NCBI RefSeq assembly: GCF_900105765.1
Contig: NZ_FNTX01000002.1
Span: 1,984,001 to 2,048,000 of the forward strand
Direction: 5' to 3'
Source: Ruania alba
GTDB taxonomy: Bacteria > Actinomycetota > Actinomycetes > Actinomycetales > Beutenbergiaceae
Length of the DNA: 64,000 bases
A model generated the notes under the pieces. The model did no database searches, was not told the origin of the DNA, and saw only the letters and a list, made by a program, of their open reading frames with translations. Both the position numbers and the translations under genes were made by a program. Positions 1-64,000 of this stretch are shown here, piece by piece. Each line of letters begins with the position of its first letter. Position 1 is the stretch's first letter.

Positions 1-94
1 CCTCGCCGGGGGCGACAGACAGGTCGAGGCCGTCCAGTGCGCGGACGCGGCCGTAGTCCTTGACGAGGGTGTTGATCGTGATGACGTCGGTCAT
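1..94 (-). CDS. ABC transporter ATP-binding protein, N-terminal fragment (runs off the window)
   Basis: Only the first 31 codons are present. They read as the usual start of an ABC ATPase: a first beta strand with a lone Lys-Asp-Tyr-Gly turn (LVKDYGRVRALDGL) leading toward the Walker A loop, which lies outside the window. An AAGGAGG ribosome site sits 7-8 bases before the ATG at 94. The TetR gene ends 86 bases upstream on the same strand, so the pair probably forms a regulator-exporter operon. Substrate cannot be judged. Confidence 0.75.
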   Translation of the reverse strand, partial: MTDVITINTLVKDYGRVRALDGLDLSVAPGE

Positions 95-180
95 CGGGTG
101 CCTCCTTGTGGGCATGGCGATTCAGGTCGCCGGGGTCAGGCGGGAGCGTTGCTCCATTGCGGAGGTGGGTGCGGCGCCGG

Positions 181-918
181 TCAGCGGGCGTGCTGCCCGG
201 GTGGCGCCGAGGTCTCGTTCGGCGGGTCGGTCGCGACGTCGTGCGGGGCGGGGATGGCCCCGTTCTGCTGGTGCCCGTACCCGGCCTCGAGGACGGCGTC
301 CAGGATGCGGCTGTCAGTGAAGATGCCCTCGGTGTAGAGCTCGAGGCTGGGGATCATGGACTTCTCCATGTAGGTGCGCAACATGGCGACGGGATCGCGT
401 GGACCGTCCACCTGCGCGAGCCGGATCTGCAGCAGCAGTCCGCCCAGCCCGGAGTACGTGAGGTAGCGCGCTCGTGCTTCCGGGTCGCGACTGGGCTTGA
501 TTTTTCCGGTCCGCTCTCCCTCGGCCATGTAGTCGACGGCGTCGGCGATCATGTGCTCGATCAGGTCCCGGGCGAGCTCGCCGCCGTCGATGAGACTGGC
601 GATCACATAGCCGGTCAGTGGTGCGAACTCCTCGATGTGTGCGAGCTGCTCGAGCAGACTGCGGGTATCGGTGGCGCCGACGGACTCCATCTTGACCCGG
701 CGCACCTCCGTGAGGACGTGCTCGTCACAGGCGCGGCGCAGGCCGTCTTTGGATCCGTAGTGCCGGATCACCAAGGCCGCGCTGACGCCGGCGTCAGCCC
801 CGATCTCTCGCAGCCCGACGCCGAAGCCGTCCGCGCCGAACCGGCGCACGGCAGCCGCGAGGATCCGCTCGGGCGTGCTGCCCGGTTGCGGTGCCTCTCG
901 CCGCGCTTCATCCATCAT
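181..918 (-). CDS. TetR family transcriptional regulator
   Basis: A 245-residue TetR-type repressor. The N-terminal helix-turn-helix covers about residues 14-60 (ILAAAVRRFGADGFGV, then IGADAGVSAALVIRHYGSKD), followed by a ligand-binding domain typical in length. Two ATGs stand in tandem at 918 and 915. A TACACT -10-like element ends 6 bases before 918 and overlaps the right arm of a perfect operator palindrome, so the gene is probably autorepressed and its message may be leaderless; no Shine-Dalgarno is visible. It lies directly upstream of an ABC exporter ATPase start, whose expression it likely controls. The inducer is unknown. Confidence 0.9.
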   Translation of the reverse strand: MMDEARREAPQPGSTPERILAAAVRRFGADGFGVGLREIGADAGVSAALVIRHYGSKDGLRRACDEHVLTEVRRVKMESVGATDTRSLLEQLAHIEEFAPLTGYVIASLIDGGELARDLIEHMIADAVDYMAEGERTGKIKPSRDPEARARYLTYSGLGGLLLQIRLAQVDGPRDPVAMLRTYMEKSMIPSLELYTEGIFTDSRILDAVLEAGYGHQQNGAIPAPHDVATDPPNETSAPPGQHAR

Positions 919-926
919 CTGACCAG

Positions 927-944
927 TGTAAACGCTCGTTTACA
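927..944. promoter_or_regulatory. TetR operator palindrome overlapping its own -10
   Basis: TGTAAACG-CT-CGTTTACA is a perfect 8-bp inverted repeat with a 2-bp spacer. It begins 9 bp upstream of the TetR start codon, and the minus-strand TACACT -10-like element is built into it. Size, symmetry and place are what TetR-family autoregulation predicts; binding itself is inferred. Confidence 0.8.
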
Positions 945-1029
945 CCCGGGGCAACAGGTACATGTGCGGCGCGTTGCCAGGTCGGAGCCACTCGGGTTGG
1001 GACACGCTCGGGTTGGGACACGCTAGGCC

Positions 1030-1330
1030 GGTAGGTGCCGCTGCTTGTCGAGTCCCGGCGGCGAGGTGCCATCGTTGGTCGGTGTGCCGCCACGAGGTGC
1101 CATCGTTGGTCGGTGTGGCGCCACGAGGTGCCATCGTTGGTCGCATCTGGGGGCGGTTGGCGACGATCGGTGTCACCTACCGGGATCGGTGCCCACGGCG
1201 AGGTGCCACTCCTTGTCGCCAATGCGCCCCGATCGCGACGACGACCGGCACCTACCGGGAATGGGCGCCACGGTAGGTGCCACTCCTCGTCGCTCGCCCG
1301 CGCTGATCGCGACGACGACCGGCACTTTGC
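1030..1330. repeat. Palindromic repeat cluster A1 (family A), upstream of the DUF559 gene
   Basis: About nine copies of a roughly 21-bp half-element around the core GAGGTGCCACTCGTCGTCGG occur in both orientations. Three forward copies (near 1062, 1093, 1124) form a perfect 31-bp-period tandem with the variant GAGGTGCCATCGTTGGTCGG. Facing pairs at 1197-1259 and 1271-1330 form hairpin-capable palindromes with loops of 10-15 bases. No convincing gene lies here; the overlapping open frames only read through the repeats. Related clusters lie at 2401-2690 and 11270-11558. Confidence 0.85.
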
Positions 1331-1357
1331 ACACGTCGCACCTCGTGGACTTTCTGG

Positions 1358-1383
1358 CTGTGGACATGCACCTCTATCCACAG
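1358..1383. promoter_or_regulatory. CTGTGGA/TCCACAG inverted repeat upstream of the DUF559 gene
   Basis: CTGTGGA and TCCACAG form a perfect 7-bp inverted repeat with a 12-bp spacer, 52 bp before the likely start codon. The right half reads CTATCCACAG, close to a DnaA box (TTATCCACA). The second DUF559 gene also has two TCCACA motifs at the same place, near its start. Function is unknown; it may be an operator or part of the element. Confidence 0.5.
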
Positions 1384-1434
1384 CACGGTCGATGTGCCCC
1401 GACATCGCGATGCCGCACGCGCCACGGTCGGTTC

Positions 1435-2391
1435 ATGAGACCTCCTCACCCGTTGCCGTCGAACCTGGTGGACCGGCCTTTCGCCGTCAGACAAGCCGTT
1501 GATCAGGGAGTTCATCCGGAGCGACTCCGCCGTGCCGACCTTGTCGCACCCTTCGTCGGGACCCGCCTGCCGGCTGATCGCGAGCCCACGCTGCTCGACC
1601 TGTGTCGCGCGCTCGCGGAGGTGCGCCCGGACTGCTTCATCTCCCATGCCACAGCTGCGCGGCTGCACGGTCTCCCGTTGCCGGCGCGCTTTCGTGGCGA
1701 CACAGCGATCGATCTCGCAGTGTTCAATCCCGGTAGGTCGCCGCGGTTGGACGGGGTCCGTGGGCACCACCTCGATCGCCGGTACACATCGGTGGTGCAG
1801 GTCAAGGACCACGCAGGCAGTGGCGATCATGACGGCGTGCCGACGTCCTCGCCGGTCTCCACCTGGCGTCAACTGGCCTGGGTGCTGAGTGAGCGGGAAC
1901 TGGTGGCGGTCGGGGACTCGCTCCTTCGCCGACAACAGCCGATGGCGACGATCGACCAGTTGCAGGCCGCAGTCGACTCGCTGCGCGGAGTGCCCGGACA
2001 TGGCCGGCTGTACCGAGCTCTGCTCGATGTGCGCCCCGGCACGGACTCCGGGCAGGAGTCGTCGCTGCGCGTCGACCTCATCCAGGCGGGCCTTCCGGAG
2101 CCGGAGATCAATCCGGCGATCTACGACGCCGATGGTGAGTTCATAGGGTACGGCGACATGGTGTTCCGCGAGCAGAAGGTGATCGTCGAGTACGACGGCG
2201 ACCATCATCGGACGGACATCGGCCAGTACAACACCGACGTGGACCGGCTGAACGCCTTCGGTCGCGCGGGATGGCTGGTGATCCGTGTCAACAAGTCGCA
2301 CCGTGGCGCCGCGCGCGCCCGGATCGTCGCCGAGATCCGCGACGCGTTGATCGATCGCGGATGGCGACCGGCCCTCCGACACGCGGCATAG
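1435..2391 (+). CDS. DUF559/AbiEi-like protein with winged-helix N-terminus and Vsr-type nuclease fold
   Basis: A 318-residue protein. The N-terminal part resembles the AbiEi-type winged helix (residues about 14-45), the middle carries SHATAARLHGLPLP, and the C-terminal part matches the DUF559/Vsr-like fold: YGD (D241), VIVEYDGDHH (E252, D254), then RLNAFGRAGWLVIRV. This D-x10-E-x-D spacing is identical in the second copy at 42805-43827. Acidic residues placed this way suggest a PD-(D/E)XK-type nuclease; activity is inferred. No AbiEii toxin gene is adjacent, so a classical toxin-antitoxin pair is unlikely. The gene is bracketed by repeat clusters A1 and A2. An in-frame ATG at 1366 would add MHLYPQHGR, matching MHLSPQPGR at the start of the second copy, so the longer form is possible. 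No clear ribosome site marks either start. Confidence 0.75.
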   Translation: MRPPHPLPSNLVDRPFAVRQAVDQGVHPERLRRADLVAPFVGTRLPADREPTLLDLCRALAEVRPDCFISHATAARLHGLPLPARFRGDTAIDLAVFNPGRSPRLDGVRGHHLDRRYTSVVQVKDHAGSGDHDGVPTSSPVSTWRQLAWVLSERELVAVGDSLLRRQQPMATIDQLQAAVDSLRGVPGHGRLYRALLDVRPGTDSGQESSLRVDLIQAGLPEPEINPAIYDADGEFIGYGDMVFREQKVIVEYDGDHHRTDIGQYNTDVDRLNAFGRAGWLVIRVNKSHRGAARARIVAEIRDALIDRGWRPALRHAA

Positions 2392-2400
2392 TGCCACCGG

Positions 2401-2690
2401 CTGCCGACGGATACCGGCACCTACCCGGTGAGCGAGGTGCCATCATTCGTCGCCGCCCGCCCTCATCCCGACAACCGTTGGCACCACGCTGGTATGACCT
2501 CGCGGGTTGGTGCCATGGGTCGTCGTCAGCACGCCGAGATGCCGACGACGAGTGGCACTTCGCGGGCCGGTGCCGACGGCGAGTGGCACCTCGCGGGGTG
2601 GTGGTGACGACGGGTGGCACTTCGCGGGCCGGTGCCGACGGCGAGTGGCACCTACCGGGGCGATACCGACAGCGAGCGGCACCTACCCGG
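2401..2690. repeat. Palindromic repeat cluster A2 (family A), downstream of the DUF559 gene
   Basis: About nine half-elements of the same family as at 1030-1330. Five reverse-oriented copies (core CGACGGCGAGTGGCACCT) follow one another at 30-32 bp spacing between 2540 and 2690; facing pairs at 2431-2484 and 2504-2565 form palindromes. The last copy runs over the stop codon of the convergent cysteine desulfurase gene, so the array reaches both flanking genes. Nothing else is seen between the two coding regions. Confidence 0.85.
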
Positions 2691-3869
2691 CGAGCGCGCC
2701 CACCGACTCGGCCACCAGGTCCGCGGCGGCCGCCAGGCCCTCGGCATCGACGTCGGCACCGGCTGTGAAGCGCACCGACGTCTGCGCCACCTCCGGCGCG
2801 ATCCCGCAGGCCAGGAGCACATGCGAGGGCTCGTCCGACCCCGCCGCGCACGCCGACCCGCTCGAGCTGATCACCCCGCGCCGTTCCAGCTCCAGCAGCA
2901 CCGCCTCGCCCGAGACCCCCGGGAAGCAGAACGAGGCATGGTTGGGCAGTCGTCCGACGGCGGTACTCCCGTCCCGTATCGACCCCGCCCCTGGCGGTGG
3001 TGCGGCCGGACTTCCGGTGAGCTGCGCCGCCGGCACCAGCTCCAGCACCCGCGCGGTGAAGTCGGCCATCGCCGCCCCGACCCGCGCCACCCGCGCCTCC
3101 CGCTCGGACTCAGCCAACGACAGCGCTACCCCCATCGCCACCGCCCCGGCCACGTTCTCGGTCCCTGACCGGCGCTCGCGCTCCTGCCCACCCCCGTGCA
3201 GGACAGGCTCCACCGGAAGGCGACCACGCAGGAACACCGCGCCGATGCCCTTGCCGGCACCGACCTTGTGCCCGGAGAGGCTCAGCGCGTCGACCCCGAG
3301 CCGGCCGACCTCCAGCGGCAGCCAGCCGGCGGCCTGCACCGCGTCGGTGTGCATCAGTGCACCCACCGCGTGGGCCGCCTCGGCCAGCGCGGCGACGTCC
3401 TGCACGGTCCCGATCTCGTTGTTCGCCAGCGCGATGCTCACCAGCGTGGTGTCCTCGCGCAGCACCGACCGCAACGCATCCGCCGTCACCACGCCGGCAC
3501 CGTCCACCGGCACCGTGGACACCTCGAACCCGTGCACCCGGCGCAGGTAGTCCACCGACTCCAGCACCGCCTCGTGCTCGATTCCCGAGGTCACCAGGTG
3601 GCGCCCGCGCGGGTTCGCCAACGCCAGCCCCTTGATGGCCAGGTTGTCGCACTCGGTCCCCCGGAGGTGAACGTCACCTCGCTCGCCCGGCAGCCCAGCA
3701 CGCGAGCGACGGACCGCCGCGCCTCCTGCAGCCCCGCCGCCGCTCGTTCACCCAGGCTGTGATGGCTCGACGGGTTCCCGAACTCTCCGGTGAGATAGGG
3801 CCACATCGCCTCCAATGCCTCGCGGCGCATCGCGGTGGTCGCTGCGGCATCCAGGTACAGCGCCGTCAT
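2683..3869 (-). pseudogene. Cysteine desulfurase (NifS-like) of the NAD operon, frameshifted
   Basis: A PLP-dependent class V aminotransferase. The start (MTALYLDAAATTAMRREAL) and the rest (SGIEHEAV, SLSGHKVGAGKGIG, SSGSACAAG) are clear but lie in two frames. The break is at 3658-3662, a run of five C on the plus strand; a sixth would restore TSGGTECDN and give a protein of about 395 residues. The pyridoxal lysine (SGHK) and the active cysteine (SGSACAAG) are present. The start overlaps the nadC stop by 4 bp, so it is the last gene of nrtR-nadABC. A NifS protein in this place probably supplies sulfur for the 4Fe-4S cluster of NadA. The single-base loss may be a sequencing error rather than a dead gene. 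Confidence 0.85.
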
Positions 3870-4717
3870 GCCACCTCGATGTCCAGTCCGAGATCCAGGG
3901 CCGGCGCCGAGTGCGTCAGCGCACCCACGCTGATCACGTCCACCCCGGTCTCGGCCACAGCCCGTACCGTATCCAGGCCAATCGCCCCGCTCGCCTCCAC
4001 GATCGCTCGCCCAGCCACCAGCGTCACCCCGGCGCGCAGGTCCTCGAGGGAGAAGTTGTCGAGCATGATCGTGTCCACCCCGGCGGCCAGCACCGGCTGG
4101 ATCTGTTCGATCCGATCGACCTCCACCTCCAGGTGGGTGGTGTGCCCGAGCTGCTGCTTGGCGGCGCCGATCGCCTCGGTCACCCCGATGCCGGCGGCCC
4201 GCGCCACCGCGAGGTGGTTGTCCTTGACCATCACCGCGTCCGAGAGGGAGAACCGGTGATTGTGCCCGCCCCCGGCGCGGACGGCGTGCTTCTCCAGCGC
4301 CCGCAGCCCGGGTGTGGTCTTGCGGGTGTCGACGATCCGCACCCCGGTGCCGGCCACTGCGTCCACGAACGCCGCGGTGAGGGTGGCGATCCCGGACATG
4401 CGCTGCACGAAGTTCAGGGCGATCCGCTCCGCCCGCAGCACCTCGCGCGCTGACCCCTGCACCCGGGCGAGGGTGTCTCCGTGGCTGAACCGATCGCCGT
4501 CGGCCCGCTCCCAGCGCACCACCGTGTCGGCGTCGACCAGCCGGAACGCGGTGCTTGCCACCTCCGAACCTGCCAAGGTTCCTTCAGTCCGGGCGCGCAG
4601 CAGCGCGGTCGCGTAGGCCGACGGCGGAACGAACGCCCCGCCGGTGACGTCGCCCCAGGGCGCATCCTCGGCGAGTGCGGCGGCGACCACCGTCTCGATG
4701 TGTGCGGGCGTCATCAT
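3866..4717 (-). CDS. nadC: Nicotinate-nucleotide pyrophosphorylase (carboxylating)
   Basis: A 283-residue quinolinate phosphoribosyltransferase, the normal size. It converts quinolinate and PRPP to nicotinate mononucleotide, CO2 and pyrophosphate in the cytosol. Seen motifs: EDAPWGDVTG near the start, NFVQRMSGIAT, DTRKTTPGLR (substrate-binding Arg/Lys), HNHRFSLSDAVMVKDNHL, and LDNFSLEDL toward the end. It overlaps nadB (upstream) and the cysteine desulfurase (downstream) by 4 bp each, so translation is coupled within the operon. Two ATGs stand in tandem at the start. Confidence 0.96.
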   Translation of the reverse strand: MMTPAHIETVVAAALAEDAPWGDVTGGAFVPPSAYATALLRARTEGTLAGSEVASTAFRLVDADTVVRWERADGDRFSHGDTLARVQGSAREVLRAERIALNFVQRMSGIATLTAAFVDAVAGTGVRIVDTRKTTPGLRALEKHAVRAGGGHNHRFSLSDAVMVKDNHLAVARAAGIGVTEAIGAAKQQLGHTTHLEVEVDRIEQIQPVLAAGVDTIMLDNFSLEDLRAGVTLVAGRAIVEASGAIGLDTVRAVAETGVDVISVGALTHSAPALDLGLDIEVA

Positions 4718-6222
4718 GAGGCCGTCTCCAGGACTCGTGCGTCGTCACGGTGGTGCGCACCGATCGAGTCGGTGCGCAGTCGGGCGGCCCGGGCGGTGAG
4801 CCGGGCCAGCAGGAACAGGTTGGCGTCCTCGTAGGTGCTCACCGCGGAGGCAGGTGCGCCCCCGGCCCATCCGGCGAGCGTGCGCTCGGCCGCAGCGAGC
4901 TCCTCCCCGTCCCGGCCCAGTCCGACGGCGTCCCACATCAAGTCCTGCAGGCTCGCCCGGGTGCAGTTCGGGTAGGCGAGGGTGCTGCTGGTGATCGACG
5001 CATCGTTCTGATCGGGCGCGTGGAGAGCGGGCGACCAGTCGACAGTGCTGATGTCCGCGGCCACTGCCAGTGCGGCACGGTGCCCGAACACGGCACCTTC
5101 GAGGAGGGAGTTGGAGGCGAGCCGGTTCGCTCCGTGCACCCCCGTGCGGGCCACCTCTCCGATGGCGTAGAGCCCGGGCACGGAGGTACGTCCGGCCAGG
5201 TCGGTGGTCACCCCGCCCATCCAGTAGTGCGCGGCCGGCGTAATCGGGACCGGCTCGCGAGCCCAGTCCAGTCCGGCAGCCCGCGCGGCGGTGTCGATGC
5301 TGGGGAACCGCTCGGCGAGCCGGGTTGCCCCGAGCGCGGTGGCGTCGAGGCTCACCGGCGCGCCCGTGCTGCGCATCCGGTCCGCGACGGCGCGGGCCAC
5401 CACGTCCCGCGGGGCGAGCTCGGCATCGGGATGCACGCCGATCATGAACCGTTCCCCGGCCGCATCCCGCAGGACGGCACCCTCGCCGCGGACCGCCTCC
5501 GAGACGAGGAAGTTGCCCGGCAGCGCCAGCGTGGTGGGGTGGAACTGGTAGAACTCCAGGTCCGCCAGCGCGGCACCGGCCCGAGCGGCCAGGGCAACCC
5601 CGTCACCGGTGGCCACGGCGGGGTTGGAGGTGTACGGGTATAGCTGGCCCGCCCCTCCGGTGGCCAGCACGACGGCGTCAGCGGCCAGCTCTTCCTGCCC
5701 ACCGGAGGAGGTGAGCACACGTGCGCCACGCACGCGTCCGCCGTCGGTGATCAGCTCGGTGACCAGGGTGTGCCCGCGCACCTCGATGCCGGCGCGTGCC
5801 GCGGTGGCCAGTAGAGCATCGGCAATCCCGGCCCCGGTGGCGTCCCCACCGGCGTGCAGGATCCGCGCCACCGAATGGGCGGCCTCCAGGCCGCGGGAGA
5901 GCTCGCCGTCGGTGGTCCGGTCGAACGGCACCCCGGCTGCGAGTAGGTCGACGATCCGGTCCGCACCGTCGGCGCACAGAGCCTGCACGGCAGCGGGGTC
6001 GCAGTGCCCGGCGCCGGCGGTGAGGGTGTCGGACACGTGCGAGGCCACGCTGTCGCCCGGGGCCGGGGGGTGGGTGACGGCAGCGATCCCGCCCTGGGCG
6101 GCGTAGGTGTTGCTGGCCGCGGGCTCGGACTTGGTGACCACCAGCACCTGCTCGGGGCGGGGGTGGGCGAGGGCGGTGATGAGGCCGGCGATGCCGGTAC
6201 CCACCACCAGGGTGCGGGTCAT
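4714..6222 (-). CDS. nadB: L-aspartate oxidase
   Basis: A 502-residue flavoprotein that oxidises L-aspartate to iminoaspartate, the substrate of NadA. The FAD dinucleotide fold is at the N-terminus (TLVVGTGIAGLITALA), followed by NTYAAQGGIAA, the ATGGAGQLYPYTSNP loop, LEFYQFHPTTLA, and the C-terminal AIGEVARTGVHGANRLASNS flavin region. Start ATG 6222 overlaps the nadA stop (ATGA); a longer open frame reaching 7008 lies inside nadA and is not real. It is slightly shorter than the E. coli enzyme because of a short helical tail. Confidence 0.96.
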   Translation of the reverse strand: MTRTLVVGTGIAGLITALAHPRPEQVLVVTKSEPAASNTYAAQGGIAAVTHPPAPGDSVASHVSDTLTAGAGHCDPAAVQALCADGADRIVDLLAAGVPFDRTTDGELSRGLEAAHSVARILHAGGDATGAGIADALLATAARAGIEVRGHTLVTELITDGGRVRGARVLTSSGGQEELAADAVVLATGGAGQLYPYTSNPAVATGDGVALAARAGAALADLEFYQFHPTTLALPGNFLVSEAVRGEGAVLRDAAGERFMIGVHPDAELAPRDVVARAVADRMRSTGAPVSLDATALGATRLAERFPSIDTAARAAGLDWAREPVPITPAAHYWMGGVTTDLAGRTSVPGLYAIGEVARTGVHGANRLASNSLLEGAVFGHRAALAVAADISTVDWSPALHAPDQNDASITSSTLAYPNCTRASLQDLMWDAVGLGRDGEELAAAERTLAGWAGGAPASAVSTYEDANLFLLARLTARAARLRTDSIGAHHRDDARVLETAS

Positions 6223-7517
6223 GCGCTCGTCCCGGCCGCGGCCGGTGGCTTGGCGGCGAGCATCCGCTCCAGCGCCACCCGCGCGGGTGTGGTGACGTCG
6301 TCGGGCACCTGGATCTGGTTCACCACGGTGCCATCGACGAGGGACTCCAGCACCCAGGCGAGATAGCCCGGGTGGATCCGGTACATCGTCGAGCACGGGC
6401 AGACCACCGGGTCCAGGCAGAAGATGGTGTGCTGCGGGTACTCGGCGGCCAGGCGCTGCACCAGGTTGATCTCGGTGCCGATCGCGAAGGTGGTCGGCTC
6501 GGTCGCGGCGGCGATCGCCTTGGTGATGTAGTCGGTGGACCCCGATTCGTCCGCGGCATCCACAACGGGCATCGGGCACTCGGGGTGCACGATCACCCGG
6601 ACGCCCGGGTGTTCGGCACGGGCCGCCTCGATCTGGGCGACGGTGAACCTGCGGTGCACCGAGCAGAAGCCGTGCCAGAGGATCACCTCGGCGTCGAGCA
6701 GCGACTGCTCGTCGTTGCCGCCGAGCGGCTTGTTCGGGTTCCACATGGGCATCTGATCCAGCGAGATGCCCATCGCCTTGGCGGTGTTGCGGCCGAGGTG
6801 CTGGTCGGGGAAGAACAACACCCGCTGCCCACGCTCGAACGCCCACTCCAGCACCGTGGCGGCATTGGAGGAGGTGCACACGATGCCCCCGTTGCGGCCG
6901 CAGAACCCCTTGATGGCGGCGGAGGAGTTCATGTAGGTGACAGGGATGACGCTCTGGCGTCCGTCGTCGGCCGTGGGGCCATAGACGTCCATCAGCTGTT
7001 CCCAGCACTCCTCCACTTGATCGATGTCGGCCATGTCGGCCATCGAGCAGCCGGCCGCGAGGTTCGGCAGGATCACGGCCTGCTCGGGCTGGGAGAGCAT
7101 GTCAGCCGTCTCGGCCATGAAGTGCACGCCGCAGAACACGATCGCCTCCGCCTCGGGGCGGGTCAGTGAGGCGTTCGCGAGTTGGAATGAGTCGCCTACG
7201 AAGTCGGCGTGGGCGATGATCTCGTCGCGCTGGTAGAAGTGGCCGAGGATCACCAGCTTCTCACCCAGCGTCTCCTTCGCGGCGCGGATGCGTGCGTGCA
7301 GGTCCTCGGTGGAGGCCTGCTTGTAGGCGTCCGGCAGCTCGCCCTGGCGGGGGGCGGTGGTGGGAATCTCGTCGGCCATCGACGCGCCGGGGCCGTACCC
7401 GGGCTGTGGGTCGAACTCCCACGGCCCCTGTGCGAGGTCGGGTGAACACGTGCTGCCCGGTGCCTGCTGGGTGGTGATCAGCTGGATGCGGGTGTCGACG
7501 GAGGCGGTCTGGCTCAT
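6219..7517 (-). CDS. nadA: Quinolinate synthase A
   Basis: A 432-residue 4Fe-4S enzyme condensing iminoaspartate with dihydroxyacetone phosphate to quinolinate. Clear family blocks: LVILGHFYQRDEI, IVFCGVHFMAETADML (first cluster cysteine), VTYMNSSAAIKGFCGRNGG, PDQHLGRNTAKAMG, VHPECPMPVVDAAD, and CLDPVVCPCSTMYRIHP near the end. The N-terminal 65 residues are an Actinobacteria-like extension. Its ATG overlaps the stop of the Nudix regulator (ATGA). The cysteine desulfurase at the far end of the operon likely serves its cluster. Confidence 0.96.
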   Translation of the reverse strand: MSQTASVDTRIQLITTQQAPGSTCSPDLAQGPWEFDPQPGYGPGASMADEIPTTAPRQGELPDAYKQASTEDLHARIRAAKETLGEKLVILGHFYQRDEIIAHADFVGDSFQLANASLTRPEAEAIVFCGVHFMAETADMLSQPEQAVILPNLAAGCSMADMADIDQVEECWEQLMDVYGPTADDGRQSVIPVTYMNSSAAIKGFCGRNGGIVCTSSNAATVLEWAFERGQRVLFFPDQHLGRNTAKAMGISLDQMPMWNPNKPLGGNDEQSLLDAEVILWHGFCSVHRRFTVAQIEAARAEHPGVRVIVHPECPMPVVDAADESGSTDYITKAIAAATEPTTFAIGTEINLVQRLAAEYPQHTIFCLDPVVCPCSTMYRIHPGYLAWVLESLVDGTVVNQIQVPDDVTTPARVALERMLAAKPPAAAGTSA

Positions 7518-8275
7518 CGGGAGCTCCTCGTGGCCGGGGGAGTGGGACTCGGTTCAGGGGTGGTCGGCGGGGCGGCCAGAGGGCCGAGATCCACCGGCGC
7601 GATTGCGGTGTTGTAGCGGTAGAGCCGTGCCGGGCGATGTCGCCCGCCGGTGCGGAAGGACTCCGTGGGCACGACGGCGTCGCTCGCCTCCACCTGTCGG
7701 CGGAAGTTGGCGGGATCCAGCTCGCGTTGCAGGACCAGCTCGTGCACCTCGCGCAGCTCGCGCAGGGTGAAGTGCTCACCCAGGAAAGCGTGCGCGATCC
7801 GGGAGTACTCCACCTTGGTGCGGAGCCGCCACAGGGCGTAGTCGACGATGAGGTTGTGGTCGAAGGCGAGATCGGGCAGCTGATCGGCCGCGAGCCACCG
7901 CACGTTCTGACCCACGCGGGCGCGTGCGGCCTCGTGCTGGCTCACCAAGGCCCAGTAGACGACCGAGACCACCCGTTCACCGGGCTCAGCGGCCGTGGCC
8001 CCGGAGCGGTCCGGCTCGCCGAAGGCGTACAGCTGCTCCAGGTAAGTGGGGCGCAGGCCCGTGGTCTCCTCCAGCGTGCGGGCGGCAGCGTCGGTGAGAC
8101 CTTCCTCGCCGCGGAGCGGGCCACCGGGGAGGGCCCAGAAACCGTCGTAGGGCTCGCGCACGCGGCAGACCAACGGGAGGGACAGCACCGGATGAGGGGC
8201 GTCGAGAGCCGTTCGTGCCGAGCGGCGATCGGGGTCCCGCAAGGCGAAGATCACGGTGGAGACGGCGAGCTGCAC
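7514..8275 (-). CDS. nrtR: NrtR-type Nudix transcriptional regulator of NAD synthesis
   Basis: 253 residues. The N-terminal Nudix domain is recognisable (GFWALPGGPLRGEEGL, AARTLEETTGL) and is followed by the winged-helix part typical of NrtR (FTLRELREVHELVL, NFRRQVEASDAVVPT, RPARLYRYN). NrtR proteins sense ADP-ribose and repress NAD genes. I choose the GTG at 8275, preceded by GGGAGGGAGG; the longer frame from 8344 would run through the operator at 8315-8335. First gene of the NAD operon, overlapping nadA by 4 bp. Confidence 0.85.
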   Translation of the reverse strand: MQLAVSTVIFALRDPDRRSARTALDAPHPVLSLPLVCRVREPYDGFWALPGGPLRGEEGLTDAAARTLEETTGLRPTYLEQLYAFGEPDRSGATAAEPGERVVSVVYWALVSQHEAARARVGQNVRWLAADQLPDLAFDHNLIVDYALWRLRTKVEYSRIAHAFLGEHFTLRELREVHELVLQRELDPANFRRQVEASDAVVPTESFRTGGRHRPARLYRYNTAIAPVDLGPLAAPPTTPEPSPTPPATRSSR

Positions 8276-8314
8276 GGGATCCTCCCTCCCGATCGGCGGC
8301 CTCGAATGAGTTAA

Positions 8315-8335
8315 GAGTACACGTGACCTGTACTC
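8315..8335. promoter_or_regulatory. Candidate NrtR operator of the NAD operon
   Basis: GAGTACA and TGTACTC form a perfect 7-bp inverted repeat with a 7-bp spacer, 40 bp before the nrtR start. On the minus strand a TAAGAT -10-like hexamer (8347-8342) ends just 6 bp before it, so a bound repressor would cover the transcription start. The assignment to NrtR rests on position and symmetry. Confidence 0.7.
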
Positions 8336-8506
8336 ACTGAACATCTTAGAGTCTCAACAACCTTTACCAGAACCGGTCGGATCGACGTCGCCAGGTGCCG
8401 CGATGTGTCGCCGGTACACCCGACGGAGCGACGATTCATGGCACCAGGCCATCGCCGACGGGCTCTACCATGGGTCTCGGTACCGAACCGCTCCGAAAGG
8501 TCTCCC

Positions 8507-9069
8507 GTGGCAATGACGTCCCGTACGCGCCGCATCGTCCCTCCCGTGGTGGCGGTGTTGTCCGCTGCCCTGTTCGCCGCCGGGTGTGCCGGTGAACCCG
8601 GCGCCGCTGCCGTGGTCAACGGTGAGACGATCAGCGAGAGTGAGCTCGCAGAGACCACGGAGGCCCTGGCGCCGTTCCTGAACGCCGAAGTCGGTCCGGA
8701 TCTGATGCTCGCCACGATGATCCAGGCACCGGTGCTGCTCGACGTCGCCGCGGAGCACGGGGTCGCAGCATCGGTGGATGAGACCGAGACGTACCTGGAC
8801 GGGTTGTCCGCGCAGGCGCAGGTGGAGGCCCCGGAGTCGTACCCGGCCGGTGCGATCGAGGTGGCCCGGTTCCTGATCGTCAGTGGTGAGCTGGGCCAGA
8901 GTCCCGATGCGCAGGCTATCGGGGCGGCGATGAATGAACAGATGGCCGAGCTCGACGTCGAGATCAGCCCCCGGTACGGGAGCTGGGACCCGGAGCTCGC
9001 CGAGGGGAGCGCGATCGCACCGGCCCAGCACGACTGGCTCCTCGCCCCGGCAGCGCCTCCTGAGCAGGG

Positions 9070-9073
<4 letters not shown>
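8507..9073 (+). CDS. SurA N-terminal-like lipoprotein
   Basis: 188 residues from the GTG at 8507 (GAAAGG 6 bases upstream); an ATG two codons later is an alternative. A lipoprotein signal with lipobox LFAAGC is followed by AAVVNGETISESELAE, the pattern of the SurA/foldase N-terminal helical domain. No peptidyl-prolyl isomerase domain is present, as is usual for the actinobacterial version upstream of mazG. It is probably anchored to the outer face of the membrane with a chaperone-like role. Its stop overlaps the mazG start by 4 bp. Confidence 0.8.
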
Positions 9074-11174
<2,101 letters not shown>

Positions 11175-11211
11175 GCGAGCGCTGACCTCGCGCTCTGCGC
11201 GAACCATCACT

Positions 11212-11243
11212 GACGGCGGGTACCTCACGGGGTGCCCGCCGTC
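11212..11243 (+). terminator. Probable terminator stem-loop after eno
   Basis: GACGGCGGG and CCCGCCGTC pair perfectly around a 14-base loop, 38 bases after the eno stop. No U-run follows, as is common for actinobacterial terminators. Confidence 0.6.
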
Positions 11244-11269
11244 CGTGCGTCCCGAGCCCCCGCGCCCCG

Positions 11270-11558
11270 CGAGGTGCCGCTCGTCGTCGGTCTCGCCCGG
11301 GATGAGCGACGGCGGTTGGCACCTACCGAAGCCTGGGCGCCACTCGTTGTTGGTGTCGCTCGGGGTGTCGACGGCGGACGGCACCTACCAGCGGGGGTGG
11401 CAGTCGTCGGTGCGTCCCGAGCCCTCGCCCACCACCGCGAGGTGCCACTCGTCGTCGGTGCCGCCCGGGATTTCCGACGGCGGATGGCACCTACCGAAGC
11501 CTGGGTGCCACTCGTCGTCGGTATCGGGGCGCGGGACCGACAGCGAGTGGCACCTTGC
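11270..11558. repeat. Palindromic repeat cluster A3 (family A), between eno and divIC
   Basis: Half-elements with the core GAGGTGCCACTCGTCGTCGG alternate with their reverse complements, giving at least four hairpin-capable units. The cleanest is 11438-11494, whose loop is about 15-20 bases; the next copy at 11503-11555 is nearly as good. Most units repeat at about 60-65 bp. This is the same family that brackets the DUF559 gene about 9 kb away, but no DUF559 gene is beside it here. The stretch holds no gene; long open frames across it only read through the repeats. Confidence 0.85.
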
Positions 11559-11620
11559 GAGTGTGATGGGGAGCGCTACCCAGCGACTCGCGCCGGGCGT
11601 TCCGGGAGAATCGGCCCAGC

Positions 11621-12468
11621 GTGGGCGACCATGGGGTCGTGGCTGCCCGACGACCTCCCTCACCGCGCACCCCTGCGCGCGCGTCGTCGACCCCGAGCAA
11701 GGCAGCCACGGCCACGAAGACCGCCCCGGCGAAGGGCCGCACCGGAGGTGGCAGGACCGCCGCCAGCAAGGCAGCGGGCGCCAGCACGGCCACTGGTCAG
11801 GCCGCGGGTGGTCGGTCCACCCCACGCAGGTCCACGGGGGCGCAGCGGGCAAGGCGGCGGCCGGCAAAACAGTTCCCCGCACCACGTCCGGGCGCGCACC
11901 CGGACGTGCCGCCACCCGCAGCGGCGCCTCGCGCAGCGCGCCGCGCTCGGCATCGTCCCGGCCGGCACCCAAGTCGGTCCGTCCGCAGAGCAAGCCGCAG
12001 CCGAAGCCCTCCGCAACTCGACGGTCCGCCACTGCGCGGCGCGGCGGAGCGACCCGCGAGGAGGCGACCGAGCCGCGCCAGATCACGGTGCGCGGACTGG
12101 TGCTCTTCGTGGTGATCTTGATGGCGTTCATCGTGCTGGCGCCCACGCTGCGGGCGTACGTCACCCAGCAGGAGGAGCAGCGCGATCTCGCTGCCCAGAT
12201 CGTCGCCGCTCGCGATCGCAACGCCGAGCTGCAGGCGCAGATCGACCAGTGGGAGGACCCGGTCTACGTCCAGGCCCGAGCCCGCGACCGGCTCGGATTC
12301 GTGATGCCGGGGGAGACCCCGTACCGTGTGGTCGATCCCGAGACCGTGACCGGCGAGGAACCCGCCTCCGCGGCGGATGACCAGGGCCCGGTCTCGGTGC
12401 CGCCGACCGGCCCCTGGTACCTGACCGTGTGGGACTCGGTGCAGGTCGCCGGCGAGATCGAGGACTGA
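11621..12468 (+). CDS. Septum formation initiator family protein (DivIC/FtsB-like), probable frameshift
   Basis: The C-terminal half is clear: one membrane helix (VLFVVILMAFIVLAPTLRAY), a short coiled coil (QEEQRDLAAQIVAARDRNAELQAQI) and the W-E-D-P-x-Y-V-x-x-x-A-R-x-x-L block of the DivIC/FtsB family, a bitopic divisome protein. The preceding Ala/Ser/Lys/Thr-rich disordered region starts in another frame (GTG 11621) and changes frame near 11836-11840, where five G stand; six would join STGG to AAGKAAAGKT. The gene follows eno and precedes DUF501, as Rv1024 does. The start and the joining point are inferred. Confidence 0.8.
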
Positions 12469-12492
12469 CCCGAGACGAGCGTGAGGAACGCA

Positions 12493-12987
12493 GTGACCGA
12501 CGAACGCCTGCGACCCGGTGACCTGGACGCGGTGGCCACCCAGCTCGGCCGCACCCCCCGCGGTGTGGTGGCCGTGGCTGCGCGGTGCGTGTGCGGGAAC
12601 CCGCTGGTGGTGCGGACCCTGCCGCGCCTGCACGATGGCACCCCGTTCCCCACCTCGTTCTACCTCACCTCACCGGGTGCGGTTGGTGCCGTCAGCACGC
12701 TCGAGGCGAACGGTGTGATGCGTCAGATGACGGACCGGATCGGTGAGGACGCCGAGCTTGCCGCCGCCTACCAGCGTGCCCACGAGGATTACCTGCGCCG
12801 CCGCACCGAGCTCGGGGAGGTGGCCGAGATCGCCGGCATCTCCGCCGGCGGGATGCCCACCCGGGTGAAGTGCCTGCACGTCCTCGTCGCGCACGCCCTC
12901 GCCGTGGGCCCCGGTATCAATCCGCTCGGTGATGAAGCCCTGGAGATGATCCGTGAGACGTGGCGCCCGGATCGCTGCACCTGCTGA
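12493..12987 (+). CDS. DUF501 domain-containing protein
   Basis: 164 residues from GTG 12493, which has GAGGA 5 bases upstream; a GTG at 12481 in frame is an alternative. It matches the DUF501 pattern with LGRTPRGVVAVAARC, PFPTSFYLTSP, ISAGGMPTRVKCLHVLVAHALA and conserved cysteines near the C-terminus (RCTC). The biochemical role is unknown. Its place between divIC and ppx equals that of Rv1025 in mycobacteria, which suggests a conserved link with cell division or phosphate metabolism but proves nothing. Confidence 0.9.
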   Translation: MTDERLRPGDLDAVATQLGRTPRGVVAVAARCVCGNPLVVRTLPRLHDGTPFPTSFYLTSPGAVGAVSTLEANGVMRQMTDRIGEDAELAAAYQRAHEDYLRRRTELGEVAEIAGISAGGMPTRVKCLHVLVAHALAVGPGINPLGDEALEMIRETWRPDRCTC

Positions 12988-13065
12988 AGCGCCCGACGGC
13001 GTCCCTGACCTGATCGTCGAGGGAGCCGGTCCGCCGATGGCCGGCCGGCATGGCAGGCTGGGAGC

Positions 13066-14013
13066 GTGACTCGAGTGGCTGCCATCGACTGCGGAACGAA
13101 CTCCATCCGGTTGCTGATCGCGGACCGAGCCGATGGCCGGCTCACTGACGTGACGCGCCTGATGGAGGTGGTGCGGCTCGGTCAGGGGGTGGACCGCACC
13201 GGTGAGTTCGATCCGGTCGCACTGGACCGCACGCTCGAGGCCACGACCCGCTACGCCCGGCTGTGCGAGGAACACGAGGTGGAGGCCGTCCGGTTCGTCG
13301 CCACGTCCGCCACCAGGGACGCGCGCAACCGGGACGTCTTCCTCGACGGCGTCCGGGCCGCCCTGGGCATCGACGCGGAGGTGATCTCCGGCGGGGAGGA
13401 GGCGTCCCTCTCGTTCGCCGGAGCGGTCAGCATCCTTGGCGAGGACGCGCCAGGGGACCGCCTCGTGGTGGATATCGGTGGGGGATCGACCGAGCTGGTG
13501 CTCGGCGGTGGCCAGACGCCTGATGCGTCGATCTCTCTCGACATGGGGTGTGTGCGGATGACCGAGCGCCACCTGCACGACGATCCACCCACTGCGGCGC
13601 AGATCGCTTCCGCGGTCGGTGAAGTGCGCACTGCCCTGGACCGGGCCGCCGCCGAGGTGCCGCTTGCTCAGGTGGGCACGGTCGTCGGCGTCGCGGGATC
13701 GGTGACGACGGTGACGGCGCACGCCCTCGGGCTGGAGAGCTACCAGCGGGAACGGATCAATGCCACCCGGCTACCCATCGCGCAGGTGCGCGCCACCTGT
13801 GCCGACCTGCTCGCGATGCCCCGCACCGAGCGGGCGGCCCTCGGCTTCATGCACCCGGGTCGGGTGGACGTGATCGGTGCGGGCGCGCTCATCTGGTCCG
13901 AGGTGCTGGCGCGGGTCGCGGCCGAGGTCTCAGGCGCCGGTGGCGTCCTGACCGACGTGATCACCAGCGAGCACGACATTCTGGACGGCATCGCGTTGTC
14001 CGTCCAGGCATGA
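13066..14013 (+). CDS. Ppx/GppA family exopolyphosphatase
   Basis: 315 residues starting with GTG. It has the ASKHA ATPase fold signature VAAIDCGTNSIRLLIAD, ATSATRDARNRD, ISGGEEASLSFAGA and the phosphate loop VVDIGGGSTELVLG. It lacks the C-terminal HD domain, like Rv1026 (short actinobacterial form). It likely splits inorganic polyphosphate and/or (p)ppGpp. A PPK2-type kinase lies further along at 55756-56799. Its 3' end overlaps the convergent DUF5519 gene by 84 bp. Confidence 0.92.
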   Translation: MTRVAAIDCGTNSIRLLIADRADGRLTDVTRLMEVVRLGQGVDRTGEFDPVALDRTLEATTRYARLCEEHEVEAVRFVATSATRDARNRDVFLDGVRAALGIDAEVISGGEEASLSFAGAVSILGEDAPGDRLVVDIGGGSTELVLGGGQTPDASISLDMGCVRMTERHLHDDPPTAAQIASAVGEVRTALDRAAAEVPLAQVGTVVGVAGSVTTVTAHALGLESYQRERINATRLPIAQVRATCADLLAMPRTERAALGFMHPGRVDVIGAGALIWSEVLARVAAEVSGAGGVLTDVITSEHDILDGIALSVQA

Positions 14014-14472
14014 GTCGCCTCGGGCGAAAGCGATGGACTCGGCGATCAGGCCGAGAATGACCTCCAGCTCATGCCGGTTGCGGGGCCCGTACACCATCCA
14101 CTCGGTGCCGAAATCGCCGTGCTGGTGCGGTTCAGCCCAACCGAGCTCGACCAGCTGGTCTCCTCGGTCGGCAGGAAGGACGAGGTGGATGCTGGTGTCG
14201 TGCACGCCGTGCAGGTGTACTGGTTCCGGCCTGCGGCCCGGAGCGAGCGAGGTCTCTGCACTCCGTTCCTTGAGTAGGTCGGTGAGAAACACTGCGCGTG
14301 ACGACGGTGGAGACACCTGGCTGTGCCCTTCGACGACGCCGTCCATCTCGAATGTTGCGGCCACGAGCTCGCCCCACACCGCGGCAGGTGCGCATTGGTC
14401 CAACTGGCGGTGCGGGCCATCTGTGGATGTCGTGGGGCGGGGTCCACCGCGGCCCGCGTCCTGGCCGCTCAT
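13930..14472 (-). CDS. DUF5519 (luciferase-domain-like) family protein
   Basis: 180 residues. The conserved part reads HDTSIHLVLPADRGDQLVELGWAEPHQ, WMVYGPR and a final helix, the pattern of small DUF5519 proteins annotated as luciferase-domain proteins; no enzymatic function is established for them. The ATG overlaps the stop of the upstream MFS transporter by 4 bp, so the two are translationally coupled. The last 84 bp overlap the ppx 3' end on the other strand, so the exact C-terminus could be shared by chance; the conserved part lies before the overlap. Confidence 0.65.
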   Translation of the reverse strand: MSGQDAGRGGPRPTTSTDGPHRQLDQCAPAAVWGELVAATFEMDGVVEGHSQVSPPSSRAVFLTDLLKERSAETSLAPGRRPEPVHLHGVHDTSIHLVLPADRGDQLVELGWAEPHQHGDFGTEWMVYGPRNRHELEVILGLIAESIAFARGDSCLDGQRDAVQNVVLAGDHVGQDATGA

Positions 14473-15938
14473 GAGGTCGGACGAGCCCGGCGGCGCCGCT
14501 CCACCACCGGGGAATCACTCATGTCCTCGAGCTCCCGGCCCTTTGTTTCCGGCACCTTGGTGAGCACGAAGAAGAACGACAACAGTGCGAAGAACGCGTA
14601 GAAGCCGTACGCGAACGGCAGGCCGATCTCGGCGAAGGCGGGGAACGTCGTCGAGATGAAGAAGTTCGCGATCCACTGCGCCGCCGCAGCCACCGAGAGC
14701 GCCCACGCGCGGATCGAGTTGGGGAACATCTCGCCGAGCAGCACCCACACCAGCGGGCCCCAGCTCACGCCGAAGAACACCACGAATCCGTTCGCGCAGA
14801 TCAGCGCCACGATCGACCATGGCGCGTCGAGCTCGGCGGTCTGTGTCCCGTCCGGATTCGTCACCAGGGTGGCGAACGAGAACGCGATCGCCATCATGCC
14901 CAGCGTCACCGCCATGCCGATCGAACCGGTCATCAGCATCGGCCGCCGGCCCACCTTGTCCACCAGGAGGATCGCCACGATCGTCACGACGATGTTCGTC
15001 ACTGACGTGATCACCGTGATGGTCAGCGCGTTCGACTCGTCGAAGCCGACCGAGCGCCACAGCGTGGTGGAGTAGTAGAAGATCACGTTGATGCCGACGA
15101 ACTGCTGGAAGACCGAGAGCAGGATCCCGACCCACACGATCGGCTTCAACCCGAACCGCTTGCCGCGCAGGTCGCTGAGCACCTGCAGGTGCTCCTCCTG
15201 CAGCGTGGCGCGGATCTCCTCGATGCGGAGGTTGACGTTCACCTCGCCGGTGAAGTCGTAGAGCACCTGGGACGCCTTGTCGATCTTCCCGCGGGCCACC
15301 AGGTACCGCGGTGACTCCGGCAGTCGCAACGCCATCAGACCGTAGACCGCGGCGGGGACGGCCTCCGCCATGAACATCCACCGCCAGGCCTCCCGACCCC
15401 ACCACAGCTCGTTCGCCGAACCGCCGGCCGTGTTGGCGAGCATCGCATCGGAGAGCAGGGCGACGAAGATGCCGGTGACGATCGCGAGCTGCTGCAGCGA
15501 GCCGAGCCGTCCACGTACCCGGGCCGGGGACACTTCGGCGATGTAAGCGGGTGCGATCACCGAGGCGGCGCCCACACCGATTCCACCCACCACGCGCCAG
15601 ACGATGAAGTCGACCACGCCGAAGGCAAGTCCGGAACCGATGGCCGAGGCAAAGAACAGCACCGCGGCTAGCACCATCGTCGGGACTCGCCCGAAGTGGT
15701 TGGCGACAGCGCCGGCGAACCACGCCCCGGCGGCGCAGCCGAGCAGCGCGGACGAGACCGCGAACCCCTTGAGCGCGGCGCCCAACTCGAAACCGGACGG
15801 CGCCTCCCCAGCCAAGGCATCCACGGCGCCATTGATGACGGCCGTATCGAAGCCGAACAGGAATCCGCCGAGTGCGGCGGCGATGCAGATCGCGATGACC
15901 CGACCGTTGAGCCGGTGAACTGCGGGTGACTCGCTCAT
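14469..15938 (-). CDS. Sugar porter family MFS transporter
   Basis: 489 residues with twelve predicted membrane helices. Sugar-porter signatures are present: GFLFGFDTAVINGA in helix 1, RVVGGIGVGAASVIAPAYIAEVSPARVRGRLGSLQQL, PESPRYLVARG after helix 6, FQQFVGINVIFYYSTTLW in helix 7, DKVGRRPML, and VPETKGRELEDM at the C-terminus. It probably imports a monosaccharide or polyol by proton symport. It heads a two-gene unit with the DUF5519 gene. Helix 11-12 boundaries are ordinary and the length is typical. Confidence 0.94.
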   Translation of the reverse strand: MSESPAVHRLNGRVIAICIAAALGGFLFGFDTAVINGAVDALAGEAPSGFELGAALKGFAVSSALLGCAAGAWFAGAVANHFGRVPTMVLAAVLFFASAIGSGLAFGVVDFIVWRVVGGIGVGAASVIAPAYIAEVSPARVRGRLGSLQQLAIVTGIFVALLSDAMLANTAGGSANELWWGREAWRWMFMAEAVPAAVYGLMALRLPESPRYLVARGKIDKASQVLYDFTGEVNVNLRIEEIRATLQEEHLQVLSDLRGKRFGLKPIVWVGILLSVFQQFVGINVIFYYSTTLWRSVGFDESNALTITVITSVTNIVVTIVAILLVDKVGRRPMLMTGSIGMAVTLGMMAIAFSFATLVTNPDGTQTAELDAPWSIVALICANGFVVFFGVSWGPLVWVLLGEMFPNSIRAWALSVAAAAQWIANFFISTTFPAFAEIGLPFAYGFYAFFALLSFFFVLTKVPETKGRELEDMSDSPVVERRRRARPTS

Positions 15939-16030
15939 GCGGTCCTGCCCTTCCGCTGCGCCGAGGGTGATGACTCAGCCGACGCTAGTACCGCGGCGCG
16001 GTCTTGTCCTGATGTCGAGGTGCGCTCGGG

Positions 16031-16396
16031 TCAGCCGGCGTCGGTGACACCCTCGTACAGCCCGATCGTGTTGCCGTCGGCATCGGTGAAGATCGCCCAC
16101 CAGCTGGTCTCGCTGATCGGCTGCTTGTCCATCACCACGGTGCCGCCGAGCTCGGCCACCTTCGCGAGCGTCTCCTCGATCGAGTCGACCTCCACGTAGG
16201 AGCGAGGCTGGGTGAACCCTTCGCCGCGTGGGGCGAGTCCGCCGCCGCTGACCTGATTCGGTGCCCGCCACATCGGGTACCCCTCGAAGCCGGGAATCTC
16301 GGCGATCTCCCAGCCGAAGAGCCGGTGATAAAAGGCGATGGCCTGCTCGGTGTTGCTCACCGGGATGTCGATGTGGGTGATGTCTCCGTGCGGCAT
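16031..16396 (-). CDS. VOC family (glyoxalase-fold) protein
   Basis: 121 residues from the ATG at 16396, behind GAGGAG. One glyoxalase/bleomycin-resistance fold made of two beta-alpha-beta modules: ITHIDIPVSNTEQAIAFYHRLFGWEI, SYVEVDSIEETLAKVAELGG, WAIFTDADGNTIGLYEG. The first His and the last Glu fit metal-binding positions. Substrate is unknown. The longer open frame to 16933 has no coding character upstream of this start. Confidence 0.88.
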   Translation of the reverse strand: MPHGDITHIDIPVSNTEQAIAFYHRLFGWEIAEIPGFEGYPMWRAPNQVSGGGLAPRGEGFTQPRSYVEVDSIEETLAKVAELGGTVVMDKQPISETSWWAIFTDADGNTIGLYEGVTDAG

Positions 16397-16488
16397 GGCT
16401 GCTCCTCGGTAGGTTCCGCCCTCCCGTGGCGCGGAGGGCCGGCATCGGTGCCGGTGCACCCGAGTCTGGCACCAGCCTCTGACAGCGG

Positions 16489-16893
16489 CTATCCCTGCGC
16501 CACGATCTCCACCTCGAACCCGCGCGCGTCCTCCAGGTAGGCGGCGTAGTGCTCGTCGCCACCGGCCCACGGGTGCCGGTGGGCAAACATCAAGGTCCAC
16601 CCGTGGTGACCGGCGGCCACGGTGAGCGCCTCCACCTCGGCGCGCGTGCCGCCGTCGAAGGCCAGGTGGTTCAGTCCCGGCTGACGGCGCTCCGCCCGTG
16701 CCCCGATCACGTCCGGACCGTGCTCCAGCACCAGATAGGTCGCCCCGAGCGACCAGGACGATCCCTCCGGCCATCGGGACGTACAGACGTATCCGAGTTC
16801 GGTGAGCAACCAGATCCAGCTGTGCGTGGCGGCCTCGTCGGGCAGCCAGATCTCCAGGTGGTGCACGGTGCCGCGAGTCATTGATGTCCCCAT
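16489..16893 (-). CDS. VOC family protein, second copy
   Basis: 134 residues, or 130 from the internal ATG at 16881. The fold is that of small glyoxalase-like proteins: GTVHHLEIWLPDEAATHSWIW, LNHLAFDGGTRAEVEALTVA, HYAAYLEDARGFEVEIVA. It is only distantly similar to the neighbour at 16031 and is separated from it by 92 bp, so it is probably not a recent duplication. It is divergent from the membrane protein/GntR unit. Substrate unknown. Confidence 0.85.
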   Translation of the reverse strand: MGTSMTRGTVHHLEIWLPDEAATHSWIWLLTELGYVCTSRWPEGSSWSLGATYLVLEHGPDVIGARAERRQPGLNHLAFDGGTRAEVEALTVAAGHHGWTLMFAHRHPWAGGDEHYAAYLEDARGFEVEIVAQG

Positions 16894-16958
16894 CTTGTAT
16901 CAACAACTTGACACAAAATGTGTCCGTTGCCATCTTTGTGTCACATCAACGGTACAAG
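16894..16958. promoter_or_regulatory. Promoter and long imperfect inverted repeat before the membrane protein/GntR unit
   Basis: CTTGTA...GACACAAA on the left is mirrored by TTTGTGTC...TACAAG on the right over 65 bp. A smaller perfect repeat, GACACA-AAA-TGTGTC, sits inside at 16910-16924. TTGACA (16908-16913) with a 17-bp spacer to CATCTT gives a plus-strand promoter across the repeat. The stretch is unusually AT-rich for this window. It is a plausible binding site for the GntR protein encoded two genes on. Confidence 0.65.
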
Positions 16959-16972
16959 AAAGGGAGATCATC

Positions 16973-17839
16973 ATGACCGGGATCGTCTGGCTGTTCCTGG
17001 CGTTCGTGCTCATCGCCGCCGTGGCGCTGTTCGTCGTGATCGCCGTGTTCAGCCGGGGCACCACACCTCGTGCCGATCACGACGGCGTCCGTCGCGTCCG
17101 CAACGTCATCTTGATGGCCCGGGTGGCCGCCGCTGTGCTGGCCGTGCGTGTGGTGATGGACGTGTCCGGTCTCGGGCTGCACGGCCAGGGCCTGGCCCTG
17201 GCGCCGGTCGTCGTGGCGATCGTCTGGGTACTCGGCGGGATCGCCGCGGAGATGGTCACCCGATCGGCACTTCGTGACGGTGGGGCCGCCCTGGAGGTGC
17301 GCAGTCTGCGACGCTATGTGCCGCGCCGCGGCACGGTGCTGCTCGGACTGAGCGTCGCCCTCCTCGTGACGGCCGCCACGATCACCACGCTGATGGCCGA
17401 CTCCGGCGGACGTTCGCTGAGCTACTCCTGCGGGACGAACTGCTGGGCCGACCGGTCGCCGTGGCCCGGTGAGTTCTATACCGCACCGCTCGCCGTTGCC
17501 TTCGTCGTGCTGCTCGCGCTGGTCACCACCAACATCTGGCTCGCCGTGTCCAGGCCGCGCGGCCGTCTCGACGATGCCGATGCTGCTGCCGACGATGCCA
17601 CCCGGACCGCAGCGGTGGCCGCCGCGCTGGCGGTGGTGGCGCTCGCCACCGCCGCGACGGCGGCAGGACTGGCGATCTTCGGTCTCCTCCCGGCGGCCTT
17701 CGATCCGGACGGACTGGTGCTGGCCCGGCTCACCCTCGCACTCACCCTTGCAGCGGTCGCAGTGGCTGCTGCCAGCTCGGCCGCGTTGTTGGTGACAGCA
17801 TTCTCGCCGCGACCGTCGCGCACCCCATCGGAGGACTGA
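16973..17839 (+). CDS. Multi-spanning membrane protein of a YtrA-type GntR unit
   Basis: 288 residues with about six or seven hydrophobic segments (residues 3-25, 45-62, 68-90, 114-138, 170-190, 214-238, 252-278). A short extracellular loop holds two cysteines (YSCGTNCW). No enzymatic motif is visible. The start at 16973 follows AAGGGAGA. The gene is 3 bp from the GntR gene, and small integral proteins next to YtrA-like regulators are often DUF1648-type or ABC partners; which applies here I cannot say. Confidence 0.75.
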   Translation: MTGIVWLFLAFVLIAAVALFVVIAVFSRGTTPRADHDGVRRVRNVILMARVAAAVLAVRVVMDVSGLGLHGQGLALAPVVVAIVWVLGGIAAEMVTRSALRDGGAALEVRSLRRYVPRRGTVLLGLSVALLVTAATITTLMADSGGRSLSYSCGTNCWADRSPWPGEFYTAPLAVAFVVLLALVTTNIWLAVSRPRGRLDDADAAADDATRTAAVAAALAVVALATAATAAGLAIFGLLPAAFDPDGLVLARLTLALTLAAVAVAAASSAALLVTAFSPRPSRTPSED

Positions 17840-17842
17840 GCC

Positions 17843-18217
17843 GTGCAGGTGCACATCGATGACGGCGACCCGACCCCGCCGTACGAGCAGCTGCGCCGGC
17901 AGCTGCTCGCCCTGATGCAGGCCGGTGCTCTGCCGGCGGGAGTCCGCCTCCCGCCGATCCGGCAGCTCGCCGCGGACCTCGGAGTGGCCGCCGGTACGGT
18001 CGCCCGCGCCTATCGCGAGCTGGAGGACGCGGGGTGGGTGGTCTCCCGCCGTGGTGGCGGCACTCGGGTGGCGGACGGTGCCCCTGCGTCGGCGGTAGCT
18101 CCGGGGGTCGATCTCTCTGACGTGACCGCGGCCGTGCGGCGGGCGCGAGCCGGTGGAGCCAGCGCTGCGCAGATTCGCGCGACCGTGGACCTGGCGCTCG
18201 ACGCTGCGCCGGAGTGA
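17843..18217 (+). CDS. GntR family transcriptional regulator, YtrA-like
   Basis: 124 residues starting with GTG. The N-terminal winged helix is typical (PPYEQLRRQLLALMQAGALP, LPPIRQLAADLGVAAGTVARAYRELE, DAGWVVSRRGGGTRVA). The short tail after residue 75 marks the YtrA subfamily, which lacks a large effector domain. It is co-transcribed with the membrane protein 3 bp upstream and probably binds the inverted repeat at 16894-16958. Confidence 0.9.
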   Translation: MQVHIDDGDPTPPYEQLRRQLLALMQAGALPAGVRLPPIRQLAADLGVAAGTVARAYRELEDAGWVVSRRGGGTRVADGAPASAVAPGVDLSDVTAAVRRARAGGASAAQIRATVDLALDAAPE

Positions 18218-18322
18218 AACCAGCGAGCGCGGCAGCCCGAGCTGTGGTGAGCCGACCGCCAGGGGTGCGTACCGCCGTCGGGGGTGGATGCGACGATGAG
18301 GTGACCGGAGAGACGGAGAACC

Positions 18323-18790
18323 ATGACCGAGACCACCCCAGCGCTGCAGGCGCTGGAACAGACCGACCTGCACTACGAGGTGACCCGGCACGGCCCGGTC
18401 TCCTCACTGGAGGAGGCCGCCGCCGCTCGCGGACTCGAACCGGATCGCCTGATCAAGACGATGGTGGTACGCCGCGGCACGGGGGACTACCTGTTCGTCC
18501 TCGTTCCGGGGAGCCGGTCGATCTCCTGGCCCAAACTGCGCGCGCTGCTCGGCGTGAACCGGCTCTCGATGCCGGACGCGGAGAAGGCGAAGGAGGTCAC
18601 CGGCTACGCACGCGGCACCATCACCCCGTTCGGCGCCACCACCGCGTGGCCGGTCGTGGCCGACTCACGCCTCGCCGGGCAGCGCGTCTCGATCGGCGGG
18701 GGAGGGCACGGTTTCGGCGTCACGCTCGCCGGGGACGACCTGCTCGCCCACCTGGACGCCACCGTGGCCGACGTGACCGAGAGTGCCTGA
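18323..18790 (+). CDS. YbaK/EbsC family aminoacyl-tRNA deacylase
   Basis: 155 residues, a normal size for a free-standing YbaK domain. Family pattern: SLEEAAAARGLEPDRLIKTMVV, the conserved lysine in LIKTMVV, FVLVPGSRSISWPKLRALLG, VTGYARGTITPFG and the glycine-rich ISIGGGGHGFG-like block. Proteins of this type hydrolyse mischarged tRNAs, classically Cys-tRNA(Pro). A GGAGAGACGGAG ribosome site precedes the ATG. Its 3' end overlaps the next gene by 8 bp. Confidence 0.92.
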   Translation: MTETTPALQALEQTDLHYEVTRHGPVSSLEEAAAARGLEPDRLIKTMVVRRGTGDYLFVLVPGSRSISWPKLRALLGVNRLSMPDAEKAKEVTGYARGTITPFGATTAWPVVADSRLAGQRVSIGGGGHGFGVTLAGDDLLAHLDATVADVTESA

Positions 18791-19634
18791 CGGACCGGAC
18801 CGGGAGATCCGGCCGCACCCGCGCACCGGGGTGCCCTACCGTTCCCCGGTGCCGCCCGGGACCGGGTGGCCGGAGGATCCGGCGCGACCGGGCACCACCC
18901 GTGCCAAGGATCGGGAACAAGTGGCGCGCCTTGCTGCCTCGTCCCGGTCGCTGGAGGTGCTGGACGCCCGCTCCAGTGTCTGCCGTGCCTGCCCCCGCCT
19001 CGTGGCATGGCGCGAAGAGGTGGCGACCACCCGCCGTCGGGCCTTCGACGGCGAACCGTACTGGGGGCGCCCAGCCCCTGGCTTCGGAGACCCGGGCGCG
19101 CACCTGTTGATCGTCGGGCTGGCCCCGGCAGCGCACGGGGCGAACCGCACCGGGCGTGTATTCACCGGGGACCGCTCCGGGGACTGGATCTTCGCTGCGC
19201 TGCACCGTGCCGGCTATGCGAACCAGGCGGGCAGCATCGACGCCGCAGACGGGATGCACCTCGACGGCGCCCGGATCGTGGCGGCGGTGCGGTGCGCTCC
19301 GCCAGACAACGCACCCACCCCGGAGGAGAAGCGCACCTGCGCACCCTGGCTGGACCGTGAGATCGAGCTGCTCGCACCGCGCCTGACGGCGATCCTCACC
19401 CTGGGCGGGATCGGCTGGCAGGCCACGTTCGCGGCCCTGCGCCGCCTCGGCTGGCAGGTGCCTCGCCCGCTCCCGTCGTTCGGGCACGGCGTGCAGGTAC
19501 CGGTGACCCGACCGGACGGGCGAGGGGTCGCCGTCATCGGCAGCTATCACGTGTCCCAGCAGAACACCTTCACCGGCCGCCTGACCGAGACCATGCTCGA
19601 CGACGTGCTGCGCCAGTGCCGGCACGGGTCATAA
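18783..19634 (+). CDS. Type 5 uracil-DNA glycosylase (UdgB)
   Basis: 283 residues from a GTG that overlaps the YbaK stop. The cysteines VCRACPRLVAW belong to the 4Fe-4S cluster set of family 4/5 UDGs. Motif A reads GLAPAAHGANRTGRVFTGD, with Ala where family 4 has an acidic residue, which marks family 5, and the late motif is GSYHVSQQNTFTGRLT with the catalytic-region His. UdgB removes uracil and other deaminated bases from double-stranded DNA, useful in a GC-rich genome. N-terminal PHPRTGVPYRSPVPPGTG is the usual actinobacterial leader. Confidence 0.92.
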   Translation: MPDGPDREIRPHPRTGVPYRSPVPPGTGWPEDPARPGTTRAKDREQVARLAASSRSLEVLDARSSVCRACPRLVAWREEVATTRRRAFDGEPYWGRPAPGFGDPGAHLLIVGLAPAAHGANRTGRVFTGDRSGDWIFAALHRAGYANQAGSIDAADGMHLDGARIVAAVRCAPPDNAPTPEEKRTCAPWLDREIELLAPRLTAILTLGGIGWQATFAALRRLGWQVPRPLPSFGHGVQVPVTRPDGRGVAVIGSYHVSQQNTFTGRLTETMLDDVLRQCRHGS

Positions 19635-19640
19635 CCCGTG
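19623..19640 (+). terminator. Small stem-loop at the UdgB stop
   Basis: CACGGGT and ACCCGTG pair around a 4-base loop spanning the stop codon, followed by an A/C-rich stretch. It could end the YbaK-UdgB transcript before the NDH-2 promoter. Confidence 0.4.
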
Positions 19641-19687
19641 TGCAAACACACAGCATCGGCACTCGCGGGCGGTCCTAGACTGAAGAC

Positions 19688-21088
19688 ATGAGCGAATCGG
19701 CCGCTACCACGCACTCTGCATCCAAGACCCGCAAGGTCCCGCGCATCCTCGTTCTCGGTGGCGGCTACGTCGGCCTCTACACCGCGATGCAGATCCGCAA
19801 GCGGATGGGCCGCCGTGAGGTCGCCATCGTGGTGGTGGACCCCCGTTCCTACATGACCTATCAGCCGTTCCTGCCGGAGGCGGCCGCCGGATCGATCGAG
19901 CCGCGGCACGTGGTGGCCCCGCACCGCCGACTGCTGCGCGGGTGCACGGTGCTCTCCGGGCGGGTCAGCGGGCTCGACCACGCCGAGCGCAAGGCCAGCA
20001 TCACACCCGTCGAGGGTGAGCCCTACGAGGTCTCCTACGACCACGTGGTGGTGGCGCTCGGCGCCGTCGCGCGGGTATTGCCGATCCCGGGGCTGGCCGA
20101 GAACGGCATTGGTTTCAAGCAGATCGAAGAGGCCATCGCGCTGCGCAACCAGGTGCTGAACAAGATGGACGTCGCCGCTTCCACCTGGGACCCCGAGCTC
20201 CGCAAGCGGATGCTCACGTTCACCTTCGTCGGTGGCGGGTTCGCCGGGATCGAGGCGATCGCCGAGGTCGAGGACATGGCTCGGCACGCCTGCAAGGACT
20301 TCGACTCGATCCGCCAGGAAGACCTGCGGTTCGTGCTCATCGAGGGTGCCCACCGCATCCTTCCCGAGCTCGGTGACGAACTCGGTGGTTACGCCCTCGA
20401 GCAGCTCCGTGCGCGAGGTATCGAGGTCAAGCTGAACACCTTCCTCAGTTCCGCTGAGGACGGCAGGATCGTGTGCTCCGACGGCGAAGAGTTCGTCTCC
20501 GACACCCTCGTGTGGACGGCGGGCGTGAAGGCGAACCCGGTGCTGGCCGAGACCGACCTGCCGCTGGACAAGGCCGGCCGCGTGCGCGCCCTGCCCACCT
20601 TGCAGGTGGCGACTGAGGACGGCGAGATCGTCGACGGAGCCTGGGTGGCCGGCGACTGCGCCGCCGTCCCGGACCTGTCCACCGACGAGCCGGACAAGTT
20701 CTGTGCCCCGACGGCGCAGCACGCCGTCCGCCAGGCCCGTCACCTCGGTGACAACATCGTGCGCTTCCTCTCCGACGAGCCGGTGGTGGAGTACTCGCAC
20801 CAGAACATGGGCACCGTGGCTTCGCTCGGCCTGTACAAGGGGGTCGCGCAGATCCAGGGCATCAAGTTCCGTGGGCCGATCGCGTGGTTCATGCACCGCA
20901 CGTACCACATGTGGGCGATGCCGAGCGTGAACCGCAAGGCCCGCATCCTGCTGGACTGGACCACGGCGTTGCTGTTCAACCGGGAGATGGTGGCGCTCGG
21001 CTCGTTGCAGAGCCCGCGCGAGGCATTCATCACCGCGGCCACCTCGAAGAAGCCCGGTGAGCAGAAGGCCGGAGCGGGCACCACCTGA
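19688..21088 (+). CDS. Type II NADH:quinone oxidoreductase-like FAD/NAD(P)-dependent oxidoreductase
   Basis: 466 residues. The FAD-binding fold starts at about residue 18 (ILVLGGGYVGLYTAMQI), the NAD-binding fold at about 175 (FTFVGGGFAGIEAIAEV), and a third nucleotide-binding block WVAGDCAAVPD lies near 320. The C-terminal part contains a hydrophobic helix that could attach it to the membrane (RAIAWFMHRTYHMWAMP-like stretch). NDH-2 enzymes pass electrons from NADH to menaquinone without pumping protons. A TAGACT -10-like hexamer ends 6 bases before the ATG, so the message may be leaderless. Confidence 0.9.
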   Translation: MSESAATTHSASKTRKVPRILVLGGGYVGLYTAMQIRKRMGRREVAIVVVDPRSYMTYQPFLPEAAAGSIEPRHVVAPHRRLLRGCTVLSGRVSGLDHAERKASITPVEGEPYEVSYDHVVVALGAVARVLPIPGLAENGIGFKQIEEAIALRNQVLNKMDVAASTWDPELRKRMLTFTFVGGGFAGIEAIAEVEDMARHACKDFDSIRQEDLRFVLIEGAHRILPELGDELGGYALEQLRARGIEVKLNTFLSSAEDGRIVCSDGEEFVSDTLVWTAGVKANPVLAETDLPLDKAGRVRALPTLQVATEDGEIVDGAWVAGDCAAVPDLSTDEPDKFCAPTAQHAVRQARHLGDNIVRFLSDEPVVEYSHQNMGTVASLGLYKGVAQIQGIKFRGPIAWFMHRTYHMWAMPSVNRKARILLDWTTALLFNREMVALGSLQSPREAFITAATSKKPGEQKAGAGTT

Positions 21089-21136
21089 GTGATTCACGGG
21101 GCGGCGGTGGGAGCGACGTAGGATCGACCTCGCCGC

Positions 21137-21213
21137 GCCCCCATAGCCCAACCGGCAGAGGCAGCCGACTTAAAATCGGCACAGTCAGGGTTCGAGTCCC
21201 TGTGGGGGCACCA
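21137..21213 (+). tRNA. tRNA-Leu(TAA) by anticodon, class I shape, CCA encoded
   Basis: A 77-base cloverleaf. Acceptor GCCCCCA/TGGGGGC pairs fully (21137-21143 with 21203-21209), then A and CCA. Anticodon stem GCCGA/TCGGC encloses the loop CTTAAAA with anticodon TAA at 21171-21173. The T-arm is CAGGG-TTCGAGT-CCCTG. The variable region is only 5 bases (ACAGT), whereas bacterial tRNA-Leu normally has a long variable arm. The gene sits between ndh and a serine hydrolase gene. Confidence 0.85.
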
Positions 21214-21244
21214 CACGCTGTGCGCGAGCAGGGAGCGAGCCCGG

Positions 21245-22378
21245 ATGAGAACCAACGGTCAGGCGTCTGCGCTGCAGGAGGACCTGGAGCGGCTGCTGCG
21301 CGAGGCCACCACCTCGGCGGGTGGCGACCCCGTCTCGGCGATTCCGGGGGCTGCGGCCGGGATCCTGCATCGCGGTCGAACGGTCGCCCACGCCACCTCA
21401 GGGGTGACGGCGCTCGTCGATGACGAGGGAGAACCGCTCGCCGAGCGGGAGGCGATCACTCCCGACCTGGTCTGGGACATCGCATCGCTGACGAAGATCG
21501 TCGTCACGGTCGCGGCCCTGGTGCAGTCGGACGCAGGAACGCTCGACCTGGACCGGCCCGTGGTACGCGACCTGCCTGAATTTGTTGCGGACATCGATGG
21601 TGGTGTCCCGGGCCGGGAGTCCATCACCCCACGCCACCTGCTCACTCACACCGCCGGCCTCCCGGCAGCATGTGAGCCGTGGATGGTGGACGGCGACCGC
21701 GGCGAACGGTCCGCCTACGTGCTGTCGCGGCCGCTGCTGCGCGAGCCCGGTACCGCTCACGAGTACTCCTGCGTCGGGTACCTGACGTTGGGGCTGCTGC
21801 TCGAGCGGATCACCGGGATGCCGCTGCCGGAGCTCGTCTCGACCACCGTGACCGGCCCGTTGGGGATGAGATCGACGGCGTATGGCCCCGTTCTGGGACG
21901 GCGTGCCGTGCCGACCGAGTACCAGCCCGCGATGGGTCGGGGGTTGGTGCGCGGCGTGGTCCACGACGAAGCTGCCTGGACCCTCGGCGGAGCCGGGAAT
22001 GCCGGAGTCTTCTCCGATGTCAGCGACCTGCTCACCTTCGGTGCGGAGATCTGCACCGGTACCCAGGGTCTGCTCTCGGAACAGTCCCGGGCTGGTCTCG
22101 CCACCGGGACGCTCCCGGGGAGCGAGTCCGCGCGGATCGGCTACGACCAGGCATTCGGGCTACGCCTGGGGCACCACCGGTTCATGGGGACCACGGACCG
22201 CGGGGTGCTGGGCCACACCGGCTTCACGGGCACCTCGCTGGTCATCGATCCCGACCGCGAGTTGGTGATCGTGCTGCTCACGAACGCGGTGCACCCGGTG
22301 CGTGGCCGCCATGACCCTTCCCGACTGCGGCAGGACGTGGTGAGCACGGCCCGCGGCTGGGCCTCGACCGCGGGCTAG
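21245..22378 (+). CDS. Serine hydrolase, beta-lactamase/penicillin-binding protein-like
   Basis: 377 residues. The SxxK nucleophile motif is SLTK in DIASLTKIVVTVAAL (about residue 80), the second motif is Y-x-x-V-G in HEYSCVGYLTLGLLLERI, and the third is HTG in GHTGFTGTSLVIDP. This is the family of beta-lactamase class C, EstB-type esterases and D-aminopeptidases. No signal peptide is seen, so it is probably a cytoplasmic esterase or peptidase rather than a resistance enzyme. It is convergent with the RpiR regulator, 4 bp between stops. Confidence 0.88.
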   Translation: MRTNGQASALQEDLERLLREATTSAGGDPVSAIPGAAAGILHRGRTVAHATSGVTALVDDEGEPLAEREAITPDLVWDIASLTKIVVTVAALVQSDAGTLDLDRPVVRDLPEFVADIDGGVPGRESITPRHLLTHTAGLPAACEPWMVDGDRGERSAYVLSRPLLREPGTAHEYSCVGYLTLGLLLERITGMPLPELVSTTVTGPLGMRSTAYGPVLGRRAVPTEYQPAMGRGLVRGVVHDEAAWTLGGAGNAGVFSDVSDLLTFGAEICTGTQGLLSEQSRAGLATGTLPGSESARIGYDQAFGLRLGHHRFMGTTDRGVLGHTGFTGTSLVIDPDRELVIVLLTNAVHPVRGRHDPSRLRQDVVSTARGWASTAG

Positions 22379-22382
22379 GAGC

Positions 22383-23273
22383 CTACAGGTCGGCGACGGC
22401 GCGGAAACTGGCGTCCAGGGCCGCCTGCGTCGTCGGCATGTCTCGCATCGCCACGCCGACGAACAGACAGTCGATCACCACGAGCTGGGCGATCCGGCTC
22501 GCCATCGCCCCGGAGCGGAACGTCGTCTCCCGTGAGGCGGTGACGAGCGTGATGTCGGCCGCCTGTGCCAACTGTGAACCCGGATGATTGGTGATCGCGA
22601 TCGTTGTGGCGCCCTGACTGCGGGCGAGGGCTGTGGGTGCCACGACGTCGGTCGTGCTGCCGGAGTGGGACAGGGCGATCACGACGTCCCCTGCCGAACG
22701 GAGCGAGATGGCGGTCATGGCGAGATGCCGCTCCGGGTGATGCACGGTGACCAGTCCGAGGCGGGAGAGCTTCTGGTCCAGGTCGATCGCCGAGATCGCA
22801 CTCGCTCCGACACCGACGAGATCGATGCGGCGCGCATTGACCAGGGCGTCGACAGCAGCCGTGAGGGCTGGGATGTCGAGCATCGCGGAGGTGTCCTCGA
22901 CCGCGCGAGCGTCGGCGTAGCCGATGCTCGCGACGACCTGCTCCAAGGTGTGGGAGGCATCGAGCGTTCCCGACAATGGCTCACGCGCGGTCCGCCCCTC
23001 CTCCAGACCCGCGTCCTTGGCCAGTGCGAGACGAAGTTGCGGATACCCCGGGAACCCCATCCGCTTGGCGAACCGGACGACCGTGGGTGGCGACGTGTCG
23101 CACCGTTGGGCCAGCGCCGTGATCGATTCGCGTGCCACGGCCGCCGGATCGGCCAGGACCGCCTGAGCCACTCGACGTTCGGCTGGCCGCAGCTCAGGGA
23201 GCATCCCTCCCACCCGGGTGACGAGCGGGACTCTCTCCGGTTGTGTCGAAGCAGGCACCGTGGGCTCCCTCAT
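22383..23273 (-). CDS. MurR/RpiR family transcriptional regulator
   Basis: 296 residues. An N-terminal RpiR helix-turn-helix (ESITALAQRCDTSPPTVVRFAKRMGFPGYPQLRLAL split over residues 50-85) is followed by a SIS sugar-phosphate-binding domain (about 125-260) with IDLVGVGASAISAIDLDQKL and VIALSHSGSTTDVV. Such regulators sense amino-sugar or sugar phosphates. No sugar gene lies directly next to it apart from the convergent serine hydrolase, so its target is not evident. Confidence 0.92.
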   Translation of the reverse strand: MREPTVPASTQPERVPLVTRVGGMLPELRPAERRVAQAVLADPAAVARESITALAQRCDTSPPTVVRFAKRMGFPGYPQLRLALAKDAGLEEGRTAREPLSGTLDASHTLEQVVASIGYADARAVEDTSAMLDIPALTAAVDALVNARRIDLVGVGASAISAIDLDQKLSRLGLVTVHHPERHLAMTAISLRSAGDVVIALSHSGSTTDVVAPTALARSQGATTIAITNHPGSQLAQAADITLVTASRETTFRSGAMASRIAQLVVIDCLFVGVAMRDMPTTQAALDASFRAVADL

Positions 23274-23325
23274 CCTTGCGCTGGCCCCTCAGGATAGGTG
23301 CCACGCGTCCGTCGTGTGCCCCCGA

Positions 23326-25167
23326 TCACTCCACGACGGAGACGACCACCAGGGATGAGTCGCTGGAGGAAACCCCCAGCTCCGGGGTCACGTTCACGAA
23401 GTAGGCCTGCGGTGCGGCTGTGAGAACCATCAGACCTGGTGCGATCGGCTCCGTCGGTTCCAGGTTCAGCGCCTCACGCAGTCGCGCCACGTCAACGAGG
23501 GCCAGGTCTCCGGCGGACTCGCCCTCGTGGGGGTTCAGTACCAGGGTGTCACCCTCGGCCCAGGTCCCCTCGTCGGTGGAGATGAAGACGGTCGCCGTGT
23601 CCGCTTCTCCCGTGCCGGCGGCGGCGACCAGGACACGGGACTGCAGACCCTCGGGCGGGTCCAACCCGTCCGGCACGGTCACGTCATAGGCGTGTGCGGT
23701 CGTCTCGACCACCTCGAGGTTGTCCACCGCACGTCCCGTGAAGTGCGGGGTGGAGAGCCAGTCCACGAGCAGGCCACCGCCGACGACCACGGCGAGCACC
23801 ACGAAGGCCACTGCGCCGATGAGTGCTGCCTGGCCGAGGGTTCTGGTGCGAGCACCTGGTGCGGCCACCGGGGCGTCCAGCGGCACCATCGGCACGAATC
23901 CAGCCGCCATGGGTGCTCGGTCAGGTGCCCGGGCGGAGTCCTCCGCGCCCCGCCCGTCCTGCTCCTGACCGTTCGTGCGCTGGTCGTCCTCGCTCGGCGC
24001 AGCGGCACTCGATGGGGGCCCGGCGGCTCCGGGCAGCCAGGTCTGCGCCGCCCGATCCGAGAGGTCCGAGGCCGGTATGGCTGCCCTCTCCGGATCGTCA
24101 TTGCCCGGTGGGCCCGCACTGTTCGCGCCAGTGCCACCGCCGGCCGGACCGGTCCCCGGCGGTCCCCCCGAACCGTCTCCGGGGGCGCCTGACCCCGCGC
24201 CAGCACCTGGCACCACGGTGGGGGTGGGGTCGACCGTCGTGGGCAGGGGCCCGGCGCTCATCGGGATCTCCAACCCGGTCACGCCCAGGCCCAGCTCCCG
24301 CTGCACGTCCTGCAGCGCCAGCGCCAGCTCCAGCATCGAGTCGAATCGTTCGGCCGGATCGTAGGCCATCGCCGTGCGCAGCGCCTGCTCCAACGACGCC
24401 GGCACGTCTGTGCGCTGCATCCTGGCGACGAAGCCGCTGCGGATCCTCCCGGTCAGGTGCGCGGACCCGTTCGGCCCGTCCGGAGCCTCGTGCGGGGACC
24501 GGCCCTCCAGCAGCGAGTAGAGCGTGGCACCCAGCGAGTACCGGTCGGACCGCATGTTCGAGATCGGCGGGTCGGCAACGGTCTCCGGTGCCGCCCACGG
24601 AAGGCTCATCCCGACCGAATCCTCGACCTCGACGTCCAGACCTGAGTACATCTCCGCTCGCGCCCGGGTGGCCTCCGGGAAGGTCTCGTCGATCGTCGAG
24701 ATGCCGAAGTCGCCCAGCACCGTCACCCCATACTCGGTGAGCAGAAGGTTGGACGGCTTGACGTCCCGATGCACGATCCCGAGCCGGTGTGCTGACTCGA
24801 GCGCGGAGGCGATCCGAACCCCCAGCTCGAGCACCTCGGCCACACTCATCGGCTCGGTACGGTAGCGCTCACCGAGGCTGCCGCCCGGGCAGTACTCCAT
24901 CACCAGGTACGGGTCGCCGTCAGCATCGACATCAGCGGACAGGACGTCGGCGATCCCGGTGTGCCCGGAGAGTCGCGCCATCAGATTGGCCTCGGCAGCG
25001 AACCGAGCCCGACCTTCCGGCGTCAGCGACTCGGTCCGCAGCACCTTGATCGCCACGTCCCGCACCGGCATCTGCTGCCGGTAGAGGTACACGTCCGAGA
25101 ACCCGCCGTGCCCGATCGTGCGGAGATACTCGAAGCCAGGGATCACGGGGGCGTCGTCCTCGTTCAT
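23326..25167 (-). CDS. Membrane-anchored serine/threonine protein kinase
   Basis: 613 residues from ATG 25167, preceded by GGGGAGGG. The kinase domain covers about 9-280: GHGGFSDVYLY (glycine loop), VAIKVL (Lys), HRDVKPSNLLL (catalytic loop), DFGIS (DFG) and the APE motif in WAAPETVADP. A Gly/Pro/Ala-rich linker follows, then one membrane helix (ALIGAVAFVVLAVVVGGGLL, about 465-485) and an external domain of some 125 residues without PASTA repeats. Such kinases read envelope or metabolic cues. A divergent lipoprotein gene starts 88 bp away and may be a partner. Confidence 0.93.
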   Translation of the reverse strand: MNEDDAPVIPGFEYLRTIGHGGFSDVYLYRQQMPVRDVAIKVLRTESLTPEGRARFAAEANLMARLSGHTGIADVLSADVDADGDPYLVMEYCPGGSLGERYRTEPMSVAEVLELGVRIASALESAHRLGIVHRDVKPSNLLLTEYGVTVLGDFGISTIDETFPEATRARAEMYSGLDVEVEDSVGMSLPWAAPETVADPPISNMRSDRYSLGATLYSLLEGRSPHEAPDGPNGSAHLTGRIRSGFVARMQRTDVPASLEQALRTAMAYDPAERFDSMLELALALQDVQRELGLGVTGLEIPMSAGPLPTTVDPTPTVVPGAGAGSGAPGDGSGGPPGTGPAGGGTGANSAGPPGNDDPERAAIPASDLSDRAAQTWLPGAAGPPSSAAAPSEDDQRTNGQEQDGRGAEDSARAPDRAPMAAGFVPMVPLDAPVAAPGARTRTLGQAALIGAVAFVVLAVVVGGGLLVDWLSTPHFTGRAVDNLEVVETTAHAYDVTVPDGLDPPEGLQSRVLVAAAGTGEADTATVFISTDEGTWAEGDTLVLNPHEGESAGDLALVDVARLREALNLEPTEPIAPGLMVLTAAPQAYFVNVTPELGVSSSDSSLVVVSVVE

Positions 25168-25255
25168 CGCCCTCCCCGCTCTGCGCTCGGTGCCACCTGT
25201 GACCGGATAGATTGTGAGTCCCATGCCCCTGGCACCCGATCCTAAGGGGAAGGTG

Positions 25256-26134
25256 ATGAGCCCAACGATCCACCCGGTACGTGCACGGCGCTGCGCACTG
25301 GGAGCCGTCGGCCTGACGGCGTTGCTCGCCGTCGGAGCAGGCTGCTCGCCTGCGCCTACTGTGGGCCTGGACGGGGCGCCGGACCCTGCCCCGCCCACGG
25401 ACGCCGTCGCTGAGGATGTGAGCGTGCTGCTCACCGATGTGGCGCGTGCGTTCGGTACCAACGGCGCGCCCACGGACGTAATCTCCGATGGGGCCGGGAT
25501 CGCCATCGCCACCACCGAGCTCACTGATGCGCTCGACCTCGGGGACCAGCCGGCAGCGGTCGCGGCCGGCCTGGCGCACACATGGTCCCTCCTTCCCGCC
25601 GCGCGTCAGGTCACTGTCGAGGTGATCACCGCCGAGGTGGTCGGCACCCATCAGGGTGACCCGGTCGCTCGCCTGGATGTGGAGACCGAGGTCGCCTCGG
25701 CCGGTGCGCCCACGCAGGTGAGCAACGTCGACTACCTCGCCGCCTGGGACGGTGGCCGGCTCACTCTGCTGACTCCGGCCGGTGAGAGCGACGGCGCGGT
25801 CGCGCTGGACTCCGGGGTGGGGCTCGAGTCACCGACCGGGGCGGTGCGGCGCTACCTCGACCTGGTCGAAGCAGGGGAGTGGGCGGCTGTGGAACAGCTC
25901 GCCGAGGGCATCAACGTGGACCGCACCGCCCTGGAGGTGCTGGGGACGACGGTCGCCGATGCCGAGGCGGTGGAGGTCGTTCGGGTGGTCGCCCCGGAAG
26001 GTCCCGACGGCGAAGGGGCACCTGCGATCGAGGGCGGCCAGGTGGTCTATGCGGTCTCGGGCGCCGACCAGATCCTCGGACGCTTCGGTGTGGATGTCGC
26101 CCAGCGCTTGGTGGTCTACGAACGCACCGACTGA
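25256..26134 (+). CDS. Putative lipoprotein of unknown function
   Basis: 292 residues from ATG 25256 with AAGGGGA upstream; a GTG at 25214 would only lengthen the n-region. The signal peptide ends in the lipobox AVGAGC. The mature part is rich in Ala, Val, Asp and Glu and contains a repeated DVSVLLTDVARAFG / LDLVEAGEWAAVEQLAEG type of helical segment, with no motif I recognise. It is divergent from the Ser/Thr kinase, so it may lie in the same regulatory unit. Its end overlaps the convergent GNAT gene by 19 bp. Confidence 0.75.
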   Translation: MSPTIHPVRARRCALGAVGLTALLAVGAGCSPAPTVGLDGAPDPAPPTDAVAEDVSVLLTDVARAFGTNGAPTDVISDGAGIAIATTELTDALDLGDQPAAVAAGLAHTWSLLPAARQVTVEVITAEVVGTHQGDPVARLDVETEVASAGAPTQVSNVDYLAAWDGGRLTLLTPAGESDGAVALDSGVGLESPTGAVRRYLDLVEAGEWAAVEQLAEGINVDRTALEVLGTTVADAEAVEVVRVVAPEGPDGEGAPAIEGGQVVYAVSGADQILGRFGVDVAQRLVVYERTD

Positions 26135-26667
26135 GCGAGCGTGCTCACGTCGGCCACCATTGTGGTGGCACCTTCCTGCTGCGTCACCGCAGTGAATCCG
26201 AGTCGCTCGTAGAGAGATCGCGCCCGGTTGCCGTTCTCCACGCTCAGGCTCACTCGCGAGATTCCGGCGGCGGCCAGCTTGGGTGCGAGCGAACGGATCA
26301 GGCCGGAACCGATGCCACGTCCACGGTGGTGGGCGATCACGGCCATCGAGAGCTCAGGGATGTCCTCGGAGATGAACCCGTACCCGGGGCTGCGGGCCGG
26401 GAACTTGCGCACCCAGGCCGCACCGATCGGGATCTGCAGACCGCTCGGACCGGCCAGGTCCACGGCGATCACGCCGATGTCCCCCTCGCGCTGCCAGCCC
26501 GCCACATACAGGGACGTTGACTTGTCCTTGAGGATCTGTTTGCGGGTGAAGCGCTCTTCACCGGTCCAATTGAAGGCAGCAAGCAGCATGTCGACGAGGA
26601 ACTCGGCGTCCTCTGGCCCTGCCTCGCGGACGCCTACCGGCCCCTGGCGGACCTGCTCACCCATCAA
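26116..26667 (-). CDS. GNAT family N-acetyltransferase
   Basis: 183 residues. The acetyl-CoA-binding motif A is clear: ELSMAVIAHHRGRGIGSGLIRSLAP, followed by VSLSVENGNRARSLYERLGF (motif B), in the usual order and spacing. The N-terminal part VREAGPEDAEFLVDMLLAAFNW is also typical. Substrate is unknown. Two Met codons stand at the start. It is transcribed away from the response regulator end, 42 bp from it, possibly as a separate unit. Confidence 0.9.
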   Translation of the reverse strand: MMGEQVRQGPVGVREAGPEDAEFLVDMLLAAFNWTGEERFTRKQILKDKSTSLYVAGWQREGDIGVIAVDLAGPSGLQIPIGAAWVRKFPARSPGYGFISEDIPELSMAVIAHHRGRGIGSGLIRSLAPKLAAAGISRVSLSVENGNRARSLYERLGFTAVTQQEGATTMVADVSTLAQSVRS

Positions 26668-26709
26668 TGCCCTTCCTGGTGTTAGAACAACCGGTGCGAA
26701 GCACCGAAA

Positions 26710-27384
26710 TCATGCGGGGCGGATCAACCCGCTCTCGTAGGCGTACACAACGGCCTGGACGCGGTCCCGCAACCCCAGTTTCGCAAGCACTTTACCCACA
26801 TGAGTCTTCACTGTCGCCTCGGAGACGTACAACCGCGCGGCGATCTCACTGTTGGAGAGGCCCTCAGCGATCGCCAGAAGGACCTCGTGCTCACGCTCAG
26901 TGAGCTCCGACGGCGGCGCAACAGCGGCCGGTGACCCATCGCCGTCGGGAGCGTGGGTGGGCAGATCTGTGGCGAACATCTCCAGCATTCGCCGCGTGAT
27001 CCTGGGGGAGACGACGGCATCACCGGAGTGCACGGTGCGGATCGCGGCGACCAGCTCGCTCGGTTCGGTGTCCTTGAGCAGGAAGCCGCTGGCACCGGCA
27101 CGGAGGCCGGCGAAGGCGTACTCGTCCAGGTCGAATGTGGTGAGGATGATCACCCGCGTGTCGGGACGGTCGGCCACGATCGCGGCGGTTGCCTCGATGC
27201 CGTTCGTGCCCGGCATGCGCACATCCATCAACACGACGTCGGGTGCGAGCTCACGGGCCATCCGGGTACCGGTGGCGCCGTCGCCGGCCTCACCGGCCAC
27301 CACGAGATCGTCCTCGGCCTCAAGCACCATCCGAAAACCCATCCGGAGCAAAGACTGGTCGTCCACCAGCAGCACGGAGATCAT
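26710..27384 (-). CDS. LuxR/NarL-type response regulator
   Basis: 224 residues. Receiver domain 1-120 with the acidic pocket (LLVDDQ, D8/D9), phospho-acceptor Asp near 53 ([13 protein letters not shown]) and conserved Lys (FLLKDTE). The LuxR helix-turn-helix is at about 150-215: [20 protein letters not shown], then [20 protein letters not shown]. The ATG directly abuts the stop of the upstream kinase gene, so both are coupled. It probably controls the adjacent ABC exporter genes. Confidence 0.95.
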
Positions 27385-28722
27385 CTACTCGCTCGATTCC
27401 TCTCGGTCGGAGGAGGTGGACTCCTCGTCGAAGAACAGGGTGGCACGCAATCGCCAGCCACCAGCCCCGTCTGGACCGGCTTCCACGGTTCCGCCGTAGG
27501 TGGCGGCCCGCTCGCGCATCCCGATCAGTCCCTTGCCGCTCCCGGCCCCACTCTCGGTGGTGGCGGGCGGGCGATCATTCTGCACGGACAGTGTGAGGGC
27601 ACCCGCACTGCGCAGCACGGTGACGACGATCATGCTGGCACCGGGCGCGTGCCGCAGAACGTTCGTCAGCCCTTCCTGCACGATCCGGTACACCGTGAGC
27701 TGGATGCCTGCGTCGGCCGGGAGCGGTGGTCCGGTGTGGCTGAATCGGACGTCCAGCCCGGCCGCCCGGAAGCGGGCCAACAGGTCCTCCAGTGCCGGCG
27801 CGCCGGGCTGTGGCTCCATCTCGGCACCCGTGCCGCCCTCGGCGCGGAGCACACCGAGGATGCGTCGCATGTCGGCCAGTGCGGCCCGCCCGGTGCGGGA
27901 GAGCTCTCCGAGGGCTTCCTCACTGCGCTCCGGTGCCTTGGTCACGCTCGCTCTGGCACCGTCGGCCAGTGCCACCATCACCGACAGGCTGTGCGCGACC
28001 ACGTCGTGCATCTCGCGGGCGATCCGGGCGCGTTCGTCCGCCGTCGCGAGCTGTTCTCGCTGATCGCGTTCGAGCCGGTACTGGTTCGCCTGGTCGATCA
28101 GTCGCTGCAGCTGCTCGCGGCGGTTCCGGACGCTCACCCCGATCGCCATCGCCACCAGCAGCATGACCAGCACGCCGACGGAGTTCACCACCATCAGACC
28201 AGCCCGGCCGGCGTACGCACCTGGTGGCGCCGAGACCTGGGCCGGCTGCGGGACGCCCCACAGCATGAACGCGAGCGAGGTGCCGAACGTGGCCACGGCG
28301 AAGCCGATCCAGCCTGAACGCGGCCCACGCAGCGTCACGACGGCGTAGAGCGCGAATGCGACGCCGAGGTCGATACCGCCACTGTCGCCGACCACGAGGG
28401 TGCTGGCCATGGTCAGCAGGGTCAGCGCGACGAGCGTCACCCACGGGCGGCTACGGCGCCAGAGCAGCACGACGGCGCCGATGACGATGACGGCGAATCC
28501 TGCCCACTCGGGAGTGACGAACGCCCGGAAGATCAAGTTCGGCACCGCAAAGATCGCGATGAGCAGCAGGTCGACCGCACGCGGATGCAGGGCGAAGTAC
28601 CGCCGCATCCGGGACATCCGGTAGTCCGGGTCGGTGGCGAGCAGTGATGTCGGATTCAGGGCAACTGATCTGCTCGACCGTGCTGCCCGTAGCGCCTGGG
28701 CGATCCAGGGGTGCCCGGGCAT
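27385..28722 (-). CDS. Sensor histidine kinase (HisKA_3, NarL-type partner)
   Basis: 445 residues from ATG 28722; an ATG at 28619 ([12 protein letters not shown]) is a serious alternative because no ribosome site precedes 28722 and a strong hairpin ends 5 bases before it. About six membrane helices fill residues 45-205. The dimerisation/phospho-acceptor helix reads [20 protein letters not shown] (His in EMHD), and the ATPase part has [13 protein letters not shown] and [16 protein letters not shown]. It pairs with the response regulator that follows with no gap. Confidence 0.92.
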
Positions 28723-28726
28723 GCCG

Positions 28727-28756
28727 GACGCCGGCGGGTCCTCACCCGCCGGCGTC
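28727..28756 (-). terminator. Perfect 13-bp hairpin between the ABC exporter and the histidine kinase
   Basis: GACGCCGGCGGGT and ACCCGCCGGCGTC pair perfectly around CCTC, 17 bases after the permease stop and right before the kinase's first ATG. No U-run follows. It may end or attenuate the ABC transcript and so set the ratio between exporter and two-component genes. Confidence 0.65.
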
Positions 28757-28772
28757 GGCCCCCGGGACGTGC

Positions 28773-29636
28773 TCAGGCGTCCCTCCGACGCAAGAGCACG
28801 ATCGCCACGATCCAGACAGCGGCGACGAACAGACCCAGGACGCCTAGCCCCTCCCAAGGGGTGAGAACCTCCTGGCCGGTATCGGCCCCCATGATCCGCT
28901 CGCCGGCGGTGGAGGGGAAGTACGGCGCAATGTCCTGCAACCAGTCCAAGGTGATGAACTGCGGAAGGATCGGCAGCACGAGAATCAGACCGAGCACCGC
29001 GGAGATCGCAGCGGCGGCATGACGCAGCAGGGCCCCCACACCGAGGGCGAGCAGCGCGATGACGGCCAGGTAGAGCGGTGCGCCCAGGAGGATCCGCAGG
29101 TGGTCCGGGTCGCCCAGATCGGCCGCCATTCCGTGCGGCTCCAGCATCGGGGTGGTGACCAGGTACGCCAGGGCGACACCGACCGCGCCGGTGACGAGCG
29201 CGACGAGGGCGACGATGACGCCCTTGGCCGCCAGCAGCGGCCAGCGATGCGGAACTGCAGCGATGGAGGACTTGATCTGTCCGGTCGCGTACTCACCACT
29301 GATGATCAGGACGCCGAGAACGATCACGACGATCTGTCCGAACGAGTAGCCGAAGCTGGCGGCGAAAGCCCCGGCGGTGGGATCGGCCATGTCAGCAGCC
29401 GCCTCGGGCGGCAACTCTCCGCTCTCGACGAGTGCGGCGGACTGGCTCATGCCCCATGCCATCCCGAGACTGATCAGGACCATCAGCACGATCGTGACGG
29501 CGACCGTCCATGGGGTCGAGCGCAGCGTGGTCAGCTTGATCCACTCCGAGCGCAGCACGCGCGCGAAGTTCACGTGAGCGCCGGCGAGCGAGTCACTGTG
29601 GCGCGAGTTGCGGGGCTCAGTGGCGACGGCGGTCAT
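28773..29636 (-). CDS. ABC transporter permease (ABC-2 type)
   Basis: 287 residues from ATG 29636, which overlaps the ATPase stop (ATGA). The N-terminus FARVLRSEWIKLTTLRSTPWT is the classic start of actinobacterial ABC-2 permeases, and six membrane helices follow (about 50-70, 105-130, 145-170, 180-200, 210-235, 260-282). Together with the upstream ATPase it forms a two-protein exporter; antimicrobial peptides or lipids are common substrates for the type. A two-component system follows directly, a frequent resistance or sensing arrangement. Confidence 0.92.
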   Translation of the reverse strand: MTAVATEPRNSRHSDSLAGAHVNFARVLRSEWIKLTTLRSTPWTVAVTIVLMVLISLGMAWGMSQSAALVESGELPPEAAADMADPTAGAFAASFGYSFGQIVVIVLGVLIISGEYATGQIKSSIAAVPHRWPLLAAKGVIVALVALVTGAVGVALAYLVTTPMLEPHGMAADLGDPDHLRILLGAPLYLAVIALLALGVGALLRHAAAAISAVLGLILVLPILPQFITLDWLQDIAPYFPSTAGERIMGADTGQEVLTPWEGLGVLGLFVAAVWIVAIVLLRRRDA

Positions 29637-30583
29637 CGGTTCGCTCCTTCGGGAACGGTGGTCTCGTGGTGGTCGGGCATGGCGCCGGAGTGGTACTCCA
29701 CATCCTCGGCCGTCAGGGTCATGAAGGCGTCCTCCAGCGAGGCGCTCTGCGGGGTGAGCTCGTGCAGCACGATCCCGGCGGCCAGGGCCGCCTCGCCCAC
29801 CTCGGGGGCGGTCAGGCCGTCCACGTCCAGCAGCGACGGTTCGACGCAAGTGACCGTGACGCCGTCGGCCTGCAGCCGGGCGGCAAGGTCGGTGGCCTGC
29901 GGCGTGCGCACGCGCACTGTCGCGGTGGTGGCCGAGCTGATCACGTCCTGCACGTCACCGGTGGCGACGATCTTGCCGCGGCCGATCACGATGAGCTTGT
30001 CGGCGGTGATCGCCATCTCGCTCATCAGGTGCGAGGAGAGGAACACGGTGCGGCCCTCGTCGGCGAGATAGCGGACCATGGTCCGCACCCACCGCACCCC
30101 GTCCGGATCGAGACCGTTCACCGGCTCGTCCAGGATCAGAGTGTGCGGGTCACCGAGCATCGCCGAGGCGATGCCGAGCCTCTGGCCCATGCCGAGGGAG
30201 AAACCGCCGGCACGCTTGCGGGACACCGCGGCCAGGCCGGTCATCTCGATGACCTCGTCCACCCGCTTGCGTCCGATTCCGTGCGTGGCGGCCAGGGCTC
30301 GTAGATGGTTGGTGGCGCTACGGCCGGTGTGCACGGCCTTCGCCTCGAGCAGGGCGCCGACTTCCCGTAGCGGTGCCTTGTGCTCGGCGTACGGCTTGCC
30401 GTTCACCGTCACGTGACCGGCGGTGGGTCGGTCCAGGCCGACGATCATCCGCATCGTGGTGGACTTGCCGGCACCGTTCGGTCCGAGGAAACCGGTGACC
30501 TGGCCGGGCTCGACGGTGAACGAGATGTTGTCGACGGCGGTCTTGGCGCCGTACCTCTTGGTCAGGCCTCGTGCCTCGATCAT
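29633..30583 (-). CDS. ABC transporter ATP-binding protein
   Basis: 316 residues from ATG 30583. Walker A is GFLGPNGAGKSTTMRMIV (about residue 35), the signature reads SLGMGQRLGIASAML in place of canonical LSGGQ, Walker B is HTLILDEPVNGLDPDG, and the switch His is in FLSSHLMSEM. The C-terminal 90 residues are the usual extension of drug-type ABC-2 ATPases. The longer open frame to 30637 would add a non-conserved leader. It heads the ATPase-permease pair. Confidence 0.94.
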   Translation of the reverse strand: MIEARGLTKRYGAKTAVDNISFTVEPGQVTGFLGPNGAGKSTTMRMIVGLDRPTAGHVTVNGKPYAEHKAPLREVGALLEAKAVHTGRSATNHLRALAATHGIGRKRVDEVIEMTGLAAVSRKRAGGFSLGMGQRLGIASAMLGDPHTLILDEPVNGLDPDGVRWVRTMVRYLADEGRTVFLSSHLMSEMAITADKLIVIGRGKIVATGDVQDVISSATTATVRVRTPQATDLAARLQADGVTVTCVEPSLLDVDGLTAPEVGEAALAAGIVLHELTPQSASLEDAFMTLTAEDVEYHSGAMPDHHETTVPEGANR

Positions 30584-30937
30584 GGTGGGCTCTGCCTCTC
30601 GTGTGGGGGACGTTGCCACCGTATTGCGCGGTGCCACGCCGGCGGCACCCGCCCAGGGCTGATCTTGGCAGTCCTGTCTGTTCGTCCGGCAGGGGGAGAC
30701 CTCATCCTTCTGGTTGAGTCCACTGGCTCCCGCTGCTCAGGGAGAACCCTGACGGCGGTCGGTCGGCCCAGCGGGCCGGGAACACCCGGCGCTGGCCGAG
30801 CGTTGAAAGATCTGAGAGTCACCCGTGATCTCTCGATGGGTCTGCGCCGTCGTGATGGCGCAGATCCTGCGTAGGATAAGGACGAGGCAGGGCCGCACGT
30901 GCGGCCCCACGACCAGCGCCCGAGACCAGGAGGCGAG
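30584..30937. promoter_or_regulatory. Divergent intergenic region with hairpin and BI-1 promoter
   Basis: No gene is seen. TCTGCGCC (30841-30848) and GGCGCAGA (30857-30864) form a perfect stem, 10 of 11 if extended. TAGGAT at 30872-30877 is a good -10 for the BI-1 gene, so the hairpin lies about over the -35 region and could be an operator. A weaker mirrored pair GAGAGTCAC/GTGATCTCTC lies at 30815-30834. Confidence 0.45.
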
Positions 30938-31822
30938 ATGAGCAACCCGTATCTGTCGAACAGTTCGCTGTTCGGCAAGAGCAAGCCCGGGGCGGTGAAC
31001 CCGTACGGCGGTGTCCCGCAGGGGTCCCAGCCCAGCGGGTACGCCACCACGGCCACCCCCACCTATGACCAGCAGTTCGCTGGTGTCGAGCAGGCCTACT
31101 ACGGCCCGGCCGCCAGCGCGCGAGAGACCGGGCGTCTCACCTACGACGACGTGATCATGAAGACCGCCGGTGTCGTGGGTCTGGTCGTGCTCGCAGCGGC
31201 GGCAGCCTGGATGCTGGTGCCGCCGGCGCTGGCCATGCCGGTGATGATCGTCGGCCTCGTCGGTGGTCTCGTGCTCGGCCTGGTGAACGCGTTCAAGAAG
31301 GAGCCGAGCCCGGCGCTCATCCTGGGGTACGCGGTCTTCGAGGGCGCCTTCCTGGGCATCATCTCCAAGGTCTTTGAGGCCAGCTACGGTGGCATCGTCG
31401 CCCAGGCAGTCCTCGCGACCTTCGTCACCTTCGGTGTGACGCTGGCGCTGTTCAAGTCCGGCAAGGTGCGGGTGACGCCGAAGTTCACCAAGGTGCTGAT
31501 GATCGGACTGGTCAGTTACGCCCTGTTCTCGCTGGTCAACCTCGGCGCGATGCTGTTCTTCAGCGACTTCGTCCCGGCTTGGGGCTTCCGGGGGATGGAT
31601 GTGCTGGGGACCGGGATCCCGTTCGGTGCTCTGATCGGCCCCATCGCCATCCTCCTCGCTGCAATGACCCTCATCATGGACTTCGACATGATCACCAAGG
31701 GGGTCCGCAACGGCGCCCCGCGCAAGTTCGCCTGGTCGGCTGCCTTCGGCATCACGGTCAGCCTGGTGTGGCTCTACATCGAGTTCCTTCGTCTGCTCGC
31801 GATCCTGCGCGGCGGCGACTGA
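30938..31822 (+). CDS. Bax inhibitor-1/YccA-like membrane protein
   Basis: 294 residues from ATG 30938 behind CAGGAGGC. A Tyr/Gly/Pro-rich N-terminal tail of about 75 residues precedes seven membrane helices. The last helices hold AMTLIMDFDMITKGVRNGAP, where the di-aspartyl pH sensor region (D-x-D) of the BI-1/YetJ calcium-leak family lies. The likely role is calcium or ion leak across the membrane, but the bacterial function is not settled. A terminator hairpin follows. Confidence 0.9.
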   Translation: MSNPYLSNSSLFGKSKPGAVNPYGGVPQGSQPSGYATTATPTYDQQFAGVEQAYYGPAASARETGRLTYDDVIMKTAGVVGLVVLAAAAAWMLVPPALAMPVMIVGLVGGLVLGLVNAFKKEPSPALILGYAVFEGAFLGIISKVFEASYGGIVAQAVLATFVTFGVTLALFKSGKVRVTPKFTKVLMIGLVSYALFSLVNLGAMLFFSDFVPAWGFRGMDVLGTGIPFGALIGPIAILLAAMTLIMDFDMITKGVRNGAPRKFAWSAAFGITVSLVWLYIEFLRLLAILRGGD

Positions 31823-31842
31823 TCTGCCCACCACCTCCTCCT

Positions 31843-31882
31843 GAACGGCACGCTGCGCGTGAACTTGCGTAGCGTGCCGTTC
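31843..31882 (+). terminator. Stem-loop between BI-1 and FKBP genes
   Basis: GAACGGCACGCT and AGCGTGCCGTTC pair perfectly over 12 bp around a 16-base loop that can itself fold. It lies 21 bases after the BI-1 stop and is a good intrinsic terminator despite lacking a U-run. Confidence 0.7.
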
Positions 31883-31915
31883 GGCATGTCTGACCCGAAC
31901 TGATTGGACGTATCG

Positions 31916-32317
31916 ATGACTGCGCTGCCCACCGCTTCCGGCTCCTTCGGCGACAAGCCGACCCTGACCTTCCCGGACGGTCCCGCGCCGGCCGAGCTCG
32001 CCGTCGAGGTGCTCAGCGCCGGTGATGGACCACTGGTGGAGTCCGGGCAGACGATCGACGTGAACTATTACGGCCAGGTCTGGGGTGGGTCGATGTTCGA
32101 CAACTCCTACGACCGTGGCTCCTCCATCCAGTTCCCGATCGGTGTGGGCACGGTCATCGCGGGGTGGGACAGCAGCCTCGTCGGCCAGCCGATCGGTTCC
32201 CGCGTGCTGGTCTCCATCCCGCCGCACGAGGGCTACGGCCCGAACGGCGTGCCGCAGGCCGGGATCGGCGGCGACGATACCTTGGTCTTCGTCGTGGATA
32301 TCCTCGGCGCCTCCTGA
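31916..32317 (+). CDS. FKBP-type peptidyl-prolyl cis-trans isomerase
   Basis: 133 residues from ATG 31916. The single FKBP fold is nearly complete: VNYYGQVWGGSMFDNSYDRG, IQFPIGVGTVIAGWDSSLVGQPIGSRVLVSIPP split by normal loops, and DTLVFVVDILG at the end. Active-site positions (Tyr, Phe, Asp, Val-Ile, Trp) of FKBP12 are kept. No signal peptide is present, so it acts in the cytosol. It stands alone between two terminator-like regions. Confidence 0.95.
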   Translation: MTALPTASGSFGDKPTLTFPDGPAPAELAVEVLSAGDGPLVESGQTIDVNYYGQVWGGSMFDNSYDRGSSIQFPIGVGTVIAGWDSSLVGQPIGSRVLVSIPPHEGYGPNGVPQAGIGGDDTLVFVVDILGAS

Positions 32318-32442
32318 CTCCTGCGGTCCGTACGCGCTTACGCAGCGTGCCGACCGAGAATCTCGTGCACCCGTTGCACAGATGACCAGGGTTTCCACCT
32401 GCCAGCATCGTTCTCAGACGATCCTGCAGGAGGGAGTGCGCC

Positions 32443-34722
32443 ATGATCGAAAAGCGCTGGATGACCGGGGCAGCCATTGCGTGCGCCCTCGCCTTCGTCG
32501 GCATTGCTGGGAGTGCGAGCGCTGCCCCGCAACCGCCGAGCCGCAGCGTGGCCGATCCGGCGCTGCCGTCCCTGGACAAGGCCTTCTCGCCGACGGTCCA
32601 GCGCACCGGGGCTAACGTCACCCTCACCTTCACGATCACCAACACGGCCACGCCGACGGCGCACGAGGACTGGTCGTTCACCGACACCCTGCCGGACCGC
32701 TTGCGGATCGCAAGCCCCGACGGTGTGAGCACCACCTGCCCCGACGCCGTCGTGTCGACGGACACTGTGAACGAGGTGATCACCGCGTCCGGTGACCTCG
32801 GCCCCGATCAGGAGTCGTGCGAGATCACCGTCGATGTCACCTCGAACCGCATCGGGGAGTACAGCAACGGCCCGGACAACGTGGTGACCACCGGGCTCAA
32901 CCCGCCCGCCGACGCCGCGACAGTGGCCTTCACCGACACCGACTTCGGTGACGCACCGGAGTCCTACCAGACCTCGACCAGCGGCCACGGGACGTCGCCG
33001 GTGATGCGCATCGGCGACAGCCGCGACCGGGAGGCCGTGGCGAGCCCCACCGCCGATGCCTCGGGAGACGACAACGACTCCCCGTTCTTCGACGACGAGG
33101 ATGCGTTCGAGGAGCGTCAAACCTGGCGCACCGATCAGGACCTCACCCTGGACGTGCCGGTGCAGAACACCTCCGAGACCGAAGATGTCGGTACGCTCGT
33201 TGGGTGGATCGACGTGAACCGGGACGGTGACTTCGACGACGACGGCGAGCAGTCCTCGACCGGGATGGTCGAACCCGGGGCGACGAGTGTGCCGTTGTCG
33301 TGGCCGGCGACTAGTGACGCCGTGCCAGGGGAGAGCTTCCTCCGGCTCCGGCTCTACACCGAGGCTGGAGACACGCCGGCCCCCACCGGACCGGCGGTTG
33401 GCGGCGAGATCGAGGATCACCTGATCGACCTCCAGGTGCCCAGGATCGAGCTGGTCAAGGATGCCGGTGACGTCGCCGATCTCGACGGCAACGGCGTCGA
33501 CGAGGGTGACACGATCGACTACACCTTCACGGTCACCAACACGGGCAATGTCCCACTGACGGACGTGGCAGTCACCGACGACATGCTCGATGCTGCCGGT
33601 GCCACCGTCGACTGCCCCGAGACCACGCTGGATGCCGGCGATGACACCGTCTGCACGGCGACCTACACGCTCGTCCAGGCCGATATCGATGCAGCCCTGC
33701 TCCGCAACAGTGCCGTGGCCACCGGAACCCCGCCCGGCGGGGAACCGGTGACTTCACCCGGTGCCGGCGTCGACGTGGTGCTGAACCCGGAGCGTTCGCT
33801 GAGCATCAGCGCGGCCGGGGACGTCCGCGATGCCAACACCAGCGAGCGCACGGACGCCGGTGACACCATCGCCTACGTCTTCGAGGTGACCAACACCGGC
33901 AACGCCACTGTCTCGGGGATCACCGTCGTCGGCGCGCCGGCCGACCCGGTCACCTGCGACGTCACCACACTCGCCCCGGGGGCGGCGACGCCGTGCACCG
34001 GCAGTTATGCCCTCGATCAGTCTGAGATCGACGCCGGCGAGGTGACCAGCACGGTGCGTGCGGCGGGTGCTTCCCCGGATGGGACAACCGTCGAGTCGCC
34101 CGACGAGGACATTCAGGTGCCGCTCGAACAGGTCCGCTCGCTGGGGCTTGACAAGACCGCGTCGCCCGGACCGGACGCACAGGTCAGTGCGGGCGAGCAG
34201 GTCACCTATTCCTTCGCGATCACCAATACCGGAACCGTCACCCTGACGGACGTCCAGGTGGCTGACGAGATGCTCGAGAACGCCGGTGAGGCCGTCCTGT
34301 GCCCGTCGTCCCCGCTGGCGCCGGGTCACTCCATCTCCTGTACCGCCGAATACACCGTGACCACTGCCGACACCGAGAATGACGCCGAGCTGGTCAACAC
34401 CGCCACCGCCAGCGCGGCCGGCCCCGCCGGCGCATCGGTGACGAGCGACCCGGACACGGCCTCCGTGCACACCCTGTCCATGGATCCTGCCCCGGAGCCC
34501 ACTCCGGACACTGACGCGGAGCCCACTCCGGACACTGACGCGGAGCCCACTCCGGACACTGACGCGGAGCCCACTCCGGACACTGCCCCAGACACTGACG
34601 CGGAGCCAGAGAGCGCGCTCCCGGCCACCGGAACCCGCGTGGGGCTGGTGCTGCTCTTGGGTGCCGGCTTGGCGCTGACCGGTGCGGCCGTTCGTCGCAC
34701 CGCCCGGAGCCGCAGGGCCTGA
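32443..34722 (+). CDS. LPxTG-anchored surface protein with GEVED and DUF11-type repeats
   Basis: 759 residues behind CAGGAGGGAG. A Sec signal (AFVGIAGSASAAPQ) is followed by a DUF11-like module, a GEVED domain (VGWIDVNRDGDFDDDGEQSS at about residue 247-266) and three DUF11/DUF7507 modules each beginning near VTYSFAITNTGTVTLTDVQV-like strands (about 345, 460, 580). A stalk of EPTPDTDA repeats leads to the sortase signal LPATG, a hydrophobic helix and an Arg-rich tail. The protein is covalently wall-linked and probably adhesive or structural. It opens the accessory polysaccharide region. Confidence 0.92.
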   Translation: MIEKRWMTGAAIACALAFVGIAGSASAAPQPPSRSVADPALPSLDKAFSPTVQRTGANVTLTFTITNTATPTAHEDWSFTDTLPDRLRIASPDGVSTTCPDAVVSTDTVNEVITASGDLGPDQESCEITVDVTSNRIGEYSNGPDNVVTTGLNPPADAATVAFTDTDFGDAPESYQTSTSGHGTSPVMRIGDSRDREAVASPTADASGDDNDSPFFDDEDAFEERQTWRTDQDLTLDVPVQNTSETEDVGTLVGWIDVNRDGDFDDDGEQSSTGMVEPGATSVPLSWPATSDAVPGESFLRLRLYTEAGDTPAPTGPAVGGEIEDHLIDLQVPRIELVKDAGDVADLDGNGVDEGDTIDYTFTVTNTGNVPLTDVAVTDDMLDAAGATVDCPETTLDAGDDTVCTATYTLVQADIDAALLRNSAVATGTPPGGEPVTSPGAGVDVVLNPERSLSISAAGDVRDANTSERTDAGDTIAYVFEVTNTGNATVSGITVVGAPADPVTCDVTTLAPGAATPCTGSYALDQSEIDAGEVTSTVRAAGASPDGTTVESPDEDIQVPLEQVRSLGLDKTASPGPDAQVSAGEQVTYSFAITNTGTVTLTDVQVADEMLENAGEAVLCPSSPLAPGHSISCTAEYTVTTADTENDAELVNTATASAAGPAGASVTSDPDTASVHTLSMDPAPEPTPDTDAEPTPDTDAEPTPDTDAEPTPDTAPDTDAEPESALPATGTRVGLVLLLGAGLALTGAAVRRTARSRRA
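34495..34608 (+). repeat. 24-bp in-frame tandem repeat encoding EPTPDTDA
   Basis: Three exact 24-bp copies start at 34495, 34519 and 34543, then a fourth copy with a short insertion. They code for an acidic, proline-containing stalk just before the LPATG anchor. The near-perfect DNA identity suggests recent copy-number change by slippage. Confidence 0.85.
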
Positions 34723-35133
34723 CAGGCTCCGGGGCCGTTCCGCCCGACAGCAGGGCGGTCGCAGGCACCCGTGTGGCATGCCGGTCCACGCCGGGTGACC
34801 ACCGTCGATCTCCTGCGCGTGAGCAGTCGATGACCCTTCGCCGCCGCGCAGCATCGTGATCGGCGAGCAGATCTCGACCTGCCCTTGACCGAGTGCCGCA
34901 CCCCTCTCTATGGTTGACGCAACGACACGTCATTCCTGTATCACGGCGCTGAAGCCATTCGCAGAACGAAGGCCCCGTTGACCTCTTCTTGGTGGTGCGC
35001 ACCGTGCGCAGCGCCCGCGCCGAGGTGCCGTGTGTTCGCAAGGTGCGTTCGACGGCTCTGATGGTCATCAGTTGCAATCCCGAGGCAATGAACAGGTCAC
35101 GTCATGGCTGACACACAACAAGGAGGCACTGAG
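34723..35133. promoter_or_regulatory. Upstream region of the heparinase gene with promoter and LacI-like operator
   Basis: TTGACC (34885-34890), an 18-bp spacer and TATGGT (34909-34914) make a good promoter. Directly after it, TGACGCAACGACACGTCA (34915-34932) has the central CG and outer TGACG/CGTCA symmetry of a LacI-family site and matches 13 of 18 positions of TGATGCAACGTTGCATCA, the best symmetric form of the sites near the LacI gene. About 200 bp of leader before the start codon hold nothing else I can name. Confidence 0.55.
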
Positions 35134-38100
35134 GTGCAACGGAGCATTCCCCAGAGAAGAATTGGAACGCGCATACGCGCAGGTGTCGCGACCGGAGTCG
35201 CCATGGCTGTCGTGGCAACCGGTCTGGTGTCGACGCCGGCTGCAGCCGACGACGTCTCGGATCTCAGCGGATTGTTGGACCTGACACGTCCTGAGTTGGC
35301 CGAGGTCGCGGCGGAACTTGCCGATGGTGACGCGGAGGGTGCCGCGGAAGCGCTGCAGGAGTTCTATGCCGACCGGACGGACGTGGTGCTTCCCGAGCCC
35401 AATCGAGCAGGTGTCGGCCAAGCGAGTGCGGACGAGCTGGCGGACGGGATCTTCCGCTTCGACGGTGTGACGCGCGACTTCTACGACGAGGAAGCCCAGC
35501 GCATCGACGTCGACTGGCAGGACATCTGGGACGGCACGGAGGAGGAACCGGGCAAGGGCCAGGTGTGGATGCTCGATTTCGCCTTCATGCCGACACTGAC
35601 GCGGGCATACATGAGTGAGCAGAATCCGCAGGTTCGTGCCGAGTACGCACAAGCGTGGATGGAGATCACGCTGGACTTCTTCACTGACAATCCGGACTGG
35701 CCGCGGAGCCGAAACCTCGCCGGCGCAAAGCGACTGTCGCAACTCATCGTCTCCTTCTCCGTGTTCCGCACCGACCCGACGATCGCCCCCGGTGATCTCG
35801 TGGACTACCTGACCGGGGTCGATGCGACGTCCGAGCACCTGGTCCACGCCTTGCCCACGCACCGGGGCAACAACTGGTACTTGTCGATGGCACGTTCGGT
35901 CTACATCGCCTCGGTGTACTTGCCCGAGCTCGCGGCGTCCTACGAGCACGAGTACTTCGCCCTGCGGTCCTTCGAGTCGTTCCTGACGCAGCACGGCGCT
36001 CAGTTCAAGGGTGACGGCGTCTACCGTGAGCCGACCGTCAACTATCAGGCTTATGCCGCGAACCTGGTCAACGCGACCATCGAGGTCGGTGAGCTCAACG
36101 GCCGCACCATGCCTGCCTCGATCATCCGCGCGACGGACTGGATCGCCGACTCCCTGTTCGCCACCCGTATGCCCAATCTCGAGGCGCCCCTGTTCGGTGA
36201 CGCGGGCAATGTCGATGCAGGAGAGGGCGCGATCGGCACGAGCGGTGAACGCAACGGATGGTCCGACTTCAGCTGGGTCGCCTCCGGTCGCACCGAGGGC
36301 ACCGCTCCGACGCTGGGCTCGACGATCTACCCGATCAGTTTCGCCGTCCAGCGCTCCGGCTGGGACGCCGATGCCCGGTACATGCACATCAACAACCAGA
36401 ACACCTCCTACACCTACTCCCACCGGCACCCGGACGACCTCAGCCTCATCATGGCCGCCTATGGCCGCCCCCTGATCGTCGATCCCGGGTCCGGGGACTA
36501 CAGCTCGACCGGGCACAACAGCTGGATGCGCCGTGAGACTGAGGCGCACAACACGATCGAGGTGGATGGCCAGCCGCAGGAGGCCGGCATCACGCGCGCG
36601 TCGCACCTGTGGCGCTCGAACGAGGGACTCGACGTCTACCGCGGCGAAGCACATGGCTACCGGCCGGTGATCCACGACCGGGTCGTGTACTTCGTCAAGC
36701 CGGGATTCTGGATCGTCTCCGATGCCCTCACGGGTGATACCGAGACGCACGACTACCGCCAGCTCTGGCACTTCCCCGGCGATCCAGTCTCGATCGACGC
36801 GGAGACGGACGTCGCCACGGTCGGCTTCGACACGGTTGCCGGCGCCGACCCCGTTTCCGGTGTGCAGCTCGTGCCCGTCGGTGCTGGCAGCACTGATGTC
36901 GCGCCGACGGTTCACGAGGACGGCGCAGCACGCGTTGGAGACGAGGTGCGCACGAACATCGACTACCTGTCCTACGACTGGACAACCGGCGGGTCGACCG
37001 GGCTGGACACCGTCGTCGTTCCCGGGGAAGCGGGCCCGGCTCCCTCGGTGACGGCGGACCGCATCGAGATGCCGGGTGTGGATCATTCCGTGGCGAGCGC
37101 CCTGGAGATCGACCTGGAAGCAGCTACCGGCCAGTTCTACCTCTCCCGCGAGGAGACGCCGTCGGCACGGTCGTTCGGCAGTGCCACCACCGACGGTGAG
37201 ACGGCCTATCTCGAGCGTGACGACGCCGGCACCCTCACCCGGTACGCGCTGACCTCGGGGTCGTCGTTGACCGACGGCGGCAACACGATCGTCGACGCCT
37301 CCGGCGTCCTCTCCGACCTCAGTGTCTCGCTCGAGGGCGCCACCGCCGAGGTCTCGCTCTCGGACCCCTTCACCGGAACGCTGCAGCTCAGTGCCGCCTC
37401 TGCCGATGAGGTGCTGGTCAACGGTGAGCCGGCCGAGTTCACCCGCAGTGGGGACGTGATCACGGTGTCCCTCGCGGAGTCCTTTGAACCGGCCCCTTTC
37501 TTCGCGGACGAGTTCGACGAGAGCAGCCTGGAGAGCACCACCTACACCTTCGAGGACGGGTCGCTCCAGGGCTGGCGGCCGCGGCCGGGTGACAGCTGGG
37601 AGCTCGGCGGCTCCGACGGCGCTCAGCTGGCGCAGACGTCCACCGCGAACCGCCAATCGTTCGCGATCCAGCAGGACGTACCTGCGGACGTCCATATCTC
37701 CGCGGAGATCGTGCCCGGGGATCGCAGCTACGCCACGGCGCGGACCGGTCTCACCTTCCGCTACAACGACTCCCGCAACTACTACCGGGCCAACGTGCTC
37801 AAGACGCGCGAGGGAGTGTCGCTGCAGCTGGTGAAGGTCTACAACGGCGAGCTGACTGTCCTCGATGAGGCCGACCTGGCCGTCGATGCAGACGCCGCGC
37901 ACACCCTGTCAGTCTCGGCTGTCGGACGGCACCTCGTCGCCACGGTGGGCGATACGTCGGTCTCGGTCGATGACGGCCGATTGCCGACAGGTGGCGTCGG
38001 TGCCTTCACGCATCGGCAAGCGACACTGTTCGACAACATCACGATCACCGAGGCGCTCGACGAGGATCACTGGCAGTCCGTCCGCGGCGACATCTCGGTT

Positions 38101-38892
38101 GACGAGGGTCAACTGCAGATGACGCCCACCGGCGACCGTGCCCACGCGTTGCTGACCTCGGCCCTGCCGTCGCGGTTCTCCGATATGTGCGATTACGCCG
38201 TCACCACCACGATGACGCTCGGTGACACCGGATCCGCAGGGATCTCGCTGCGAGACAACGGGAACGCCTACGGCTACCGCATTCACATCGGCAAGACCAG
38301 CCGCAACTCGCAGTATGTGAGCATCATCCGGGAAGCGCATCGATCCGGACCGGAGAAGATCGGTGGGGCGTCCGTGTCCCACAGCCTCGATGGGCCGGTC
38401 GAGCTGGGCGCCATGGTCCACGGCGACCGCATCACCGTGACCCTGAACGGCGAGACCATCGTCGAGGCACGCGACACCCTGGTCCGCAGCGGCGGCGTCG
38501 GGCTCTACGCAAATTCGGAGGCCACGTTCGAGAACGTGAACGTCTCGGGCGGGTGCGAACCGCCCGGGTCGGACAACGGCGCCGAGCTCGCCACCTGGGA
38601 GGAGGACGCCACGTACACCGAGGGCGACCGCGTGACCTACGAGAACGCCGTCTGGCAGGCCTCGTGGTGGACGCAGAACCAGGAGCCGGGCGAGCCCTAT
38701 GGTCCCTGGCAGGAGATGGCTACCACCGAGAACGGCACTGCCACATGGACGCCGTCGAGGATCTTCACCGAGGGGGAGGTCGCGGCGTACGAGAATCAGC
38801 GCTACCAGGCGCAATGGTGGACGAGGAACGAGCAGCCTGGTGACCCCCACGGCCCGTGGGAGAGCGTGGAGGCCAGCCCGGACGACAGTTGA
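35134..38892 (+). CDS. Secreted heparinase II/III-type polysaccharide lyase with two CBM5/12 modules
   Basis: 1252 residues from GTG 35134 with AAGGAGG 7 bases upstream (the ATG at 35104 has none). A signal peptide ends near STPAAADD. An alpha/alpha-toroid follows (about 60-370; RGNNWYLSMARSVYIASVYL, YQAYAANLVNATIEVG), then the heparinase II/III beta-sandwich with SHRHPDDLSLIMAAYGRPL, DPGSGDY and RRETEAHNTIEVDG, the active-site His region. A concanavalin-like domain lies at about 790-1145. Two CBM5/12 chitin-binding-type modules close it (1153-1195 and 1203-1245; SWWTQNQEPG, QWWTRNEQPG). It likely depolymerises a uronic-acid polysaccharide outside the cell. The substrate is not determinable here. 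Confidence 0.9.
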   Translation: MQRSIPQRRIGTRIRAGVATGVAMAVVATGLVSTPAAADDVSDLSGLLDLTRPELAEVAAELADGDAEGAAEALQEFYADRTDVVLPEPNRAGVGQASADELADGIFRFDGVTRDFYDEEAQRIDVDWQDIWDGTEEEPGKGQVWMLDFAFMPTLTRAYMSEQNPQVRAEYAQAWMEITLDFFTDNPDWPRSRNLAGAKRLSQLIVSFSVFRTDPTIAPGDLVDYLTGVDATSEHLVHALPTHRGNNWYLSMARSVYIASVYLPELAASYEHEYFALRSFESFLTQHGAQFKGDGVYREPTVNYQAYAANLVNATIEVGELNGRTMPASIIRATDWIADSLFATRMPNLEAPLFGDAGNVDAGEGAIGTSGERNGWSDFSWVASGRTEGTAPTLGSTIYPISFAVQRSGWDADARYMHINNQNTSYTYSHRHPDDLSLIMAAYGRPLIVDPGSGDYSSTGHNSWMRRETEAHNTIEVDGQPQEAGITRASHLWRSNEGLDVYRGEAHGYRPVIHDRVVYFVKPGFWIVSDALTGDTETHDYRQLWHFPGDPVSIDAETDVATVGFDTVAGADPVSGVQLVPVGAGSTDVAPTVHEDGAARVGDEVRTNIDYLSYDWTTGGSTGLDTVVVPGEAGPAPSVTADRIEMPGVDHSVASALEIDLEAATGQFYLSREETPSARSFGSATTDGETAYLERDDAGTLTRYALTSGSSLTDGGNTIVDASGVLSDLSVSLEGATAEVSLSDPFTGTLQLSAASADEVLVNGEPAEFTRSGDVITVSLAESFEPAPFFADEFDESSLESTTYTFEDGSLQGWRPRPGDSWELGGSDGAQLAQTSTANRQSFAIQQDVPADVHISAEIVPGDRSYATARTGLTFRYNDSRNYYRANVLKTREGVSLQLVKVYNGELTVLDEADLAVDADAAHTLSVSAVGRHLVATVGDTSVSVDDGRLPTGGVGAFTHRQATLFDNITITEALDEDHWQSVRGDISVDEGQLQMTPTGDRAHALLTSALPSRFSDMCDYAVTTTMTLGDTGSAGISLRDNGNAYGYRIHIGKTSRNSQYVSIIREAHRSGPEKIGGASVSHSLDGPVELGAMVHGDRITVTLNGETIVEARDTLVRSGGVGLYANSEATFENVNVSGGCEPPGSDNGAELATWEEDATYTEGDRVTYENAVWQASWWTQNQEPGEPYGPWQEMATTENGTATWTPSRIFTEGEVAAYENQRYQAQWWTRNEQPGDPHGPWESVEASPDDS

Positions 38893-38930
38893 GGCGCGCC
38901 GGTGTGCCGGCGCGCTCGTGCGATACGACC

Positions 38931-40616
38931 TCAGCGGGCCCAGGGGCGGTGCACGCCGCGTGGTTCGTAGCCGAGCGCGCCGGACCCGCCGAGCAGGTCG
39001 GCGAGGTACCAGGTGATGGCGAGCCACATCTCAGTGCCTTGGAGGCCGGGTGCGGCCGGGCCGTGCTGGTCGCTACGTTGGGCGAAGCCGAATCCTTGGC
39101 CGGGGTGCCAGGCGGCCGTGAGGCGCGGGACCTGGGTGGCTGCCCAGGCGCGGGCTTCGTCGCGCCGGTGGTCACTCTGCTGGCCGGCCAGCCAGAGCGG
39201 GTGGGCGATGTCGAGGACGTCGCAGGCGGTGGCCCGCCCGGTGCCGAAGCGGCGCTGGTCCTGAGCGTGTGCCAGCGTGGTGTCGATGGCCCGTTCTGGC
39301 TCGGGGAGGCTGAGCCCGAACTGGGCGAAGGTGCCGCGGGTGAGCCGGTAGAACCCGTTGACAGGTTGGCGCAGTCCGTCGGAGGCATGCGGGGCGCCCC
39401 ACATACCTGAGCGGCGGTCCACGTTGAGGTGGAGCCAGCCGATCAGGGTGTCCAGCCCGCCGGGGCGGTCGAACCACAGGCGGTTCCAGAGCAGGCCGGT
39501 GCCCACGCAGTCGACCCAGTCGCCGGCGCCCCAGGCGCGCTCGGCCCACGGCTGCGCGTCTAAGGCTGCCGCCATCGTGTCCCCGCGGAGTGCGTCGACT
39601 GCGGTGATCGGGTGCGCCAGCCGGGCACCGAGCAGGTCGAGTGCGTAGCCCACGCAGAGGAGATGGTAGCGCACCGGACCGCCGCCGAGATCCGGGCCGT
39701 CCTGGGTCACGGTCTGCTCGCCGTAGGCGGGGATCAGCCCGGTGGTCGGGTCCTGCCGGCAGGTGAGTGCGGTGATGATCTCGTCCCGACCCAACTGCGG
39801 CGGCGTGCCGAGGCCGAGCAGGTCGGCGATCTCGACGGCGTCGCACAGGGCGCGCACGGTGGGTGCGGCCCCGGGGGTGTCGGTGAACCAGCCCTCGTCG
39901 GGGTTCCAGCATCGGCCCAGCACGTCTGTCGCCTCGCTGCGTGCCCGGTCGGCGAGCTGGCGCAGTGTCTCTACGGGGTCCGCGGGCCGGTCTGGACCTG
40001 TGCGTGGTGGTGGGGGCGCCGTCGTCGGGTGTTCCTGGCGGCGATCGCGGACCCGGCGGGCGGGGTTGCCGACCATGATCGACCATTCCGGGACGTCCTT
40101 GGTGACCACGGCGCCGGCGCCGATCACGCTGTGCGCGCCGATCGTGACGCCGTCGAGGACCATCACGTGCGAGCCGATGTAGACGTCCTCACCCACGGTG
40201 ATCCCGCGGCTGGTCAGCGGCTGGGAGTGCACGGGACGGTCCGGGGCGAAGGTGTGGTCGAACCCGAGCAGTGAGGTGTGTGCCCCGATCCGGACACCGT
40301 CGCCGATCCGGACCCGGCCGCGCACCACGGCGTAGGCGTTCACCGAGGAACGGGCGCCGATGTGCACGTCTCCGGTGACGTAGCTGAACGCGGCCAGGTA
40401 GGAACCGGCGCCGAGGGTGAGAGTGTCCGGGAAGCACGCGGCCCATTCGGACACGAAGCTGCGATCAGCGAGTTCAGCGCCACGATCGGTCAGCGTCTGC
40501 TGATGCCGGCGCTGAGCCTGCTGGCGCGCCTCGTCGGCACTCGACCAGAATGCCCAGGCATTGAAGTCGAGCTCGGCTCCGGCGAGCCCGGGTGTGTGCG
40601 CGTGAGGGTCGTTCAT
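38931..40616 (-). CDS. Hexapeptide-repeat acyltransferase fused to a C-terminal alpha/alpha-toroid domain
   Basis: 561 residues from ATG 40616. Residues about 45-180 form a left-handed beta-helix of the sugar O-acetyltransferase type (VHIGARSSVNAYAVV, VRIGDGVRIGAHTSLLGFDH with the catalytic-type His, VIGAGAVVTKDVPEWSIMVG). After a Pro-rich linker, residues about 205-555 contain repeated helical pairs with WNPDEGWFTD, GDWVDCVGTGLLWNRLWFD and SGMWGAPHASDGLRQPVNGF, resembling six-hairpin glycosidase folds. No signal peptide, so it acts inside the cell. It diverges from the binding-protein gene and shares its LacI operator region, which ties it to sugar use. The activity of the second domain is unknown. 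Confidence 0.8.
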   Translation of the reverse strand: MNDPHAHTPGLAGAELDFNAWAFWSSADEARQQAQRRHQQTLTDRGAELADRSFVSEWAACFPDTLTLGAGSYLAAFSYVTGDVHIGARSSVNAYAVVRGRVRIGDGVRIGAHTSLLGFDHTFAPDRPVHSQPLTSRGITVGEDVYIGSHVMVLDGVTIGAHSVIGAGAVVTKDVPEWSIMVGNPARRVRDRRQEHPTTAPPPPRTGPDRPADPVETLRQLADRARSEATDVLGRCWNPDEGWFTDTPGAAPTVRALCDAVEIADLLGLGTPPQLGRDEIITALTCRQDPTTGLIPAYGEQTVTQDGPDLGGGPVRYHLLCVGYALDLLGARLAHPITAVDALRGDTMAAALDAQPWAERAWGAGDWVDCVGTGLLWNRLWFDRPGGLDTLIGWLHLNVDRRSGMWGAPHASDGLRQPVNGFYRLTRGTFAQFGLSLPEPERAIDTTLAHAQDQRRFGTGRATACDVLDIAHPLWLAGQQSDHRRDEARAWAATQVPRLTAAWHPGQGFGFAQRSDQHGPAAPGLQGTEMWLAITWYLADLLGGSGALGYEPRGVHRPWAR

Positions 40617-40670
40617 GTCCCTGAGGGGTCTCCTGTACCGGTGGGTGGTGGCCGCGCCAACGAGTCGGCC

Positions 40671-40730
40671 TTGACGGCTGTCCTCGGCTGTGGTTAGAGT
40701 CACGCTACACGCTGATGCATCGATGCATCA
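40671..40730 (+). promoter_or_regulatory. Promoter and perfect LacI-type operator of the binding-protein gene
   Basis: TTGACG (40671-40676), an 18-bp spacer and TAGAGT (40695-40700) form the promoter. TGATGCATCGATGCATCA at 40713-40730 is a perfect 18-bp palindrome with central CG over the expected start of transcription. Its half-site recurs in front of the permease operon and of the gene at 47428, all around the LacI gene. Confidence 0.8.
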
Positions 40731-40865
40731 AAGGGATTGGCCCCCCGATGGGTTTCGATAGATCAGTGCCCTTCGTCCCTTCGTACATACACTCCTCACC
40801 GCGTCTCACGGCGGCAGTCCCCCTCCCGCTAGGCGCAGCGAGGCCCAGAAACCTGGAGGTTGGTC

Positions 40866-42518
40866 ATGAGTGGAGCCGAGGTCAGTCGGCGGCGAGTCAT
40901 CCAAGGCTTTGGTGGTGCCGCCCTGTTGGGCACCACGGGCGCCTTGGCCGCATGCGGTGGAGGTTCCGGCTCCAGCGGGAACGAGTCGAGCTCCGGTACC
41001 GGTGGGGGGGCTCCGCCGGCAGAGGTCGTTCCGAACTTCGTGGCCTCGAGCTACGTGGAGCCGGACCTGCCCGGAACTGAGGAGGGCGTGCAGTCGGGCT
41101 TCCTCAGCTACCCGGCCGAGCCGACCCGCGTGCACACCGAGGCTCCCGGCAAAGGTGGAACCATCTCGGCCCTGACCTTCACCTGGGACGCGGCGGCACC
41201 CGCACTCGGCCAGAACGCCTACTGGCAGGAGCTGAACGAGCGGCTCGGTGTCGAGCTGGACCTCACCTACTCACCAGGTGGGGACTATCCGAACAAGTTC
41301 GCGACCACCATCGCCGGCGGTGACGTGCCCGACCTGACCGTGGTTCGTACCCCGCAACCCAACCTGCCGGATCTGCTCGAGGCTCAGTTCCAGGACCTGA
41401 GCGAGTACCTCGGCGGGAGCGCGGTCGAGCAGTATCCGAGCCTCGCGGCGTTGCCGACCATCAGCTGGAAGGCCTGCGTCTTCGGCGGCCGACTCTTTGG
41501 CATTCCGATCCCGCGCCCCCTGGTGGGTACCGTGCTGTTCGCTCGGCGCGACATCCTGCAGGACATGGCCCTGCCGGAGCAGCCGGCCGACTTCGCCGAG
41601 TTTCGCGAGATGGTCGGCGAGCTCTCCGACCCGAGCAGCAACCGGTGGGCGTTCGCAGACCCGGGAGCGGGGCTACAGGCGGTCAAGGAGATGCTGCACT
41701 TGCCGACCACGTGGATGGAGGACGGGGGTTCCTTCACCCACGTGATGGAGACGGAGGAGTACAAGCAGGTGCTCGCCGATGTCACCGAGATGTGGTCCTC
41801 AGGCATCTTCCATCCGGACTCCCTGAGCGCGAACAACAACCAGCGCAACGACTGGTTTACCGCCGGAACCATCGTCCTCAACCGTGCCGGTGCGGCCGGC
41901 TGGAACAAGTTCTACGACTGGGGAGCCGACGTTCCGGGCTACGAGCCGATGGGCATGGTCATCCCGGGTTACGACGGCGGCCCGGGCGGCCACACTCCCG
42001 GCAGTGTGCACACCGGGATGCTCTCGCTGAAGCAGGCCGACTCGGCCCGCATCGAAGAGATGCTCGCTATCGCCGACTATTTGGCGACGCCTTTCGGCAC
42101 CGAGGAGCACCTCTTCCGTTACTTCGGTGAACAGGGCGTGCACTACGAGCTGGAGGGGACCGACCCGATCCTCACTGATCAGGGAAGCGTGGAGACCGTG
42201 CTCCCGGTGAAGTACCTCGGCGACGCTGAGGGCGCGATCTATGCCCCGGGCAACGAGGCTGCCACCCGGTCCCAGCACGAGTTCCAGAGCCAGGTGATCC
42301 CGAACGTGATGGCGGACCCCACGGTCGGGTTGTTCTCCAACCTCGATGCCACGGACGGCAACACCATCAACGGCACCATCCGCGACTTCCAGACCGACAT
42401 CATCGCGGGCCGCCGCTCCCTCGAGGAGTGGGACGACCAGGTGACTGCGTGGCGTGAGGCCGGCGGTGACGCCATTCGCGCCGAGTACGAAGAGGCATTC
42501 GCCGAAGCGAACGGCTGA
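40866..42518 (+). CDS. Tat-exported extracellular substrate-binding lipoprotein of a sugar ABC importer
   Basis: 550 residues from ATG 40866 behind GGAGG. The signal carries twin arginines (SRRRVIQGFGGAALLG) and a lipobox LAAC, so it is a Tat-dependent lipoprotein. The mature domain has the LplA-like family-1 pattern (WQELNERLGVELDLTYSPGG, AGGDVPDLTVVR, LFGIPIPRPLVGTVLFARRD, NRAGAAGWNKFYDWGADVPG). LplA-type proteins bind oligosaccharides from plant or glycosaminoglycan polymers. It is separated from its two permease genes by an inserted DUF559 gene with repeats. No ATPase gene is near. Confidence 0.92.
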   Translation: MSGAEVSRRRVIQGFGGAALLGTTGALAACGGGSGSSGNESSSGTGGGAPPAEVVPNFVASSYVEPDLPGTEEGVQSGFLSYPAEPTRVHTEAPGKGGTISALTFTWDAAAPALGQNAYWQELNERLGVELDLTYSPGGDYPNKFATTIAGGDVPDLTVVRTPQPNLPDLLEAQFQDLSEYLGGSAVEQYPSLAALPTISWKACVFGGRLFGIPIPRPLVGTVLFARRDILQDMALPEQPADFAEFREMVGELSDPSSNRWAFADPGAGLQAVKEMLHLPTTWMEDGGSFTHVMETEEYKQVLADVTEMWSSGIFHPDSLSANNNQRNDWFTAGTIVLNRAGAAGWNKFYDWGADVPGYEPMGMVIPGYDGGPGGHTPGSVHTGMLSLKQADSARIEEMLAIADYLATPFGTEEHLFRYFGEQGVHYELEGTDPILTDQGSVETVLPVKYLGDAEGAIYAPGNEAATRSQHEFQSQVIPNVMADPTVGLFSNLDATDGNTINGTIRDFQTDIIAGRRSLEEWDDQVTAWREAGGDAIRAEYEEAFAEANG

Positions 42519-42706
42519 GTTGACGTTCGCGGTGACCGTTCGGCAGGACCCGGCGATCGATGACGGGCTGCGCGTGAGCCGGCCGAGCAAGGAGTCGTGG
42601 CCGAACGAGGAAGAGGTCGAGCGCCCCGAGCTGGTGGTCCAGCAGGTCTGATCGCCCCCGCACCTCTCCCTATCGCCGGCCCTCTTCCCGGCCGCTCCCT
42701 GCCACC

Positions 42707-42776
42707 GAATCCCCTTTCCGCCGTCGAACCAGGCTCCCGCCCTCCGCAGCGTGGTTCGGCGGCGGGAAGGGGATTC
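42707..42776. repeat. Palindromic repeat B1 (family B), 3' side of the second DUF559 gene
   Basis: Two 25-bp arms (42707-42731 and 42752-42776) are inverted copies with 23 of 25 matches around a 20-base loop. The arms begin GAATCCCCTT and end GAACCA. The same arm recurs at 43876-43900 on the other side of the gene. The surrounding 42519-42804 holds no other gene that I can support. Confidence 0.9.
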
Positions 42777-42804
42777 CGTGCGCTCAGGGCTGTGGTCACG
42801 GGCG

Positions 42805-43827
42805 CTACCGCAGCTGGCGGGGAAGGCGGGGGCGAGGCACTCCGGCACGCACGAGCTTGCCCTCCAACGGGGTCCGCAGCCACGCGTCCCGCCAGCTCCA
42901 CCGCACCAGACCGCGCAGCTGCGACCGCAGCTCGTCCTCGCGGTGCTTCTCCTCGAGGACCGTGGCCCCAGCATCGGAGCCGGAGTGCAGGTACTTCGTG
43001 TCGCCGTCGGCCTCGCCGCCGATCCCAGCTTCCTCCCAGTAGAAGTCCAGGTATGCCGAACCGGTGGTGACGTCGAAGCGAACCTGGTGGCGTGGGGCCG
43101 CGAAGCCCAGCTCGTCGATGGTGAGGTCGCTGACAGTTTCCAGTGGTGACTCGGCGTTGTCGCGCACTCGTTCGAGCACCGCCTGCACGCGACGATGGCT
43201 GCGGTAGGGGAGGAGCCGCTCGTGCTCGACCCATAGCCGAGCCGGTGTGGTCAGGCCACCGGCGCCCTGGCGGGTCAGGCATGCGGCGTTCGCCGCCACG
43301 AGTGCGCTCACGAGCGGAGCGTGGCGGGCGAGCTGGATCAGCGTGAACTCCACGTCAGTGAGCTCGAGGCCACACGTCGTCGTCACAGGGACGTCGGATC
43401 GTCGGGCCACGCTGACCAGTCCGCGTCGTCGTTTGCCGTGCGCGGTCCGTGACAGCACGTAGATGTCCTGCGGCCAGCGCCCCACGATCGGTAGCCCGAG
43501 CAGCGCGACCGCAGACCAGCTCGTGAACACCGGCGAGTGCAGCCGTCGCGCGGCGGCCAGGACGAGTCGGAGGTAGTCGGCAGCGCGTTGCTGCCCAGGC
43601 GAACCGTGGGTCGTGGCGATGCGTGGGACGTAGACGCCCCGTGCCACTCGTTCCAGCCTCCCATCCCGGTGCGCGCGCAGCAGCGGCTTCTCCAACCCGA
43701 GCTCTGCGGCGGCAGCGTAGGTGATGAGCTCCTTGCCGAGGTTCCAGGCGTGTGTCATCTCGTCAGCAGACCGGTGCATGCCCGGTTGCTGCCGTCGCGT
43801 GCGACCGGGTTGTGGAGACAGATGCAT
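42805..43827 (-). CDS. DUF559/AbiEi-like protein, second copy
   Basis: 340 residues from ATG 43827; an ATG at 43758 is an alternative and fits the domain start better. The AbiEi-type winged helix is ITYAAAAELGLEKPLLRAHR then VARGVYVPR (about 36-70). The C-terminal nuclease-like core reads YLDFYWEEAGIGGEADGD, D261-E272-D274, the same D-x10-E-x-D-G spacing as the copy at 1435-2391. The leader MHLSPQPGR parallels MHLYPQHGR before that copy. Two TCCACA motifs stand at the start. It lies alone between palindromes B1 and B2 and separates the sugar importer's binding-protein gene from its permeases, so it looks like an inserted cassette. No toxin partner is present. Confidence 0.75.
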   Translation of the reverse strand: MHLSPQPGRTRRQQPGMHRSADEMTHAWNLGKELITYAAAAELGLEKPLLRAHRDGRLERVARGVYVPRIATTHGSPGQQRAADYLRLVLAAARRLHSPVFTSWSAVALLGLPIVGRWPQDIYVLSRTAHGKRRRGLVSVARRSDVPVTTTCGLELTDVEFTLIQLARHAPLVSALVAANAACLTRQGAGGLTTPARLWVEHERLLPYRSHRRVQAVLERVRDNAESPLETVSDLTIDELGFAAPRHQVRFDVTTGSAYLDFYWEEAGIGGEADGDTKYLHSGSDAGATVLEEKHREDELRSQLRGLVRWSWRDAWLRTPLEGKLVRAGVPRPRLPRQLR

Positions 43828-43875
43828 CAGCGATGCGACTGTGGACAGTCACGCGAGGCCGCGGCCCGGGACGTC

Positions 43876-43945
43876 GAATCCCCTTCCCGCCGCGGAACCA
43901 CTCACCGGAGAGTGGAAAGGGGATTCGACGGCGGAAAGGGGATTC
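43876..43945. repeat. Palindromic repeat B2 (family B), 5' side of the second DUF559 gene
   Basis: The arm at 43876-43900 differs from the consensus of B1 at one base. It faces two copies of GGAAAGGGGATTC (43914-43926 and 43933-43945); the second extends left as GACGGC and matches 19 bases of the B1 left arm. It is a nested or partly duplicated version of the B1 palindrome. Confidence 0.88.
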
Positions 43946-43950
43946 GGGAG

Positions 43951-44020
43951 CGCCCGGCGAGGAGTGGGCGCCCGGCGAGGAGTGGGCGCCCGGCGAGGAG
44001 TGGGCGTCCGGTGAGGGGGG
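43951..44020. repeat. 18-bp tandem repeat beside palindrome B2
   Basis: CGCCCGGCGAGGAGTGGG occurs three times without change at 43951, 43969 and 43987, then a decayed fourth copy to 44020. It begins 5 bp after B2 and lies 80 bp before the permease stop. Nothing codes here. Confidence 0.9.
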
Positions 44021-44099
44021 CGCGAGTCAGATGCGCGTCGGGGTGGAGGAGGTAGCGAGGCTTGAAGAGGTGGGGAGACTTGAGGGCGCGCGCGGTGCC

Positions 44100-45041
44100 T
44101 CAGCCCTTCACAGCACCGATCACCACTCCCTGGGCGAAGTGCTTCTGCAGGAACGGGTACACCAAGCAGATCGGGATCAGGGAGACGACCAGGATCGCCA
44201 TCTGCAAGGACAGCTGCGGCGGAATCACCTCACTGGACAGGTCCCCGGCATTCACCGCTGTGCCGTCCACCACATAGGTGCGGAGCACCAGCTGTAACGG
44301 CCACTTCTCCGTGGAGTTGATGTAGAGCACGGCATTGAAGAAGGCGTTCCAGTACGTCACTGCGTTGAACAACGCGATCACGGCCACCACGGCCTTGGAG
44401 AGCGGCAGCATGATCGTGGTGAGGATCCGTAGCTCGCTCGCTCCGTCGATCCGGGCGGCGTCGATGATCTCGCCCGGCACCTCGAGGAAGAACCCGCGCA
44501 TCAGGATGATCTGAAACGCGTTCGTCAGAGTCGGCAGGATCAGTGCCCAGTAGGAGTCGATCAGCCCGAGCTCCTTGATGAGCAGGTAGTTCGGGATCAT
44601 CCCGGCGTTGAACAGCATCGTGAACAGCACCAGCAGCAGGATCTTGCTGCTGCCGAAAGTGCCGGGCCGGGAGAGCGAGTAGGCCAGCAGGGCCACCACG
44701 GTCACGGACAGGCCCGATCCCACGAGAGTCACACCGATCGAGACCAGCGTGGCCCGGGTGACGACGCCACCGCGGAAGATCGCCTCGTACGCAGCGAGGG
44801 TCGGCTCCTTGGGCCACATCACGTATCCACCCTCGGCGAGCACCTGGGTCGGGTCCGCCAGGGAGGTGGCGATCACCGACCAGAACGGCACGATCACCAG
44901 GGCGCAGCAGGCCAGCAGGATGACGCCCTTGAAACCGCGCACCACCGGGTTCGGCGGCTTTGCTCCGTTGATCAGGCGCAGTTGGCCGGCGCGATCGCTC
45001 TGCCCGCGGGAGGGGCGTTTCGTTGCCACATCGGTCACCAC
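44100..45041 (-). CDS. Carbohydrate ABC transporter permease (LplC/YtcP-like)
   Basis: 313 residues from a GTG. Six membrane helices are seen; the EAA loop that contacts the ATPase reads EIIDAARIDGASELRILTTI. The subfamily blocks LPTLTNAFQIILMRGFF and WNAFFNAVLYINSTEKWPLQ are typical of LplC. It overlaps the upstream permease by 7 bp. It forms the membrane channel with the gene at 45035-46075 and uses the binding protein at 40866; the ATPase must come from elsewhere, probably a shared MsiK-type protein. Confidence 0.93.
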   Translation of the reverse strand: MVTDVATKRPSRGQSDRAGQLRLINGAKPPNPVVRGFKGVILLACCALVIVPFWSVIATSLADPTQVLAEGGYVMWPKEPTLAAYEAIFRGGVVTRATLVSIGVTLVGSGLSVTVVALLAYSLSRPGTFGSSKILLLVLFTMLFNAGMIPNYLLIKELGLIDSYWALILPTLTNAFQIILMRGFFLEVPGEIIDAARIDGASELRILTTIMLPLSKAVVAVIALFNAVTYWNAFFNAVLYINSTEKWPLQLVLRTYVVDGTAVNAGDLSSEVIPPQLSLQMAILVVSLIPICLVYPFLQKHFAQGVVIGAVKG

Positions 45042-46075
45042 TTGGAGTACACCCCTCTCTCGCCGAACAGGTGCGCGATCTTGTTCGCGCCGAGCACGAG
45101 CAGCGTGCCCACCAGGCCCTTGACCAGCCCGACGGCGGCCGAGGAACCCCAGTTCCCGCCGATGACGCCGTAGTTGTAGACGTAGGTGTCGAGCACTTCT
45201 GAGGCATCACGTCCGACCGGCGCCTGTTGCAGGTAGATCTGTTCGAAGCCGACCGTGAGTACGTCGCCGAGCTTGAGGATGAGCAGCAGGATGATCACCC
45301 CGCGGATCGCGGGCAGGGTCACGTGCCAGAGCTGGCGCATCCGACCGCCGCCGTCGATGGCGACGGCTTCGTACAGCTCGATGCTCACCCGGGAGATGGC
45401 GGCCAGGAAGATGATCGTTCCCCAGCCGGCGTCCTTCCAGATCACCTGCGAGGTGATCAGGGTGATGAACAGCTCGGGCTCTCCGATGAGGTTGATCTCG
45501 AAGATGTTGTGCTCGCGGGCCCAGGTGTTGTAGAGCCCGGCATCGCCGAGCATGTGCTGGAAGATCGCCACCACGATCACCCAGGACATGAAGTGCGGCA
45601 GGTAGAGGATCGACTGCACGGTGCGCTTGATGCGTTCGCTCAGCAACGAGTTGAGCAGCAGCGCCAGGCCGATCGGGATCGGGAACACCAGCACGATCTG
45701 CACGAACGAGATGATCAGCGTGTTGACCAGCGCGTTGACGAACGCCGGATCGCCATTCCAGATGATGTCGAAGTTCTCCAGACCCACCCACGGGGCCTCC
45801 CAGATGCTCCGGTACGGCTGGTAGTCCTGGAACGCGATCACGTTGCCCAGCAGGGGGACGTACTGGAACAGCAGGAGCAGGAACACGCCCGGTGCCGCGA
45901 GCAGGAGCAGGAACTTGTCCCGCTTCAGCCGCGCCCACCAGGTGGTCCGGCGGTGCGGCCTGGGGGAGCGGCCCGTGCCGCGCGCTGCGATTCCCGACGG
46001 CGGTGTGCCGCCACGTGGTTCGCTCACCTCGGGCCGGCGCGAGGGTGCGCCTCGACCACCGGTGGTCAGTGCCAT
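45035..46075 (-). CDS. Carbohydrate ABC transporter permease (LplB-like)
   Basis: 346 residues from ATG 46075, preceded by AAGGAGC; the longer frame to 46096 lacks a ribosome site. A basic N-terminal tail is followed by six membrane helices beginning FLLLLAAPGVFLLLLFQYVP. LplB-type blocks: GLENFDIIW, QSILYLPHFMSWVIVVAI, AAISRVSIELYEAVAIDGGGR (EAA loop) and the end VLGANKIAHLFGERGVYSKW. It is first of the two-permease operon, behind the operator at 46133-46150. Confidence 0.93.
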   Translation of the reverse strand: MALTTGGRGAPSRRPEVSEPRGGTPPSGIAARGTGRSPRPHRRTTWWARLKRDKFLLLLAAPGVFLLLLFQYVPLLGNVIAFQDYQPYRSIWEAPWVGLENFDIIWNGDPAFVNALVNTLIISFVQIVLVFPIPIGLALLLNSLLSERIKRTVQSILYLPHFMSWVIVVAIFQHMLGDAGLYNTWAREHNIFEINLIGEPELFITLITSQVIWKDAGWGTIIFLAAISRVSIELYEAVAIDGGGRMRQLWHVTLPAIRGVIILLLILKLGDVLTVGFEQIYLQQAPVGRDASEVLDTYVYNYGVIGGNWGSSAAVGLVKGLVGTLLVLGANKIAHLFGERGVYSKW

Positions 46076-46132
46076 GCCGTGCTCCTTCCGGCCCATCCTT
46101 GGGTCGTGGCTGCTCAGGGGCGGAAACCCGAC

Positions 46133-46150
46133 TGATGTAACGATGCATCT
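46133..46150. promoter_or_regulatory. LacI-type operator before the permease operon
   Basis: TGATGTAACGATGCATCT matches the LacI-site pattern TGATGCAACGTTGCATCA at 14 of 18 positions, with the right half nearly identical to the perfect operator at 40713. It lies 57 bp before the permease start and 158 bp before the divergent LacI start, so it may serve both. Confidence 0.7.
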
Positions 46151-46308
46151 GCTGCTGATCTGGGACGGTAGTCGGCGCTTGCCTCGTCGTCAAGGCCACG
46201 GTGGGTGCGCGGGTGGTGGAGTGGGAGTGCGGCCCGCGGTTGATTCAAGGTTGCATCTCGCTCTCACCTGCGGGGATGTGACGTACTGGGGTGTTAGCAT
46301 CCCCACCC

Positions 46309-47316
46309 ATGACCACCTTGCGCGATGTGGCCGAGCGGGCCGGTGTCTCCGTCTCGGTGGTCTCTGCAGTCCTGAACGGAAGCAAGCACGTGCGTACCAG
46401 CACGGCGGTCCGTGATCGTGTGCTGCGGACCGTGGATGAGATGCAGTACGTGCCCAATCATGCGGCACGGTCACTGCGTTTGGCCAAGTCCGGTCTGGTG
46501 GCGGGGGTGATCCCGCAGCTGGGGATCCCGGTGTATGCCGAGATGCTCCGCGGGATTCAGGACGCAGCCGAGGCAACCGGATATGTGCTGATCCTGACCG
46601 AGGCGAATCGCATCCTGCCCGAGTCGAATCTGCTGCGAAAGCTGGTCGGGGAGGGGCGCGTGGACGGACTCCTACTCCGCTCTCCGCACACCTTCGAGGT
46701 CGACATGCGAAGTGCCAAGCGTCAGTACTCGGTGGTGCAGCTCGACCACGGGCACACGACCTCTGATCGCGGTGGAGTGCAGCTCAACCACCGTCGAGGT
46801 GCCCGTGTAGCCACGGAGCACTTGCTCGACCTCGGGCACGAACGGCTCGCGTTCGTCGGTGGCACCACCGGCTACTTCGCCGACGATGAGCGCCGCGTCG
46901 GATTCCGTGAAGCGCTGACCGACGCAGGTCACGATGTGCGCGAGGAGTGGATCTGCCCGGTCGGCTTCGCGCCGACGGACGGGTACGAGGTTGCCCGGAC
47001 CTTGCTCAAGACGAAGAAGCGCCCGAGCGCCATGCTCGTGTCCAACTCGACGACCGCGACTGGTGTGCTCGGTGCTGCTGCCGATGCGGGCATCCGGGTG
47101 CCCGAGGATCTGTCCGTGATCGGATACCACGACGTCGAGGCTGCAGCATTTACCCGGCCGGCCCTGACCACCTTGAAGATGCCTTTCTACGAGCTCGGTT
47201 ACGCCGGGCAATCCGCCCTCGCCGCGATGATCGATGGTGGTGCACGGGTCGATGAGGTGATCGATGACCCCGCTCCCCGCGTGATCGTGCGCGGATCGAC
47301 CGCCGCGGCGCCCTGA
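46309..47316 (+). CDS. LacI family transcriptional regulator
   Basis: 335 residues from ATG 46309. The LacI helix-turn-helix and hinge are clear (TLRDVAERAGVSVSVVSAVL, YVPNHAARSLRLAKSG) and the periplasmic-binding-like domain follows with VDGLLLRSPHTFEVDM, HERLAFVGGT and ISVIGYHDVEAAAFTRP-type blocks. A TAGCAT -10-like element ends 9 bases before the ATG and no ribosome site is seen, so the message may be leaderless. It sits among genes with matching palindromes and is the likely local repressor of lyase, importer and the gene at 47428. The inducer is unknown. Confidence 0.94.
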   Translation: MTTLRDVAERAGVSVSVVSAVLNGSKHVRTSTAVRDRVLRTVDEMQYVPNHAARSLRLAKSGLVAGVIPQLGIPVYAEMLRGIQDAAEATGYVLILTEANRILPESNLLRKLVGEGRVDGLLLRSPHTFEVDMRSAKRQYSVVQLDHGHTTSDRGGVQLNHRRGARVATEHLLDLGHERLAFVGGTTGYFADDERRVGFREALTDAGHDVREEWICPVGFAPTDGYEVARTLLKTKKRPSAMLVSNSTTATGVLGAAADAGIRVPEDLSVIGYHDVEAAAFTRPALTTLKMPFYELGYAGQSALAAMIDGGARVDEVIDDPAPRVIVRGSTAAAP

Positions 47317-47371
47317 CGCACGCTCCGGCGAATCGTCCTTCTGCTGTGTCGCTTGACAGGTCGACGTGCCA

Positions 47372-47410
47372 TGATGCAACGTTCCATCTGACGGTCGCAA
47401 CGACGCATCA
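47372..47410. promoter_or_regulatory. Two LacI-type operator candidates before the gene at 47428
   Basis: TGATGCAACGTTCCATCT (47372-47389) matches the symmetric pattern TGATGCAACGTTGCATCA at 16 of 18; GGTCGCAACGACGCATCA (47393-47410) matches at 13 of 18. Their centres are 21 bp apart, on the same helix face. A TTGACA lies at 47353-47358. Confidence 0.7.
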
Positions 47411-47427
47411 CCGCAGAGAGGAACGTC

Positions 47428-49692
47428 ATGACTGAGACGAGCACGCGCCACGCACTACCGCCACTGACTCGCCGAACCGTGCTCGGAGTCGGTGCGCTCA
47501 GCGCAACGGCGGTCCTCTCCGGACCGATGGCGGCCACCCCCGCCCATGCCACCTCGGCGGGAACGGTGCTCCCCCTGGTGACGCCCCTTCCTGCTGGCCT
47601 GCCGGACCGCGCTCTCTTTGCGGCCGAGGAGCAGGTCCTCGCCGGCTATCTGATGATTCTCGCGCCGCTTGCGAACAGTGTGGTCGACGACGACCCGGAC
47701 ACGTACGGGTGGATGGAAGACGGCTGGTGGCGTACACCGAACGTCGAGGACAACTCCCGCATCATGGAGCATGTCGCGACTCTGGCCTGGTTCCTGACCA
47801 ACGACCGCCCCTGGAACCCGTACTACCTCGATGCGAATCTGGCCGGGCGCCTGGATGCGGCGATCGGCTACTACCTCGGTCTGCAGGGGTCGAACGGCAC
47901 TTTTCCTGTGGACTATCAGGCCAACAGCCTGGCGGCCACCGGGTTCGGTGCTGTGGCTCTGGCGAGCACCTATGGCGACCTCGACCGTGAAGGTGTGCTG
48001 ACCCCGCGGCTGCCCGAGATTGAGTCGGCGTTGCGCGCCGCGTGCGCCTATCTGCTCGACACCACCACCTACCACTGGCAGCTCCCGATCCGGTACACCA
48101 ACCAGATCGCCGCGGCTCTCGCAGGAGTGGGGCACACGGCTGAGGTCCTTGGCGACGCCGCCATTGCCGCGGACTTGGATGACCGGATCGAACTGCTCGC
48201 TGACGAAGGACGAGCGCCCGCCGGGTACTTCCATGATCCGGTCGGTTTCGACCTGGCCTACAACGCCACGGTGATGCTGTCCGACCTGGCCGATCTGTAT
48301 CTCATCACCGGTAACCCGACGCTCGTACAGATGGCCGAGGACTGGATGGACTTCGCCCAGTACGTCCTCGTCCGTGAGCCCGGCACCACGGCGTTCGCCA
48401 CCCTCTCCGCCGCCTCGGCACGCAACTTCGGAGTCTCACGGGACGACACCCCAGCGGACGCCGACGATCGATCCGCTCTCTCGCGCGTGTTCGTGCCCGA
48501 GGTGCCCATGCTCGGGGCGTTGCATGTCAGTTCGGGAAAGAAGCAGCAGAAGCGGACCCAGTGGGCAGTCGACACCGATCCTGTCGCCCCGCTCGCCAAG
48601 GGAGAGACCTCGCCACGGCTATGGATGCACGTGCCTGAGGCGCCCGACAATATCTCCGGCACTTCCCGCCTCACGCAGATCGCCGCGATGCGCCCACTTG
48701 CCGAGAGCACGTTCACCGAACACCGGGAAGGCACGCTCGAGCAGGAGATGCTCTTCGTGCGCCGTCCCGGCTACTACGCCGCTGCCGTCGACGGTGAGAT
48801 CGAGGGTCGGGTACGAACTGGCACCGGCCTCTATTGGCATCCTGACGCTGGGACGATCGTCTGTTCCCTGAACGGATACTTTGACTCCTGGTGGACCACG
48901 TTCTTGCCAGGAGCAGGCCCGGACGGGGCGGACGTGGACAGCGCGCTGACGGACTCCACGGTCACCTACTACGCCGGCCATGATGCCAGCGGTACACCCT
49001 TGACAGCAGGTGACCTGTCCGCCGTCACGGGCACCTTCACTGCGCGGTCCGTGAGTGCCGACGGCATGGTGAGTACCGACGTCGTCCATCACCAGAACGG
49101 CATCGAGCGCACCGTGACGACGAGCGGCGCTGCCCAGGAACGTATCCCCTTGCTGCTGCTGGCCGAGGATGAGGTCGAACTCTCCGACGGCACTCACTGG
49201 GGTGCCGGTCAGGCCACGGTGTCCACCTCCGCCACCTGGATGACGGTGACCCGCGGCTCGCACCGCTTCCTGTTCTCCTGGGGCACGTCGTTGCCGGTGC
49301 GGCTCGAGTCGACCTCCAAGTGGTACTTCCCCGCGGGCACCCACAACGTCACCCGGTTCTGGATCGATCATCCCGGCACCATCACGCTCGAGCTCACCAC
49401 CGTTGACATGGCCACCGTCTCCGGCGACGTTGCTGTGGCCACGACCGGCACCGTCGTCGACGATCCGAGCGGGCGGTACCTCGACGTGCACGCCGTGAAC
49501 CTCGAACCAACTGCCGTGGACGTGCGCATCGCTGGGACCGGCGGTACGGACCACCAGCTGCTCGCTCCGGGCGAGAGCATGCGTCGACGTGTGCGCACCG
49601 ATGACCCGGATGTTCGAGCCGTCGTGCTCGCGCGGCTGCACAGCACCACGGGAGTGCGTGTCTCGACCACGCACGTGCCCGCCTCGTCCTGA
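47428..49692 (+). CDS. Tat-exported protein, probable polysaccharide-active enzyme of unknown specificity
   Basis: 754 residues behind GAGAGGAACG. A twin-arginine signal (LTRRTVLGVGALSATAVLSG, cleavage near AHA) is followed by helical repeats (about 60-330; EHVATLAWFLTNDRPWNPYY, DAAIGYYLGLQGSNGTFPVD, YTNQIAAALAGVGHT) and a beta-rich C-terminal half (about 400-750). Toroid plus beta-sandwich is the layout of polysaccharide lyases such as PL8 and the heparinase group, but I recognise no catalytic signature. Two LacI-type operators in front place it in the same regulon as lyase and importer. Confidence 0.75.
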   Translation: MTETSTRHALPPLTRRTVLGVGALSATAVLSGPMAATPAHATSAGTVLPLVTPLPAGLPDRALFAAEEQVLAGYLMILAPLANSVVDDDPDTYGWMEDGWWRTPNVEDNSRIMEHVATLAWFLTNDRPWNPYYLDANLAGRLDAAIGYYLGLQGSNGTFPVDYQANSLAATGFGAVALASTYGDLDREGVLTPRLPEIESALRAACAYLLDTTTYHWQLPIRYTNQIAAALAGVGHTAEVLGDAAIAADLDDRIELLADEGRAPAGYFHDPVGFDLAYNATVMLSDLADLYLITGNPTLVQMAEDWMDFAQYVLVREPGTTAFATLSAASARNFGVSRDDTPADADDRSALSRVFVPEVPMLGALHVSSGKKQQKRTQWAVDTDPVAPLAKGETSPRLWMHVPEAPDNISGTSRLTQIAAMRPLAESTFTEHREGTLEQEMLFVRRPGYYAAAVDGEIEGRVRTGTGLYWHPDAGTIVCSLNGYFDSWWTTFLPGAGPDGADVDSALTDSTVTYYAGHDASGTPLTAGDLSAVTGTFTARSVSADGMVSTDVVHHQNGIERTVTTSGAAQERIPLLLLAEDEVELSDGTHWGAGQATVSTSATWMTVTRGSHRFLFSWGTSLPVRLESTSKWYFPAGTHNVTRFWIDHPGTITLELTTVDMATVSGDVAVATTGTVVDDPSGRYLDVHAVNLEPTAVDVRIAGTGGTDHQLLAPGESMRRRVRTDDPDVRAVVLARLHSTTGVRVSTTHVPASS

Positions 49693-49729
49693 CGTCCATC
49701 CGATCACCCGACTCCTGGAGACCTTTCCC

Positions 49730-51052
49730 GTGACCACCGATACCGCTGCCCCTGCCCGCCGGATCCTGCTGCGTTCCTCGTGGGCGACTGTGAACATCGG
49801 CGATGTTGCGCACTCGCCAGGCGCGGCGGCGGTGCTGCACGAGGCTGACCCGGAGGCACAGATCACCCTGTGGGCGGTGCGCCTGAACGACCGGGAGCGT
49901 GCGATGTTCGCCGAGCGCCAGCCCTGGTTGGAGGTCGTCGAGGGACGGTTCGACGAGCACGACGTGGCCAGCACGCCCGAGCTCGCCCGGGCGTGGGAGG
50001 AGGCGGATCTGCTCGTGCACGGCTCCGGCAGCGGGTTGGTGGCGGGCCGGGACATGTACCGGTGGCAGCGCACCGGGCGCCCCTACGGGGTCTTCGGCAT
50101 CACCTATGACCCGTTCGGACTCCTCACGCCGAGCACCTTGGCACAGGCGCGGGCGCAGATCGAGGCGCTTCCGGGCGACTACATGTACGAGCGGGACCGT
50201 GAGCTGTTCGCGGGTGCGGCGTTCCTCTACTGCCGTGACTCGCTCAGCAGCGACTATCTGGCCAGTCAGGGCACGGGGGCGCCGTGCCTGGAGTGGGGAC
50301 CCGACGCGACGTTCGCCTACGATCTCGCGGACGACCACGCGGCAGCCGCGCTGATCGCCACGCTGGACCTGCGCCCAGGGTTCCTCATTGCGGTCCCGCG
50401 CTCGCGGTACGCGCCGTACCACCGGATCTACGATCGGGTGCCCCAGCAGCTGGACCACTACAAGGACGCTGTCAATGCCGCCCATGACGAGCAGGACATG
50501 GCCGTGCTCGCCTCGGCGATCACCTCCTGGGTTCGCCGCACCGGGCAGGACGTGCTGATCGGGCCGGAGATGAGCTACGCGGTGCAACTCGCCGCGGAGC
50601 ACTTTCCGCGAATCCTCCCCAGTGATGTGGCGCCGCGGGTGCGGGTGCTCACCGAGTACTGGGACCTTCCGACGGCGACCGCGGTGTACCGGCAGGCTGC
50701 CGCAGTGCTCTCGATGGACTGCCACTCGCCGATTCTCGCGACCGCAGTAGGGACGCCGTCGCTGTACCTGCGTCAACCCACGGAGACGATCAAGGGCGTG
50801 ATGTTCGCTGATCTCGGCGCGCCGGAACGCGTGGTGGAGATCGAGGCCCACGACGCAGCCGAACGGCTCGCCGCCGCACTGGCGGAGCTGGCCGCCGACG
50901 ACGGACGGTCGGCACGGGAGCAGACGGTCCGGATGCGCGAGCAGGCACAGGCCCGGTTGGCCCAGATGGCTGAGCACGCGGTCTCGGCGGCGGGCCGAGC
51001 TCGGACGGGCCTGGCCGTGGCGTCCGCGGCCGGACCTCTCCCGCGGGAGTAG
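49730..51052 (+). CDS. Polysaccharide pyruvyl transferase family protein
   Basis: 440 residues from GTG 49730 (GGAG 10 bases before). It matches the CsaB/WcaK-type fold: LLRSSWATVNIGDVAHSPG, DLLVHGSGSGLVAGRD, GVFGITYDPFG, FLYCRDSLSSDYLASQG and the late ILTEYWDLPTA, SMDCHSPILATAVGTPSLY. Members move pyruvate from PEP to sugars of wall or capsule polymers. It begins 37 bp after the stop of the LacI-regulated gene and is likely co-transcribed, which is odd for a degradative locus; it may instead use the fold for another reaction. Confidence 0.82.
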   Translation: MTTDTAAPARRILLRSSWATVNIGDVAHSPGAAAVLHEADPEAQITLWAVRLNDRERAMFAERQPWLEVVEGRFDEHDVASTPELARAWEEADLLVHGSGSGLVAGRDMYRWQRTGRPYGVFGITYDPFGLLTPSTLAQARAQIEALPGDYMYERDRELFAGAAFLYCRDSLSSDYLASQGTGAPCLEWGPDATFAYDLADDHAAAALIATLDLRPGFLIAVPRSRYAPYHRIYDRVPQQLDHYKDAVNAAHDEQDMAVLASAITSWVRRTGQDVLIGPEMSYAVQLAAEHFPRILPSDVAPRVRVLTEYWDLPTATAVYRQAAAVLSMDCHSPILATAVGTPSLYLRQPTETIKGVMFADLGAPERVVEIEAHDAAERLAAALAELAADDGRSAREQTVRMREQAQARLAQMAEHAVSAAGRARTGLAVASAAGPLPRE

Positions 51053-51157
51053 GTGACGCGGCCGATTTGAGGCGCGAGGACGACCGGTGGACGGCCCGTC
51101 CGATCGATAGTGCGGGGGTATTCTGGCGCTACCGACGAGGAGGGGATCGCAGCGCAG

Positions 51158-52471
51158 ATGTCGAACGCCCAGGAGCAGCCGGTCGCCCCGGACGCGCCCA
51201 TCGACGGCGAAGATGACAGCTCGGCGGCACGGGCCGAGACGCCGGCAGACACCGCCTCTACGGCCCCAACAGCGAACGACGATGCCCCGGCCGCAGACCC
51301 GGTCGTCTCGGGGGCCGACCATGGGTTCCCCACTCGCCCGGATGATGACCCGCACTCCCCGGTGACCCGTGCGGTGCGCGGCGCCGCGGCGTGGTCCTGG
51401 CGCTTCATGATCATTGTGGGTGCCGTGGCGTTGGCGGTGGTCGGCCTGATCCAGATCAAGACGGTCGTGGTGCCGGTGCTGGTGGCCGTGCTGGTCGCCT
51501 CGCTGCTGGCGCCAGTGGTGGACTGGCTGCACCGCCGGCGGGTACCGCGCGCGCTCGCTTCGTTGCTGGCACTTCTCGGTGCGATCGGCCTGGTCGGCGG
51601 ATTGCTCACGCTCGCCGGCGCCTCGATCGCCACCGGTTTCCGGGACCTGGCCGATACTGCCTGGGAGGGCATCCAGGAGCTGATTCGTTGGCTCAGCACG
51701 GGTCCGTTGCAGCTCTCCCAGACCGACCTGGACGCCTATGTCGCGCAGATCCAGGACTCGCTCGAGAGCAATGCCGAGCAGATCCTCAGTGGCGCGCTCT
51801 CGGTGGGGACCTCTGTTGGGCACGTGCTTGCCGGAGCCTTGATCGCTCTGTTCTGCCTGTTCTTCTTCCTCAAGGAGGGCCGCGTCATCTGGACGTGGCT
51901 GGTCGGCCTGTTCCCGGCTGCTACGCGCCATCATGTCGACGGGGCGGGTCGTCGCGGCTGGGCGAGCCTAGGTACCTACGCCCGGACGCAGTTGCTGGTC
52001 GCGTTGATCGACGGCGTCGGCATCGGGCTCGGGGCGTGGATCCTCGGGGTGCCGCTCGCCCTGCCGCTCGGGGTGCTCGTCTTCGTCGGCTCGTTCATCC
52101 CGATCGTCGGCGCCGTGGTCACCGGTGCCGTCGCGGTGGTGGTCGCGCTCGTCGACCAGGGTCCGCTCATCGCCCTGGTGATGCTCGGTGTGGTGCTGCT
52201 CGTGCAGCAGGCAGAGAGCAACCTGCTCCAGCCGAAACTGATGGGCTGGGCGCTGAATCTGCACCCGGTGGCCGTGCTGCTCGCCGTGGCCGCCGGCACG
52301 ATCATCGGGGGAGTGGTGGGCGCCCTGTTCGCGGTGCCGTTGATCGCCGTCGCGAACACCGTGCTGAACTACCTCACCGGCAAACCGGATCCGCTCGGTC
52401 CGGACGATCCACGGCTGCACCGCCGGAGGCGGCGCAAGACGAAGATCTCCGCCCCTGCCACCGATTCCTGA
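51158..52471 (+). CDS. AI-2E family transporter
   Basis: 437 residues from ATG 51158, with GAGGAGGGG somewhat far upstream; a GTG at 51110 is possible. A long acidic, Ala/Asp-rich N-terminal tail (about 85 residues) precedes eight membrane segments. Family marks include VVPVLVAVLVASLLAPVVDWL, FCLFFFLKEG, GVLVFVGSFIPIVGAVVTGA and LLVQQAESNLLQPKLMGWAL. Members export small molecules or ions; the AI-2 link does not hold for all. It ends in a shared bidirectional terminator with greA. Confidence 0.92.
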   Translation: MSNAQEQPVAPDAPIDGEDDSSAARAETPADTASTAPTANDDAPAADPVVSGADHGFPTRPDDDPHSPVTRAVRGAAAWSWRFMIIVGAVALAVVGLIQIKTVVVPVLVAVLVASLLAPVVDWLHRRRVPRALASLLALLGAIGLVGGLLTLAGASIATGFRDLADTAWEGIQELIRWLSTGPLQLSQTDLDAYVAQIQDSLESNAEQILSGALSVGTSVGHVLAGALIALFCLFFFLKEGRVIWTWLVGLFPAATRHHVDGAGRRGWASLGTYARTQLLVALIDGVGIGLGAWILGVPLALPLGVLVFVGSFIPIVGAVVTGAVAVVVALVDQGPLIALVMLGVVLLVQQAESNLLQPKLMGWALNLHPVAVLLAVAAGTIIGGVVGALFAVPLIAVANTVLNYLTGKPDPLGPDDPRLHRRRRRKTKISAPATDS

Positions 52472-52527
52472 ACCACGTCGCTGCGCGAGACGCTGCACGC
52501 GAGGCGAGGGCCGCCGTCGGGAGATGC

Positions 52528-52563
52528 GTGATGCCCGCGGCGATCGAACGCCACGGGCATCAC
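52528..52563. terminator. Bidirectional terminator between the AI-2E transporter and greA
   Basis: GTGATGCCCG and CGGGCATCAC pair perfectly; after one C-A mismatch GGCG pairs with CGCC around a 6-base loop. The stem stands between two convergent stop codons. Confidence 0.85.
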
Positions 52564-52579
52564 GAAGGTGTGCTGCTGC

Positions 52580-53059
52580 TCAGCCGGCGAAGGGCGTGGC
52601 CTTCTTGATCGCCACGCTGATCGAGGCACCACTGGGTGCGTCGTAGGAGGCCTTCTCGCCGACCTTCTTGCCGAGGATCGCCGTGCCGAGCGGTGAGCCC
52701 GAGGAGTACACGTCCAGATCCGTGTCGCCGGCGACCTCGCGAGAGCCGAGCAGGAAAGTCATCTCCTCGCCCGCGACGGTCGCGGTGACGACCATGCCGG
52801 GCTCGACGATCCCGTCGTCTGGGGGAGCCTCGCCCACCTCGGCAGTGCGCAGGAGCTCGTCGAGCTGACGGATCCGCGCCTCCTGCTTAGCCTGCTCCTC
52901 ACGAGCGGCGTGGTACCCGCCGTTCTCCTTGAGGTCACCCTCGTCGCGGGCGGCTTCGATCCGGTCAGCGATCTCGGTCCGGCCCACACTCACGAGGTGG
53001 TCATACTCGGCCTGGAGTCGGTCGAAAGCGTCCTTGGTGAGCCACGTGGTATCGGACAC
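52580..53059 (-). CDS. greA: Transcription elongation factor GreA
   Basis: 159 residues from GTG 53059 behind GGAGGAACC. The N-terminal coiled coil bears the catalytic acidic tip (ARDEGDLKENGGYHAAREEQ) and the C-terminal FKBP-like domain reads TFLLGSREVAGDTDLDVYSSGSPLG split into normal strands, then AILGKKVGEKASYDAPSG. GreA helps stalled RNA polymerase cut backtracked RNA. Gene order greA, DUF4307, then divergent mca is as in Rv1080c-Rv1082. Confidence 0.97.
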   Translation of the reverse strand: MSDTTWLTKDAFDRLQAEYDHLVSVGRTEIADRIEAARDEGDLKENGGYHAAREEQAKQEARIRQLDELLRTAEVGEAPPDDGIVEPGMVVTATVAGEEMTFLLGSREVAGDTDLDVYSSGSPLGTAILGKKVGEKASYDAPSGASISVAIKKATPFAG

Positions 53060-53241
53060 GGTTCCTCCTTCGTACTTGCGTGCGCCGGCGCTCGACCGCA
53101 CTGCGACACGTCAGCGGATGTGCGGGAGTACCTGGCCCCCGGGCTGGCTTGCCTGTGCGGCCGCACCGGGGCGGCGGGAAAACAATCATGATACCGCGTC
53201 CGGTGGCTATGTCACGCTTTTCTCGCCGAGAGCGGACGTGC

Positions 53242-53709
53242 TCAGTCGAGCAGCTCACAGTCGCGGACCACTCCGGTGGTGGCCAGCTCGGTGGTGGCGA
53301 CCGTCGCGGTGTGCCGCGTGGTGGGACCCTCGGCCGGCGGGATGACCACCTCCAGCAGCCCGACCTGCCCGAATCCGGTGTTGAGTGCTTCGAGGGTGCA
53401 CGTGGCACTGCGGTCGTCGGGTTTGGTCACGTCGAAGGTGACCCGGACCTGGCTGTCGTCGAGCACGGCGAAGCCGACGTCCTGCGCCGTGGCGGCGGGC
53501 CGGAGCACGTTGGTGCCGATCAGCACCAGGACCGCTATTCCCAGGATGGCGCAGACGATTGCCACGATCCGGGTGCTGCGGCGCGAGCGCCGGTCCTGCC
53601 CGGGGCGGCGCCCGTAGCGTTCAGCGAGCATCGCCGCGACCTCGGGACTGGGCGCCCCGGCGCGTGCGGTGCTCGCTTCGCCCGTGGGTGCGTCGGTCAC
53701 GCGTGCCAT
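53242..53709 (-). CDS. DUF4307 domain-containing membrane protein
   Basis: 155 residues from ATG 53709. One membrane helix (IVAIVCAILGIAVLVLIGTNVL, about 45-66) separates a short cytoplasmic arm with MLAERYGRRPGQDRRSRR from an external beta domain (VTFDVTKPDDRSATCTLEAL ending in CELLD) with two cysteines that may pair. The family is actinobacterial and of unknown function, always near mca and greA. A TAGTCT -10-like hexamer ends a few bases before the ATG and no ribosome site is visible. Confidence 0.9.
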   Translation of the reverse strand: MARVTDAPTGEASTARAGAPSPEVAAMLAERYGRRPGQDRRSRRSTRIVAIVCAILGIAVLVLIGTNVLRPAATAQDVGFAVLDDSQVRVTFDVTKPDDRSATCTLEALNTGFGQVGLLEVVIPPAEGPTTRHTATVATTELATTGVVRDCELLD

Positions 53710-53710
53710 C

Positions 53711-53721
53711 CTTAGACTAAG
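53711..53721. promoter_or_regulatory. Symmetric -10 element shared by DUF4307 and mca
   Basis: CTTAGACTAAG reads as TAGACT on the plus strand and TAGTCT on the minus strand, both good actinobacterial -10 hexamers. The DUF4307 ATG is only 2 bp from the palindrome, so its start of transcription would lie at or inside the start codon. Confidence 0.45.
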
Positions 53722-53810
53722 AGTGCGTCTCCAGGTCACTGTCGCACGCGCGCGCGGCTGCAGTGACCTTCGATCATTGTCCCTCACCACTGCCCCGGAG
53801 GATTCAGCAC

Positions 53811-54680
53811 GTGTCTGGCGAGAACTTGCGGCTGATGGCCGTGCACGCGCATCCGGACGACGAGTCCAGCAAGGGTGCGGCCACCATGGCGCGGTATGCC
53901 GCTGAGGGGGTCGAGGTGCTCGTGGTCACCTGCACCGGCGGTGAGCGAGGCGACATCTTGAACCCTCGCCTCCGGGACGACCCGGAGGTCCAACGAGACA
54001 TGCCCGGTTACCGGCGCCGGGAGATGGCTGCCGCTGCCGCCGCCCTGGGCGTCTCCCAGTGCTGGTTGGGGTTCGTCGACTCCGGCCTGCCCGAGGGAGA
54101 CCCGCTGCCGCCCCTGCCGGACGGCGCGTTCGCACGTGAACCGCTCGAGGTGGCCACCGAAGCCCTGATGCGGGTGGTGCGCGAATTCCGTCCGCACGTG
54201 ATGACCACGTACAACGAGAACGGCGGCTACCCGCACCCGGACCACGTGATGACCCACCAGATCTCGATGGCAGCCTTCGAGGCCGCAGGAGACCCGGACG
54301 CCTACCCGCACGCAGGTCCGCCGTGGGAGATCTCCAAGCTGTACTACGACCACGGCTTCTCGAAGGCGAGGATCACCGCCGTGCACGAGGCGATCGTGGC
54401 CAGCGGCGCCGATTCGCCCTTCGCGGACTGGATGGACCGCTGGGACCGGGACGACCGGGCAGAGAAGGTCACCACCCGGATCGAGTGCGCCGACTACTTC
54501 GGACATCGGGATCGTGCCTTGCTCGCCCACGCCACCCAGATCGACCCGGACGGGTTCTTCTTCGCGATCCCGCGCGACTTGGAGCGTGAGGTCTGGCCGG
54601 TGGAGGAGTACGAGCTGGTGCACTCCCGGGTTCCGACCGATACACCGGAGGATGACCTCTTCACCGGACTACGCTCGTGA
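53811..54680 (+). CDS. mca: Mycothiol conjugate amidase
   Basis: 289 residues from GTG 53811 behind GGAGG. LmbE-like zinc hydrolase: [20 protein letters not shown] (His, Asp, Asp metal and catalytic set), [12 protein letters not shown], and [20 protein letters not shown] (third zinc His). The C-terminal block [14 protein letters not shown] and the loop [13 protein letters not shown] favour Mca over MshB. The enzyme cleaves mycothiol S-conjugates to release mercapturic acids, a detoxification step specific to actinobacteria. The next gene overlaps its stop by 4 bp (GTGA). Confidence 0.95.
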
Positions 54681-54934
54681 TCATGCGTGCCGAGGACATC
54701 GACCCCAACCTCGTCAGCCCCGGGATCGGAGCGTTCCTGGCGTTCCTCGCGCTCGCGCTGGTGGTGATCCTGATCGCGCGCTCGTTCACGGTGCACATGC
54801 GCCGGATCGAGGCTCGCGCGGCGCAGGACGAGGCAGAACGGGGCGCTTCCGGCGATGAGGATTCCGGCGACGCCTCGTCATCAGGGGAGACAGAGCCGCA
54901 GAATGGTGATCAAGGCCCCGAGGAACGGAACTGA
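54677..54934 (+). CDS. Small single-span membrane protein downstream of mca
   Basis: 85 residues from a GTG overlapping the mca stop. One membrane helix ([21 protein letters not shown], about 16-36) is followed by a basic stretch ([18 protein letters not shown]) and an acidic, Gly/Ser-rich tail. The same small protein follows mca in mycobacteria (Rv1083). No function is known. Confidence 0.88.
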
Positions 54935-54935
54935 G

Positions 54936-55739
54936 ATGACTCTGCCGGTCGCCGTCGTGCAACTCGCAGCCAGTGCGGACAGCGAGGCGAACGTGTTTGC
55001 CGCGGTCGACCATGTGCGCGCCGCGGCCACGGCCGGTGCGCGGCTCGTCGTGCTCCCCGAGTACTCCGCGGGGTGGGCCCCTCAGCTGAGCCCGGAGCTT
55101 GCCGAGGCGGTTGACGGCCCGTTCCACCAGGCAATGTCTGCCGTGGCAGCCGAATGTGCGGTCGACCTGGTGGTCGGGGCGATCGAGCCCGCCGACGGCG
55201 ACCCGGCGCGGTGCGTGAACGTCGCCCTGGCCTTCGGTCCCGATGGCGCCCTGCGCGGCCGGTACGAGAAGGTGCACCTCTTCGATGCGTTCGGTGTGCG
55301 GGAGTCGGACGTGCTGGATGCCGGTGCGCCTGGGGCGCACCAGGCCATGGTGCTCGATGTTGCCGGGGTGCAGGTAGGCGTGGCCACCTGCTACGACCTC
55401 CGATTCCCGGAGACGTTCCGGGTGCTTGTCGACGGCGGAGCGCAGGTTCTGGTGGTGATCGCTGCGTGGGCGGCCGGTCCCGGCAAGGCCGAGCAGTTGG
55501 ACGTGCTGGTGCGCGCCCGCGCGATCGAGAACACCACCTACCTCGCCCTCGCGAGCCAGCACGGGCGTGGACGCACCGGGCACTCACAGGTGGTCGACCC
55601 GCTCGGGCGGCCGATGGCCGTGGCTGAGGACGGGGACGCGGTGCTCCTGGTGAATCTCGAGGAGCAGCAGGTCACGGACGTGCGAGAGCAGGTCCCGAGC
55701 CTGGAGCACCGGCGCTACACCGTGGTACCGCGGGGCTGA
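54936..55739 (+). CDS. Carbon-nitrogen hydrolase (nitrilase superfamily)
   Basis: 267 residues from ATG 54936, one base after the previous stop. The catalytic triad is visible: Glu in VVLPEYSAGW, Lys in GRYEKVHLFDAFGVRESD and Cys in GVATCYDLRFPETFRVL. The pattern fits the omega-amidase/Nit-like branch. It likely deaminates small amides such as deaminated glutathione or alpha-keto acid amides. It is probably transcribed with mca and the small membrane protein. Confidence 0.93.
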   Translation: MTLPVAVVQLAASADSEANVFAAVDHVRAAATAGARLVVLPEYSAGWAPQLSPELAEAVDGPFHQAMSAVAAECAVDLVVGAIEPADGDPARCVNVALAFGPDGALRGRYEKVHLFDAFGVRESDVLDAGAPGAHQAMVLDVAGVQVGVATCYDLRFPETFRVLVDGGAQVLVVIAAWAAGPGKAEQLDVLVRARAIENTTYLALASQHGRGRTGHSQVVDPLGRPMAVAEDGDAVLLVNLEEQQVTDVREQVPSLEHRRYTVVPRG

Positions 55740-55755
55740 AACAGCCCCAGCGCCG

Positions 55756-56799
55756 TCAGCCCTTCTTGCCCTTCGTGGGCTTCTTCGCCGGTGAGTTCTT
55801 TTTCGTCGCGGCCTTCTTGCCCTTCTTCGGGGCCGATGGCTTCGTGTTGGTGTCCGCCTTCTTCGCCGATGAGTTCTTCTTCGCGGCTGAGCTCTTCGTC
55901 GTGCCCGAACCCTTGATGCTGGCCGCCTTCGTGCCCTTACTGGTCGGGCGCTGCGTCGCGGCGAGCAGCTCCTGCTGCTTCTTGACGTCGTAGTCGGCTT
56001 CCGGCCAGGTCAGCTCGAGCGACTCCAGCGCGTCCAGCAACAGCTGGGTCACCGCGAGCCGCGCGTACCACTTGCGGTCGGCGGGCACCACGTACCACGG
56101 GGCCTCGTCGATCGAGGTGCGCTCGAGCATCTGCTGGTAGGCGGCCTGGTACTGGTCCCACTTCGCCCGGGTCTCCAGGTCGCTCGGGTTGTACTTCCAG
56201 TGCTTGTCCGGCCGGTCGAGTCGCTCGGCGAGTCGCTCACCCTGCTCCTCGTGGGAGACCATCAGCGCGACCTTGATGATCGTGGTGTCCGTGGCGGCCG
56301 TCTTCTGGTCGAAGCGCACCAGCTCGTCATAGCGCTTCTCATGCAGCTCGGCCGGTTCGAGCCCCTCCACCCTCACCACCAGCACCTGCTCGTAGTGGGA
56401 GCGGTCGAACACACCGATCTGCCCGGGCTGCGGGAGGGCGCGGCGGATCCGCCACAGGTGGTGATGCTTCTTCTCCTCCGCGGTGGGCACGCCGAACGAG
56501 GCGAGATCCACACCCTGCGGGTCCACCATGCCCAGCACGTGGCGCACGATGCCGCCCTTGCCCGCGGTATCCAGCCCCTGCAGCACGAGCAGCACCGATC
56601 GAGTGCCGCCGGTCCGGCCCTCGGCGAACAGGCGCTCCTGGAGCTCGGAGAGGCGTTCACCGCGCTCGGCGAGCGCCTTCTTCGCGGCCTTCTTCCCGTG
56701 CTTCCAGCCGGGGGTGCCGGCTCGGTCGACGGTGCTCAGGTCGAAGTCGTCGTGCACGCGGAGCAGGTCCGCGACGGGGGCGTGCCAGTCGTGCGCCAT
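55756..56799 (-). CDS. PPK2 family polyphosphate kinase with lysine-rich C-terminal tail
   Basis: 347 residues. Walker A is LQGLDTAGKGGIVRHVLG (about residue 75), the lid and Walker B parts are FDRSHYEQVLVVRV and RRALPQPGQIGVF, and VVPADRKWYARLAV is the usual late block, ending near 275. Such enzymes make NTPs from NDPs (or NDPs from NMPs) with polyphosphate. The last 68 residues are a low-complexity Lys/Ala/Ser/Pro/Thr tail with about 20 lysines and one aspartate, like histone H1 or HU tails. It probably binds polyphosphate or DNA; this is inferred. It is convergent with the nitrilase gene, 16 bp apart. Confidence 0.92.
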   Translation of the reverse strand: MAHDWHAPVADLLRVHDDFDLSTVDRAGTPGWKHGKKAAKKALAERGERLSELQERLFAEGRTGGTRSVLLVLQGLDTAGKGGIVRHVLGMVDPQGVDLASFGVPTAEEKKHHHLWRIRRALPQPGQIGVFDRSHYEQVLVVRVEGLEPAELHEKRYDELVRFDQKTAATDTTIIKVALMVSHEEQGERLAERLDRPDKHWKYNPSDLETRAKWDQYQAAYQQMLERTSIDEAPWYVVPADRKWYARLAVTQLLLDALESLELTWPEADYDVKKQQELLAATQRPTSKGTKAASIKGSGTTKSSAAKKNSSAKKADTNTKPSAPKKGKKAATKKNSPAKKPTKGKKG

Positions 56800-56871
56800 G
56801 GAAGTCCTTTCGGCTGGGGTTCGTCCACCCTACTGGGAGTGCAGTGATCCGCCGAGGGGTGCTGGGAGGCT

Positions 56872-57556
56872 TCAGCGGGCGAGCACCGCGAGACCGATCG
56901 CGGCGGCGTGGCAGACGTACCCGATCACGGTGCCGGCGTGGAACAGTTCGTGGAAGCCGAACCAGCCCGGGACGAGATTGGGTCGCTTCAGCCCGTAGGC
57001 GATGGCACCGCCGGTGTAACCGATCCCCCGATGATCACCAGGAGGGCGATGGCAGCGCTCCCGGAGATCCAGAACTCCGGGAGGAACCAGACGGCCACCC
57101 AGCCCAGTGCCAGGTAGACGGGCACGTAGAACCAACGCGGGGCACCGAGCCAGAGCACCCGGGCGAGCAGACCGACGAGGGCGCCGGACCAGACCACGAT
57201 CAGCATGACGCGTGCCGTGGCCTCGGGAAGGAGCAGCGCTGCGAGCGGTGTGTAGGTGCCGGCGATCACCAGGAAGATGTTCGAGTGATCCATCCGCCGC
57301 AGCGTGTCGTGCACGCGGGGGACCAGGTGCCGCGGTGATACACGGCGCTGGTGGTGAACAGCAGCACCGTGGTGAACGCGAAGATTGTCGTCGTGACCGC
57401 AGCCGTCGTGGAGGGCGAACCGATCACCAGCACCAGGCCGATGACCAAGGCGATCGGCGCCATCACGCTGTGGATCCACCCGCGCAGCCTCGGTTTGGCC
57501 CCGGGGGAGTGCGCCGGGGAGGCGGAGTCGGCGAGTGCCGCAGGGGTGCGGGCCAT
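56872..57556 (-). pseudogene. Hemolysin III (PAQR-like) family membrane protein, broken by two frameshifts
   Basis: The protein is readable in three pieces: MARTPAALADSASPAHSPG to SAVYHRGTWSP, then RVHDTLRRMDHSNIFLVIAG to LLVIIGG, then IGYTGGAIAYGLKRPN to the end (HELFHAGTVIGYVCHAAAIG). The joins fall at 57317-57321 and 57025-57029, each a run of five G/C where six restore the frame. The conserved Tyr-His-Arg, MDHSNIF and His residues of the seven-helix family are intact, so the intact protein would be about 228 residues. Gene place equals Rv1085c next to Rv1086. Both losses may be sequencing errors. Confidence 0.85.
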
Positions 57557-57727
57557 GGTGCGCTCCAGACGTGGGGTGGCGGGTGGCAGTGCCCCTTTCT
57601 ACGCAATCGTAGGTTACGGGTGCGTAGGTATGCGACCGCTCCTGTGAAGGTACGGTGTGCACGGCGTCGTGGACTTGGCCGGCGACTCCTGACCGGCGAT
57701 CCTGGGAGCGAAGGAGGTCGCCAACCG

Positions 57728-58489
57728 ATGCGCCCACCCGCGTTCCTGTACGGACTTTACGAACGACGACTCACCCGCTCGCTCGACGGTGCCCGCCTGC
57801 CCCACCACGTGGGCGTGCTCCTCGACGGCAATCGCCGCTGGGCCCGTTCGGCGGGACTCGAGCCTGCGCAGGGCCACCAGGCCGGCGCGGAACGGATCGT
57901 CGACCTGCTCGGCTGGTGCGAGGGTGTCAACATCAAGCTGGTCACGCTGTGGATGCTCTCCACGAACAATCTCGATCGGGACTCCCGCGAGGTGAAGGAC
58001 CTGCTGGAGATCATCGCCGCCGCGGTGGCGACCTTGGCCACCACTCGACGGTGGCGACTGCAGCTGGTGGGCGAGCTGGACCTACTTCCCGAGCCCATCG
58101 TGGAGCGGCTGCGTGCGTCGGAGGCGATGACCAGCGACGTGGACGGGATCCATGTCAACATCGCGGTGGGCTATGGCGGACGGCACGAGATCGCGGGCGC
58201 GGTGCGCTCCCTCATCGCCGAGTATGTGAAGTCCGGCCGGCCGTTGAGCGACCTGGAGGAGACGGTGACGCCGGAGACGATCACGGCGCACCTGTACACC
58301 AAGGGCCAGCCGGATCCGGACCTGGTGATCCGCACCTCCGGCGAGCAACGCCTGGGCGGCTTCCTGCTCTGGCAGAGCGAGCAGAGCGAGTTCTACTTCT
58401 GTGAGGCGTTCTGGCCGGACTTCCGGCGGGTGGACTTCCTGCGTGCGCTGCGTTCCTACGCCGGGCGAGAGCGGCGCCTCGGGCGGTAG
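57728..58489 (+). CDS. Isoprenyl transferase (cis-prenyltransferase, short-chain Z-type likely)
   Basis: 253 residues from ATG 57728 with AAGGAGG 9 bases upstream. The UPP-synthase fold is clear: HHVGVLLDGNRRWARSAGL (catalytic Asp), VKLVTLWMLSTNNLDRDS-like block with the Asn and Arg, VNIAVGYGGRHEIAGAVRSL, DPDLVIRTSGEQRLGGFLLW and SEFYFCEAFWPDFR. Its place after a hemolysin III gene equals Rv1086, a Z-farnesyl diphosphate synthase, so a short product for decaprenyl or polyprenyl phosphate synthesis is likely. The long N-terminal open frame before it is not coding. Confidence 0.94.
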   Translation: MRPPAFLYGLYERRLTRSLDGARLPHHVGVLLDGNRRWARSAGLEPAQGHQAGAERIVDLLGWCEGVNIKLVTLWMLSTNNLDRDSREVKDLLEIIAAAVATLATTRRWRLQLVGELDLLPEPIVERLRASEAMTSDVDGIHVNIAVGYGGRHEIAGAVRSLIAEYVKSGRPLSDLEETVTPETITAHLYTKGQPDPDLVIRTSGEQRLGGFLLWQSEQSEFYFCEAFWPDFRRVDFLRALRSYAGRERRLGR

Positions 58490-58890
58490 CGCCCCCTCCT
58501 CACCGAGCGCAGCGTCCCCCTCGCTGAGCGCAACCCTGTGCGGCGTTCAGTGCCCGCCACGCCGCACCAGGCTGCGCTCGGCCCAGGGTGGTGGGTGCGT
58601 AACTGCAGGGGCAGCCGGGAACGAGACGTGGGACGGCCGATGACGGGCCGGTGAACTCTCATGGTGATTGGTCGCCACGCCGCGCCAATCAACGACACGC
58701 ATGCTGCGCCGTCGTACGTTGGGCTCACCGGACGACATCCCGGTCGTTCGCCGGAAGGCCAGCCCATGACGCAGACGAGTCCGCAGGTGGAGCCACCGGC
58801 CGCCTGCGCTCATGTGGTGCCTCCCGTTCTCACCCCGAGCCTGTCGCACGCACGAGAGCGGCAGGTCAGGCCCGCCTGGAGGAGCTAGCC
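58490..58890. other. Non-coding stretch before phoH
   Basis: About 400 bp with several short open frames but no codon pattern, signal or family I can support. An ATG at 58766 opens a 41-codon frame (MTQTSPQVEPP) without clear ribosome site. GAGCGCAGCGTCCCCCTCGC and a near repeat of it lie at 58505-58535. The end carries the GGAGGAG of phoH. Confidence 0.5.
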
Positions 58891-60292
58891 GTGAGCCGAG
58901 AGTCCCTCACGTTCGACACCCCGACCGATGCGCCGGAGGGTGGTGAGGGACAGCCTGGCGTACTGCCGGTGGCTGGTCCCGCCCCGACGGCGAACGCACC
59001 ACCTATGTGCTGGACACCTCCGTGCTGCTGTCGGACCCCCGCGCCATCTTCCGGTTCGCCGAGCATGACGTCGTTCTGCCGATCGTGGTGGTCACCGAGC
59101 TCGAGGCGAAGCGTCACCACCCCGAGCTCGGGTACTTCGCCCGCAGTGCTCTGCGGCACTTGGACGACCTGCGGGTCGCGCACGGCTTCCTGGACCAGCC
59201 GGTACCCGTGGGGGAGGCCGGGGGACGATCCGCGTCGAGCTCAACCACTCCGACCCGATGGTGCTGCCGTCCGGGATGCGCCTGGGCGACAACGACACCC
59301 GGATCCTCTCCGTGGCCGCGAACCTACGGGCCGAAGGGACGTCCGTGGTGGTGGTGTCCAAGGATCTGCCGATGCGGGTGAAGGCCTCGGCAGTGGGGAT
59401 GTGCGCCCAGGAGTACCGCGCCCAGCTCGCGGTCGACTCCGGATTCCGCGGAATGGCCGAAGGGTCGCTCTCGGAGGAGGAGATGAGTCGCCTGTTCGGC
59501 GAGGAGCAGCTGGCCGTCGCGGACGTGGCCGCGAGCGAGCCGCTACGGGACCTGCCGTGCCACACCGGGCTGGTCCTGCACTCCCCGCGCGGGTCGGCGC
59601 TGGGTCGGATCACCCCGGACAAGCAGATCAAAGTCGTCCGCGGGGATCGGGACGTCTTCGGGATGCACGGGCGCAGCGCCGAGCAGCGGATCGCGATCGA
59701 TCTGCTGCTCGACTCCGAGATCGGCATCGTCTCCCTCGGTGGGCGAGCGGGAACGGGGAAGTCCGCGCTCGCCCTCAGTGCCGGCCTGGAGGCGGTGCTG
59801 GAGCGCCGGGAGCACCGCAAGGTGATGGTCTTCCGCCCGCTCTACGCGGTCGGTGGCCAGGAGCTCGGGTACCTGCCGGGCAGCGAGTCGGAGAAGATGA
59901 ACCCCTGGGCGCAGGCGGTGTTCGACACCCTGGGTGCCGTCGTCTCCTCCGACGTGGTCGACGAGGTGATGGACCGGGGGATGCTCGAGGTGCTCCCGCT
60001 CACTCACATCCGTGGTCGCTCGCTGCACGACGCCTTCGTGATCGTGGACGAGGCGCAGTCGTTGGAGCGGAACGTGCTGCTGACCGTGCTGTCTAGGATC
60101 GGCCAGAGCTCGCGGGTGGTGCTCACCCATGACGTCGCCCAGCGGGACAACCTGCGGGTGGGCCGGCACGACGGCGTCGCTGCAGTGATCGAGTCCCTCA
60201 AGGGGCACCCGTTGTTCGCGCACGTCACGCTCACCCGGTCCGAGCGTTCACCCGTTGCCGCTCTGGTCACCGAGATGCTCGAAGGGGCCTGA
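58891..60292 (+). pseudogene. PhoH family protein with N-terminal PIN domain, broken by two frameshifts
   Basis: The start is GTG 58891 behind GGAGGAG (VSRESLTFDTPTD). The PIN domain then appears one frame away ([38 protein letters not shown]), and after the five-G run at 59220-59224 the rest is in a third frame ([17 protein letters not shown] onward). A sixth G restores that join; the first break lies between 58945 and 58985, not at a long G run. The ATPase has [20 protein letters not shown] (Walker A) and [20 protein letters not shown] (Walker B). PIN-PhoH proteins (PhoH2) are coupled RNA helicase/RNases. It is probably intact in the real genome. Confidence 0.85.
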
Positions 60293-60326
60293 GCAGCCCA
60301 CGACGGCGTCCCTCACCATCCGTTGA

Positions 60327-60360
60327 TCGGCCCGCCTCGGTCCTGACTGAGGCGGGCCGA
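60327..60360 (+). terminator. Terminator after phoH
   Basis: TCGGCCCGCCTC and GAGGCGGGCCGA pair perfectly over 12 bp around a 10-base loop, 35 bases after the phoH stop. Confidence 0.85.
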
Positions 60361-60423
60361 CCTATGCTCGGGATGGGTGACGAGGTCGTGAAGGTTTCGT
60401 GATTGCCGCACAGATGCCGATCG

Positions 60424-60443
60424 ATATCTCAGATCCGAGATAT
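60424..60443. promoter_or_regulatory. Operator/promoter palindrome of the HTH-MurA gene
   Basis: ATATCTC and GAGATAT form a perfect 7-bp inverted repeat with a 6-bp spacer. TATTGT (60441-60446), a -10-like hexamer, overlaps its right arm, and the ATG follows 6 bp later with no ribosome site, so the message is likely leaderless. The product's own helix-turn-helix domain is the obvious candidate to bind here. Confidence 0.7.
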
Positions 60444-60452
60444 TGTGCTCGT

Positions 60453-61994
60453 ATGACGGTGATTGACGACACCCAGACCTCACTCGCGGAGATCGGCACT
60501 CTCATTCGCGGTGCGCGCCAGAACAGGGGCCTGACCCAGACTCAGCTCGCGGAGCGCCTCAGCACCAGTCAGAGCGCGATCGCCCGGATCGAGCAAGGCA
60601 GCCAGAACCTCTCGGTCGAGCTGCTCGCCCGGATCAATGGCGCACTGGATGCGGACCTGCTCTCCATCGGGACACCTCGCGCCGCCCACCTGCGGGTGAC
60701 CGGTGGTCAGCAGCTCTCTGGGACGATCACCGTGAAGTCCTCCAAGAACGGTGCGGTCGCCCTGCTGTGTGCCTCCCTGCTGAACCGGGGTCGGACCACG
60801 TTGCGTCAGGTCGCCCGGATCGTGGAGGTGGACCGGATCGTGGACGTCTTGCGCTCGATCGGGGTCCGTGCCACGTGGTCCGCCGACGGGAAGGACCTCG
60901 AGATCGTGCCCCCGGCGGAGCTGGATCTGAGCGCCATCGATGAGGAAGCGGCTCGCCGCACCCGCAGCATCATCATGTTCCTCGGTCCGTTGCTGGGCCG
61001 GGAGAGCGCTTTCAACCTGCCCTATGCGGGCGGTTGCGACCTCGGCACCCGCACGGTGGAGCCCCACATGATCGCCCTGCGTCCGTTCGGACTCGACGTG
61101 GTGGCCACGGCCGGCCAGTACGAGGCCACCGTGCAGCCCGACCGGCCCAATGAGATCACGGTGGTGCTCACCGAGCGCGGCGACACCGTGACCGAGAACG
61201 CGCTGATGGCTGCGGCACGCCACCCCGGTGTCACGACCCTGCGCAACGCCAGCCCGAACTACATGGTGCAGGATCTGTGCTTCTACCTGGAGCTGCTCGG
61301 GGTACGGATCGAAGGCATCGGCACCACGACGCTTCGCGTGCACGGGCTGGCCGATATCGACGCTGACGTCGAGTACGCCCCCGGGGAGGACCCCGTGGAG
61401 GCGATGAGCCTCATCACCGCCGGGATCGTCACCGACTCGGAGATCACGGTGGCCCGGGTGCCGGTGGAGTTCATGGAGATCGAGCTTGCCACCCTGGCCG
61501 AGATGGGGCTGCGCTACACCCTCTCTCCGGAGTACCCGGCGGCGAACGGCCGCACCCGGCTCGTGGATGTGACCGTGCGCCCGAGCGAACTGCAGGCCCC
61601 GATCGACAAGATCCACCCGATGCCGTTCCCCGGCCTGAACATCGACAACCTGCCCTTCTTCGCCGTGATCGCTGCGGCCGCCTCGGGAACGACGTTGATC
61701 CACGACTGGGTCTACGACAACCGGGCCATCCACCTCACCGACCTGACCCGGCTGGGCGCTGACGTTCGGCTGCTCGACCCGCACCGGCTCGACGTGACCG
61801 GCCCGACTCGCTGGTCCGGAGCCGAGGTGAGTTGCCCTCCGGCGCTGCGTCCCGCCGTCGTGATTCTGCTCGGCATGTTGGCGGCGAAGGGTACCTCGGT
61901 GCTCCGTAACGTCGACATCATTGCCCGAGGCTATGAGCAGCTGCAGGAACGGCTGATCGAGCTCGGCGCGCAGATCGAGACGTTCCGCGACTGA
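60453..61994 (+). CDS. UDP-N-acetylglucosamine 1-carboxyvinyltransferase with N-terminal XRE helix-turn-helix
   Basis: 513 residues. Residues about 10-68 are an XRE/Cro-type DNA-binding domain (ARQNRGLTQTQLAERLSTSQ, AIARIEQGSQNLSVELLARI). Residues about 78-510 are a complete EPSP-synthase-fold MurA: Lys-Asn at about 98-99 (SSKNGAVALL), the active-site Cys in YAGGCDLGTRTVEPH (about 185), and the late HPMPFPGLNIDNLPFFAVIA and RGYEQLQERLIELGA blocks. MurA makes enolpyruvyl-UDP-GlcNAc, the first committed step of peptidoglycan. The catalytic residues are kept, so it may be an active enzyme that also reads its own operator, or a regulator that senses UDP-GlcNAc. Confidence 0.9.
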   Translation: MTVIDDTQTSLAEIGTLIRGARQNRGLTQTQLAERLSTSQSAIARIEQGSQNLSVELLARINGALDADLLSIGTPRAAHLRVTGGQQLSGTITVKSSKNGAVALLCASLLNRGRTTLRQVARIVEVDRIVDVLRSIGVRATWSADGKDLEIVPPAELDLSAIDEEAARRTRSIIMFLGPLLGRESAFNLPYAGGCDLGTRTVEPHMIALRPFGLDVVATAGQYEATVQPDRPNEITVVLTERGDTVTENALMAAARHPGVTTLRNASPNYMVQDLCFYLELLGVRIEGIGTTTLRVHGLADIDADVEYAPGEDPVEAMSLITAGIVTDSEITVARVPVEFMEIELATLAEMGLRYTLSPEYPAANGRTRLVDVTVRPSELQAPIDKIHPMPFPGLNIDNLPFFAVIAAAASGTTLIHDWVYDNRAIHLTDLTRLGADVRLLDPHRLDVTGPTRWSGAEVSCPPALRPAVVILLGMLAAKGTSVLRNVDIIARGYEQLQERLIELGAQIETFRD

Positions 61995-62004
61995 GCCCGG
62001 CTGG

Positions 62005-62670
62005 TCAGATCGAGCCGATGACCTCCACCTGGCGAGCCTTCCCGTCCGCCAGGGCGTACTCCAGACCCACGATCGCGCAGCGCCCTTCCTCGACCGCCGT
62101 CGCGAGCGTGGCGGAGTAGGAGTGCAGCATCCGGACTGTGGCGCGCACATGCTCGGACTGAAGGTTCTCCAGGTCCGGCAGACGGACGGTCCGAGGATCA
62201 TCGGTGGCCGCGCGGACGCCGTCAGGGCTCCCGGCACCGGTGACCAGGCTCGGGATCACCCGGTCCACCACGGCGCGGACGAAGTTCGACGGCAGATCAC
62301 CGGTGGTCAGCGCCTGGTTGGCGGCCGCGATCGCACCACAGCTGTCGTGCCCGAGCACCACCACCAGCGGTGCACCCAGCACATCGACGCCGTACTCGAT
62401 CGACCCGATCACTGTGGTGTCCACGACGTGCCCGGCGGTCCTTACCACGAACAGGTCACCCAGGCCGCGGTCGAAGATGATCTCTGCGGCCACCCGGGAG
62501 TCCGAGCATCCGAACAGCACCGCGAACGGGTACTGGGCGGAGGAGAGCTCGGCCCGGCGCTGAGCGTCCTGACTGGGATGAGCCATCTCCCCGGAGATGA
62601 ATCGGGTATTGCCCTCCTGAAGGGCTGCCCATGCTTCGGCGGGGGTCGCGGGACGGTCGTTCGCGGTCAT
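62005..62670 (-). CDS. Beta-class carbonic anhydrase
   Basis: 221 residues from ATG 62670, overlapping the PfkB stop (ATGA). The zinc ligands and catalytic pair are present: CSDSRVAAEIIF (Cys, Asp, Arg) and GHDSCGAIAAA (His, Cys). The N-terminal AWAALQEGNTRFISG is also typical. It hydrates CO2 to bicarbonate in the cytosol. Gene order xseA-xseB-pfkB-carbonic anhydrase is transcribed together on this strand. Confidence 0.95.
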   Translation of the reverse strand: MTANDRPATPAEAWAALQEGNTRFISGEMAHPSQDAQRRAELSSAQYPFAVLFGCSDSRVAAEIIFDRGLGDLFVVRTAGHVVDTTVIGSIEYGVDVLGAPLVVVLGHDSCGAIAAANQALTTGDLPSNFVRAVVDRVIPSLVTGAGSPDGVRAATDDPRTVRLPDLENLQSEHVRATVRMLHSYSATLATAVEEGRCAIVGLEYALADGKARQVEVIGSI

Positions 62671-63593
62671 CCGACTACCTCGTTCTCCAGCTCCTTGCGG
62701 GTCGGGGGGTTCGCTCCCGCTCGGGAGACGACGATCGCCGCGATGCGCGCCGCGCGTTCCATCGCGGTGCGCAGGGTGTCGGCGTCGATGAGGGTGAGGG
62801 CGTCCCGACGCTTCGCACCGAGCAGCCGGGCGGTCCACAGGGCATCCAGCAGCCCGCTCATATAGGAGTCGCCGGCGCCCACGGTGTCCACGACGTCCAC
62901 CCGCGGTGCGGGCACCTCCACCTCCACACCGGTTGCGGTGACCCCGACCGAGCCCGTACCGCCACGGGTGAGGATCACGACGGACGGGCCGGACCGGGAC
63001 CAGCGGCGGACCGCGTCGATGTCGTCGTCATCGGGATAGAGCCAGGCGATGTCCTCGTCGGACACCTTGACGACGTCGGCCAGGCTCACCAGGTGCTCGA
63101 TGTGCCCGCGCACACTGTCGGCGGCGCCCATGATGGTGGGACGCGCGTTCGGGTCGTAGCTGATCGTGGCATGCTCGCGAGCGGCCGCCGCGATCTCCGC
63201 CACGGCGGCGCCGCCGGGCGCCAAGGTGGCGCCGATGGAGCCGGAGTGCAGGACGGCGACGGTGTCGTCGAGCGCGACCTCGGGCACCCGAGAGGTGAGG
63301 TCGAAAGTATAGGTGGCGCTGCCGTCGGCGGCGAGCGTCGCCTGAGAGGTGGAGGTGCGCTCGGCATGGTCCGAGCCCGGGACGAGGTGAACGCCACTGG
63401 CGGTGAGGTGGTCACTGACCAGCCTGCCGCGGGCGTCCTTGCCGAGCCAGGTGGCGAGCTCGGTGTGCCGCCCCAGCCGGGCCAGGCCGAGCGCCACGTT
63501 GGCGGGAGACCCACCCGGGTGCTCGGTGACGGTGCCGTCGGCCGCATGGACCACGTCCACCAGTGCCTCGCCGATCACCAACGCGTGGGTCAT
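62667..63593 (-). CDS. PfkB family carbohydrate kinase (fructokinase-like)
   Basis: 308 residues. Ribokinase-fold marks: GEALVDVV near the start, [16 protein letters not shown] (sugar-binding N-terminal motif), [23 protein letters not shown] and the ATP/anion-hole motif [18 protein letters not shown] with the catalytic Asp. Substrate is likely fructose or a related ketose; this is inferred from the NPNxR-like and GGSPAN motifs. It overlaps xseB upstream and the carbonic anhydrase downstream by 4 bp each. Confidence 0.93.
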
Positions 63594-63883
63594 CGCTGTG
63601 TCTCCTCGTCTTCGTCCGGTGTGCCTTCGGGGCCTGAGTTCTCGAGTCGCGGTCCGTCGCCGTCGCTGCCCTCACCCTCCCGAGCGCTCTGCGCGGCCGC
63701 GAGCCGGTCACGGGCAGTGTCGAGCCATGCCTGGCAGCGGTCGGCGAGGGCCTCGCCGCGTTCCCACAGTGTCAACGACTCTTCCAGGGACGCGGCGCCG
63801 CTCTCCAGCTTGCCGACCACGTCCACGAGCTCGTCACGTGCTTGCTCGTAGCTCAGGGTGGAGACGTCGGGGGCAGCAGTCAC
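63590..63883 (-). CDS. xseB: Exodeoxyribonuclease VII small subunit
   Basis: 97 residues from GTG 63883, the usual size. The family core is [40 protein letters not shown] and the helix [14 protein letters not shown], followed by an acidic tail. It partners XseA in single-strand DNA degradation during repair. The start lies 13 bases after the xseA stop; the longer frame to 63955 would overlap xseA. Confidence 0.95.
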
Positions 63884-63896
63884 GGGGGTTATCCAA

Positions 63897-64000
63897 TCAC
63901 GTCGTGGAGTCACGGGTCGGGCCGATGTCACGGACCGAAACGGTGAGGGCGCCATCAGCGACCAGTGCGGTCAGCGAGTCGCCGACGGCGACGTCCTGCG
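63897..64000 (-). CDS. xseA: Exodeoxyribonuclease VII large subunit, C-terminal fragment (runs off the window)
   Basis: The last 33 or so codons are visible, reading [20 protein letters not shown] and ending [10 protein letters not shown]. This is the beta-hairpin that closes XseA proteins (typically GD.L...L.DG.....V). The position right before xseB on the same strand supports the call. Confidence 0.85.

Follow-up and report, generated by a model that had tools for sequence, protein, structure and literature searches.

Private palindromic repeats bracket many AbiEi-like, DUF559-type nuclease genes in Ruania alba and its relatives

A 64,000-nucleotide stretch of the Ruania alba genome (the window) contains two nuclease-type genes, A and B, each standing between copies of a different palindromic repeat, which raises the question of whether these proteins are tied to their repeats in the way that RAYTs are tied to REP elements. 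RAYTs are HUH tyrosine nucleases of the IS200/IS605 group. In the REPtron, short palindromes, often in inverted pairs, flank one gene and are dispersed intergenically, and enzyme and repeat co-evolve, as described in the available portions of two papers (PMC8266576; PMC3733652). Our analysis revealed that the layout suspected in the initial annotation, REP/RAYT-like but built around a different protein, is real, that two-sided bracketing by palindromes is general beyond the genes of the window, extending to many actinobacteria, and that the protein, by its Pfam families and its fold match, is unrelated to RAYTs.

Within the window, the claimed bracketing of gene A by family A palindromes and of gene B by family B palindromes is borne out (Table 1). 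The family A core, GGTGCCACTCGTCGTCG, matches with ≤3 mismatches four times at 1202-1326, on the upstream side of gene A, and six times at 2509-2683, on its downstream side; the whole window holds 20 matches, against 1.42 expected by shuffling and 5 in the largest shuffle. The family B pattern, GAATCCCCTTTCCGCC, at the same tolerance yields five matches in the window, all confined to the two elements that flank gene B (0.52 expected by shuffling; largest shuffle 3). The reading frames of both genes are open, and gene A starts at an ATG internal to a longer listed frame (1045-2391). Two further groups of elements were absent from the initial annotation: four additional family A elements at 11273-11554, and a single window element of a third family, D.

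Table 1. Positions of genes, nuclease residues and palindromic elements; plain numbers are window positions, and C1 and C2 precede positions elsewhere in the genome
Feature	Location	Strand	Description
Gene A	1435-2391	+	318 aa; AbiEi-like N-terminal part and putative DUF559/Vsr-like PD-(D/E)XK nuclease
Gene A nuclease residues	D241, E252, D254, G255, H258, D268		protein A
Gene B	42805-43827	-	340 aa; AbiEi_4 N-terminal domain and same nuclease core as gene A
Gene B nuclease residues	D261, E272, D274, G275, H281		protein B
Degenerate family A half-elements	1033-1170		GAGGTGCCATCGTTGGTCG repeated; read by eye
Family A element, upstream 1	1202-1252		arms of 17, spacing 34
Family A element, upstream 2	1276-1326		core matches and pair spacing
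Family A element, downstream of gene A	2509-2559		core matches and pair spacing
Four family A half-sites in tandem	2574-2683	-	31-nt period; core matches
Family A element, dispersed	11273-11323		core matches and pair spacing
Family A element, dispersed	11336-11385		degenerate; spacing 33
Family A element, dispersed	11441-11491		core matches and pair spacing
Family A element, dispersed	11504-11554		core matches and pair spacing
Family B element, downstream side of gene B	42707-42776		exactly 70 bp
Family B element, upstream side of gene B	43876-43945		exactly 70 bp
Family D element, dispersed	58523-58582		60 bp; gene D lies elsewhere
Gene C	C1:1538395		nuclease-type
Gene D	C2:1556407-1557348		nuclease-type
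Gene E	C1:163014		nuclease-type
Gene F	C2:2297221		nuclease-type, broken
Gene g	C2:21328		nuclease-type
Gene H	C1:671534		nuclease-type

The two proteins had been described as sharing an AbiEi-type winged helix and an identical nuclease core, and only part of this description stands on direct matches. The core, D-x10-E-x-D-G, is present in both. In the family profile search, gene A matches DUF559 (Pfam profile, E 1.5e-4) and gene B matches AbiEi_4 above the Pfam cut-off (E 1.7e-6), with no AbiEi profile match for gene A and no DUF559 profile match for gene B; PADLOC AbiEi models match genes B and D, and no PADLOC model matches gene A at E 0.01. The kinship rests instead on profile-profile comparison, in which 56 relatives of A and 12 relatives of B and D align over 288 columns with 99.8% probability (E 9e-30). 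Judged by this alignment, genes A and B belong to one protein family, composed of an AbiEi-type N-terminal part and a DUF559/Vsr-like nuclease. The core common to both profile sets comprises S-x2-E, D, E, G, H and D-x2-R. Among the A relatives, D241, G255 and H258 are invariant, E252 is kept in ≥90% and D254 in fewer than 90%; among the B and D relatives, D261, E272, D274, G275 and H281 are all invariant. In one congener the first D of the core is replaced by E. Pfam assigns DUF559 to 41 and MTES_1575 to 47 of the 56 members, and no transposase family occurs among the Pfam matches listed for them.

The predicted model of protein A (mean pLDDT 94.2) indicates a Vsr-like catalytic domain. Its nuclease part matches the catalytic domain of I-Bth0305I (3r3p) with a probability of 0.96, a TM-score of 0.70 by target length and an E-value of 0.35. 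Further fold matches are PvuRts1I and the endonuclease-like 3hrl; the latter is also the closest solved structure in sequence-profile comparison (E 3.9e-4), where 3r3p reaches only E 0.061. Better fold E-values were returned by Toxoplasma mitoribosome proteins, but with TM-scores <0.3. The four scanned neighbours of genes A and B encode TetR, aminotransferase class V, solute-binding and transporter proteins, the first two being the neighbours of gene A in the window, and AbiEii is absent among these four.

The palindromic elements measure ~50-70 bp and consist of two inverted arms of 17-24 nt enclosing a spacer of 15-22 nt, nearly fixed in length and mostly unconserved in sequence. Arm spacing is 35 nt in 19/19 elements of family A', 34 nt in 43/48 of family A, 38 nt in 40/45 of family D (37 nt in the other 5) and 34 nt in 47/59 of a Promicromonospora family (35 nt in 12). 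Families A and A' have well-conserved arms, with spacers and outer flanks at background; the middle of the family A arm is variable, and family D spacers display a weak GTTTC...GAAAC symmetry. By a rough gene caller that assigned 79% as coding, 24/26 D, 13/18 A' and 37/43 A elements lie outside called genes. The C-rich and G-rich surroundings of family D elements first gave the impression of insertion into terminator stems. Pair-specific complementarity, tested in the DNA outside the elements, was not found.

Protein and family searches of the R. alba genome (G000) revealed eight nuclease-type genes among the matches listed, and these paralogs carry different repeat families. The best flank-to-flank alignment scores are 46 for A, 84 for B, 56 for C, 68 for D, 34 for E, 26 for F, 104 for g and 94 for H, so that six of the eight pass a bar of ~43 taken from the first survey below, in which the flank windows differed slightly. 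Gene E has a related but eroded downstream palindrome, and short pieces are all that is present at gene F. At C2:882383 lies a ninth gene, which encodes a short AbiEi, is followed by AbiEii (E 4e-35) and forms with it a genuine type IV operon; family A elements are confined to its upstream side, and its flank score of 21 is below the bar.

Two outcomes had been named as fatal to the proposal: that most DUF559 genes would lack flanking palindromes, and that the repeats would be equally common in strains without the gene. The first did not materialise, since more than half of the genes are flanked in each of three surveys. The first set took 27 of the 28 DUF559 places among the matches listed in genomes of the same genus or family (one at a contig end was omitted), together with ten order-level places and the own-genome genes B to F; 41 of these 42 had both flanks, and weaker DUF559 places beyond the matches listed are not included. 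In this set, 24/41 genes have a flank-shared repeat above the 99th percentile of both controls, one built from mismatched flank pairs (n = 1681) and the other from windows shifted along these loci (n = 700). The second set comprised the 80 best gene A relatives in named genomes, from at least 557 relatives in one scan; 46 of the 78 that could be tested exceed both controls (n = 6163 and 453). The mismatched pairs of both sets include orthologs, which raises the bar. Ordinary genes from stretches of the first and second sets, located by a rough gene caller, exceed the bar of the second set in only 4/311 cases. The third set, 30 AbiEi_4 places assessed against mismatched pairs alone (n = 870), separates by length: 14/24 genes of ≥270 aa and 0/6 short AbiEi genes (<230 aa) lie above the 99th percentile. 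Pattern matching located a nuclease-like motif in 21 of the 24 long genes, two of them doubtful. No shared flank repeat was detected in 17/41, 32/78 and 10/24 genes of the respective sets. Two genes recur between sets, G007a being L108 (first and second) and G043b being L332 (first and third); neither is counted above the bar, except L332 in the third.

Nor did the second outcome occur. By pattern counts, the repeat families are near absent from most of the examined genomes without the matching allele, families A', D and that of Promicromonospora all being scarce there. Half-sites of family A' number 14 in G001, 13 in G002 and 16 in G004, where the gene A orthologs have A' flanks, and 5 in G006, 4 in G000 and 1 each in G003, G005 and G007 (reversed control 0-1); G005 has no gene A match at E 1e-20. 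Family D has 101 matches in G000, 18 in G002 and 0-2 in the other six genomes. The gene D ortholog of G002 (59%) carries a slightly changed palindrome, and the orthologs in G006 (66%) and G005 (57%) carry palindromes of quite different sequence. The Promicromonospora family counts 95, 70 and 30 in three genomes of that genus and 0 in six other genera. In the Cryobacterium L134 genome the sole two elements found (≤3 mismatches) flank the gene, and half-sites of this pattern range from 0 to 34 in eleven other genomes. Copy number extends from two flanking copies alone to ~50 elements. For family A the same claim is only partly upheld: the core occurs 68 times in G000, 42 in G006 and 7-20 elsewhere, against 29-89 for the reversed control (2-3 mismatches), and these raw counts cannot settle the matter, since in most genomes the reversed pattern is found at least as often. 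The strict pair spacing of family A does support it.

We consider it probable, though well short of settled, that each protein recognises the palindrome private to it and sustains or propagates that repeat, as a RAYT does its REPs, but with an unrelated nuclease. Recognition is supported by comparative evidence alone, and there is no direct evidence of binding; nicking or cutting and spreading are inferred, without direct evidence of cutting or transposition. A more specific form of this reading, which we advance only tentatively, is a selfish repeat system of a new class, in which a Vsr/EDxHD-like PD-(D/E)XK nuclease with an AbiEi-type DNA-binding part spreads and homogenises its own palindrome through nicking or cutting and host repair. 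On the main reading, a protein dimer would bind the palindrome with one subunit per arm, which would account for a spacer of fixed length and free sequence. The nuclease would then nick or cut this site, either within the spacer or after hairpin extrusion, in some permissive state only; cutting must be conditional, because dozens of intact copies coexist with the gene. Repair or replication of the break would keep the copies uniform and occasionally seed new intergenic ones. The gene and its two flanking copies would form an autonomous unit, and the dispersed copies would be non-autonomous. We know of no strand-transfer activity in a PD-(D/E)XK nuclease, so copying would need host repair. A dimer on the palindrome would also fit the Vsr/EDxHD kinship, given that I-Bth0305I dimerises on a target of nearly 60 bp, according to the accessible text of its description (PMC3943268).

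Arm covariation bears on the use of a hairpin. It was not found in family A or A'. In family D, paired arms match at 0.916 versus 0.886 when shuffled (0/5000; G000 elements only), a signal that common ancestry of subfamilies could also produce; the pooled family D mutual information was inflated by mixing two species, and the G000-only test was used instead. The Promicromonospora arms covary specifically at paired positions, with a mutual information of 0.235 for paired and 0.046 for unpaired positions (listed pairs, two genomes). The arms of at least one family are thus maintained as complementary sequences, either through hairpin use or through correction of one arm by the other, and such covariation argues for a folded intermediate in a subset of the families.

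None of the known families tested accommodates the combination of this protein family with private dispersed palindromes. As in the REPtron, palindromes bracket the gene on both sides, in the three surveys and for the six own-genome genes above the bar, and the repeats are dispersed intergenically, the Cryobacterium L134 genome with its flanking copies only being an exception. Unlike the REPtron, the protein appears to be a Vsr-like PD-(D/E)XK nuclease with an AbiEi-type N-terminal part, not a HUH tyrosine transposase, and the elements have long arms and long spacers without a GTAG or CGTC foot common to the families. The EDxHD homing endonuclease I-Bth0305I has a catalytic fold like that predicted for the nuclease part of protein A, but no intron or intein setting was seen here, and the sequence proposed as target borders the gene and recurs in the genome. 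Type IV AbiEi/AbiEii toxin-antitoxin systems share the AbiEi_4 domain of gene B and its relatives, with which profiles of the A kind align, but the A and B proteins have an extra nuclease domain and no adjoining AbiEii, the defining partner. Among Vsr/DUF559 endonucleases, Caulobacter VsrA has the DUF559 nuclease domain in the part of its report that was available (PMC12907096), whereas the proteins described here reach ~300 aa, include an N-terminal part and are accompanied by private repeats. CGTC-tagged REPs are likewise dispersed palindromes without RAYT association and, as far as the available text of their description goes, lack a dedicated transposase or known enzyme (PMC3733652); they differ in being mostly alpha-proteobacterial, with short stems of 8-9 bp. 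A search of the open-access literature, without preprints and most subscription papers, revealed no link between DUF559/AbiEi genes and palindromic repeats among the matches listed. Viewed broadly as a gene with cognate dispersed palindromes, what is new is the unrelated enzyme.

If correct, the selfish-system form of the proposal would mean that a nuclease, lacking any transposase, has arrived convergently at the lifestyle of REPs and RAYTs; such systems would be common across actinobacteria, each genome hosting several lineages independent of one another, and would explain many actinobacterial intergenic palindromes and the abundance of orphan AbiEi/DUF559 genes. More generally, the proposal that the protein recognises and spreads its own repeat would provide a function for numerous orphan actinobacterial DUF559 and AbiEi_4 genes, now filed as unknown or as antitoxins, and would demonstrate that populations of REP-like repeats can also form around a plain nuclease unrelated to RAYTs. 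The family also supplies numerous natural pairs of a protein and a site of 50-70 bp, with specificities that shift along phylogeny, as a system for studying long-site recognition.

Comparison of orthologous loci indicates how genes and repeats have evolved. Flanking DNA is shared with gene A by its orthologs in G001, G002, G004 and G007, and between G004 and G006; orthologs of A share one site, as do those of D (only gene-bearing alleles were compared), and these conserved syntenic sites imply that the gene is mostly inherited vertically, which weighs against our preferred reading. The palindromes at the gene A orthologs are related to one another but altered, and read GGTGCC..GTCG in G000 and G006, GTTGCC..GTCG in G001, G002 and G004, TTTGCC..CGTCGCC in G007, and another form in G003. 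At gene H of G000 and at the D ortholog of G006, the palindromes of the two flanks are nearly or fully identical and point the same way. In comparisons across genera, more similar proteins have more similar repeats (Mantel, 0/500 permutations), a test confounded by synteny, since DNA 1.2-1.5 kb away shows the same rise. The nearest named locus is that of Candidatus Ruania gallistercoris, the congener G007.

These data must be weighed against a rival, unlikely in our judgement, in which a DNA-organising or regulatory protein binds the palindromes, which serve as operators or make up a genome-wide regulon; the nuclease domain would serve for dimerisation or DNA grip, and selection would hold the sites while their sequence drifts with the protein. 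Outside the locus of the gene itself, three intergenic sites occupied by an A element in G000 have an orthologous counterpart in a congener that carries an A' element, and a fourth site has A-type elements in both G000 and G004. Either such sites change in place with the protein, as old sites would, or new elements displace old ones. A fixed-length, free-sequence spacer is likewise typical of dimer sites, and the lack of detected covariation in the arms of A and A' suits this rival, as the covariation in two other families does not. Against it, most active-site residues are conserved, D254 less so, and elements lie downstream of the gene, not upstream alone. Copy number, moreover, varies widely among genomes, and an array has expanded between two congeners: alignment of G004 with G006 over ~240 kb, mostly at 89-94% identity, revealed 21 insertions of ≥30 nt inside aligned blocks, among them the expansion of one array and a second array confined to one of the two genomes. 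Four of the 21 beat shuffles for palindromes, two of the four being judged element arrays by eye. In the two polymorphic arrays there was no clean empty site or target duplication of the kind expected of an insertion sequence or MITE, a point against the reading we favour; this comparison covered the aligned blocks but not the breaks between them.

A second rival, which we regard as improbable, treats the palindromes as decoys or self-marks that restrain a harmful nuclease in a defence or addiction module akin to type IV toxin-antitoxin systems. The AbiEi kinship of the N-terminal part, seen in the PADLOC matches of B and D and the Pfam match of B, agrees with such a module, as do the several paralogs per genome and the report, of which part was available, that a Caulobacter DUF559 protein drives a DNA damage response without a cytosine methyltransferase (PMC12907096). 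It is weakened by the absence of AbiEii beside genes A and B and of any PADLOC match for gene A at the threshold used, and we infer that two elements alone would make poor decoys.

It is very improbable, in our view, that these are ordinary REP-like elements moved by another enzyme, with the genes merely situated in repeat-rich spots, although RAYT genes elsewhere were not covered. Intergenic placement is REP-like, and GTAG, the foot of RAYT-type REPs, stands at 30/86 family A ends; it stands, however, at only 1/36 ends in A', 0/52 in D and 0/32 in the Promicromonospora family. CGTC occurs at 3/86, 1/36, 4/52 and 6/32 of these ends, respectively, and no GTAG or CGTC foot common to the four families was found. 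Repeat-rich surroundings would also leave unexplained the different families of paralogs within one genome, the rarity of shared flank repeats around control genes, the own-genome AbiEi/AbiEii operon without a two-sided repeat, and the near absence of the families from most examined genomes without the matching allele. Finally, transcription terminators or chance palindromes in GC-rich DNA can hardly be credited: family D copies often lie between convergent (8/26) or tandem (12/26) genes, an observation with no terminator scan behind it, but the survey controls speak against this, Rfam returned no family except one tRNA (five sources searched), and the same sequence, rare or absent in related genomes, stands on both sides of a gene and again at distant sites.

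The tetranucleotide GTAG, the foot of RAYT-type REPs, is present at 30 of 86 family A element ends (window 1235-1290 and loci L008-L037), versus 0-1 in the A', D and Promicromonospora families. Related yet distinct element families occupy orthologous intergenic sites of different species (L018/L238, L008/L228/L249 and L027/L230).

At an intergenic site kept across the genus, the congener G002 (L297) carries a different paralog in reversed orientation relative to that of G004 and G006 (L288/L291), suggesting that a gene was replaced or inverted. Palindromes in the same orientation, identical or nearly identical and alike through the spacer, bracket both the G006 ortholog of gene D and gene H of Ruania alba (L285, L293). 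G004 and G006 also hold arrays of another family (GAAATCCGTCGTCGATCTGG), in G004 near 1086250 and 1313300 of contig C1, which look like flanks of the gene designated G004b/G006a.

Among the controls in the flank-repeat surveys, one of the highest-ranking is a gene of G014 that is surrounded by repeats (locus L084, about 1911-3048; reversed strand 10954-12091) and lies some kilobases downstream of a DUF559 gene.

Three further features were recorded in the window, of which the short tandem run, judged by eye, immediately adjoins the upstream family B element.

Other repeats and features of the window
Feature	Position	Description
18-nt unit GCGCCCGGCGAGGAGTGG	43950-44015	head-to-tail, three full copies and one degenerate copy; by eye
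Long imperfect inverted repeat	16882-16970	arms of 36, 72% complementary
tRNA gene	21137-21210
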